38,041 nt of DNA. Origin: Woeseiaceae bacterium (GTDB lineage: Bacteria; Pseudomonadota; Gammaproteobacteria; Steroidobacterales; Woeseiaceae). A program made the translations under genes and the position numbers. Positions 1 to 38,041 of this stretch are shown in pieces (the stretch's first letter is position 1; every line of letters starts with the position of its first letter). The stretch lies in assembly GCA_030066625.1 (NCBI GenBank), contig JASJBG010000049.1:1-38041 (forward strand). Reading direction: 5' to 3'. The notes below the pieces were generated by a model. The model was not told where the DNA came from, did not search any database, and worked only from the letters and a program-made list of their open reading frames with translations.

Positions 1-1290
1 GGCACCTGCCTCAATGCCGGCTGCATTCCGTCCAAGGCGCTGCTCGAGTCGTCCGAGCTTTTTCACCGCGCCGAGCACGAGTTCAAGAAACACGGCATCA
101 AAACCGGCGGTGTCGAACTCGATATCGCGGCGATGCAGAAGCGCCGCGCCGGCATCGTCCGCCAGCTGACACAGGGTGTCGCGGGGCTGTTCAAGGCGAA
201 CAAGGTCGATGGCCTGGTTGGCCACGGCAAGCTGCTGGCCGGCAAGAAAGTCGAGTTTACGCCGGCCGACGGCGACCCCGAGATCATCGACGCGAGTCAC
301 GTCATTCTTGCGACGGGTTCGACGCCCATCGAGCTGCCGTTCGCAAAGTTCGACGGTGAGCACATTGTCGACTCGTGGGGCGCGCTCGAATTCGATGCCG
401 TGCCGGACCGCCTCGGCGTCATCGGCGCCGGCGTCATCGGCCTTGAGCTGGGCAGCGTATGGTCACGTCTCGGCTCAAAGGTGACGATCATCGAGGCCAT
501 GCACGACTTCCTGTTCATGGCGGACCGCGAAGTCGCAGCCGTTGCGGGCAAGGACTTCAAGAAGCAGGGCCTCGATATTCACCTGGGTGCCAAGCTGACT
601 GGCGCGTCGGTAACGGACGGCGTCGTCAAGGTCGAATATGAAGACGCCGGGATTCCGAAGTCGATCGACGTCGACAAACTCGTCGTGGCTGTTGGCCGTC
701 GACCGTACACGGACGGCCTGCTGGCCGACGATTCGGGCATCGCTCTCGACAGTCGCGGCTTCATCGAGGTCGACGACGAATGCCGGACCCCGGTCAAGGG
801 CGTTTACGCAATCGGCGACTGTGTGCGCGGACCGATGCTCGCGCACAAAGGCTCCGAGGAGGGTGTCATGGTCGCCGACCTGATCGTCGGCGAGACGGCC
901 GAGATGAACTACGACGTGATTCCGTCGGTCATCTACACGGCACCGGAAATCGCCTGGGTCGGCAAAACCGAGCAGGAGATAAAGGAAAGCGGCCGCGAGT
1001 ACAAGACCGGCTCGTTCCCGTTCGCGGCCAGCGGCAGGGCCAAGGCGATGGAGCAGACAACCGGCATGGTCAAGGTCATTGCGGCGGTTGATGACGACGA
1101 GATTCTCGGCGTGCACATCGTCGGACCGATGGCCGGTGAGCTGATCGGCGAGGCCGTTCTGGCAATGGAATTCTCGGCGTCGACCGAGGACATCCAGCGC
1201 ACGATCCACGCACACCCGAGCCTGTCGGAAGCCGTACACGAGGCTTCGCTCGCTGTCGACAAGCGCGCGCTGAACTTCCCGAATCGCTGA
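1..1290 (+). CDS. lpdA: Dihydrolipoyl dehydrogenase (E3), 5'-truncated by window edge
   Basis: FAD-dependent E3 subunit that reoxidises the dihydrolipoyl group of 2-oxoacid dehydrogenase complexes with NAD+. The window opens inside the gene at [12 protein letters not shown], whose two cysteines form the redox-active disulfide. About 45 N-terminal residues, including the FAD-binding GxGxxG, must lie upstream. Visible further on are the NAD-binding [13 protein letters not shown], the second FAD motif [12 protein letters not shown], and the catalytic His-Glu region [13 protein letters not shown] near the C-terminus. The ending ALNFPNR resembles E3 proteins encoded with the 2-oxoglutarate dehydrogenase operon, so sucA/sucB homologues may lie upstream; that is inference. 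The internal ATG at 133 is not the true start, because the frame is open to position 1 and conserved throughout. Confidence 0.97.
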
Positions 1291-1352
1291 GACTCGCCGC
1301 GGCGACGCGGCGGTGGCATGCTGGGCGGCGATGAGGTCGGGAGACCGTTGCC

Positions 1353-1724
1353 GTGGTCGAACAGTTCGCACTGTCATCCGGAAACAACTGCCAGCTCGTG
1401 CGAATCCGCTCGGGCTGGATTCCGCGCTATTACCTGTTGGCATTTCCACGGTCACAGGGTGAACCGTCGGCAGGCGAGGTCGCCGAGATGATTACGATCG
1501 GCGTGGAACGTGCGCAGTCGATTGCTTCCGAGACACTGGGTGATCCAGAGGCCTTCGGGCTCATCTATTCGGGATACAGCGCACGCCGCGAGAAAGGCTG
1601 GCACGTCCACATCGTGTTGCTCGGTAACCGCTGGCGCAAGGCCTGGCTGTATCTCGTACTCGCCGGCAAGAACCTGCTGCAGGCGCTGGGTCTGCGCCGC
1701 GACGACGCGCCGAGGCTGTCATGA
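1353..1724 (+). CDS. Small conserved-looking hypothetical protein
   Basis: A 123-residue protein I do not recognise. GTG at 1353 is the only plausible start in this frame near the preceding stop. The sequence is soluble at the N-terminus and ends with a hydrophobic, basic-flanked stretch (roughly residues 88-113, RWRKAWLYLVLAGKNLLQAL) that could be amphipathic or membrane-associated. A WHVHIVLL motif precedes it. The stop overlaps the start of the next gene by 4 bp (ATGA at 1721-1724), so the two are probably translationally coupled. No catalytic motif is evident. The coding call rests on frame length, coupling and the absence of a competing frame. Confidence 0.72.
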   Translation: MVEQFALSSGNNCQLVRIRSGWIPRYYLLAFPRSQGEPSAGEVAEMITIGVERAQSIASETLGDPEAFGLIYSGYSARREKGWHVHIVLLGNRWRKAWLYLVLAGKNLLQALGLRRDDAPRLS

Positions 1725-2335
1725 ATCTGCAGGCGCGCTGGCAACAATTGATGCAGCGTGCCTCGCTGGCCGCAAATACCGACACCTATGACGCACTGTC
1801 GGCGGCCTACACAGAAAAACATCGCCACTACCACACGCTCACGCACATCGAGCACTGCCTCGTGCTCTTCGACGAGTACGAATCGCTTGCCGAGCGACCG
1901 ACCGCAATCGAACTCGCGATCTGGTTTCACGACGCCGTCTACCGGCCGCTCAAGGGCAACAACGAGCAAAAGAGCGCGGAGCTCGCCGCCGGTTTTCTCG
2001 CGGACAATAACGTCGACGCCGAGAACGTCGAACGCGTATACGCGATGATCATGGCGACCGTGCACGCTGCGCCTGCAAGCGACAGCGATACCCGCCTGCT
2101 GGTCGATATCGACCTGTCGATCCTGGGCTGCGACGAATCGGCGTACGCGCAGTTCGAGGAGGCGGTACGAAAAGAGTACCGGCAGGTGCCCGGGATTCTG
2201 TATCGCCGCGAACGGCGGCGTATCCTGCAGTCGTTCCTGGATCGGAAGTACATTTACTCTCACGAGCAGATCCGCGAGCGCCTCGAGGCGCCCGCTCGCC
2301 GCAACCTGGAGTCCGCCATTGAGATGCTTGCTTAG
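1721..2335 (+). CDS. HD-superfamily metal-dependent phosphohydrolase
   Basis: A 204-residue protein with the HD-type metal site: His42 in RHYHTLTHIEHC, the doublet His70-Asp71 in IWFHDAVY, His115, and Asp129/Asp131 in LLVDIDLSILG. This arrangement matches the family annotated as predicted HD-superfamily phosphohydrolases (COG4339 type), usually about 200 residues. The substrate is unknown. The length and the single compact domain argue against a cyclic-di-GMP or ppGpp hydrolase. The start overlaps the upstream stop by 4 bp and the 3' end overlaps the next gene by 17 bp, so 1353-3149 looks like one operon. Confidence 0.88.
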   Translation: MNLQARWQQLMQRASLAANTDTYDALSAAYTEKHRHYHTLTHIEHCLVLFDEYESLAERPTAIELAIWFHDAVYRPLKGNNEQKSAELAAGFLADNNVDAENVERVYAMIMATVHAAPASDSDTRLLVDIDLSILGCDESAYAQFEEAVRKEYRQVPGILYRRERRRILQSFLDRKYIYSHEQIRERLEAPARRNLESAIEMLA

Positions 2336-3149
2336 CCTTTTTGCGTTAGCGCTTGCATACGCTGCAGCCGGTCAGGACTACTCGGGCCCGGAGCCCGGGC
2401 AGGCCGACATCGCGTGGGTGGCCGAGGGCGAGTTCTGTGAACCCGAGACCGTGCTCACGCTGCCTGACGACACGCTGCTCGTTTCGAACGTCTGCGACTT
2501 CCGGACAGAGGGTGCCGGCTACCTGAGCCTGCTCGACGCGGAGGGCGGCGTTTTCGACTGGCGCGTCGTAGACGAGCTCGATTCGCCGCTGGGCATGGCA
2601 CTCGAAGGCAGCACGCTGTACGTCGTCGACATGAACCGGATACGGGTGCTGCGCTGGCCGGGCTACGAGCCGCTGGAGATCATTGAACTCGATACCAGCG
2701 TCGCCAATGACGTCGCCGTCGCCGATGGAACGCTGTACGTCACCGATACGGCCGACGGCGTCGTTGTCGTGATCGCACCGGACCGCGAGTTGTCGCGCAT
2801 CGAATCGCCGTTCGCTGGTGCCAATGGCATTGCGATACGCGACGACAGTCTGTACGTCGGTGGCGCCCGGCTATGGCGCTACGATTTCGGCACGCAGCAA
2901 ACAGAAACCGTCGGACCAGCCTGGCTTGCTGACATCGATGGGATCGAGTTCGAATCCGACGGCACGCTGCAGGTCACGCCGGTCGGCGGTCCACTGGTGC
3001 GCTATCGCGGCAGCGACGACATAGAGGTACTGGGCGGCGAGGGCGTTTCGAGCGCCAACCACGGCTACTCGCCTGCGCTCGGGCTTGCTCTGATCCCGAC
3101 CGGCTACGACAACACGGTCATCGCGATCCGGCTTGCAGCCGATGACTAA
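2319..3149 (+). CDS. Secreted beta-propeller (SMP-30/NHL-like) protein
   Basis: A 276-residue protein starting at TTG 2319, with no in-frame ATG nearby. Residues 1-18 (MRCLLSLFALALAYAAAG) form a short signal peptide, so the product is probably periplasmic. The mature part has repeated blades of the type GTLYVTDTADGVVVVI, STLYVVDMNRIRVLRW and DSLYVGGARLWRY, spaced about 40-45 residues, as in NHL or SMP-30-like propellers. Two cysteines near the N-terminus (CEPE, NVCDF) could form a disulfide. The role is unknown; such propellers bind ligands or hydrolyse lactones. The gene converges on the symporter gene with a 4-bp overlap of stops, leaving no room for a conventional terminator. Confidence 0.8.
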   Translation: MRCLLSLFALALAYAAAGQDYSGPEPGQADIAWVAEGEFCEPETVLTLPDDTLLVSNVCDFRTEGAGYLSLLDAEGGVFDWRVVDELDSPLGMALEGSTLYVVDMNRIRVLRWPGYEPLEIIELDTSVANDVAVADGTLYVTDTADGVVVVIAPDRELSRIESPFAGANGIAIRDDSLYVGGARLWRYDFGTQQTETVGPAWLADIDGIEFESDGTLQVTPVGGPLVRYRGSDDIEVLGGEGVSSANHGYSPALGLALIPTGYDNTVIAIRLAADD

Positions 3150-4630
3150 TCGCGGTGCGAGGTCCAGAAGTCTGCGTGCTTAATGCCGAGCTTCTCGGGA
3201 TCGAAACGGTACTGCGTGACGCCAGCCTTCTTTTGTTCCTCGTAGTCCTTTAGCGCGCGCATGGCGGGCTGCCCCATGAAGAACAGCAGCAGAATGCCGA
3301 TGATGTTGAGCCAGGCCATAAGGCCGACGCCGATATCGCCGAGGCCCCAGGCCAGGCTGGCCTCGCGAACCGCGCCGTAGAAGACCGCGCTCAGCAGCAT
3401 GATCTTGAGAATCGTCAGCTCGTAGGGAATCCGGAACGTGCGGCGTATATAGGCCACGTTGGTTTCGGCGATGTAGTAGTACGCGAGCAGCGTCGTGAAC
3501 GCGAAGAAGAACAGCGCAATCGCCACGAACGACTTGCCGAATCCGCCCATTACGCTTTCGAGGGCGAGCTGTGTGAAGGCCGGGCTGTCGATGATCGTCT
3601 CGACGGGCAGGTTCTGGACGACGAATTCGCCACCGAGTGCATCGGGCTGCACGTTGTAGGCACCGGTGATCAGGATCATGAAGGCCGTTGCCGAACAGAC
3701 GAACAGCGTGTCGACGTAGACGGAGAAGGCCTGCACGAGACCCTGCTGGGCCGGGTGCTGCACCTCCGATGCGGCCGCCGCATGCGGGCCGGTACCTTGG
3801 CCGGCTTCGTTCGAGTAAACGCCGCGCTTCACGCCCCAGAAGATCGCGCCGCCGAACATCGCCATGGGTGAGAAAATGTCGCTGAAGATCAGGCTGATCA
3901 CCGCCGGCAGCTTCGCTGCGTTGATGGCGATGACGATCAGTGCCATCGCGATGTAGGCGAGTGCCATGAACGGTACGACGATCTGCGTGAAGTGTGCGAT
4001 GCGCTTCACGCCGCCAAAGATGATGAAACCCAGCACGACGACGACGATAGAGCCGGCGATCAGTTTCGCAAGGCTGAACGTGCCCATCGATGTCTCGAAG
4101 GTCTGGCCGGCGCCGAACGCGAGTTCCGCCGCGTTGCCGATCGCGTTGGATTGCACGGTCGGGAGCAACAGGCCGGTTGCCAGAATCGTTGCAACCGCGA
4201 ACAGCCACGCGTACCACTTCTGGCCGAGTGCCTTCTCGAAGTAGAACGCCGGGCCGCCGCGAAACTGGCCTTCGTCGACTTCCTTGTAGATCTGGCCGAG
4301 CGCGGCCTCGATGTACGCGGTCGACGCGCCGAGAAATGCGACCACCCACATCCAGAAAACGGCGCTCGGTCCGCCGAAGCCGATCGCGGCGGCAACGCCG
4401 GCAATATTACCCGTGCCGACCCGGCCCGACAGCGATACGGCCAGCGCCTGGAAGGACGAAATACCCTTGTCGGACTCTTTGCTCGAGAACAACAGGCGGA
4501 TCATCTCGCGAAACATTCGCGCCTGGACGAATCGCGTGAGTATCGAGAACAGCAGGCCGGCGCCGAGCAGCAGCCACACGAGGGCCGGGCTCCAGATGAC
4601 CGAGTTGATGGACGAAACGAGTTCCTGCAT
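3146..4630 (-). CDS. Sodium:alanine/glycine symporter (AGCS family)
   Basis: A 494-residue inner-membrane amino-acid carrier coupled to Na+ (or H+), of the alanine/glycine:cation symporter family. Diagnostic segments are SLSGRVGTGNIAGVAAAI near residue 68, the RGGPAFYFEKAL loop, and GVKRGVYSNEAGQGTGPHAAA in the middle of the protein. About ten hydrophobic helices are visible. The frame extends upstream to 4672, but ATG 4630 is preferred because a strong Shine-Dalgarno (GGGGGAG, revealed as ctccccc on the + strand at 4632-4638) sits just before it and family members begin at this first helix. It lies 65 bp after relA on the same strand. The exact substrate (alanine, glycine or glutamine) cannot be read from sequence. 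Confidence 0.95.
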   Translation of the reverse strand: MQELVSSINSVIWSPALVWLLLGAGLLFSILTRFVQARMFREMIRLLFSSKESDKGISSFQALAVSLSGRVGTGNIAGVAAAIGFGGPSAVFWMWVVAFLGASTAYIEAALGQIYKEVDEGQFRGGPAFYFEKALGQKWYAWLFAVATILATGLLLPTVQSNAIGNAAELAFGAGQTFETSMGTFSLAKLIAGSIVVVVLGFIIFGGVKRIAHFTQIVVPFMALAYIAMALIVIAINAAKLPAVISLIFSDIFSPMAMFGGAIFWGVKRGVYSNEAGQGTGPHAAAASEVQHPAQQGLVQAFSVYVDTLFVCSATAFMILITGAYNVQPDALGGEFVVQNLPVETIIDSPAFTQLALESVMGGFGKSFVAIALFFFAFTTLLAYYYIAETNVAYIRRTFRIPYELTILKIMLLSAVFYGAVREASLAWGLGDIGVGLMAWLNIIGILLLFFMGQPAMRALKDYEEQKKAGVTQYRFDPEKLGIKHADFWTSHRD

Positions 4631-4695
4631 GACTCCCCCGAGGCATTCTTCTTGGATTTCCTGGCGGGTCACCCCGGCACTGGCGGCCGAGTCTA

Positions 4696-6870
4696 CTACG
4701 CCTTGCGTTTGACTGATACGACGTTCGGAAGTTGCTCGAGGCGCGTTATGACTGTGCTCAGCGTCGGCAGATCACGAATCTCGATTCCGAGATGCATCAC
4801 CGACTGCATGCTGTTTTTATCAGTGTGCGTGTCGACTTCGACGATGTTGACGTCTTCGTCGCTGAGTACGAGCGTGATGTCACGCAGCAGACCGCTGCGA
4901 TCCCAGGCGACGAGCGACAGGTCGACGGGGTAAGCTGACGACTCGGAGCCCCAGTTGACCTCGATGCTGCGTTCGGGATGCCGCTGGTGCAGACCGAGCG
5001 CGTTGCCGCAGTCCTGGCGATGAATCGTTACTCCGCGGCCCTGGGTGATATAGCCGGTAATCGGCTCGGGTGGTACGGGCCGGCAGCAGCGCGCGAAGCT
5101 GCACATCAGGTCACCGACGCCGCTCACGGCGATACCTTCCGGCTTGCTCTCCTTGCGCCTGGTCCGCCGCGTGCGAACCGGCCGCGGCAGTTCGTCGCCA
5201 CGCAGCTGCTGCAGTGCGGTCGCGATCGACGCGGCCGTCAGCTCGCCGGAACCGAGCAGTACGCAGAGCGCGTCGGTGTCCTTTTGCTTGAGCTGCTTTG
5301 CGATCTTGTCGGTCTGCACGTCGCGCACGTTGAGGCGCGACAGTTCGCGCTCCAGGATCTCGCGACCCTGCCGCAGGTGCTGGTCGCGGTCCTGCTGGCG
5401 GAACCAGTTGCGGACTTTCGCGCGCGTGCGCGCACCGGCGAGGTAGCCGAGCCTCGGCACCAGCCAGTCGCGGCTCGGCTGCGGCTGGCTGCCGGTGATG
5501 ATCTCGACCTGGTCGCCGTTCGAAACCTGGTGAGTCAGCGGCACGATGCGGCCGTTGATCTTCGCGCCGCGGCAGCGATGTCCCACCTGCGTGTGCACGT
5601 GATAGGCGAAGTCGAGCGGTGTTGCACCAGCCGGCAGTTCGACGACGTCGCCTTTCGGGCTGAGCGCATAGACGCGATCCTCGAAGACGTCATCGCGAAT
5701 CTGGTCGAGCAGCTCGCTGCCATCGTTAGCCGGCTCGAGCAGCTGCCGCAGGAAGCGGATCTTCTGGTCGAAGGCTGCCGGCTGGCCGCCGCCTTCCTTG
5801 TAACGCCAGTGCGCGGCGATGCCGAGCTCGGCCTGGCGGTGCATCTCGCGCGTGCGGATCTGGACTTCGAGCGTCTTGCCCTCGGGGCCGACGACGGCGG
5901 TGTGCAGCGACTGGTAGTCGTTGTCCTTCGGATTCGCAACGTAGTCGTCGAACTCGCCGGGCAGGTAATTCCAAAGGTTGTGGACGACGCCGAGGGCCGC
6001 ATAGCAGTCGGCAACGTTGTCGACGAGGATCCTGACCGCGCGGATGTCGTGCAGGCTGTCGAGCGCGCGATCCTTGCGCTGCATCTTCCTGTAGATGCTG
6101 TAGATGTGTTTCGGTCGACCGGTGATCTCCGCCTCGATGCGCTCCCGCGCGAGTTCGTCCTTCAGACGGGCCTTGACGAGATCGATGAAGCGCTCGCGCT
6201 CGGCGCGCTTCTCGTTGAGCTCGGCGGCGATCGAGGCATAGGTTTCGGGCTCGAGGTAGCGAAACGCCAGGTCCTCGAGCTCCCACTTGAGCTGCCAGAC
6301 GCCGAGCCGGTTGGCGAGCGCTGCGTAGATCTCGCGAGTCTCGATGGCCAGCGCACGGCGCTCGTCGGCCGAGGCGCGCTTGGCATTGCGCAGGCGGTAG
6401 AGCTGCTCGGCGATGCGGGCAAGCACGAGGCGTACGTCCGAGACCACGGCCAGCAGCATCTTGCGGAGCGCCTCGGACTGCTGAACAGCCAGTGCCTCGC
6501 CGGGTGCCCAGTCGCCGGGCAGCGCAAACCGCGACAGCTGCACAAGCTCATGTACAAGTTTAGATATTGCAGCTAATCCACTGTTTTCTAAATCTTTCTC
6601 GCTGACTATCTCGCCCCGGAGAAGCGGGCAGACGCGCGCCGCTGCCAGGACGTCGGCTGGCAGCCCGAGCGATTCGACGATCTCTGCCGTGGCCGCACCC
6701 TCGCGAATGGCGGCCGCGGTCTCGGGCGTCGCCGGCAGGGTCGCGAGCCAGTCGCTCACGGCCAGGACGATGCCGGCCTGATCGCCGCCGTTCGTGCTCG
6801 TTTCGGGTTCGGTTGCTGCCATTTCGGTCGAGTGCTTGTTTGTGAACGATCCGGAATAAACCGTTATCAT
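4696..6870 (-). CDS. relA: GTP pyrophosphokinase RelA, (p)ppGpp synthetase
   Basis: A 724-residue ribosome-associated alarmone synthetase. In order: a pseudo-hydrolase domain whose His-Asp metal motif is absent (the site reads AARVCPLLRGEIVSEKDL), a synthetase domain (GRPKHIYSIYRKMQRK, EFDDYVANPKDNDYQSLHT, EVQIRTREMH, AAHWRYKEG), a TGS domain (VYALSPKGDVVELPAGATPLDFAYHVHT split over two segments), a zinc-finger region with CSFARCCRPVP, and a C-terminal ACT domain. This is RelA, not SpoT. Start: ATG 6870 gives MITVYSG, comparable to the E. coli MVAVRSA start. TTG 6906 and ATG 6822 are alternatives, and none has a strong ribosome-binding site. The gene is divergent from yebC. Confidence 0.96.
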   Translation of the reverse strand: MITVYSGSFTNKHSTEMAATEPETSTNGGDQAGIVLAVSDWLATLPATPETAAAIREGAATAEIVESLGLPADVLAAARVCPLLRGEIVSEKDLENSGLAAISKLVHELVQLSRFALPGDWAPGEALAVQQSEALRKMLLAVVSDVRLVLARIAEQLYRLRNAKRASADERRALAIETREIYAALANRLGVWQLKWELEDLAFRYLEPETYASIAAELNEKRAERERFIDLVKARLKDELARERIEAEITGRPKHIYSIYRKMQRKDRALDSLHDIRAVRILVDNVADCYAALGVVHNLWNYLPGEFDDYVANPKDNDYQSLHTAVVGPEGKTLEVQIRTREMHRQAELGIAAHWRYKEGGGQPAAFDQKIRFLRQLLEPANDGSELLDQIRDDVFEDRVYALSPKGDVVELPAGATPLDFAYHVHTQVGHRCRGAKINGRIVPLTHQVSNGDQVEIITGSQPQPSRDWLVPRLGYLAGARTRAKVRNWFRQQDRDQHLRQGREILERELSRLNVRDVQTDKIAKQLKQKDTDALCVLLGSGELTAASIATALQQLRGDELPRPVRTRRTRRKESKPEGIAVSGVGDLMCSFARCCRPVPPEPITGYITQGRGVTIHRQDCGNALGLHQRHPERSIEVNWGSESSAYPVDLSLVAWDRSGLLRDITLVLSDEDVNIVEVDTHTDKNSMQSVMHLGIEIRDLPTLSTVITRLEQLPNVVSVKRKA

Positions 6871-7024
6871 ACGCGCTGTTTCTGGCCTTGTGGCTCGGCC
6901 GGACAAAGCTTGGGCAAGCAGGTTTCTTCAGGCAGCGAGCCACGTACCAGGACGAGGGGAATGCCGACGGCCCTGAGACGCAGGGGCCCGTGGGCACAAG
7001 ACGTGGATATTCCGGCAGGGGAAC

Positions 7025-7768
7025 ATGGCAGGACACAGTAAGTGGGCGAACATCCAGCACCGCAAGGGCGCCCAGGACAAGAAGCGCGGCAAACTCTTCA
7101 CCAAGCTGATCCGCGAGATCACGGTGGCCGCCAAGATGGGGGGTGGCGACCCTGATGCCAATCCGCGGCTCAGGCTGGCCATAGACAAGGCCAAGGGCCA
7201 GAGCATGCCGAAGGACAACATCGAACGCGCGGTCAAGCGCGGTTCGGGCGAGCTCGACGGTTCCGAGTACCAGGAGATGCGTTACGAGGGCTACGGGCCG
7301 GGCGGCACGGCGGTCATGGTCGACTGCCTGACGGACAATCGCAACCGGACGGTCGCCGAGGTGCGGCACGCGTTCACCAAGTTCGGCGGCAACCTCGGTG
7401 CGGACGGCTCCGTCAATTACCTGTTCAATCACGTCGGCCAGCTCATGTACCCGCCGGACAGCGATGAGGACTCGATCATGGAAGCCGCCATCGAGGCCGG
7501 CGCCGAAGACGTCATCGTCGAGGACGACGGTTCGATCGAGGTGCTGACCGAGCCTGCCGATTACGAGGCCGTGCGGGACGCAATGCGTGGCGCCGACCTC
7601 GAGCCCGACAGCGCGCAGCTGACGATGCGTGCATCGACGAACGCCACACTCGACGTCAAGGAAGCGACGTCGATGGTCAAGATGCTCGAAATGCTCGAGG
7701 ATCTCGACGACGTACAGGAAGTGTATTCCAACGCCGACATTTCAGACGAAGTGCTCGCACAGCTTTAG
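7025..7768 (+). CDS. yebC: YebC/PmpR-family protein (TACO1-type)
   Basis: A 247-residue member of the YebC family. It shows the signature start [21 protein letters not shown], the [17 protein letters not shown] helix, the [11 protein letters not shown] strand and three-domain length (family about 245). Members have been described as transcriptional regulators and, more recently, as factors that relieve ribosome stalling at proline stretches; which applies here cannot be seen. A clear ribosome-binding site (ggcagggg) lies 4-10 bases before the ATG. The gene opens a run with ruvC 9 bp downstream, the conserved gammaproteobacterial yebC-ruvCAB arrangement. Confidence 0.97.
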
Positions 7769-7777
7769 GGGCTCGTC

Positions 7778-8299
7778 TTGAGCGACCAGCGACGAATCCT
7801 CGGCATCGATCCGGGGTCCCGGCTGACCGGTTTCGGCGTGCTCGATTTCGCCGGCGATTCCGCGTGCTATGTGGCCAGCGGCACCGTCAAGAGCCTGGAC
7901 GGCGGCTTTCCCGACCGGCTCCGGCAGATCTTCGAGTCCGTCAGCGAGATCGTCGACCAGTATCGGCCCGACGTCGTCGCTATCGAGTCGGTATTCATGC
8001 ACAAGAACGCATCCAGCGCGTTGAAACTCGGCCAGGCGCGCTCGGCGGCGCTGTGCGCGACCTTCACGAGCGCTGTCGAGGTCTGCGAGTACGCACCGCG
8101 CGAAATCAAGCTGGCCGTGGTCGGCACGGGCTCGGCGACCAAGGATCAGGTCCAGCACATGGTCGTGTCGTTGCTGGGCCTCGATCGTGCACCCGCGCCT
8201 GACGCTGCCGACGCGCTCGCGGCGGCACTCTGCCACGGCCACCAGCGGCGATTGCGTCGCGAACTCGGCCGCAGTGCGACGCTGGCGAGTCTGCGATGA
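7778..8299 (+). CDS. ruvC: Holliday junction resolvase RuvC
   Basis: A 173-residue endonuclease that cuts four-way junctions held by RuvAB. It has an RNase H-like fold with all four acidic catalytic residues visible: Asp11 (ILGIDPGSR), Glu70 (VAIESVF), Asp142 and Asp145 (PDAADALA). Length is normal for the family. The start is TTG 7778, the first start codon giving the expected N-terminal beta strand. The stop overlaps ruvA by 4 bp (ATGA, 8296-8299), so the two genes are coupled. Confidence 0.97.
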   Translation: MSDQRRILGIDPGSRLTGFGVLDFAGDSACYVASGTVKSLDGGFPDRLRQIFESVSEIVDQYRPDVVAIESVFMHKNASSALKLGQARSAALCATFTSAVEVCEYAPREIKLAVVGTGSATKDQVQHMVVSLLGLDRAPAPDAADALAAALCHGHQRRLRRELGRSATLASLR

Positions 8300-8880
8300 T
8301 CGGTTCACTCAGGGGACGGCTGACCTTCAAGCAGGCGCCGGCGATCATTATCGAATGCAACGGTGTGGGCTATGACGTCGAAACGCCGATGTCGACGTTT
8401 TTCGAGCTGCCCGCGGTTGGCGACGAGCTCTTCCTCTATACGCACCTGCTCGTCCGCGAAGACGCGCAGATTCTCTACGGATTCGCGACCGACGAGGAAC
8501 GCGCGCTGTTCCGGACGCTGCTGCGCGTGCGCGGTGTCGGCGCGAAGATCGGCCTCGCGATCCTGTCGGCAATGAGCGTCGCCGACTTCAATCGCTGCAT
8601 CGAGTACGAGGACACGACCGCGCTCGCGAAGATCCCCGGCATCGGCAAGAAGACCGCCGAGCGGCTGGTGATCGAGATGCGCGACCGTATCGACAAGACG
8701 GTCGGCGGCGAGGCGGTTCGCGTCACGGTGGAGCAGGGCGCCAAGGCCGAGGCCGTGGACGCGCTGATCGCGCTCGGCTACAAGCCGGCCGAGGTCAACA
8801 AGCTCGTGTCAGCGTTGGAAACGGACGGCAAGACGGCCGAGGACATCATTCGCCTCGCGCTGCGGCGGGCGGTGGCGTAA
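8296..8880 (+). CDS. ruvA: Holliday junction DNA helicase subunit RuvA
   Basis: A 194-residue junction-binding subunit that assembles as a tetramer and loads RuvB. It begins MIGSLRGRL with the N-terminal OB-like domain. Two helix-hairpin-helix segments follow (VRGVGAKIGLAILS near 77-90 and IPGIGKKTAERLVIEM near 112-127). The C-terminal UBA-like domain (EAVDALIALGYKPAEVNKLV) contacts RuvB. Complete, with standard length. ruvB starts 3 bp after the stop, so the operon order is ruvC-ruvA-ruvB. Confidence 0.97.
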   Translation: MIGSLRGRLTFKQAPAIIIECNGVGYDVETPMSTFFELPAVGDELFLYTHLLVREDAQILYGFATDEERALFRTLLRVRGVGAKIGLAILSAMSVADFNRCIEYEDTTALAKIPGIGKKTAERLVIEMRDRIDKTVGGEAVRVTVEQGAKAEAVDALIALGYKPAEVNKLVSALETDGKTAEDIIRLALRRAVA

Positions 8881-8883
8881 GGC

Positions 8884-9939
8884 ATGGCGATCGAACACGA
8901 CCGGCTGACGAGCGCCGAGCCCAAATCGGACGACCGCGCGTTCGACCGCGCAATCCGGCCGAAGACCCTGGACGACTATGTCGGCCAGCCCGCCGTCAAA
9001 CAGCAGATGGGCATCTTCATCGAGGCGGCCCGGCGCCGTTCGGAAGCGCTCGATCACGTGCTGATCTTCGGGCCGCCCGGGCTCGGCAAAACCACGCTGG
9101 CGCACATCGTTGCCAACGAGATGGGTGTGAACCTGAGACAGACGGCCGGCCCGGTGCTCGAGCGCCCCGGCGACCTCGCCGCGATCCTGACCAACCTCGA
9201 GCCGAACGACGTGCTGTTCGTCGACGAGATCCACCGCCTTAGCCCGGTCGTCGAGGAAGTGTTGTACCCGGCGATGGAGGACTTCCAACTCGACATCATG
9301 ATCGGCGAAGGCCCCGCCGCACGCTCGATCAAGCTGGACCTGCCGCCGTTCACGCTGGTCGGCGCGACGACGCGCGCCGGTCTGCTGACGTCACCGCTAC
9401 GGGACCGCTTCGGTATCGTGCAGCGGCTCGAGTTTTACTCGAGCGCGGACCTCGAAGCCATTGCGCGGCGGTCGGCCGGGATCCTGAACCTGCCGATAGA
9501 GGACGATGGCGCCAACGAGATCGCACGCCGTGCCCGCGGCACGCCGCGCATCGCCAATCGCCTGCTAAGGCGCGTGCGCGACTTCGCCGAGGTCGAGGCC
9601 GACGGCGTCGTGACCGGCGAGGTCGCGGTCCGCGCGATGGACCTCCTGGAAGTGGACCCGCACGGCTTCGACGCGATGGACCGCCGCCTGCTAAGGACGA
9701 TCATCGACAAGTTCGATGGCGGCCCGGTGGGTATCGAGAGCCTGGCCGCGGCGGTCGGCGAGGAGCGCGGCACGATCGAGGACGTGCTCGAGCCCTACCT
9801 GATCCAGCAGGGCTTCATGATGCGTACGGCGCGCGGCCGGGTTGCCACGAAAAACGCATATTTGCACTTTAGCCTCAAGCCTCCCACGGTAGCCCACGAA
9901 CAGGAGCTGCCGCTGTTCGAAGACCCGGCGGAGCAATGA
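8884..9939 (+). CDS. ruvB: Holliday junction branch-migration ATPase RuvB
   Basis: A 351-residue AAA+ hexameric motor that drives branch migration with RuvA. Visible are the N-terminal [12 protein letters not shown], Walker [10 protein letters not shown], Walker [11 protein letters not shown], the sensor-1 region [10 protein letters not shown], the arginine-containing [15 protein letters not shown], and the C-terminal winged helix ([30 protein letters not shown], split). Family length is about 340. ATGA overlap (9936-9939) joins it to ybgC, so DNA repair and envelope genes share one transcription unit here. Confidence 0.98.
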
Positions 9940-10346
9940 GCAACGACGTTTTCGAATGGCCCGTGCGCGTGTATTACGAGGATACGGACGCGCAGGGCGT
10001 CGTGTACTACGCGAACTATTTTCGCTTCATGGAGCGTGCCCGCACCGAGTGGCTGCGTGCGCTCGGCGTCGACCAGGAGCACATGCTCAACGTGGAGCGG
10101 CGTATGTTCGTCGTCGTCAACACGACGCTCGATTTCATTGTGCCGGCGCGCTTCAACGACGAGCTCCTCGTTACCGCGTCGCTCGGCAAGCTGTCGCGGG
10201 CGAGCTTCGACATCGAACAGAATATCTATCGCGGCGGCGTCGACGGCGAAGTGTGTTGCCGTGGCGGTGTCCGCGCCGCTTTTCTTAACGCAGACACGTT
10301 GAAACCGCTGCGTGTACCCGCTGATTTCTTCAAGGAAGGACACTGA
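9936..10346 (+). CDS. ybgC: Tol-Pal-associated acyl-CoA thioesterase YbgC
   Basis: A 136-residue hot-dog-fold thioesterase of the 4-hydroxybenzoyl-CoA type. The motif [28 protein letters not shown] (in two parts) carries the catalytic Asp after DT. It hydrolyses acyl-CoA or acyl-ACP thioesters and is thought to act in phospholipid metabolism alongside the Tol-Pal complex. It overlaps ruvB by 4 bp and tolQ by 1 bp (TGATG). An aaggaagga at 10332-10339 inside its 3' end is the likely tolQ ribosome-binding site. Confidence 0.96.
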
Positions 10347-11038
10347 TGGGAGCCGAACTGTCTCCAATTCAGCTGATTCTGGCCGCAAGTACGCCGGTCA
10401 AGATCGTCATGCTGATCCTGGTCATTGCATCGCTGATGTCGTGGACGATCATCTTCACGAAGCGCCGGCTGATTCGCCGTACCAAGGCATCGTCCGACGA
10501 TTTCGAGGCCGCCTTCTGGTCCGGCGGCGACCTCAACACGCTGTACCAGAGCGCCGCGCGCAAGAAAGGCGGCGTCATCGGCATGGCCAGCATCTTCGAA
10601 GCGGGATTCCGCGAGTTCAATCGGGCGGTGCAGCAGGGTGACATCAACCCGGACAAGCTCATCGAAGAATGCCGGCGGGCGATGCGGGTCGCGCAGATGC
10701 GCGAGGTTGACCGGCTCGAGCAAAGCCTCGCGACGCTGGCGACGATCGGCTCGACGAGTCCCTACGTCGGCCTGTTCGGGACCGTCTGGGGCATCATGGA
10801 GTCGTTCATCGGCCTGTCGGGGCAGGGCACGGCGACGCTGGCCGCCGTCGCGCCCGGCATCGCCGAAGCATTGATCGCGACGGCCATGGGCCTGTTCGCG
10901 GCGATCCCGGCGGTCGTTGCCTACAACCGCTACGCCGACAAGGTCGTCCGCCTCGAATACCGCTACGACGGCTTCTCCGAGGAATTCTCGAGCATCCTGC
11001 AGCGGCACGCCCGCACGCGCGCAGCAGGGGGCACCTGA
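10346..11038 (+). CDS. tolQ: Tol-Pal inner-membrane motor protein TolQ
   Basis: A 230-residue inner-membrane protein of the MotA/TolQ/ExbB family, a proton channel energising TolA. Three membrane segments are visible: about 18-38 (TPVKIVMLILVIASLMSWTI), one around 135-157 (STSPYVGLFGTVWGIMESFI), and one around 172-192 (ALIATAMGLFAAIPAVVAYN). The conserved large cytoplasmic loop lies between the first two. Length matches the family. Its start overlaps the ybgC stop by one base and tolR follows within 2 bp. Confidence 0.97.
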   Translation: MGAELSPIQLILAASTPVKIVMLILVIASLMSWTIIFTKRRLIRRTKASSDDFEAAFWSGGDLNTLYQSAARKKGGVIGMASIFEAGFREFNRAVQQGDINPDKLIEECRRAMRVAQMREVDRLEQSLATLATIGSTSPYVGLFGTVWGIMESFIGLSGQGTATLAAVAPGIAEALIATAMGLFAAIPAVVAYNRYADKVVRLEYRYDGFSEEFSSILQRHARTRAAGGT

Positions 11039-11039
11039 C

Positions 11040-11483
11040 ATGGCCACACCGCTGCAGAAGCGCAAGCTGATGGGCGAGATCAACGTCGTACCCTACATCG
11101 ACGTGATGCTCGTCCTGCTGATTATCTTCATGGTGACCGCGCCGCTCTTGACACAGGGCATAGAGGTCGAGCTGCCGAAGGCGGGCGCCGAACCCATCGA
11201 AAGCGCCGTCGAGAACCAGCCGATCGTCCTGAGCGTCGACGCGGCCGGTAACCTGTATCTCAACATCGGCGACGACGAGGACCAGCCCAAGTCGTCGGGC
11301 GTCATCGTCGAGGATGTGACGAAGGTTCTGCGAGCAAGCCCGGGAACGCCGGTGCTGGTAAAAGCCGACCGCAAGGTCGAGTACGGTTTCGTCGTCGGCG
11401 CCATGGTGCTGCTGCAGCGCGGCGGCGCCGAGAACGTCGGCTTCGTTACCGACCCGCTCGATACGTACCCGGTGCCGGAGTAA
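11040..11483 (+). CDS. tolR: Tol-Pal inner-membrane protein TolR
   Basis: A 147-residue ExbD/TolR-family protein. A single membrane segment (about 17-38) contains Asp21 in VPYIDVMLVLLIIFMV, the residue that couples proton flow to force. A periplasmic domain follows with VLVKADRKVEYGFVVGAM, a conserved TolR strand-helix. The open frame extends upstream to 10917 through tolQ, but ATG 11040 is chosen because it begins the canonical MxxxKRKLMGEINVVPYID and has aggggg about 8 bases upstream. It starts 1 bp after the tolQ stop. Confidence 0.96.
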   Translation: MATPLQKRKLMGEINVVPYIDVMLVLLIIFMVTAPLLTQGIEVELPKAGAEPIESAVENQPIVLSVDAAGNLYLNIGDDEDQPKSSGVIVEDVTKVLRASPGTPVLVKADRKVEYGFVVGAMVLLQRGGAENVGFVTDPLDTYPVPE

Positions 11484-11486
11484 CGC

Positions 11487-12335
11487 GTGACCGCCGCGAT
11501 CCGCGATCGCTTCAATATCATCCCGGCCACGTTCGCCGTGCTGCTGCACGTTGTGCTGGTCGGGAGTTTCTACCTCACCTTCGACTGGACGCGGCGTACG
11601 CCGCCGGCCGTACCGCTGGCTATCGAGGCGACGCTGGTTACGGACAGCGCCGTCGTGATCCCGCCGCCGCCCATCGAGCAGGAGCCCGTTGCCGACCCGG
11701 AGCCCGAGATCGTCGAGCCACCGCCGCCCGATCCCGCGGAGCTGGAGCGCGCGCGTCTCGAGGAAGAGAAGCGCCAGGCGGACCTGCGCGCGGAGCAGGA
11801 GCGCATCAGGCTCGAAGAGGAGGCCGAAGCAAAGCGGCAGGCCGAGCTGGAGGCAGAGCGCAAGGCAGAGGAGGAGGCTGAGCGCGAAGCCGAGCGAGAG
11901 CGGCAGCTCGAGGAGCAGCGCAGGCTCGCGGAGCTCAAGCGCCAGGAAGACATTCGCCGACAGCGCGAGGAGAACGAGCGTCAGCGACTGGCACTGGAGC
12001 AGGAGCAGCGCAATGCAGCGCTCGCCGCCGAGGAAGAGGCGATGGCGGCGCGCAGTTCGCCCGAAATGGCCCTCTATATTTCGCAGATTTCCAACAAGAT
12101 CCAGCGCAACTGGATCCGGCCGACGACGGCGCCCGACGACCTGGAGTGCGTCGTGCGCGTGAGCCAGCTACCGAGCGGCGAGGTTTTACGGGTGGATGTA
12201 ACGTCGTGCAACGCCGGCGACGTCGTCGCGCGCTCGGTCGAGGCCGCCGTGCGCAAAGCGTCACCGTTGCCTCTGCCGGCAAATCCATTATTGTTTACCC
12301 GCGAATTGAGACTGACCTTCAGAGTGCAGCAATGA
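11487..12335 (+). CDS. tolA: Tol-Pal energy-transducing protein TolA
   Basis: A 282-residue protein that spans the periplasm and links TolQR to Pal and TolB. It has an N-terminal membrane anchor (about 11-33), a proline-rich stretch with VIPPPPIEQ and EPPPPDP, and a long Glu/Arg/Ala-rich helix (about 83-190). A compact C-terminal domain follows (NWIRPTTAPDDLECVVRVSQ onward, with the paired cysteines of TolA domain III and the LPLPANPLLFTRELRLTF end). The start is GTG 11487 with cggag six bases upstream. The helical domain is shorter than in E. coli TolA (421 residues), which is common outside enterics. The stop overlaps tolB by 4 bp. Confidence 0.95.
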   Translation: MTAAIRDRFNIIPATFAVLLHVVLVGSFYLTFDWTRRTPPAVPLAIEATLVTDSAVVIPPPPIEQEPVADPEPEIVEPPPPDPAELERARLEEEKRQADLRAEQERIRLEEEAEAKRQAELEAERKAEEEAEREAERERQLEEQRRLAELKRQEDIRRQREENERQRLALEQEQRNAALAAEEEAMAARSSPEMALYISQISNKIQRNWIRPTTAPDDLECVVRVSQLPSGEVLRVDVTSCNAGDVVARSVEAAVRKASPLPLPANPLLFTRELRLTFRVQQ

Positions 12336-13642
12336 CAGAGTACCGAAATCGCATCCTGGCCGTTGTCGTGCTGGTGCTGTTAGCGCCCGCCGCTTTTGCC
12401 CAGGTGCTCGACATCGAGATCTACGACGGCCAGGTCGTGCGCACGCCAATCGCGGTCGTGCCGTTCGGCTGGGAGGGCGAGAGCGCCAATGCGCCGCTCG
12501 ACGTCGCGGCGATAGTTAGCGCCGACCTGTATCGCAGCGGCCGCTTCGATCCCAAGGAAGAGCGCGACATGCTGCAGAAGCCGACCACGGGCGCCGAGGT
12601 CGACTTCGACGACTGGACGATCCTCAAGGTGGAGGCTGTCGTCGTCGGCAAGGTCATCCAGACCGGGGCGAATGCCTACACGGTACAGTTCCAGCTGTTC
12701 GATCCGTACGGCCAGAAGCAGCTCGTTGGCTACCGGATGCCCGCGAGCCGCGGCACGATGCGGCGCGTTGCGCACCGGCTTGCGGACATGATCTACAAGG
12801 AGCTGACCGGCGTCGAAGGCGTCTTCGCCACCCGCGTCGCCTACGTGTCCGCCGAGGACCGGGGTCCCGACAAGATGTACCGGCTCGTGATTGCCGACTA
12901 CGACGGCGAGAACGAAAGCGTCATCATGGAGAGCACGGACCCGATCATGTCGCCGGCCTGGTCGCCCGACAGCCGCCGTCTGGCCTACGTCTCGTTCGAA
13001 GGCAATCGCTCGTCGATCTTCGTGCAGCAGCTGCGCACCGGCAACCGCATCCGCGTCTCCTCCGAGCCCGGTATCAACGGTGCCCCGTCGTTCTCGCCGG
13101 ACGGCCGCCAGCTGGTGGTTACGCTCGGCGGCATCGACGGCAACCTCGACCTTTACACGATCGACCTGACCAGCCGCCAGAAACGCAGGCTGACGACACA
13201 CCGTGCGATCGACACCGAGGGCAGCTGGTCGCCGGACGGTCGCTACATCTATTTCACGTCGGACCGCGCGGGCGGCCCGCAGATCTACCGGATACCAGCG
13301 ACCGGCGGGACGCCGGAGCGCGTAACCTTCGAGGGTAGCTATAATGCCCGTCCGCGCCTGTCGCCGGACGGCAAGAAACTCGCGGTGCTGACCAACGACC
13401 GCGGCAACTTCCGGATCGGTGTTGTCGACCTGCGCAACAACGCGCTTGTTGTACTGTCGACCGGGCGCCAGGATGAGAGCCCGAGCTTCGCGCCCAACAG
13501 CGACATCCTGATTTACGCGACGCGGCAGTCCGGCGACGGGGTGCTGGAAACCGTGTCGGCGGATGGCTTGATTCGCCAGCGGATGGCGTCAGGAAGCGGC
13601 GACGTGCGTGAACCCGTGTGGTCGCCGTTCCCGAGATTTTAG
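12332..13642 (+). CDS. tolB: Tol-Pal periplasmic propeller protein TolB
   Basis: A 436-residue periplasmic protein. The signal peptide is about residues 1-24 (ending APAAFA before QVLDIEI), followed by the TolB N-terminal domain and then a beta-propeller of PD40 repeats. Five repeats are clear, each with a SPDG/SPDS-type turn (AWSPDSRRLAYVS, SFSPDGRQLVVT, SWSPDGRYIYFTSDRAGG, RLSPDGKKLAVLT, SFAPNSDILIYAT). It binds Pal and TolA. ATG 12332 overlaps the tolA stop; the frame is open further upstream, but that part is tolA antiframe sequence without a signal peptide. Confidence 0.97.
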   Translation: MTEYRNRILAVVVLVLLAPAAFAQVLDIEIYDGQVVRTPIAVVPFGWEGESANAPLDVAAIVSADLYRSGRFDPKEERDMLQKPTTGAEVDFDDWTILKVEAVVVGKVIQTGANAYTVQFQLFDPYGQKQLVGYRMPASRGTMRRVAHRLADMIYKELTGVEGVFATRVAYVSAEDRGPDKMYRLVIADYDGENESVIMESTDPIMSPAWSPDSRRLAYVSFEGNRSSIFVQQLRTGNRIRVSSEPGINGAPSFSPDGRQLVVTLGGIDGNLDLYTIDLTSRQKRRLTTHRAIDTEGSWSPDGRYIYFTSDRAGGPQIYRIPATGGTPERVTFEGSYNARPRLSPDGKKLAVLTNDRGNFRIGVVDLRNNALVVLSTGRQDESPSFAPNSDILIYATRQSGDGVLETVSADGLIRQRMASGSGDVREPVWSPFPRF

Positions 13643-13726
13643 TGTGAGATTACGTTAACAAATTGATCTAATCTGCTGGTTTTATTTATTCTTTTCGACC
13701 TTGGGCAATCCTTGAAGGACTACATC
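13643..13726 (+). promoter_or_regulatory. AT-rich tolB-pal spacer, possible pal promoter
   Basis: This 84-bp gap is by far the most AT-rich stretch in the Tol-Pal cluster, with ttgatctaat at 13663-13672 and ttttatttattctttt at 13680-13694. No pair of hexamers has ideal spacing, but composition and position fit a secondary promoter giving extra Pal lipoprotein, as is known for pal in other bacteria. A gaagga ribosome-binding site at 13713-13718 precedes the pal ATG by 8 bases. The promoter call is inference. Confidence 0.35.
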
Positions 13727-14251
13727 ATGTCTTCTTACAAGCTTTTGATTCTGTTTCTCGGCGCGTGCGCGCTGGCAGGCTGCGGTGGCGGCCAGACGAT
13801 TCCCGATCCGGAGCCGACCGAGCCGGTGATGGCCGACGACGATGCATCGACGAGCGGCGACGAATTCGAGGACTGGGGCGGCGGCGAGATGGTCGACGAC
13901 GACCTCATGGGCGCCGGCGAACTGGGCATGATCATCTACTTCGAGTTCGATTCGTCCGAGGTGCGCGCCGAGGACACGGACCTGATCTCGCGGCACGCGA
14001 TCCAGCTTGCGGACAATCCGGGCGCTCGCGTGCGCTTGGAGGGCCATGCGGACGAGCGCGGCTCGCGCGAGTACAACATCGGCCTCGGCGAGCGCCGCTC
14101 GCAGGCGGTTCGCCGGCTGCTCCTGATCCAGGGCGCTTCGGCCTCGCAGATTTCGACGGTGAGTTTCGGCGAGGAACGACCGGCGAACCCGGCCTCGACC
14201 GAGGATGCCTGGGCGGAGAACCGTCGTGTCGAGATCGTCTACACGAACTGA
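13727..14251 (+). CDS. pal: Peptidoglycan-associated lipoprotein Pal
   Basis: A 174-residue outer-membrane lipoprotein. The signal peptide ends in lipobox LAGC with Cys19 as the lipidation site. An acidic, flexible linker (ADDDASTSGDEFEDW) precedes the OmpA-like domain (IYFEFDSSEVRAED, LEGHADERGSREYNIGLGERR in two parts), whose conserved Asp and Arg bind diaminopimelate in peptidoglycan. The start was set at ATG 13727, which has gaagga at the right distance; a TTG at 13712 in the same frame lies at that ribosome-binding site and is rejected. It completes tolQRAB-pal. Confidence 0.97.
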   Translation: MSSYKLLILFLGACALAGCGGGQTIPDPEPTEPVMADDDASTSGDEFEDWGGGEMVDDDLMGAGELGMIIYFEFDSSEVRAEDTDLISRHAIQLADNPGARVRLEGHADERGSREYNIGLGERRSQAVRRLLLIQGASASQISTVSFGEERPANPASTEDAWAENRRVEIVYTN

Positions 14252-14258
14252 GTCGACA

Positions 14259-15038
14259 ATGAAAAACCTGCGCTCCGGAAAGGTCTTCATGCTGTTCGCG
14301 CCCGTCGTGCTGGCGGGCTGCACGGCACTCACGCCGCCGTCCGAGGATCCCGTGCTCATCAAGCTCGCCGAACTCGACCAGCGGCTCGAGGCCATCGAGC
14401 GCATCGTCCAGAACCAGAGCCTGGTGCAGCTCTCCCAGCAGGTCACGGCGCTCGAACGGCGCGCCGACGAGCTGCAGGGCGCCGCCGAGGAGCTCGAGTA
14501 CAACTCGACGCGGACGACGGAGCGGCAGCGGGACCTTTACGCCGACCTGGACGCGCGTATCCAGGCGCTCGAGACGAACCTGACCGCGATGAGCCAGCCG
14601 AACGTTCTCGACGGCGGCACGCTGGCGCCGGGGCAACTGCCGGTGCCGGGTGGTTCCGACCAGGAGAACTACCAGGCCGCGTTCGAGCTCGTCAAAGAGC
14701 AGCGTTATGAGCAGGCCGTGATGGCGTTCCAGGAGTTCCTGGAGACCTTCCCGGACAGCGACCGGGCCGCCAATGCGCAGTACTGGCTGGCCGAGTCCTA
14801 CTACGTGACCAGGCGCTTCGACGATGCGCTCGGCGCCTTCCAGGCGGTTCTCGACAGCTACCCCGGCTCGAGCAAGGACGCCGACGCGCTGCTGAAGATC
14901 GGCTACTGCAACTACGAGCTTAAGCAGTGGGACGAGGCCCGCACCGCGCTGACCCGCGTGCAGGCCGACTACCCGGACACGACCGCCGCCCGCTTCGCCG
15001 ACCAGCGGCTCGAGCGGATGGAATCCGAGGGGGTCTGA
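14259..15038 (+). CDS. cpoB: Cell-division coordinator CpoB (YbgF), predicted lipoprotein
   Basis: A 259-residue envelope protein that binds TolA and links outer-membrane constriction with PBP1B activity in E. coli. The N-terminus has a signal peptide ending VVLAGC (Cys21), followed by an alpha-helical coiled-coil trimerisation region (about 35-105). A linker rich in Gly/Pro comes next, then three tetratricopeptide repeats beginning at YQAAFELVKEQRYEQAVMAF. ATG 14259 lies 7 bp after the pal stop; an in-frame upstream ATG at 14205 lies inside pal and would bury the signal peptide. The lipobox is notable, since the E. coli protein is a soluble periplasmic protein. Confidence 0.94.
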   Translation: MKNLRSGKVFMLFAPVVLAGCTALTPPSEDPVLIKLAELDQRLEAIERIVQNQSLVQLSQQVTALERRADELQGAAEELEYNSTRTTERQRDLYADLDARIQALETNLTAMSQPNVLDGGTLAPGQLPVPGGSDQENYQAAFELVKEQRYEQAVMAFQEFLETFPDSDRAANAQYWLAESYYVTRRFDDALGAFQAVLDSYPGSSKDADALLKIGYCNYELKQWDEARTALTRVQADYPDTTAARFADQRLERMESEGV

Positions 15039-15052
15039 GGGCCCGCTAACGC

Positions 15053-15080
15053 TTGTTATTTTAGGACGTTAAGGTATTAT
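15053..15080 (+). promoter_or_regulatory. Promoter of tRNA-Lys (and possibly thrABC)
   Basis: A -35 element TTGTTA (15053-15058) and a -10 element TATTAT (15075-15080) are separated by 16 bp. The mature tRNA begins 17 bp after the -10. The segment after the -10 (tccgcggcttccggcg) is GC-rich, as in stable-RNA promoters subject to ppGpp control; stringent regulation is an inference from that discriminator. Confidence 0.7.
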
Positions 15081-15097
15081 TCCGCGGCTTCCGGCGA

Positions 15098-15172
15098 GGG
15101 GCGTTAGCTCAGAGGTAGAGCATTCGGCTTTTAACCGACTGGTCGTAGGTTCGATCCCTACACGCCCCACCA
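15098..15172 (+). tRNA. tRNA-Lys (anticodon UUU)
   Basis: A 75-nt tRNA with encoded CCA. Acceptor ggggcgt pairs with acgcccc; the D arm is gctc-agaggta-gagc. The anticodon loop cttttaa gives anticodon UUU (15131-15133); the T arm is gtagg-ttcgatc-cctac. The variable loop is 5 nt (tggtc). The first anticodon-stem position pairs T27 with C43, a mismatch where E. coli tRNA-Lys has a G-U wobble; the other four pairs are canonical. The UUU anticodon is the substrate class thiolated by MnmA, which is also encoded in this window. Confidence 0.96.
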
Positions 15173-15191
15173 TTCCCCCAGTGTGCCATTC

Positions 15192-17687
15192 ATGCCTTCA
15201 TCCGTCGCCGTGACCGAGAAGCCCTGGAAAATCCACAAATTCGGCGGGTCGAGCCTCGCCGACGCCAGCTGTTTTTCGAATGTTGCCGACCTGATGCTCG
15301 CCGCCGAGGACGCGCGCGCCGGGGTCGTCGTGTCCGCGATGGGCGGCATGACCGATGCGCTGCTCGCGCTGTCGGCACTCGCCGAACGCGGCGACGAACA
15401 GTTCAACGACGATCTCAATGCAATCGGCGAGCGCTACAGCGAGGCGGCGAGGGCGCTTCTTTCAGGCGATGCACTGATTGCACTGCTCGACGAGTGGACG
15501 CAGGACGCCGAGGATATTCGCGACGTGCTGAAGGCAGCGGCCCTCGTGCGCTCGGCGCCGCAGCGAAGCCGCGACGTCGTCGCGGGCTATGGGGAAATCT
15601 GGTCGGCCAGGCTGCTCGCGGCAACGCTCGAAGCCCGTGACCCGGAGCGTGGCGGCCGCTGGATCGACGCGCGCGAGGTGATCACGGTGCGCCAGACGGA
15701 GCTCGGGCCAACCGTGCTCTGGGAGCGTTCGTCGGAGAATTTCTCCGCGGTCGTTGCCAACGACTTCCGCGGCATCGCCGTCGTTACGGGCTTCATCGCA
15801 ACGGACGAAGAGGGCCTGCAGACGACGCTCGGCCGCAATGGCAGCGACTACTCGGCGGCGATTTTCGCGGCCCTGAGCGACGCGTGTGAACTCAGCATCT
15901 GGACGGATGTGGACGGCGTTATGAGCGCCGACCCGAATCGCGTGCCGGAAGCACGGGTCATCGACGAGCTGACCTACAACGAGGCGATGGAGCTGGCGTA
16001 TTTCGGCGCCAAGGTGATTCATCCACAAACGCTCGGACCGGTGATCGATAACGGCATCCCGCTCTACATCCGCAACAGCCGCAATGCTTCGCACCCTGGC
16101 AGCCGGATATCGGCGGACGGCGGTGACGGCGACAACATCAAGGGAATCACGGCGATTGCCGGAATGGCGCTCGTCAATCTGGAGGGCGCCGGCATGATCG
16201 GCGTACCCGGCACGGCCGAGCGCCTGTTCGAGGCGCTGCGCGACGCGGGCGTGTCTGTTACGTTGATCTCGCAGGCCAGCTCCGAGCATTCGATCTGCAT
16301 CGCCGTGCCCAACGACGTCGTCGAGCGAGCACAATCGGTCATCGCGCAGGCGTTCGCGGACGAGCTTGCGAGCGGCCAGATCCAGAGCGTGGACGTGACG
16401 CCTGCGCAGAGTATCGTTGCGGTCGTCGGCGATGGCATGGCGGGCACGCCGGGCGTTGCGGCGCGTTTCTTCGGCACGCTTGGTCGCGCCGGCATCAATA
16501 TTCGCGCGATCGCGCAGGGCTCCTCGGAGCGCAATATCTCGGCGGTCGTCGACTCTGAGGAGGCCACACGGGCGCTTCGGGCCGCGCACTCGGGCTTCTA
16601 CCTGTCGGCCAAGACGATCTCGATCGGCCTCATCGGTCCGGGAACGGTCGGCAGCACGCTGCTCGACCAGCTGCGCCGGCAGGCTGCGCGCCTGGCCGAT
16701 GACTTCAACCTGGATCTGCGGGTGCGCGGCATTGCGCGCTCCCGTTCGATGCTGCTCGGCGAACGGCGCATCGGCCTCGAGGACTGGCAGTCGCAGTTCG
16801 ACAGCGACGCGGTCGAGCTGGACTTTGATGCATTCGAACGACACGTGAACCCGGACCACCTGCCGCATGCCGTCATCATCGACTGCACCGCGAGCGATGA
16901 CGTCGCGGCTCGCTACGCTGGCTGGCTGGAACGCGGAATTCACGTGATAACACCGAACAAGAAAGCGTTCAGCGGCCCCTACGACTACTACGAACGACTG
17001 GTACGCGACGCGAGCGTCGGCAGCGCGCACTACTTCTACGAAACGACGGTCGGCGCGGCCCTGCCGATCATCGGCACCCTGAAGGACCTGATTGCGACCG
17101 GCGACGACGTGCGCACCGTGCAGGGCATCTTCTCGGGCACGCTGGCCTATCTATTCAACGTCTACGACGGCACGACGCCGTTCTCTGAGATCGTTCGCGT
17201 CGCCCGCGACAGCGGCTATACCGAGCCCGATCCCCGCGATGACCTCTCGGGCATGGACGTTGCGCGCAAGACGACGATCCTCGCGCGCGAGCTCGGTCAG
17301 GCTCTCGAGATAGGCGACTTCCCGGTGCGAAATCTCGTCCCCGAAGCACTGCGCGACGGCAGCATCGAGGAATTCCTCGATGGCCTCGCGGATTACGACG
17401 ACGAGATGAAGGCGCTCTACGACAAGGCCGAGGCAGCGGGCAAGAAGCTCCGCTACGTTGCCCACCTCGGCGCCGACGGTTCCGCGAAAATCGGACTCGA
17501 AGCCGTCGATGGGTCACATGCATTCGCGAACATCAACCTGACGGACAACGTCGTGCAGTTCGAGACGGCCCGATACTCCGCCAATCCGCTCGTCGTGCAG
17601 GGACCCGGTGCGGGACCCGAGGTGACTGCGGGCGGAATATTCGGCGATCTGCTTCGGTTGGCCGGTTACCTCTCTTCGGGCGACTGA
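15192..17687 (+). CDS. thrA: Bifunctional aspartate kinase / homoserine dehydrogenase
   Basis: An 831-residue fusion catalysing the first and third steps of threonine synthesis from aspartate. The kinase domain (about 12-300) begins with KIHKFGGSSLADA (Lys16) and contains TDVDGVMSADPNRVPEA. Tandem ACT domains (about 310-465) suggest allosteric feedback, presumably by threonine. The dehydrogenase domain starts near 479 with the NAD(P)-binding GLIGPGTVGSTLL. It continues through VIDCTASDDVA, TPNKKAFSG and the active-site region FYETTVGAALPIIGTLKDL. E. coli ThrA has 820 residues. ATG 15192 is preferred over GTG 15183; neither has a clear ribosome-binding site. The start is only 20 bp after the tRNA-Lys CCA end, with no attenuator-like leader. 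Confidence 0.97.
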   Translation: MPSSVAVTEKPWKIHKFGGSSLADASCFSNVADLMLAAEDARAGVVVSAMGGMTDALLALSALAERGDEQFNDDLNAIGERYSEAARALLSGDALIALLDEWTQDAEDIRDVLKAAALVRSAPQRSRDVVAGYGEIWSARLLAATLEARDPERGGRWIDAREVITVRQTELGPTVLWERSSENFSAVVANDFRGIAVVTGFIATDEEGLQTTLGRNGSDYSAAIFAALSDACELSIWTDVDGVMSADPNRVPEARVIDELTYNEAMELAYFGAKVIHPQTLGPVIDNGIPLYIRNSRNASHPGSRISADGGDGDNIKGITAIAGMALVNLEGAGMIGVPGTAERLFEALRDAGVSVTLISQASSEHSICIAVPNDVVERAQSVIAQAFADELASGQIQSVDVTPAQSIVAVVGDGMAGTPGVAARFFGTLGRAGINIRAIAQGSSERNISAVVDSEEATRALRAAHSGFYLSAKTISIGLIGPGTVGSTLLDQLRRQAARLADDFNLDLRVRGIARSRSMLLGERRIGLEDWQSQFDSDAVELDFDAFERHVNPDHLPHAVIIDCTASDDVAARYAGWLERGIHVITPNKKAFSGPYDYYERLVRDASVGSAHYFYETTVGAALPIIGTLKDLIATGDDVRTVQGIFSGTLAYLFNVYDGTTPFSEIVRVARDSGYTEPDPRDDLSGMDVARKTTILARELGQALEIGDFPVRNLVPEALRDGSIEEFLDGLADYDDEMKALYDKAEAAGKKLRYVAHLGADGSAKIGLEAVDGSHAFANINLTDNVVQFETARYSANPLVVQGPGAGPEVTAGGIFGDLLRLAGYLSSGD

Positions 17688-18629
17688 ATGAGCGATTCGG
17701 TCACAGCATTCGCACCCGCTTCGATCGGAAACCTGGGTGTCGGTTTCGACATGCTTGGTCTCGCACTGGCGGACGTAGGCGACCGCGTCACTGCGCGCCG
17801 CGCGGACGGTGACGGCGTTCGCGTCGCCGCGGTGTACGGACTCGACGGCGAGCCACATCCTTACCTGTCCGCCGATACGAACCAGAACACGGCATCTATT
17901 GCTGCAGCCGCGCTTTGGGGCGACAAGGGTGGCCAGTCGGGACTTGAACTGAGTATTCGCAAGGGAGTACCGCTGCAATCGGGCATGGGCAGCTCGGCCG
18001 CATCCGCCGTTGCCGGCGTTGTTGCCGCGAACGCGCTGCTGCCGGAGCCGCTCGCTACGGAGGCGCTCCTGCCGTACGCACTGGAGGGCGAGAAATTTGC
18101 CTCGGGGGGCCTGCATGCCGACAACGTCGCCCCGAGCCTGCTCGGCGGCCTCGTGCTGTGTCCGACCGTGCTGTTGCCGCGAACCGTGAACCTCGAGGTC
18201 CCGGATGGCGTCAGCGCCGTACTGCTGCATCCCGAGCTCAGCGTGAACACCGCGCACTCCCGGCGTGGGCTCGCTCGCGGCTGCACGGTCGAGCAGTGGC
18301 TCGCGCAGCAGGGCTACCTTGCCGGTTTCATTACGGCGTGTGCGCGGAGTGACATCGAGCTGATCCGCGCGACACTCAAGGACGTCATCATCGAGCCGCA
18401 GCGCGCGGAATCGGTCAAGTGCTTCGAGGACGTCAGGGCAGCGGCGCTCGCATCCGGCGCGCTCGGCTGCAGCCTGTCCGGCAGCGGTCCGAGCATCTTC
18501 GCGCTCGTCGAGGATCGGCACGCGAAGAACCTGGCCGTGTGCATGGAGCAGGCGTGTCGCGCGCTCGGCATCGATTGCCAGACCTGGATCAGCCCCATGG
18601 ATGCGCCGGGTGCGCGCGTGGAGACCTGA
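17688..18629 (+). CDS. thrB: Homoserine kinase (GHMP family)
   Basis: A 313-residue enzyme that phosphorylates homoserine with ATP. It opens with the GHMP N-terminal motif FAPASIGNLGVGFDMLG. The ATP-binding loop PLQSGMGSSAASAVAG lies at about residues 95-110, and the C-terminal GHMP motif LGCSLSGSGPSIFALVE near 265-281. The ATG follows the thrA stop with no intervening base, so translation is very likely coupled. Length is typical. Confidence 0.97.
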   Translation: MSDSVTAFAPASIGNLGVGFDMLGLALADVGDRVTARRADGDGVRVAAVYGLDGEPHPYLSADTNQNTASIAAAALWGDKGGQSGLELSIRKGVPLQSGMGSSAASAVAGVVAANALLPEPLATEALLPYALEGEKFASGGLHADNVAPSLLGGLVLCPTVLLPRTVNLEVPDGVSAVLLHPELSVNTAHSRRGLARGCTVEQWLAQQGYLAGFITACARSDIELIRATLKDVIIEPQRAESVKCFEDVRAAALASGALGCSLSGSGPSIFALVEDRHAKNLAVCMEQACRALGIDCQTWISPMDAPGARVET

Positions 18630-18630
18630 C

Positions 18631-19929
18631 GTGCGCTATGTCAGCACACGCGGCGCCGGCCCGGTGACGCTCGACGAGGCGATCGTTGCCGGCATCGCCG
18701 GCGACGGCGGGCTGTTCGTGCCCGAATCCCTGCCCGAATTCGCCGACGCCGATTTCGACAGCGCCGATTCGATCCAGGCGGTCGCGAAAGTGCTGTTCGA
18801 ACCATTCTTCGGCGGCTCGACGCTGGCCGGCGATCTCGACGCCGTGCTGGCCGAGACATTTCATTTCGACATACCGACGACGCCGCTGGCCGGCGGCGAC
18901 TGGTCGCTGCTTGAGCTCTACCATGGCCCGACCGCGGCGTTCAAAGACGTCGGCGCCGGCTTTCTCGCAGCCTGCCTGTCGCGCCTGGAAGGCGACGTCG
19001 AGCGGCCGCTGACGATCCTGGTTGCGACGTCGGGCGACACGGGCGGGGCGGTCGCTGCCGCCTTCAACGAGCGCCCGGGTATGCGCGTCGTCGTGCTGTT
19101 CCCGGCCGGGCGGGTCTCCGCGCGCCAGGAGCACCAGCTCACCTGCTGGGGCGACAACGTGCTGTCGCTGCGCGTCGATGGCGCATTCGACGACTGCCAG
19201 CGGCTGGTCAAGGCCGCGCTCGCGGAAAAGGAGCTATCGGAGCGCTACCGCTTCAGCTCGGCCAACAGCATCAATATTGGCCGGCTTCTGCCCCAGTCCA
19301 CGTATTACGCGCATGCGAGCCTCGCCTATTACCGGGCGACCGGCGAGAAGCCGGGTTTCGTCGTGCCGACCGGCAATCTCGGCAACGCGCTGGCCTGCAT
19401 CATGGCCCGAGAGATGGGTCTGCCGATAGGACCGGTCGTGCTTGCGACCAATGCCAATCGCACGATTGCCGATTACCTCGAGACGCTCAAATGGCTGCCG
19501 CGCCCAAGTGTGCAGACCCTTGCCTCGGCCATGGATGTCGGTGATCCCAGCAACATGGAACGCCTGCGGGGCCTGCTCGGCGAGGCGGAAATCCTGCGCG
19601 AACGACTGGGTGTCATGGCCGTGGACGATGCGCATATCGAGGCGGAAATCCGCCTCGCATTCGCCGAATTCGGCTTCGCGATTTGCCCACATACGGCAAC
19701 GGCCAGCCACACGGTGCGGCAAATGGATGCCGGGACGCGTGCGGCGAATCACTGGATCCTTGCCGCGACGGCGCATCCGGCCAAGTTTGAGACGATTGTC
19801 GAGCCCCTGATCGGCGAGGCCGTGCCGCTGCCGGCCGAGCTGACCGAGATCCTGTCGCGGCCGAGCCGGGCCGTGGATGTGCAACCGACGCTTGAAGCGC
19901 TGACGCAATCGATGCAGCATTATTTCTGA
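18631..19929 (+). CDS. thrC: Threonine synthase
   Basis: A 432-residue PLP enzyme converting O-phosphohomoserine to threonine. Lys105 in HGPTAAFKDVGAG is the PLP Schiff-base residue. ATSGDTGGAVAAAF is the phosphate/PLP loop, followed by FPAGRVSARQEHQLTC and FSSANSINIGRLLPQ. The start is GTG 18631, one base after the thrB stop, giving the family N-terminus (M)RYVSTRG; an in-frame ATG at 18601 would overlap thrB by 29 bp and add a non-conserved extension. The stop overlaps the next gene by one base (TGATG). Confidence 0.97.
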   Translation: MRYVSTRGAGPVTLDEAIVAGIAGDGGLFVPESLPEFADADFDSADSIQAVAKVLFEPFFGGSTLAGDLDAVLAETFHFDIPTTPLAGGDWSLLELYHGPTAAFKDVGAGFLAACLSRLEGDVERPLTILVATSGDTGGAVAAAFNERPGMRVVVLFPAGRVSARQEHQLTCWGDNVLSLRVDGAFDDCQRLVKAALAEKELSERYRFSSANSINIGRLLPQSTYYAHASLAYYRATGEKPGFVVPTGNLGNALACIMAREMGLPIGPVVLATNANRTIADYLETLKWLPRPSVQTLASAMDVGDPSNMERLRGLLGEAEILRERLGVMAVDDAHIEAEIRLAFAEFGFAICPHTATASHTVRQMDAGTRAANHWILAATAHPAKFETIVEPLIGEAVPLPAELTEILSRPSRAVDVQPTLEALTQSMQHYF

Positions 19930-20486
19930 TGGACGCCATTTTCGACAGCGCGATCTTCCCGTGGGTGCTCGGCATCCTCGCGCTGCTGCTCGCCTGGCTT
20001 CTCTATCGTTTCCAGCGTAATCGCGGCAGCCGGCTCGAACAGGTCCTGAACGACATCGCTTTCGACCGCGTTCACAATCTCGTCATACCGAACGGTGATG
20101 ACGGCGAAATCCTGATCGATCAGCTGTTGCTGACGTCCGAGGGCCTGCTGATCCTGGAGGTCAAGGACGTCGAGGGTGCCGTTTTCGGCAGCGACAAGAT
20201 GGAAGACTGGACCGTCATCAGCGAAGAACGACGCTACACGTTCCCGAATCCGCAGCACGGCCTGTACGATCGCATCGCCGCGGTGCGCCAGATCGTCAAG
20301 CAGGTACCGGTTGCAGGGCGCATCCTGTTTCTCGACTGTGCCGAGTTCACCAAGGGCAAGCCGGGGCTGGTCGCGTCGCTCGACGAACTGCTGGACGAGT
20401 TCGGCGAACGCAACAAGAAAGCGGCCACCGTCAATATCGACGCGTTCACACCGCACTGGGAGCTCATCAAGAACCGGGGCTCCTGA
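19929..20486 (+). CDS. Membrane-anchored NERD-domain (nuclease-related) protein
   Basis: A 185-residue protein with one N-terminal membrane helix (about 9-27) followed by a NERD domain. The PD-(D/E)xK-like core is present: Glu60 in GDDGEIL, Asp64 in LIDQLLL, then Glu77 and Lys79 in LLILEVKDVEG. It could therefore be an active nuclease fold, although NERD function is largely uncharacterised. It is joined to thrC by TGATG and to the GNAT gene by another TGATG, so it is expressed with the threonine operon. No link between its activity and threonine synthesis can be read from sequence. Confidence 0.83.
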   Translation: MDAIFDSAIFPWVLGILALLLAWLLYRFQRNRGSRLEQVLNDIAFDRVHNLVIPNGDDGEILIDQLLLTSEGLLILEVKDVEGAVFGSDKMEDWTVISEERRYTFPNPQHGLYDRIAAVRQIVKQVPVAGRILFLDCAEFTKGKPGLVASLDELLDEFGERNKKAATVNIDAFTPHWELIKNRGS

Positions 20487-20998
20487 TGGTCCTGCGCGAT
20501 GCGCGGCGGGACGATGTTGCGGCGATGTCGCGGCTTGCCAGCGGCGCCTTCGTCGATGCCTACGGCGACAGTTCGCCCGAAGACGACCTGAGGACACACG
20601 TCGAGACCTACTTCGGCGAGTCGGCCATTGCATCGGAGCTCGATAGCGCCGGCGTTCGCTACCTGCTTGCCAGCGCGCCGGAAGGCCTCGCTGGCCTCGT
20701 CAAACTGCGCAATAGCAAGGTTCCGGAGCTCGTGCCGGCGACGGCTGCCGTCGAGGTCCAACAGCTTTATGTCGGAACGGATTTCCAGCGTCGCGGGGTA
20801 GGGCACACGCTCATGGGCGGAGCCGTGCAGGCAGCCCGCGACCTCGCGGTCGCGGGCATCTGGCTAAGCGTCTGGAAAGAAGCCGACTGGGCGACGTCGT
20901 TTTACCGGAAGTTCGGCTTCCGCTCGCTGGGCGAGATCGACTTCTGGCTGGCCGACACGCATTACGTCGACTACCTGATGTGGTACGAGTTCGACTGA
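20486..20998 (+). CDS. GNAT-family N-acetyltransferase
   Basis: A 170-residue single-domain acetyltransferase. Acetyl-CoA-binding motif A is VEVQQLYVGTDFQRRGVGHTLM, in two parts, with the pyrophosphate loop QRRGVG at 101-106. Motif B is at ISTLSV-like AGIWLSVWKEADWATSFYRKFGF. Arrangement and length resemble general amino-acid or amine acetyltransferases; the substrate is unknown. The ATG overlaps the NERD gene stop by one base. It is the last gene of the + strand run starting at the tRNA-Lys promoter. Confidence 0.88.
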   Translation: MVLRDARRDDVAAMSRLASGAFVDAYGDSSPEDDLRTHVETYFGESAIASELDSAGVRYLLASAPEGLAGLVKLRNSKVPELVPATAAVEVQQLYVGTDFQRRGVGHTLMGGAVQAARDLAVAGIWLSVWKEADWATSFYRKFGFRSLGEIDFWLADTHYVDYLMWYEFD

Positions 20999-21022
20999 GG
21001 TATCAGCCGACCGGGAATACCT
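20998..21022. terminator. Weak inverted repeat between convergent genes
   Basis: AGGTAT (20998-21003) and ATACCT (21017-21022) form a 6-bp stem with a 13-nt loop in the 23-bp gap between two convergent stops. It lacks a T tract on either strand, so it would be a poor intrinsic terminator. It is recorded because nothing else at this junction could serve. Confidence 0.25.
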
Positions 21023-21339
21023 TAGGTGTCGTTGCACTTCACCAGGATGCTGTTCTCGTAGGTCACTTCCTGCGTGAACTGATCCCCTTCTTCGATCTCG
21101 CCGGTTGCGCTGCTCGTGGCGATAACTCGGCCTTCAGGGCTGACAAGCGAGTAGCCTGCCGCTCCGCAGGACTTGCCGGCTCGCTCGAAGCAGTAGTTCA
21201 AACCGGCGGACCGGCTGCAGTCGATGCGCCATGCAACCGTGCCGTCGTCGAGCGTCAGTTGCTGCGGAGTGCTACAGGCGGCCAGCAGCGTTAGTGCAGA
21301 GATACAGGTAGCGAGTTTTATTGCCTTCATTGCGTCCAT
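21022..21339 (-). CDS. Small cysteine-containing lipoprotein, function unknown
   Basis: A 105-residue predicted lipoprotein. From ATG 21339 the signal peptide ends in lipobox LLAAC with Cys22 as the lipidation site, followed by a Gln/Thr linker (STPQQLTLDDG). The mature part has three spaced cysteines (RIDCSRS, NYCFERAGKSC) before GAAGYSLVSPEG and a fourth near the C-terminus (LVKCNDT), which could give two disulfides. ATG 21330 is an alternative start. The open frame upstream to 21546 lacks any export signal and overlaps the neighbouring gene, so it was excluded. I do not recognise a named family; an envelope location is the only supported statement. Confidence 0.75.
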   Translation of the reverse strand: MDAMKAIKLATCISALTLLAACSTPQQLTLDDGTVAWRIDCSRSAGLNYCFERAGKSCGAAGYSLVSPEGRVIATSSATGEIEEGDQFTQEVTYENSILVKCNDT

Positions 21340-21398
21340 CTTCGGATTCTCGTTGTAGTTCGATCTACTCCTCAGAATATCAAGCTGGTGGCTGGTCG

Positions 21399-22013
21399 TC
21401 ACTCGCCGGGTTGTCTCCGAATGTAACGGCTGAAACGGAATGGCCGAGTGCAGGGCTTCCACCAGGGTTTCTTCGCCGGCCGGATCGAGCTGAAGACGAC
21501 TGGCAGTTCCCGCCAGTCCGGCGGTTCGTCGTGCCTGTAGCCGCACAGGCTCCTGGCAACCTGCAGCGGGATATCGAAGATCATGTCGACGTCCGCATCC
21601 TCGCCGCCCTTGGCGTGCTGTGCTGCGACCAGGTCCACTTTTATCGTGTCGTACACGTTGGGCGGAAAGCCCGTGGTCGCGAGATCGAACATGCCGTTCT
21701 CTGCAGCATGCGTGATCGACCAGCTACGGGTACCGTTCTGCCAGTATTCCGCGCTGCTGAACATAACGTGCTCCTCGATCGAGCAGGCGACTGTCTCACC
21801 GAGCGTCGAGGTCCGTGACAACGAGGCCTCCGAGATCATCGGATGATCGCAGCCTCGACCCTGCAACAGGTACCAGCCGTCCGGCAGCTGCACACCGGCC
21901 AGGTCGGACTCGAAGCATTCGTCAGTTTCGCTCGTCGCTTCCGCTCCGAGCTGTGCGAACAGCTCGTCCAGCCGGTCCGTCCTTACCGCGATCCACGAGA
22001 CAGAAAATCCCAT
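21399..22013 (-). CDS. Uncharacterised protein (MGFSVSWIAVR-type)
   Basis: A 204-residue soluble protein with no signal peptide. It begins MGFSVSWIAVR, followed by a Leu/Ala helix, then SDLAGVQLPDGWYLL and VACSIEEHVMFSSAEYWQNG. The overall pattern resembles an uncharacterised bacterial family I recall only loosely and cannot name. The C-terminal third is rich in Pro, Arg and Trp and ends RFSRYIRRQPGE. It starts 12 bp after the Sel1 gene stop on the same strand, so co-transcription is likely. No catalytic motif is visible. Confidence 0.7.
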   Translation of the reverse strand: MGFSVSWIAVRTDRLDELFAQLGAEATSETDECFESDLAGVQLPDGWYLLQGRGCDHPMISEASLSRTSTLGETVACSIEEHVMFSSAEYWQNGTRSWSITHAAENGMFDLATTGFPPNVYDTIKVDLVAAQHAKGGEDADVDMIFDIPLQVARSLCGYRHDEPPDWRELPVVFSSIRPAKKPWWKPCTRPFRFSRYIRRQPGE

Positions 22014-22025
22014 ATTTCCGAATTC

Positions 22026-22628
22026 CTAGTCGCACGCAAAGTCGGGCAGGTCGCCCTCAAGCCACCATTCGCGATCCTTGATTGCCGTGCCGTCGCGGGC
22101 ATACGTCTCGGGTCGGTTGCCACCGCGGTCGACGACGAACGCCTTAACCTGGCTTTCTGACAGGCATAGCGCGTACTTTATCTGCGCTTCGCCGAGTTCC
22201 GCGACTTCGCGACGCAAATTCCGGTTCGCGCGTTGCTGCGTTGACTGGCCGCCGAGCCCGCGCATGTGGACGAGCAGGAAAAGGTCGTAAGCGATCGCCC
22301 GATTCGGTGTCACCCCGAGTCCGTCCCTGTACATGACTCCGATATTGTTGAAGGCGTCGCCATTGCCGAGCTTGAATGCCCTGATGAACCAATCCATCGC
22401 CTTGTCGTAGTCCTGTTCGAAACCGTCTCCCTTGTAGTAGAACATGCCGATGGTGACCATCGCGTGGGAGTCGCCGGCATCGGCAAGCGCGCTGAATTCC
22501 TCGTACGCCGTTTCGTAGTCGCCGCGCTTGATGGCGTCGACGCCCTCGCTCGCACCTGCGTGTACGGGATTCCAGCAAAGGAATGCCGCGGCAAAAAGGA
22601 CGGTGCTGCGAACAACGTTGAAGGACAA
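22026..22628 (-). CDS. Secreted Sel1-repeat (TPR-like) protein
   Basis: A roughly 200-residue exported protein. The preferred start is TTG 22628, preceded by gggag at 8 bases, giving MSFNVVRSTVLFAAAFLCWNPVHA as signal peptide; a GTG at 22688 would add 20 residues before it. The mature part has two to three Sel1/TPR-like repeats (GDYETAYEEFSALADAG, YDKAMDWFIRAFKLGNGDA, NRAIAYDLFLLVHMRG). The C-terminal region ends in EWWLEGDLPDFACD. Such repeats mediate protein contacts; the partner is unknown. It lies between a VOC gene and an unknown gene on the same strand. Confidence 0.78.
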   Translation of the reverse strand: MSFNVVRSTVLFAAAFLCWNPVHAGASEGVDAIKRGDYETAYEEFSALADAGDSHAMVTIGMFYYKGDGFEQDYDKAMDWFIRAFKLGNGDAFNNIGVMYRDGLGVTPNRAIAYDLFLLVHMRGLGGQSTQQRANRNLRREVAELGEAQIKYALCLSESQVKAFVVDRGGNRPETYARDGTAIKDREWWLEGDLPDFACD

Positions 22629-22698
22629 GCTGGCGACTCCCAGGAATGTGTTGCGCCAGACTACGCCGGCAGTCAGGACCTGCGTCACGTGGCACCGC

Positions 22699-23070
22699 TC
22701 AACTACGCGGTGAACTCACGTCGATGGTCGTGCCATCCGGGTCGCTGAGGAGCATCCGCCGCTGGCCGTAGAACATATCCGTTGGCTCTTCGAGTATCTC
22801 GGCACCCAACGCGCTTGCCTGCTTGTGCACCGTGTCGAGGTTCTCTACCACGAAGGTCACGATGATGCCGGCGGGATTGGCGCGAATGATCTCCGGTACG
22901 GCGTCACAGTCGCGTTCGAGAATACCGAGCTCCAGGTCTTTGCGTTCCGGATGAGTGAGTATGACGAACCAGTCGGAGTCGAAGTGTCTCTGCATGCCGA
23001 GCAGCTCCTGATAAAACTGCGCCGCTCGAGCGACATCGGTGCTGAGGATGTTGGTGAAACAGCGGTTCAC
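22699..23070 (-). CDS. VOC (glyoxalase/bleomycin-resistance) fold protein
   Basis: A 123-residue vicinal-oxygen-chelate protein with two babbb halves: FTNILSTDVARAAQFYQELLG at the start and IIVTFVVENLDTVHKQASALGAEI in the middle. It ends with the typical FYGQRRMLLSDPDGTTIDV. The start is GTG 23070, 10 bp after the tatD stop and preceded by a gagg-like site; the frame extends upstream through tatD but that part is a shadow. The family includes lyases, dioxygenases and resistance proteins, so the substrate cannot be assigned. Confidence 0.85.
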   Translation of the reverse strand: MNRCFTNILSTDVARAAQFYQELLGMQRHFDSDWFVILTHPERKDLELGILERDCDAVPEIIRANPAGIIVTFVVENLDTVHKQASALGAEILEEPTDMFYGQRRMLLSDPDGTTIDVSSPRS

Positions 23071-23080
23071 AGCGCTTGCC

Positions 23081-23884
23081 TCAGTCGCCCGCTTCGAGGC
23101 CGAAGAAGTGCCGCGCGGTCGCCGTCGTAACCGCCGCAACGCGGGCTTCGTCCTGACCACGAGCCTCGGCGAGCACGCGCAGAACCTCGGGCAGGTATTT
23201 CGGTTCGTTGCGGCGTGAGGACGGCTTCGGGTTCAGCGAGCGTGGCAGCAGGTAGGGCGCATCCGTTTCTATCATGAGCTTGTCGTCGGGAATGACGTCG
23301 ACGATGTCGTGCAGGTGCTTGCCGCGGCGTTCGTCGCAGATCCAGCCCGTGATGCCTATATACAGATCCATCGCCAGGTATTCGCGCAACGACTCCCCCT
23401 CGCCGGTGAAGCAGTGCGCAACCGCGCGCGAGAGTTTCGGCAGCATTGGCTCGAGCACCTCTACGAAATCATCGTGTGCATCCCGCTGATGCAAAAACAC
23501 CGGCAGTCCGGTCTCGGCCGCGATGTTCAGCTGCGCCTGGAACGCCTCGAGCTGTGCGTCTCGCGGTGAGAAGTTGCGGAAGTAGTCTAGGCCGCATTCG
23601 CCGATGGCCACGCAGCGAGGTTCTGCCGCGAGCTTGCGTATCATTGCATCGCTATCGTCCGTGTACTCGGAAGCATGGTGCGGGTGCACGCCGGCCGTCG
23701 AATACAGCACGCCGGGATGCGCGTTTGCGAGTTCGAGCGCGCGCACGTTCGACTCGTCGCTGGAACCCGTGACTATGATCTGCGCGACACCGGCTGCTGC
23801 CGCTTCCGCGAGCACGGTACCGCGATCGTCGTCAAAACTGTCGTGGGCGAGGTTGGCGCCGATGTCGACGAGCTCGTGGGTCAT
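23081..23884 (-). CDS. tatD: TatD-family metal-dependent DNase/exonuclease
   Basis: A 267-residue TIM-barrel hydrolase. Metal-site segments are AGVHPHHAS, IGECGLDYFRNFS, FLHQRDAH, AHCFTGEGES and IETDAPYLLPRSL, the last followed by KPSSRRNEP. The sequence is close to E. coli TatD rather than the YcfH/YjjV paralogues, particularly in GITGWICDERRG. TatD proteins have 3'-5' exonuclease and proofreading activities and are not part of the Tat translocase. It starts 4 bp after the ABC permease stop; there is no tatABC in the window. Confidence 0.95.
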   Translation of the reverse strand: MTHELVDIGANLAHDSFDDDRGTVLAEAAAAGVAQIIVTGSSDESNVRALELANAHPGVLYSTAGVHPHHASEYTDDSDAMIRKLAAEPRCVAIGECGLDYFRNFSPRDAQLEAFQAQLNIAAETGLPVFLHQRDAHDDFVEVLEPMLPKLSRAVAHCFTGEGESLREYLAMDLYIGITGWICDERRGKHLHDIVDVIPDDKLMIETDAPYLLPRSLNPKPSSRRNEPKYLPEVLRVLAEARGQDEARVAAVTTATARHFFGLEAGD

Positions 23885-23888
23885 TGGC

Positions 23889-24917
23889 TTACTCCGGGTG
23901 CCAGCGGAAGAATCGCGCGCCGAGGAACAGGAACACGGCGCTCATGCCGGCAAGCGTCAGCAGACTCGGCATGACGTCGACAAACGTCGCACCGTCCAGC
24001 ATAACGGCGCGCGCGGCGTCGAGGATATGCGTCAGCGGAAAGATCTTTGCGGCGCTCTGTGCCAGTGGGCCGGCGCCCTCGAGGGAAAACCAGACGCCTG
24101 ACAGCAGCATCATCGGCCAGTTGATCATGTTGAGCAGGCCACCCGCGAGCTCCTCACTCGTTACCCGGGCCGCGACAACCAGGCCCATGGAGATCAGCGA
24201 CACCGCGCCCACGGCGGCGATCACCAACAGGGTGAGGTAGCTACCTTCCATGCGCGTGTCGAGGATCAGGTGCGTTCCCGTGTACACGAAGATGGAGATC
24301 GCCATGATCAGCGTCATTCGCGAACCGATCTGTGCGGCAATGAACTCGATCGGCCGGAGCGGCGTTGCCCGCAGGCGCTTCAGGAAACCGTTCTTGCGGT
24401 AGCGCACGACGACGTAACCGACACCGAACAGGCAGCTGAACATCATGTTCATGCCGAGAATGCCGGGTAGCACCCAGTCGACGTAGCGGATCGCGTCACC
24501 CGTGATTTCCGCTTGCTCGATAAGCCCGCCTGCCTCGGTGTCGGCCTGCTTCAGGATCCGCTCGGCGAAGTAGCCTTTCGGGGAATCGGGGTTGATCCAG
24601 TAGCGGCCGCCTTCCTCGCCGAAACTGACGAGCAGGTCGAGCTGATGGCGCTCGACCTTCTCGAAAGCCTTGTCCTCATCCGTCAGTACGACGAACTCGA
24701 TAAAGCGCGTTTCGAGGAAGGGATGCGCAGACGTGTCCAGCGTTTCGGTTTCCTGCAGCACGCCGACCGTGTACTGGTCGCGGCCCTCACCGGAAAACAC
24801 GAATGACAGTCCGAACATGAGCGCAACGGGCAGTACGATGTTCCAGGACAGCGTCCCGCGATCGCGCATGAACTCGCGATTGCGGGCGGCGAAGATGGCG
24901 TAGATGCGTCCCAGCAC
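23889..24917 (-). CDS. ABC-2 type transporter permease
   Basis: A 342-residue membrane protein of the ABC-2 (DrrB/YadH-like) export family. It has one N-terminal helix (about 24-43), a large extracytoplasmic domain (about 45-165), then five helices grouped at the C-terminus. These include VDWVLPGILGMNMMFSCLFG, MTLIMAISIFVYTGTHLIL and NMINWPMMLLSGVWF. The start is GTG 24917, one base after the stop of the ATPase gene. With its partner it forms a predicted exporter for lipids, polysaccharides or drugs; the substrate is not evident. Confidence 0.92.
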   Translation of the reverse strand: MLGRIYAIFAARNREFMRDRGTLSWNIVLPVALMFGLSFVFSGEGRDQYTVGVLQETETLDTSAHPFLETRFIEFVVLTDEDKAFEKVERHQLDLLVSFGEEGGRYWINPDSPKGYFAERILKQADTEAGGLIEQAEITGDAIRYVDWVLPGILGMNMMFSCLFGVGYVVVRYRKNGFLKRLRATPLRPIEFIAAQIGSRMTLIMAISIFVYTGTHLILDTRMEGSYLTLLVIAAVGAVSLISMGLVVAARVTSEELAGGLLNMINWPMMLLSGVWFSLEGAGPLAQSAAKIFPLTHILDAARAVMLDGATFVDVMPSLLTLAGMSAVFLFLGARFFRWHPE

Positions 24918-24918
24918 G

Positions 24919-25803
<885 letters not shown>

Positions 25804-25881
25804 CGATGCTTCCTGCTGCCTGGGGCGAAGGGCGTAAGGGTAGCGAAAGGCGCCAATTGCGACCACCTCGGACTACGGCGC

Positions 25882-25911
25882 TTGCAACCTATTCGGCCCC
25901 GGCGGTATCCA
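25882..25911 (+). promoter_or_regulatory. Candidate promoter for the VNG-repeat gene
   Basis: TTGCAA (25882-25887) and TATCCA (25906-25911) are separated by 18 bp in the 139-bp divergent spacer between the ABC ATPase gene and the solenoid gene. This would give a short leader of about 25 nt before ATG 25943. The hexamers are imperfect, so this is a candidate only. Confidence 0.3.
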
Positions 25912-25942
25912 ATGAACAGAGCCACATACGAGGATGATCGAA

Positions 25943-26650
25943 ATGCCAGTTCTGAGGAAGAAATTCGCCACGATCGGTGCGCTGCTGATGCTCGCGCTCG
26001 CGTTCCAGGCCCAGGCCAGCGTCAACAAAAGCGTCAAGGTACCGGACGGCGGCCAGGCCGACGGCGCCTCATCCGTCAACGGCAGCGTGACCGTTGGCAC
26101 CTACGCGACCATCTCGGGTGACCTGAGCACGGTCAACGGCTCGGTCCGGGTCGGTGAAGGCTCGACTATCCAGGATGCCGAGACCGTCAACGGCAGCCTG
26201 CGCATCGGCGACGGCGTCAACGCCCGCAACCTCGAGACCGTCAATGGCAAGATTCGGGTTGGCGCGAACGCCGTGATCGAAGGCGGCGTTTCGGCGGTCA
26301 ACGGCAGCATCGAGGTTGCCCAGGCGAGCACGGTCGCGCGCGACCTGAGCAACGTCAACGGCGAGATCACGCTGGAAGGCAGCCAGGTGAGCGGCGACGT
26401 GACCACGGTCAATGGCGACGTCAACGTCGTCGACGGCGCAGTGATCCGCGGCGACCTGGTAATCAAGAAGCCCGGCGGCTGGAACTGGAACAAGGATCGC
26501 AAGCCGACCGTAATCATCGGCCCCGGCTCGCGGGTTCAGGGCGTGATTCGGGCCGAGCGCGAGATCAAGCTGTTCATCAGCGAATCGGCCGAGGTCGGCG
26601 GGGTCGAGGGTGAAGCAAAAGCCGAGACCTTCTCGGGTAGACGGCCGTAA
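25943..26650 (+). CDS. Secreted VNG-repeat solenoid protein, function unknown
   Basis: A 235-residue exported protein. The signal peptide is residues 1-25 (MPVLRKKFATIGALLMLALAFQAQA). The mature part has at least six imperfect repeats of 18-20 residues built on TVNGSVRVGEGSTIQDAE, each carrying (T/A/N/S)VNG and a Gly/Val-rich strand. This periodicity fits a beta-helix or bactofilin-like solenoid. After the repeats comes a Trp-rich GGWNWNKDRKP segment, VIIGPGSRVQGVI, and the tail EAKAETFSGRRP. ATG 25943 was chosen over ATG 25934 because gagga lies 8 bases upstream. I believe similar uncharacterised exported proteins exist in xanthomonad-like bacteria, from memory. The tail is repeated downstream of the stop. 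Confidence 0.85.
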   Translation: MPVLRKKFATIGALLMLALAFQAQASVNKSVKVPDGGQADGASSVNGSVTVGTYATISGDLSTVNGSVRVGEGSTIQDAETVNGSLRIGDGVNARNLETVNGKIRVGANAVIEGGVSAVNGSIEVAQASTVARDLSNVNGEITLEGSQVSGDVTTVNGDVNVVDGAVIRGDLVIKKPGGWNWNKDRKPTVIIGPGSRVQGVIRAEREIKLFISESAEVGGVEGEAKAETFSGRRP

Positions 26651-26745
26651 TCCCGGGGACAGCAAAGGCCGAGACCTTTTCGGGTAACAAGCCTTAGAAC
26701 CCGGGGACAGCCAAAGCCGAGACGTTCAGCGGGCAGCGCCCGTAG
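26615..26745 (+). repeat. Three tandem copies of the solenoid gene's 3' tail, each with its own stop
   Basis: Units begin at 26615, 26662 and 26710 (spacing 47 and 48 bp). Each encodes AKAETFSG followed by RRP, NKP or QRP and a stop (TAA 26648-26650, TAG 26695-26697, TAG 26743-26745). The second and third are preceded by the same ccggggaca (PGT in frame). The first unit is the true C-terminus of the solenoid protein. The later two lie outside any gene I can call and are in a different frame from the first. All differences in the eight shared codons are synonymous. Confidence 0.9.
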
Positions 26746-26811
26746 TTTCGCAGCGACACGGCAGCCATAAAACGCCGCCACGCGTCGCAAGGATCGGTAC
26801 AATCCGGGGCT

Positions 26812-27567
26812 GTGAAGCGTGCAGCCCGCCAAATGCCGCTGTTCCCGGCGGCCGAAGAGCCCGACCCGGCGTCGGGCTTTTCTGTGCGCCAGAGCAGCCG
26901 GGCGCGTCGTTTGTCCATCAAGGTCTATCCGCGCGGCCGGGTCGAGGTCGTCGTTCCGAAACGAACCCGGGCGAGGGACGTCGAAGCGTTCGTCGAGGAA
27001 AACCGCAGTTGGATCGCCAAGACGCTCGAGGCATTTGCCGAGAAGCATCCGCCGGAGCCGTTTCGCCTGCCGGCGCGCATAAGGCTCAGGGCGATAGACC
27101 GGGAGTACGGCGTGCTCTACCAGCCGGCCGAGGGCGATGGCAAGGTTCGTTACCGCGTAAACGGGGACATCGTGACGCTGTCCGGCCGTACCGATGACGA
27201 CGCGGCCTGCGTCGACGCGCTGAGGCGATTCCTGTCCGCGACCGCCAAGGCGCATTTCGCCCCGCGCCTGAAAACGCTGTCGCTGGAGACGGGCAACGCG
27301 TACCAGCGGATGCAGGTTCGCGGGCAGAAGACCTGCTGGGGCAGCCACTCGTCGACAGGTACGATCAGCATCAACTACTGCCTGCTGTTCCTGGACCCGG
27401 CCCTGGTCCGCTACCTGATGATTCACGAGCTTTGCCACGCCCGGCATATGAATCACTCGCGCCGCTTCTGGGCGCTCGTGCACCGCTTCGAACCCCGCTA
27501 CCGGCGCCTCGACAGCCGACTGTCGGACGCGTGGAAGGAGATTCCGACCTGGGTCGGATTACATTAA
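26812..27567 (+). CDS. YgjP-type zinc metallopeptidase (DUF45, M48-like)
   Basis: A 251-residue putative metalloprotease of the COG1451/YgjP family. The zinc motif is HELCHARHMNHS: His205-Glu206 and His209, with His215 downstream. The preceding QKTCWGSHSSTGTISINYCL is also characteristic. The N-terminal QSSRARRLSIKVYPRGRVEVVVP is the family's first beta region. The start is GTG 26812, giving the MPLFP element seen in relatives; ATG 26833 and GTG 26884 are in-frame alternatives. A terminator-like hairpin lies within codons 16-24. A TACAAT at 26798-26803 could be a -10 element but has no partner. Confidence 0.9.
   Translation: MKRAARQMPLFPAAEEPDPASGFSVRQSSRARRLSIKVYPRGRVEVVVPKRTRARDVEAFVEENRSWIAKTLEAFAEKHPPEPFRLPARIRLRAIDREYGVLYQPAEGDGKVRYRVNGDIVTLSGRTDDDAACVDALRRFLSATAKAHFAPRLKTLSLETGNAYQRMQVRGQKTCWGSHSSTGTISINYCLLFLDPALVRYLMIHELCHARHMNHSRRFWALVHRFEPRYRRLDSRLSDAWKEIPTWVGLH
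26858..26881 (+). terminator. Terminator-like hairpin inside the YgjP-type gene
   Basis: AGCCCGAC (26858-26865) pairs perfectly with GTCGGGCT (26871-26878) across a 5-nt loop, and the T run is TTTT at 26878-26881. On the + strand this is a textbook intrinsic terminator or attenuator shape. It sits within the first 25 codons of the gene if GTG 26812 is used, but before it if the in-frame GTG 26884 is the real start. Function is inference. Confidence 0.45.
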
Positions 27568-27599
27568 AACAATAAGTTAGAGTGTTTTTGTAAAGTAAA

Positions 27600-28034
27600 G
27601 TGGAAGCACTGTTCGCGGCCGTCAAATTCGTCTTCGTGGGCTTCTTCGGGCTCATCGCGGTCCTCGTGCTGCTTGCGCTCGTGTTCGGCAAACGCATCAA
27701 GAAGCAATGGGAGTTCGAGGCCGAGTTTCACGATGCGGATGGCCGCGAGTTTGGCGAGTTCGATATCGAGAGTTCGCGAATCGCGAAGGAAGAGCCCGAC
27801 TACACGCTCAAGGCGAAGCTGCACATGCGCCATACGGCGCTCACGCTGCACGCGTCCGTGCAGGTGTTCGTCGAGGAGACGCTAATCCTCGACGGCAGGG
27901 TCGAGACGGAAGGGCGCGTCGTGCTCGATAACAGCCATCTGCAGGTGAGTACGGCCAGCGTGCACACGGGCCAGGATTGCCGCGTCCTCGTCGGCGGCGC
28001 CGAGATTGCCCGTGCCGAGATGCGCGCGGACTAA
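27600..28034 (+). CDS. Small single-pass membrane protein, unknown
   Basis: A 144-residue protein from GTG 27600. One membrane helix (about 8-30, VKFVFVGFFGLIAVLVLLALVF) is followed by KRIKK and a soluble domain of beta character. That domain contains EFEAEFHDADGREFGEFDIE and LHASVQVFVEETLILDGRVE. By the positive-inside rule the C-terminal domain is more likely cytoplasmic. No family is recognised and no ribosome-binding site is evident; the upstream 32 bp are AT-rich. It converges on the DUF2333 gene with a 4-bp overlap of stop codons. Confidence 0.68.
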   Translation: MEALFAAVKFVFVGFFGLIAVLVLLALVFGKRIKKQWEFEAEFHDADGREFGEFDIESSRIAKEEPDYTLKAKLHMRHTALTLHASVQVFVEETLILDGRVETEGRVVLDNSHLQVSTASVHTGQDCRVLVGGAEIARAEMRAD

Positions 28035-29029
28035 CCCTGGTCGAGCAGTTCGCGCAGGTTGATCACCGCGGCGTTCGCACGCGCCAGGTAGTTGGCCATT
28101 ACGAGTGAGTGGTTGGCCGTCAGTCCGAAGCCACCTCCGTTCAGTATTATCGGTGAACGCAGCGGTTCGAGGCTCGCTTCGAGTTCGCGAATGATCTGCC
28201 GCACGCTCGCTCGTGCGTTCTTGTCGTCCAGCACCTGGGCGAAGTCGAGTTCTGCGGCGCGGAAGAAGTGCAGCAGGGCCCATGCCGTGCCGCGGGCCTC
28301 GAAGAATACGTTGTCGATTTGCAGCCATGGGGTGCGGACGTCGACCGTATCCGGCTGTGGCTGAGCGGCGTCGGCTGACGGATCCATGGCCAGTTCCTCG
28401 TTGATCACGTCGTCGGCGACGCTGTTGCCGAGACGGCGTGACATGCTGCCGAGACGCTTTTCGACCTGCGCAAGCCACTCGCGCAGGTTGTCCGCGCGCG
28501 CGTAGAACTGTGCGTCGGGCTTTGCCGACCCGACGAGCCGATCGCGATACCGACTGAATCCCCGGATTCCCTGGCGGTACTGGGATTCGGTCGTCGGCAG
28601 TATCCAGGAGTTATTGTCGAAGAAAAAGTAACCCACGGCGTCGGTCACGTCCGGGTCTTCACTGGACTGAGACTGGCTGCGCGTGTAGTCGTCGCGAGTA
28701 ACGCGGGCCAGGTCACGAACCTGGGTCAGCACGCCGAACTCCCAGCTCGGCATATTGTCGAGCCATACGCCAGGTGGCAGCTTGTCATTCGTCAGGTAGC
28801 CGCCGCGCTTGTCGAGAAGGGTACCTGCGACGCGAATGAGCGTATCCGTTGTGGAATAGCCGATCACAACACGCCCGTCGTCGACATACTCGTTAACCCA
28901 GAACTGGTCCGGCGGCCGCGACCAGTAGATGCCAAGGCAGACCCAGAACAGGAATACGGCCGCTATGACAATACCCGCAGCCTTGATCCAGCGGGGTTTA
29001 CCGATAATGCTCTTGGCGCTCTGTTCCAT
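28031..29029 (-). CDS. DUF2333 family membrane protein
   Basis: A 332-residue protein with one N-terminal membrane helix (about 15-35) and a large, probably periplasmic domain. Features matching DUF2333 as I know it are YSTTDTLIRVAGTLLDKRGGYLTND, PPGVWLDNMPSWEFGVL, DNNSWILPTTESQY and the C-terminal GGFGLTANHSLVMANYLARANAA. Function is unknown; members occur across gammaproteobacteria. The start is ATG 29029. It lies 23 bp after the sirtuin gene on the same strand, so it is probably co-transcribed with it. Confidence 0.88.
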   Translation of the reverse strand: MEQSAKSIIGKPRWIKAAGIVIAAVFLFWVCLGIYWSRPPDQFWVNEYVDDGRVVIGYSTTDTLIRVAGTLLDKRGGYLTNDKLPPGVWLDNMPSWEFGVLTQVRDLARVTRDDYTRSQSQSSEDPDVTDAVGYFFFDNNSWILPTTESQYRQGIRGFSRYRDRLVGSAKPDAQFYARADNLREWLAQVEKRLGSMSRRLGNSVADDVINEELAMDPSADAAQPQPDTVDVRTPWLQIDNVFFEARGTAWALLHFFRAAELDFAQVLDDKNARASVRQIIRELEASLEPLRSPIILNGGGFGLTANHSLVMANYLARANAAVINLRELLDQG

Positions 29030-29052
29030 CCCGTGCTCCGGTTTCGTGAGTG

Positions 29053-29775
29053 TCAGCTTGCAAGCAATCCGAGTAGTTCGGGCAGGACACGCCCCGATTC
29101 ACCCGCAACGGCAAAATGCACCGACGCCGCCTGCTCGGTCGGGTCGGGGTTGATTTCCGCACAGACGGCGCCGTTCTCCCTCGCTATATCAATGAGGCCG
29201 GCCGCCGGGTAAACAAGTGCCGAGGTGCCGATCGACAGGAACATCTCGCAGTCGGCGGCGGCGGCGAAGGCCCGGTCGATGGCGTCCGAGGGGATCGCCT
29301 CGCCGAACCAGACGACGCCAGGGCGCAGCAGGCCGCCGCACGCCTCGCAGCGGGGCAGTTCCTCGTCAGCGGCGTCGCCTGGCCGGCCGCAGTCGAAACA
29401 CCGGTCGACAAACAGGTTGCCGTGAAACTCGATCACGTCGGCACTGCCGGCGCGCTGGTGCAGGCCGTCGACGTTCTGCGTCACGAGCGTGAGCCGCGGA
29501 AGCATGCCGGCGAGCTCGGCGAGCGCGGTATGGCCGGCGTTGGGCACGACGCCCGCGACGAGTTCACGCCGCCACCGGTACCAGCGCCAAACGAGCGCCG
29601 GGTCGCGGCTGAAACCCTCCCGCGTGGCGAGCTCTAGCGGATTGTAGTCTGCCCAGAGGCCGTCCTGTGCATCCCGGAAAGTGGGCACGCCGCTCTCGGC
29701 GGAGACGCCGGCCCCGGTCAGAACGCAGACATGCCGCGCCTCGGCCAGCGCCTCGATGAGCGCAGCCGGGATCAC
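29053..29775 (-). CDS. cobB: NAD-dependent protein deacylase (sirtuin, CobB-like)
   Basis: A 240-residue sirtuin that removes acyl groups from lysines using NAD+. The NAD site is GAGVSAESGVPTFRD (21-35) and TQNVDGLHQRAG (99-110). The catalytic His118 is in EFHGN, and the zinc cysteines are Cys126, Cys129, Cys143 and Cys146. Tyr66 and Arg69 in WYRWRRE match the Tyr-x-x-Arg pair that lets SIRT5 and E. coli CobB accept succinyl-lysine, so desuccinylase as well as deacetylase activity is likely. The start is GTG 29775. The gene's 5' side is occupied by a repeat tract, so its promoter may lie in or beyond that tract. Confidence 0.95.
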   Translation of the reverse strand: MIPAALIEALAEARHVCVLTGAGVSAESGVPTFRDAQDGLWADYNPLELATREGFSRDPALVWRWYRWRRELVAGVVPNAGHTALAELAGMLPRLTLVTQNVDGLHQRAGSADVIEFHGNLFVDRCFDCGRPGDAADEELPRCEACGGLLRPGVVWFGEAIPSDAIDRAFAAAADCEMFLSIGTSALVYPAAGLIDIARENGAVCAEINPDPTEQAASVHFAVAGESGRVLPELLGLLAS

Positions 29776-29816
29776 CGCAGGCCCCGGCTTGCAGTTAGGC
29801 GGTTAGCCCGCTGATG

Positions 29817-29909
29817 GAAACGGAAGGAGCGAGGGCGTGCGAGACAAGGCGAAGATCGGCGAAAAAGCGCAGCGTACCCAGACGTCTGGGCAGTTGAACC
29901 AGTCTCCGT
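29817..29909. repeat. Modular repeat, copy 1 (short form)
   Basis: A 93-bp unit beginning gaaacggaaggagc and containing gtgcgagacaaggcgaagatcggcg in two parts. It then has aaaaagcgcagcgtac and a perfect 14-bp palindrome CCCAGACGTCTGGG (29877-29890), and ends cagttgaaccagtctccgt. It lacks the right hairpin arm present in copy 4. It begins 42 bp upstream of the sirtuin start codon. Confidence 0.95.
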
Positions 29910-30002
29910 GAAACGGAAGGAGCCAGGTGGTGCGAGACAAGGCGAAGATCGGCGAAAAAGCGCAGCGTACCCAGACGTCTTAGCAGTTGAAACCGTCTCC
30001 GT
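29910..30002. repeat. Modular repeat, copy 2 (short form)
   Basis: A 93-bp unit in direct orientation to copy 1, nearly identical from gtgcgagacaagg to cccagacgtct. It differs at its left edge (gccaggtgg for gcgagggc) and in the palindrome, where tctggg has become tcttag, breaking symmetry. It ends cagttgaaaccgtctccgt. Like copy 1 it lacks the right arm. Confidence 0.95.
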
Positions 30003-30128
30003 GAAACGGAAGGAACCAGGTTGTGCGAGACAAGGCGAAGATCGGCGAAGAAGCGGAGCGTACAAGAACGTACGTGAGCATTCTGAGCCGATCCTATACC
30101 CAGTCCGGGCAGTTGAACCAGTCTCCGT
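30003..30128. repeat. Modular repeat, copy 3 (long form)
   Basis: A 126-bp unit. Beyond gcgtac it carries an insert relative to copies 1 and 2: aagaacgtacgtgagcattctg, then gagccgatc. After the insert it rejoins the common end (cccagtccgggcagttgaacc). GATCGGC (left) and GCCGATC (right) are complementary arms. The pair is matched in copy 4 by GACCGGC and GCCGGTC. Confidence 0.95.
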
Positions 30129-30250
30129 GAAACGGAAGGAGCGAGGGCGTGCGAGACAAGGCGAAGACCGGCGAAAAAGCGCAGCGTACACGAACGTACG
30201 TGAGCATTTTGAGCCGGTCTTCAACGCCGTATCGCGTGTCCTCGCGACGG
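30129..30250. repeat. Modular repeat, copy 4, complete hairpin element
   Basis: The unit begins gaaacggaaggagcgagg and contains a full imperfect palindrome at 30141-30245. GCGAGG (30141-30146) pairs with CCTCGC (30240-30245), and AAGACCGGC (30164-30172) pairs perfectly with GCCGGTCTT (30213-30221). Further pairing lies between, and a cgtac/gtacg core sits at the apex. It abuts the 3' end of acnA, whose stop is at 30256-30258. Together the four copies fill the 480-bp acnA-cobB gap (29776-30255), which holds no gene. Confidence 0.95.
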
Positions 30251-30255
30251 CGATA

Positions 30256-32919
30256 CTACGCCGCGAGTTGTCTCAACACGTAGTGGAGGATGCCGCCGTG
30301 CTCGTAGTAGTCCCTCTCCTTCGGGGTATCGATGCGAATCGTCGCCTCGAACGTGATCGGGTCGCCGCTTTCTGGCGTTGCCGTCACGGTTACCGTGTCG
30401 GCGTCCGCCGTCGTGTGACCCGTGATGTCGAAGGTCTCGGTACCGTTGAGTCCCAGCGTCTCCGCATTCTCGCCCGACTTGAACTGCAGCGGCAGCACGC
30501 CCATGCCGATCAGGTTCGAACGGTGGATGCGCTCGAAGCTTGCAGCGATAACGGCCTTGACGCCGAGCAGCAGCGTGCCCTTTGCGGCCCAGTCGCGCGA
30601 CGAACCTGTGCCGTACTCGGTGCCGGCGAGCACGATCAGCGGCGTGCCCTCCTGCTTGTACTTCAGGGATGCGTCGTAAATCGACATCTGTTCACCGCTC
30701 GGCTGGTGCTTCGTCCAGCCACCCTCGGTGCCGGGAGCGAGCTGGTTGCGCAGGCGGATGTTCGCGAACGTGCCCCGCATCATGACTTCATGGTTGCCGC
30801 GGCGTGAGCCGTAGGAGTTGAAGTCGACCGGCTTGACGCCCTGGTCGACCAGGTACTGCGCCGCCGGGCTGTCGGCAGCAATGCTGCCGGCCGGCGAGAT
30901 GTGGTCGGTAGTAACCGAGTCGCCGAGCAGCGCGAGCACGCGCGCTCCCGATATCTCCGTGACCGGCGCCGGGTCCTTCGTCATACCCTCGAAGTAGGGT
31001 GGGTTCTTGACGTAGGTCGAGGCCTCGTCCCAGGTGTAGATCTCGCCCTCGGGCGAGTCGATGCCTTTCCAGTTGGCGTCACCCTCGAAGACGCTGTCGT
31101 AGCTCGACTTGAACATGTTCGAGTCGATATTCGCGCCGACGACGGCATGAATCTCGTCCTGGCTCGGCCAGATATCCTTCAGGAAGACCGGGTTGCCGTC
31201 CTGGTCTTCGCCGAGCTGCTCCTCGAACAGGTTGACGTCGAGGTTGCCGGCAAGTGCGTAGGCAACAACAAGCGGCGGCGATGCCAGGAAGTTCATGCGC
31301 ACGAGCGGGTGGATGCGGCCCTCGAAGTTGCGGTTTCCGGAGAGCACGCTCGTGCCCACGACGTCGCCTTGCTGCACGGCCTCGGCAATCTCGGGCATGA
31401 GCGGCCCGGAGTTGCCGATGCAGGTCGTACAGCCGTAGCCCACCGTGTAGAAACCGATCGCGTCGAGGTCGTCGAGCAGATCGGCCTTCTCGAGATAGTC
31501 CGTTACCACGCGCGAACCGGGCGCGAGGCTCGTCTTGACCCACGGCTTCGCGCTCAGGCCCTTTTCCCGTGCGTTGCGGGCGAGCAGGCCCGCTGCCACC
31601 ATGACGGCAGGGTTCGACGTGTTCGTGCAGCTCGTAATGGCGGCGATCAATACCGCCCCGTCACGGATCTCGGCGTCCTCACCATTGATATTCGCGACGG
31701 CGCTGCCGCCGTTCGGGCGATCTGCCGTCATCTTTGCGAGATGGTCGGCATAGACGCTGTCGGCCTCCTTGAGCAGGATGCGGTCCTGCGGGCGCTTCGG
31801 CCCGGAGATGCACGGCTCAACGGAGCCGAGGTCCAGTTCCAGCGTATCCGTGTATAGCGCATCGGGCTGGCCGTCCTCACGCCACAGGCCCTGTTCCTTC
31901 GCATAGGCTTCGACGAGCGCAATCTGCTGCGGATCGCGGCCCGACAGCTCGAGGTAGCGGGTCGTCATGCCGTCGATCGGGAAAATTGCGCAGGTCGAAC
32001 CGAACTCCGGCGACATGTTGCCGAGCGTGGCGCGGTCCGCGAGCGGCATGTCGGCGAGGCCGTCGCCGAAGAACTCGACAAACTTGCCGACGACGCCCTT
32101 GTCGCGGAGCATCTCGGTCACGGTCAGCACGAGGTCAGTCGCCGTGGCGCCTTCCTTCAGTTTGCCGGTCAGCTTGAAGCCGATGACGTGCGGGATCAGC
32201 ATCGTAATCGGCTGGCCGAGCATCGCGGCCTCCGCCTCGATGCCGCCGACACCCCAGCCGAGGACGCCGAGGCCGTTGATCATCGTCGTGTGCGAATCGG
32301 TGCCGACGACCGTGTCGGGATACGCACTGCGCGTGCCCTTGCGGTCGGCGTCGAAGATCACCCGCGACAGGTACTCGAGGTTCACCTGGTGGACGATGCC
32401 CGTGTTGGGCGGTACGACGCGGAAATTCTCGAAGGCGCTCTGTCCCCAGCGCAGGAACGAATAGCGCTCCTTGTTGCGCTGGAACTCGATCTTGTTGTTC
32501 AGGTCGAGTGAGTTGGCTGCGCCGTAGTTATCGACCTGCACGGAATGGTCGATAACGAGTTCGGCGGGCGACAGCGGGTTGATGGAATCGGCCGAACCGC
32601 CCAGCTTGACGACCGCGTCGCGCATCGCGGCGAGGTCGACAACGGCGGGAACGCCCGTGAAGTCCTGGAGAATGACGCGACTCGGCGTGAACGAGATCTC
32701 CGTGCTCGGGTCGGCTTTCGGGTCCCAGTTGGCGAGCGCGATGATGTCGTCGCGCGTGACGTCGCGACCGTCTTCGTGGCGCAGCAGGTTCTCGAGCAGG
32801 ATCTTGAGAGAGTAGGGAAGGCGGTCTACGTGGCCTTCCTTGACGGCGTCGAGGCGAAAGATTTCGAAGTCATTGCCATCGACGGCAAGCGTCGAGCGCG
32901 CGCCGAAGCTGTCAGTCAT
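30256..32919 (-). CDS. acnA: Aconitate hydratase A
   Basis: An 887-residue [4Fe-4S] enzyme interconverting citrate and isocitrate. Key segments: [52 protein letters not shown] (in two parts), the cluster cysteines in [11 protein letters not shown] and [14 protein letters not shown], and [16 protein letters not shown]-like [16 protein letters not shown] near the C-terminus. It is AcnA/IRP type rather than AcnB. The start was set at ATG 32919, giving [11 protein letters not shown], with ggag nine bases upstream; the frame runs on to 32973 but would overlap mnmA. It lies 25 bp after mnmA on the same strand. Confidence 0.97.
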
Positions 32920-32944
32920 CGTGTCGTTCTCCGGGGTGTTGTTG

Positions 32945-34102
32945 TTAGCGGGCGGCGGCGATGCCGGCGCCATCAGGGGCGCGCATTATAGCGGATCGGG
33001 GTTCCGTTTTGTCGATGACACCGCCGCCGAGGCAGCGTTCGCCGGCGTAGAAGACGGCGAACTGTCCGGGCGCCACGGCGCGCTGCGGCTCCTCGAAGCT
33101 CACTCGCGCGCTGCCGTCTTCCCGGCCGGTCACGGTGGCGGCCTGGTCGGCCTGCCGGTAGCGAACTTTTGTCGAGCATTCGAGGCCCCTGGCGAGCCCT
33201 TCGGGCGGGGCGCCTATCCAGTGCAGGTCGGTGGCAACCAGCGCCGTCGAGTCCAGCGCGTCGCTCTCGCCCTGGTCGACCAGCAGCGCGTTCTTGTCGA
33301 GGTCCTTGCCAACGACGTACCACGGGCTGTCGCCGGCGTCGCTGCGGCCGCCGATGCCGAGCCCTTTGCGCTGGCCCAGCGTGTAGTACATGAGGCCCGA
33401 GTGCGTGCCCAGTTCGCGACCGTCCAGGCTCCGGATCGGTCCCGGGTTGGCCGGGAGATAGGTGGAGAGAAACTCGCGAAACGGCCGCTCGCCGATGAAG
33501 CAGATCCCCGTGCTGTCCTTCTTCTCGTGAACGCTCAGGCCATATTCGCGTGCCATGGCGCGCACGTCGGTCTTGACGAGTTCGCCGAGCGGGAAGACGG
33601 TTTCCGCCAGTGCCTCCGCAGGTACGGCATGCAGGAAGTAGCTCTGGTCCTTGGCCGGGTCGGCGCCCTTCAGGAGTGCGGGCACGCCGTCAATCGTTGC
33701 CGTACGGGCGTAGTGGCCGGTAGCGAGCAGTTCGCCGCCGAGGCGCTTCGCGTACTCGCGGAAGGCGCCGAACTTGATCTCGCGGTTGCACAGTACGTCC
33801 GGGTTCGGCGTGCGGCCGGCCGCGTACTCGGCGAGAAAGCACTCGAACACGCGTTCCCGGTACTCGCGGGCGAAATTGACGTGGTGCAGCGGACTCCCGA
33901 GCCGCTCGCAGACCCCGCGCGCGTCCTGCAGGTCTTCTGCGGCCGTGCAGTAGCCATCGTCGTCTTCCCAGTTCGTCATGTGCAGCGCCTGCACACGAGC
34001 GCCGGCCTCCTTCAGGAGGATCGCGGCGACGGCCGAGTCGACGCCACCGGACAGTCCGAGGACGACATCACGGCCGGCAATATTGGAGAGGTCAAAGGCC
34101 AT
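32945..34102 (-). CDS. mnmA: tRNA-specific 2-thiouridylase MnmA
   Basis: A 385-residue enzyme that installs the 2-thio group on U34 of tRNA-Lys, -Glu and -Gln. The PP-loop is [12 protein letters not shown] (16-27). The catalytic cysteines are Cys105 ([12 protein letters not shown]) and Cys201 ([13 protein letters not shown]). [19 protein letters not shown] and KVRYRQ mark the C-terminal domains. The upstream gene nudJ ends 38 bp away. The short gap contains gataaaat close to the ATG and no good ribosome-binding site. Confidence 0.97.
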
Positions 34103-34140
34103 AGGGCGCGGATTTTATCATCCGCCGCCAGCCACGGCGT

Positions 34141-34632
34141 CTACACGAGGTCGGCGCGTGCCAGTACCCGGTCGACGTGGTGGGTCAGGGGCAGCATGCC
34201 CGTGAGCAGCGTGTCGGACTCGCGTCGGCCGGACTCGAAGTCCTGCACGCAGCGCAGCACGACCGGCGAACGCAGGCGCGGCTGCATGTCAGCGAGATCG
34301 TCGAGCGTGTACCAGCGGCGGCCGATGATGCCCTTGTCCAGCTTCAAGCTCTCGTCGAGTTCGACGAACTCGGCGACATAGACGAGGCGCAGGAACTGCT
34401 GGCGCGTCTGCGGGTGGATCCAGAGATACACGCCGATCAGTTCGCCGCAATCGACCGTGCAGCCCGTTTCCTCGAGCACCTCGCGGACGATGGCATCTTC
34501 GGGCGCCTCGCCCGACTCGATGTGGCCACCCGGCTGGTTGATGACGATGCGGTTCATGGCCTGCTCTTCGACGAGCAGGTAGCGGCCTTCGTGGTAAACG
34601 ACGGCCGAGACGGTCAGGTCCGTGGGATACAT
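34141..34632 (-). CDS. nudJ: Nudix hydrolase, NudJ-like
   Basis: A 163-residue Nudix enzyme. The complete box GX5EX7REVxEExG is Gly36-Gly57 (GGHIESGEAPEDAIVREV, then LEETG). The surrounding YLLVEEQAMNRIVINQP and FLRLVYVAEF match NudJ (YmfB), which hydrolyses nucleoside tri- and diphosphates and thiamine pyrimidine pyrophosphate in E. coli. Adjacency to mnmA is also as in E. coli, which supports the name. The start is ATG 34632, preceded by ggaaa. Confidence 0.9.
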   Translation of the reverse strand: MYPTDLTVSAVVYHEGRYLLVEEQAMNRIVINQPGGHIESGEAPEDAIVREVLEETGCTVDCGELIGVYLWIHPQTRQQFLRLVYVAEFVELDESLKLDKGIIGRRWYTLDDLADMQPRLRSPVVLRCVQDFESGRRESDTLLTGMLPLTHHVDRVLARADLV

Positions 34633-34653
34633 CCGGTTTCCGTGATTATTGAA

Positions 34654-35151
34654 TCAGATGCCGAGCTGGCGAAATTCGACTTCGACCTCACTGGCGAGCC
34701 AGATCTCGTCGAACATCTTTCCATAGAGTTTGGCGACCGCGGGTTCGTGGGTGTCTGCGATGCCTTCCCAGCGCGGCGCCTGCAGTCGGTAGACCAGGGC
34801 CGTTTCGTCGGCAATGCAGAATGCCTCCGCGTGGGTGCGCAGATCCTCGCGAACATGGCGAAACTCGATATAGGTGTTCAGGCGCCGGCCCAGGTGAACG
34901 AAGTTGTTGCCGTTCTTGATAGCGCGGGTCGGGTCGGCGATCAGAACGCGAATGCGAGAGTAGGTCTGCGACAGGACGAGGCGCTTGATGACCTCGAGGA
35001 ACTCCGGATCGTCATAGATGCCGGGTTCGAGGTCATGCGTAAAGATCGAGACCTTTCGCTTTGCCTCTTTGGCGATCGTAATCGCCGCCTGGCGCATCTC
35101 TTCTTTCGTCGAGATAACCCAGCGCTTGCTGTTGTCGTTGGCCTGATCCAT
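34654..35151 (-). CDS. Uncharacterised protein with PLD-like pattern (DUF7931-type)
   Basis: A 165-residue soluble protein. The pattern is STKEEMRQAAITIAKEAKR, KVSIFTHDLEPGIYDDPEFLEVIKRLVL (in two parts), IRVLIADPTRAIKNGNNFVHLGRRL, EAFCIADETALVYR and a Trp/Glu-rich end. This is what I associate with an uncharacterised family related to half of a phospholipase D fold; no HKD motif is present, so catalysis is not implied. The name is from memory and uncertain. It lies between purB and nudJ, where E. coli and relatives have hflD near mnmA and purB. Confidence 0.72.
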   Translation of the reverse strand: MDQANDNSKRWVISTKEEMRQAAITIAKEAKRKVSIFTHDLEPGIYDDPEFLEVIKRLVLSQTYSRIRVLIADPTRAIKNGNNFVHLGRRLNTYIEFRHVREDLRTHAEAFCIADETALVYRLQAPRWEGIADTHEPAVAKLYGKMFDEIWLASEVEVEFRQLGI

Positions 35152-35376
35152 TAGATCGATTATTCAACACCGATGTTTCAGTTTTGCCGCACCCGGTCAC
35201 ACCGGTACCCGCTTTAACATCTTACCCGCCGCGACGGGAACCGCCGTGCCAACTGCGTCACGTTTTCGTTTCGACCCGTGCGGATTAGAACGGTTCGCAA
35301 GCCGCGTGAATAAATGGTTTCAGCGAAACCTTTTCTCGCTGGGCAAAAGTCGCTTTGTTTCACATATCGCCCGCCG
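35152..35376. other. 225-bp intergenic region upstream of the PLD-like gene
   Basis: This spacer separates purB from the downstream minus-strand gene. It is noticeably less GC-rich than its surroundings, with stretches such as ttcagttttgcc and cgttttcgtttcg. It contains the purB terminator candidate near 35316-35330. A promoter for the PLD-like gene, nudJ and mnmA should lie here on the minus strand, but I cannot point to clear hexamers. Confidence 0.4.
35316..35330 (-). terminator. Candidate terminator after purB
   Basis: GGTTTC (35316-35321) and GAAACC (35325-35330) form a perfect 6-bp stem with a 3-nt loop, 46 bp beyond the purB stop. On the minus strand it is followed by atttatt, a weak U tract; on the plus strand it is followed by tttt. 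Short and AT-rich, so only moderately convincing. Confidence 0.4.
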
Positions 35377-36804
<1,428 letters not shown>

Positions 36805-36874
36805 CTATCCGCGGCCTCGCGCCCGCATCTCCTGCGCCCCCTGACAAACTGATTTTCTTAGAGAAACGACGACG

Positions 36875-38041
36875 ATGAACGATAAGGCCTTCCGTATCGA
36901 GAAAGACAGCATGGGCGAACTCAAGGTGCCCGAAGACGCGCTCTGGGGCGCGCAGACGCAGCGCGCGGTCGAGAATTTTCCGATCAGCGGCCTCGCGATG
37001 CCGCGGCAGTTCATCAAGGCTCTGGGCCTCGTCAAATGGGCGGCTGCCGGGGCCAACGCCGAACTCGGGCTGCTCAAGAGCGAGCTCGCCATGGCCATCC
37101 AGAAATCGGCGCTCGCGGTTGCCGAAGGCGAGCATGATGGCGAATTCCCGATCGATGTCTTCCAGACGGGCTCGGGTACGAGCTCGAATATGAACGCGAA
37201 CGAGGTGATCGCCCATCTCGCGACCGCGGGGCTCGGCAAGGACGTGCATCCAAACGACCACGTCAACATGAGCCAGAGCAGCAATGATGTCATCCCGACC
37301 TGCGTGCACGTGAGCGCGGCGCTCTCCGTGCAGGAATCGCTGCTGCCCGCGCTTGCACACCTGTCGAAGACGCTCACGAAGAAGGCGGAGGAATGCGCCG
37401 ACGTCGTCAAGACCGGCCGGACCCACCTGATGGACGCCATGCCCGTCACGCTCGGCCAGGAACTCGAAGGCTGGCGTTCCCAGGTCGACAGCGGCGCGGC
37501 CCGGCTGCGCGACTCGATGCAGCGCCTGACGGCGATCGCGCAGGGCGGCACGGCGGTCGGCACCGGTATCAATGCGCACCCGAAATTCGGTGACAAGGTA
37601 GCCGTCCTTCTTTCCGAGCAGACGAATCTGCCTTTCAAGGCGGCTGAGTCTCGCTTCGAACTGATGTCTTCACAGGACACGGCGGTCGAGGTTTCAGGCC
37701 AGCTCAGGGTACTGGCCGTGAGTCTGACGAAGATCGCGAACGACCTGCGCTGGATGAACTCCGGGCCGCTTGCCGGGATTGGCGAGATCGAGCTGCCGGC
37801 CCTGCAGCCGGGGTCGAGCATCATGCCGGGCAAGGTCAACCCGGTCATACCCGAGGCGGTCGCCATGGTTTGCGCGCAGGTCGTCGGCAACGACGCGACG
37901 ATCGCGATGGCGGGCCAGTCCGGCAATTTCCAGCTCAACGTCATGCTGCCCGTCGTCGCCTACAACCTGCTGCAGAGCATCGAGATCCTGGCCTCGGCCA
38001 GCACTGTGCTCGCTGACAAGGCGATCGCCGGATTCGTGGTC
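36875..38041 (+). CDS. fumC: Class II fumarate hydratase, 3'-truncated by window edge
   Basis: The first 389 residues of an oxygen-stable, iron-independent fumarase (full length about 460) interconverting fumarate and malate. Visible are [61 protein letters not shown] and the superfamily signature [11 protein letters not shown]. The frame is open to the last base of the window, so the stop lies beyond. It begins [16 protein letters not shown]; aag-like sites upstream are weak (ttagagaaacgac). The 130-bp divergent spacer with purB holds the promoters of both. Confidence 0.97.

Follow-up and report, generated by a model that had tools for sequence, protein, structure and literature searches.

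The window analysed here, a stretch of 38,041 nucleotides from a Woeseiaceae bacterium, carries a β-solenoid gene followed by a ygjP-like metallopeptidase gene, with two further copies of the solenoid gene's end lying between them (Table 1). The AlphaFold2 single-sequence model of the solenoid protein has a mean pLDDT of 85.7, and its last strand (residues 217–230) reaches into the AKAETF of the C-terminal tail. Pfam returned no family above cut-off for this protein, with Hexapep appearing below cut-off only, and a fold search with the model gave no PDB match at E ≤ 0.001. The neighbours among the four proteins scanned are the ygjP-like peptidase, an ABC ATPase and an unassigned protein, and no toxin/effector domain with an immunity gene was seen among them. 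Of the 58 genus relatives whose tail is complete, 57 have ygjP behind the solenoid gene. At 58 of 58 loci, the window included, the 11 allowed positions ahead of ygjP contain a TA-N3-T hexamer (the best match to TAGAAT); a consensus scanner returned no sigma-70 site within 25700–27000.

Table 1 Features of the solenoid–ygjP locus, in window coordinates
Feature	Position	Strand	Remarks
β-solenoid gene	25943–26650	+	235 aa, VNG repeats; signal-peptide-like start by eye
Unit 1, translated C-terminus AKAETFSGRRP*	26615–26650	+	36 bp; present protein end
Spacer 1, TCCCGGGGACA	26651–26661	+	11 nt
Unit 2, tail copy AKAETFSGNKP*	26662–26697	+	36 bp; translation signs not found
Spacer 2, AACCCGGGGACA	26698–26709	+	12 nt; with the unit 2 stop, resembles the ygjP −10/leader
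Unit 3, tail copy AKAETFSGQRP*	26710–26745	+	36 bp; looks most native-like; translation signs not found
Likely ygjP −10 box, TACAAT	26798–26803	+	TA-N3-T hexamer, sequence-based
ygjP-like metallopeptidase gene	26812–27567	+	PF01863, E 6.6e-47; syntenic

Array layout and divergence among the units

The initial annotation of this DNA had described three units, 47 and 48 bp apart, that encode AKAETFSG followed by RRP, NKP or QRP and a stop. Coordinates and translations confirm this layout, each unit consisting of 11 codons plus stop, and Tandem Repeats Finder independently calls the array (26614–26727, period 47, 2.4 copies, score 156). Units 2 and 3 share one frame, which is out of frame with the gene. 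Judged from the peptides, neither offers an ATG, GTG or TTG once the in-frame stop ahead of it has been passed, and a TAG at 26638 closes the unit 2 frame. On account of that TAG and the missing start codon, we rejected the idea that units 2 and 3 are translated by frameshift or read-through; read-through would give an unrelated 39-residue peptide.

Elsewhere in the window, a tandem array at 29817–30216 with periods of 93 and 126 bp (92% and 89% matches), open in several frames, sits between a sir2-like frame (29053–29775) and an aconitase-like frame (30256–32973), both named by eye. A 24-bp tandem repeat of 2.4 copies lies at 11839–11895.

The six synonymous differences listed in the initial annotation are all present, and two more were found, CCG/CCT (Pro) and TAA/TAG (stop). 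Outside the two codons whose residues vary, 8 of 8 differing codons are synonymous, the stop counted. One of the six, the Ser change TCG/AGC, had been read as three base changes within a codon; it can also be aligned, by eye, as one substitution, a 1-base insertion and a compensating deletion a few bases on, and the 9-codon tests therefore omit it. Without the Ser codon the count is 7 of 7 (p ~0.6–2.7e-4 for kappa 1–4, a post hoc value for a stretch chosen by the earlier reader). At third positions, unit 1 agrees with unit 3 at 5/9 codons and with unit 2 at 5/9 (hand count; Ser and free codons excluded), about the level found between the gene and the nearest relative compared (0.56 at same-residue codons).

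A three-sequence likelihood comparison was made on 10 and 9 codons with omega set to 0.02 and kappa 2, results being similar for kappa 4. With all copies coding (four lengths), lnL was −70.9 and −55.8, respectively; with one selected copy and two neutral copies under a clock (two lengths), it was −78.2 and −65.3. Divergence independent of codons, as expected of a neutral tandem repeat, is thus not what the units display: outside Ser and the free codons, 7 of 7 differing codons are synonymous, and the duplicate-then-neutral model with a clock is worse than the coding model by 7–10 lnL. Because divergence among the units is not small, units 2 and 3 ought to have been scrambled had they arisen by a simple duplication long ago. 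A clock-free neutral model, however, ties with the coding model (lnL −70.8 and −56.5), and does so by near-zero change in units 2 and 3, as if they were just out of translation.

The analysis therefore supports, with that reservation, the earlier proposal that the copies may have evolved as translated C-termini; beside the likelihoods, the tail profile of the genus and the contrast with decayed remnants in relatives (both below) speak for it. A plain tandem duplication would account for the array differently, with units 2 and 3 untranslated and neutral and the synonymous pattern due to luck or a short time. The clock-free tie agrees with such a duplication, as do the possibility of aligning the Ser and free codons with two compensating indels and the p of only 0.015–0.03 obtained when the changes unique to unit 2 are taken alone (3/3 synonymous), whereas the 7–10 lnL deficit of the clock model tells against it.

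The spacers behave differently from the tails. Their core, CCCGGGGACA, is identical in both spacers (0/10 positions differ, against 6/9 differing third positions between units 2 and 3; Fisher p 0.003, for ten bases chosen for their agreement), so spacers and tails have no single simple common history. The CCGGGGACA that the initial annotation had noted before units 2 and 3, and proposed as a possible deletion junction, is real, although two copies within the window are not rare by chance (7/100 shuffles).

We also considered a function at the DNA or RNA level, as a dispersed repeat, terminator or promoter array, that would keep the units alike. A fold is possible in which CCCGGGG palindromes pair around unit 2, one spacer resembles the ygjP leader, and the minus strand of unit 1 has a terminator-like site (1 found, 1.1 expected). 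The fold, however, has a z of −1.57, with 17/200 shuffles as good, Rfam gave no match here at the gathering score, the units are not found dispersed, and their differences keep the codon period, which together make such a function quite improbable. An RNA element as such was rejected, Rfam having returned only a tRNA at 15098 and the fold not being unusual.

The tail and its remnants across the genus

The genus set comprised 73 genomes, own genome included; 62 had a match, two of them weak (G019, G090), and many of the matched genomes are incomplete. The tail profile was drawn from the 58 relatives with a complete tail. Own-genome duplicates (L001, L032, L033, L057, L058) were dropped before the counts, as were L017 and L049 (same genomes as L060 and L003), L056 (short match), L011 (contig ends before the stop) and eleven non-genus or own rows of the tail comparison. 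ygjP was not located at L034, which was left out of the stop-to-hexamer counts. L067 was excluded from the tree of relatives, and L067 and L074, being too short, from the trees of the mosaic test.

The typical genus tail reads D-D-A-x-R-F-S-G-x-x-P-stop. Gly is present in 58/58 tails, Pro and Arg in 57/58 each, Phe in 56/58 and Ser in 54/58, and 51/58 carry the exact F-S-G-x-x-P-stop pattern. The two x positions before Pro hold eight residues each across the 58 tails, and it is these two freely varying positions at which the three units differ. The residue pairs NK and QR occur on other genus tails (three and one, respectively). All three units carry Lys and Thr where the genus has Asp (56/58) and Arg (57/58), and an AKAETFSG tail, which would mark a donor, was found on none of the 58.

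Unit 3 agrees with the tail of L003, from the sister genome G021, at 22/30 positions, against 17 and 15 for units 1 and 2. Of the 58 genus tails compared, 52 show no tie, and for 37 of these unit 3 is strictly the nearest. On these grounds unit 3 looks like the native end.

In 10 of 57 relatives the stop codon of the solenoid gene overlaps the −10-like hexamer of ygjP (distance 0). As an observation in its own right, the start of the stop and the start of the hexamer are exactly 10 bases apart in 24/57, a sharp peak at about one helical turn. Within the window, the unit 2 stop and spacer, TAGAACCCGGGG (26695–26706), match the ygjP −10/leader, TACAATCCGGGG (26798–26809), at 10/12 positions, a level reached by 98/20000 shuffles; the unit 1 stop and spacer match at 8/11 only (1780/20000 shuffles). 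To judge from the resemblance of the unit 2 stop and spacer, the duplicated piece may have extended beyond the gene tail into the promoter of the next gene.

Relatives carry duplicated tails as well. Fifteen loci, the window among them, leave room for such a copy (27 bases or more); in four, what looks like a decayed second tail immediately precedes the hexamer, with anchored p values, Pro codon left out, of 0 (L022), 0.0007 (L047), 0.003 (L012) and 0.010 (L059). The remnant peptides of the first two read VVRFPCERP-stop and AVRILSEGP-stop. A scan of 20 loci without the hexamer as anchor singled out L022, L012 and the window, but not L047 (p 0.47) or L059 (p 0.34). Weaker remnants at L035, L061, L036 and L003 (p 0.004–0.044 with the Pro codon) were not counted: L036 and L003 lose significance without that codon (0.067 and 0.14), and L035 and L061 lie under the 27-base limit. 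The bases ahead of the −10 box in the window itself showed no similarity that would mark a fourth, decayed unit (p 0.50 and 0.58).

In the tree, L022 and L047 form one pair of sisters (support 96/92) and L012 and L059 a separate one (100/100). The remnants thus stand at two places, though they may share a single old origin with later losses. Between L022 and L047, 5/10 remnant codons differ and 5/5 of these are non-synonymous; between L012 and L059 four codons differ, three of them non-synonymous (hand count). Across the two pairs 8/9 changed codons alter the residue, unlike in the window units. What the four loci share with the window is a second copy of the conserved tail between stop and ygjP. 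Their remnants, however, end exactly at the −10 hexamer and decay with amino-acid changes, whereas the two extra copies of the window are intact and lie away from it.

These remnants bear on the plain duplication in both directions. Tails behind the stop at two other places in the tree make a simple duplication easier to accept, but the remnants that are truly decaying alter residues, which the window units do not. On balance we regard plain duplication as unlikely.

Short Pro-stop-like repeats (GGTCCATAG/GGCCCGTAG or a second CCGTAGAATAG) were also seen by eye directly after the stop at L016, L021, L023 and L062, and are possibly further small duplications of the stop/−10 overlap. In many relatives the gene end overlaps the next promoter, and it seems to have undergone duplication more than once in the genus, a pattern backed by more data than the specific history proposed for the window. 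Repeated duplication at the overlap suggests a resolution in which one copy keeps the protein end and the other keeps the promoter.

Origin of the extra ends

In its own genome (89% complete) the locus is single-copy, the units being found nowhere else with up to 3 mismatches allowed. The initial annotation had named a unit dispersed at non-coding sites as counterevidence to its proposal; none was found in that genome, nor were there the many genome-wide copies of a dispersed REP-like repeat. A REP-like element, our first guess from GGGGACAG, was rejected after the same genome returned the window only. Across the genus, a search with 26610–26750 matched 12/73 genomes (own included) at E ≤ 0.1. 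The best match apart from the own locus covers 49 bases at 80% in G022 (E 3.3e-4) and is not at the orthologous locus; the rest span 17–22 bases. CCGGGGACA-like sites are in some excess over reversed-pattern controls (20 vs 8 in G000, 29 vs 7 in G022, 15 vs 11 in G021). Thirty of 64 such sites were retrieved as loci and 27 contexts, the window included, were inspected, of which none resembles the units by eye except the G022 site. A further pattern gave no match in G022, and an exact match to one 20-base pattern was not found in viral contigs. A limited literature search found no paper on Woeseiaceae with tandem duplication, which does not imply absence from print.

The initial annotation had favoured a collapse of tandem paralogues, in which gene copies diverged under selection within the lineage before deletions reduced them to their tails. 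Such a collapse yields coding-type divergence equally well, and by eye the CCG GGG before units 2 and 3 preserves the Gly of an x-G-x found ahead of the tail in relatives. Against it, none of the 62 matched genus genomes, many of them incomplete, carries a tandem second copy, second matches being weak and on other contigs. The sole strong pair, in G085, looks like a contig break: the match sits at the end of contig C151, and this end overlaps that of the other contig over 159 bp (156 identical). The space between the units holds no remnant of the gene body, and two deletions would need an identical end base. We consider paralogue collapse distinctly unlikely, although it may have occurred in this lineage alone.

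The reading we favour, which falls somewhat short of probable, is that ends of separate gene copies were stacked by unequal or homology-facilitated illegitimate recombination. The three units would be head-to-tail versions of one gene end, each comprising 11 codons, a stop and, probably, the beginning of the ygjP promoter/leader that overlaps it. Each version would have diverged as the translated C-terminus of a gene copy, most likely in separate related genomes, and unequal recombination would have brought the versions together recently. An incoming copy would pair via the gene body, and its other end would join at a few similar bases just before the resident tail, which would insert the new end and displace the resident one downstream, with the newest in front. 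Unit 3 would then be the native, oldest end and unit 1 the end in use. Alternatively, a tandem duplication may later have exchanged with diverged alleles. The array, its coding-type divergence, the single-copy state of the locus in the genomes compared, the failure to find dispersed units and the tail duplication in relatives are observations; the separate source genomes, the order of events and the recombination route we infer.

Several observations weigh against stacking, namely that no donor was found among the 58 genus tails, that the spacer core is identical and that the clock-free neutral model ties. As the three units share Lys and Thr, the donors would all have to carry a derived tail that is known from this locus only. 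A mosaic gene is only suggested: residues 22–130 join the sister G021 with 100/95 support and residues 130–224 do not (0% of 200 bootstrap trees), but the AU test does not reject a 3′ tree constrained to group the gene with its sister (p 0.204), and the signal is non-significant. ComEC and DprA domains are present in the genome but say little, as 10 and 11 of 14 controls, respectively, have them too.

Two further readings give the extra units a continuing role. In one, they are a standing reservoir of C-termini, with recombination or deletion between units swapping the protein end in living populations. The units differ just at the two residues most variable in the genus, and exact tracts common to them could recombine. 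Only one assembled state is known, however, deletion would be one-way, and the free residues look merely unconstrained; we hold this reading to be very improbable. In the other, which we would put forward with just as much doubt, the array might be a miniature archive of C-termini: exchange of ends among genomes of this lineage would be frequent enough for several working versions to be kept in a row, and recombination among them would re-sort the two variable residues in living populations with no dedicated machinery.

Comparison with known systems

The silent cassettes of antigenic variation are untranslated partial copies beside an expressed gene, with coding-type divergence. The window likewise holds untranslated partial copies beside a gene, diverged in coding fashion, but it carries no sign of switching, and the variation amounts to two residues.

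In homology-facilitated illegitimate recombination, one end is homologous and the other is joined illegitimately (PMC3240628). Such a process would fit an added gene end here, for which no donor was found. If stacking is true, silent differences provide a test for gene-end displacement.

Strings of orphaned 3′ ends lie downstream of Rhs genes, and arrays of orphan immunity genes downstream of type VI secretion system (T6SS) effectors (Kirchberger et al. 2017, PMC5361080). That work proposes that a new 3′ end enters by a process akin to homology-facilitated illegitimate recombination, pushing older parts downstream in a row. Compared with the arrays described there, the window has ends of 36 bp, no toxin or immunity gene, and swapped ends that encode nearly the same peptide. 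By analogy, the array would work like T6SS/Rhs displacement; it is not classed as a member, because it lacks a toxin/immunity gene and its ends were not seen as active C-termini in other genomes. Should the proposed history be true, gene-end displacement, discussed in PMC5361080 for toxin and effector genes, would also act on tens of bases at an ordinary gene.
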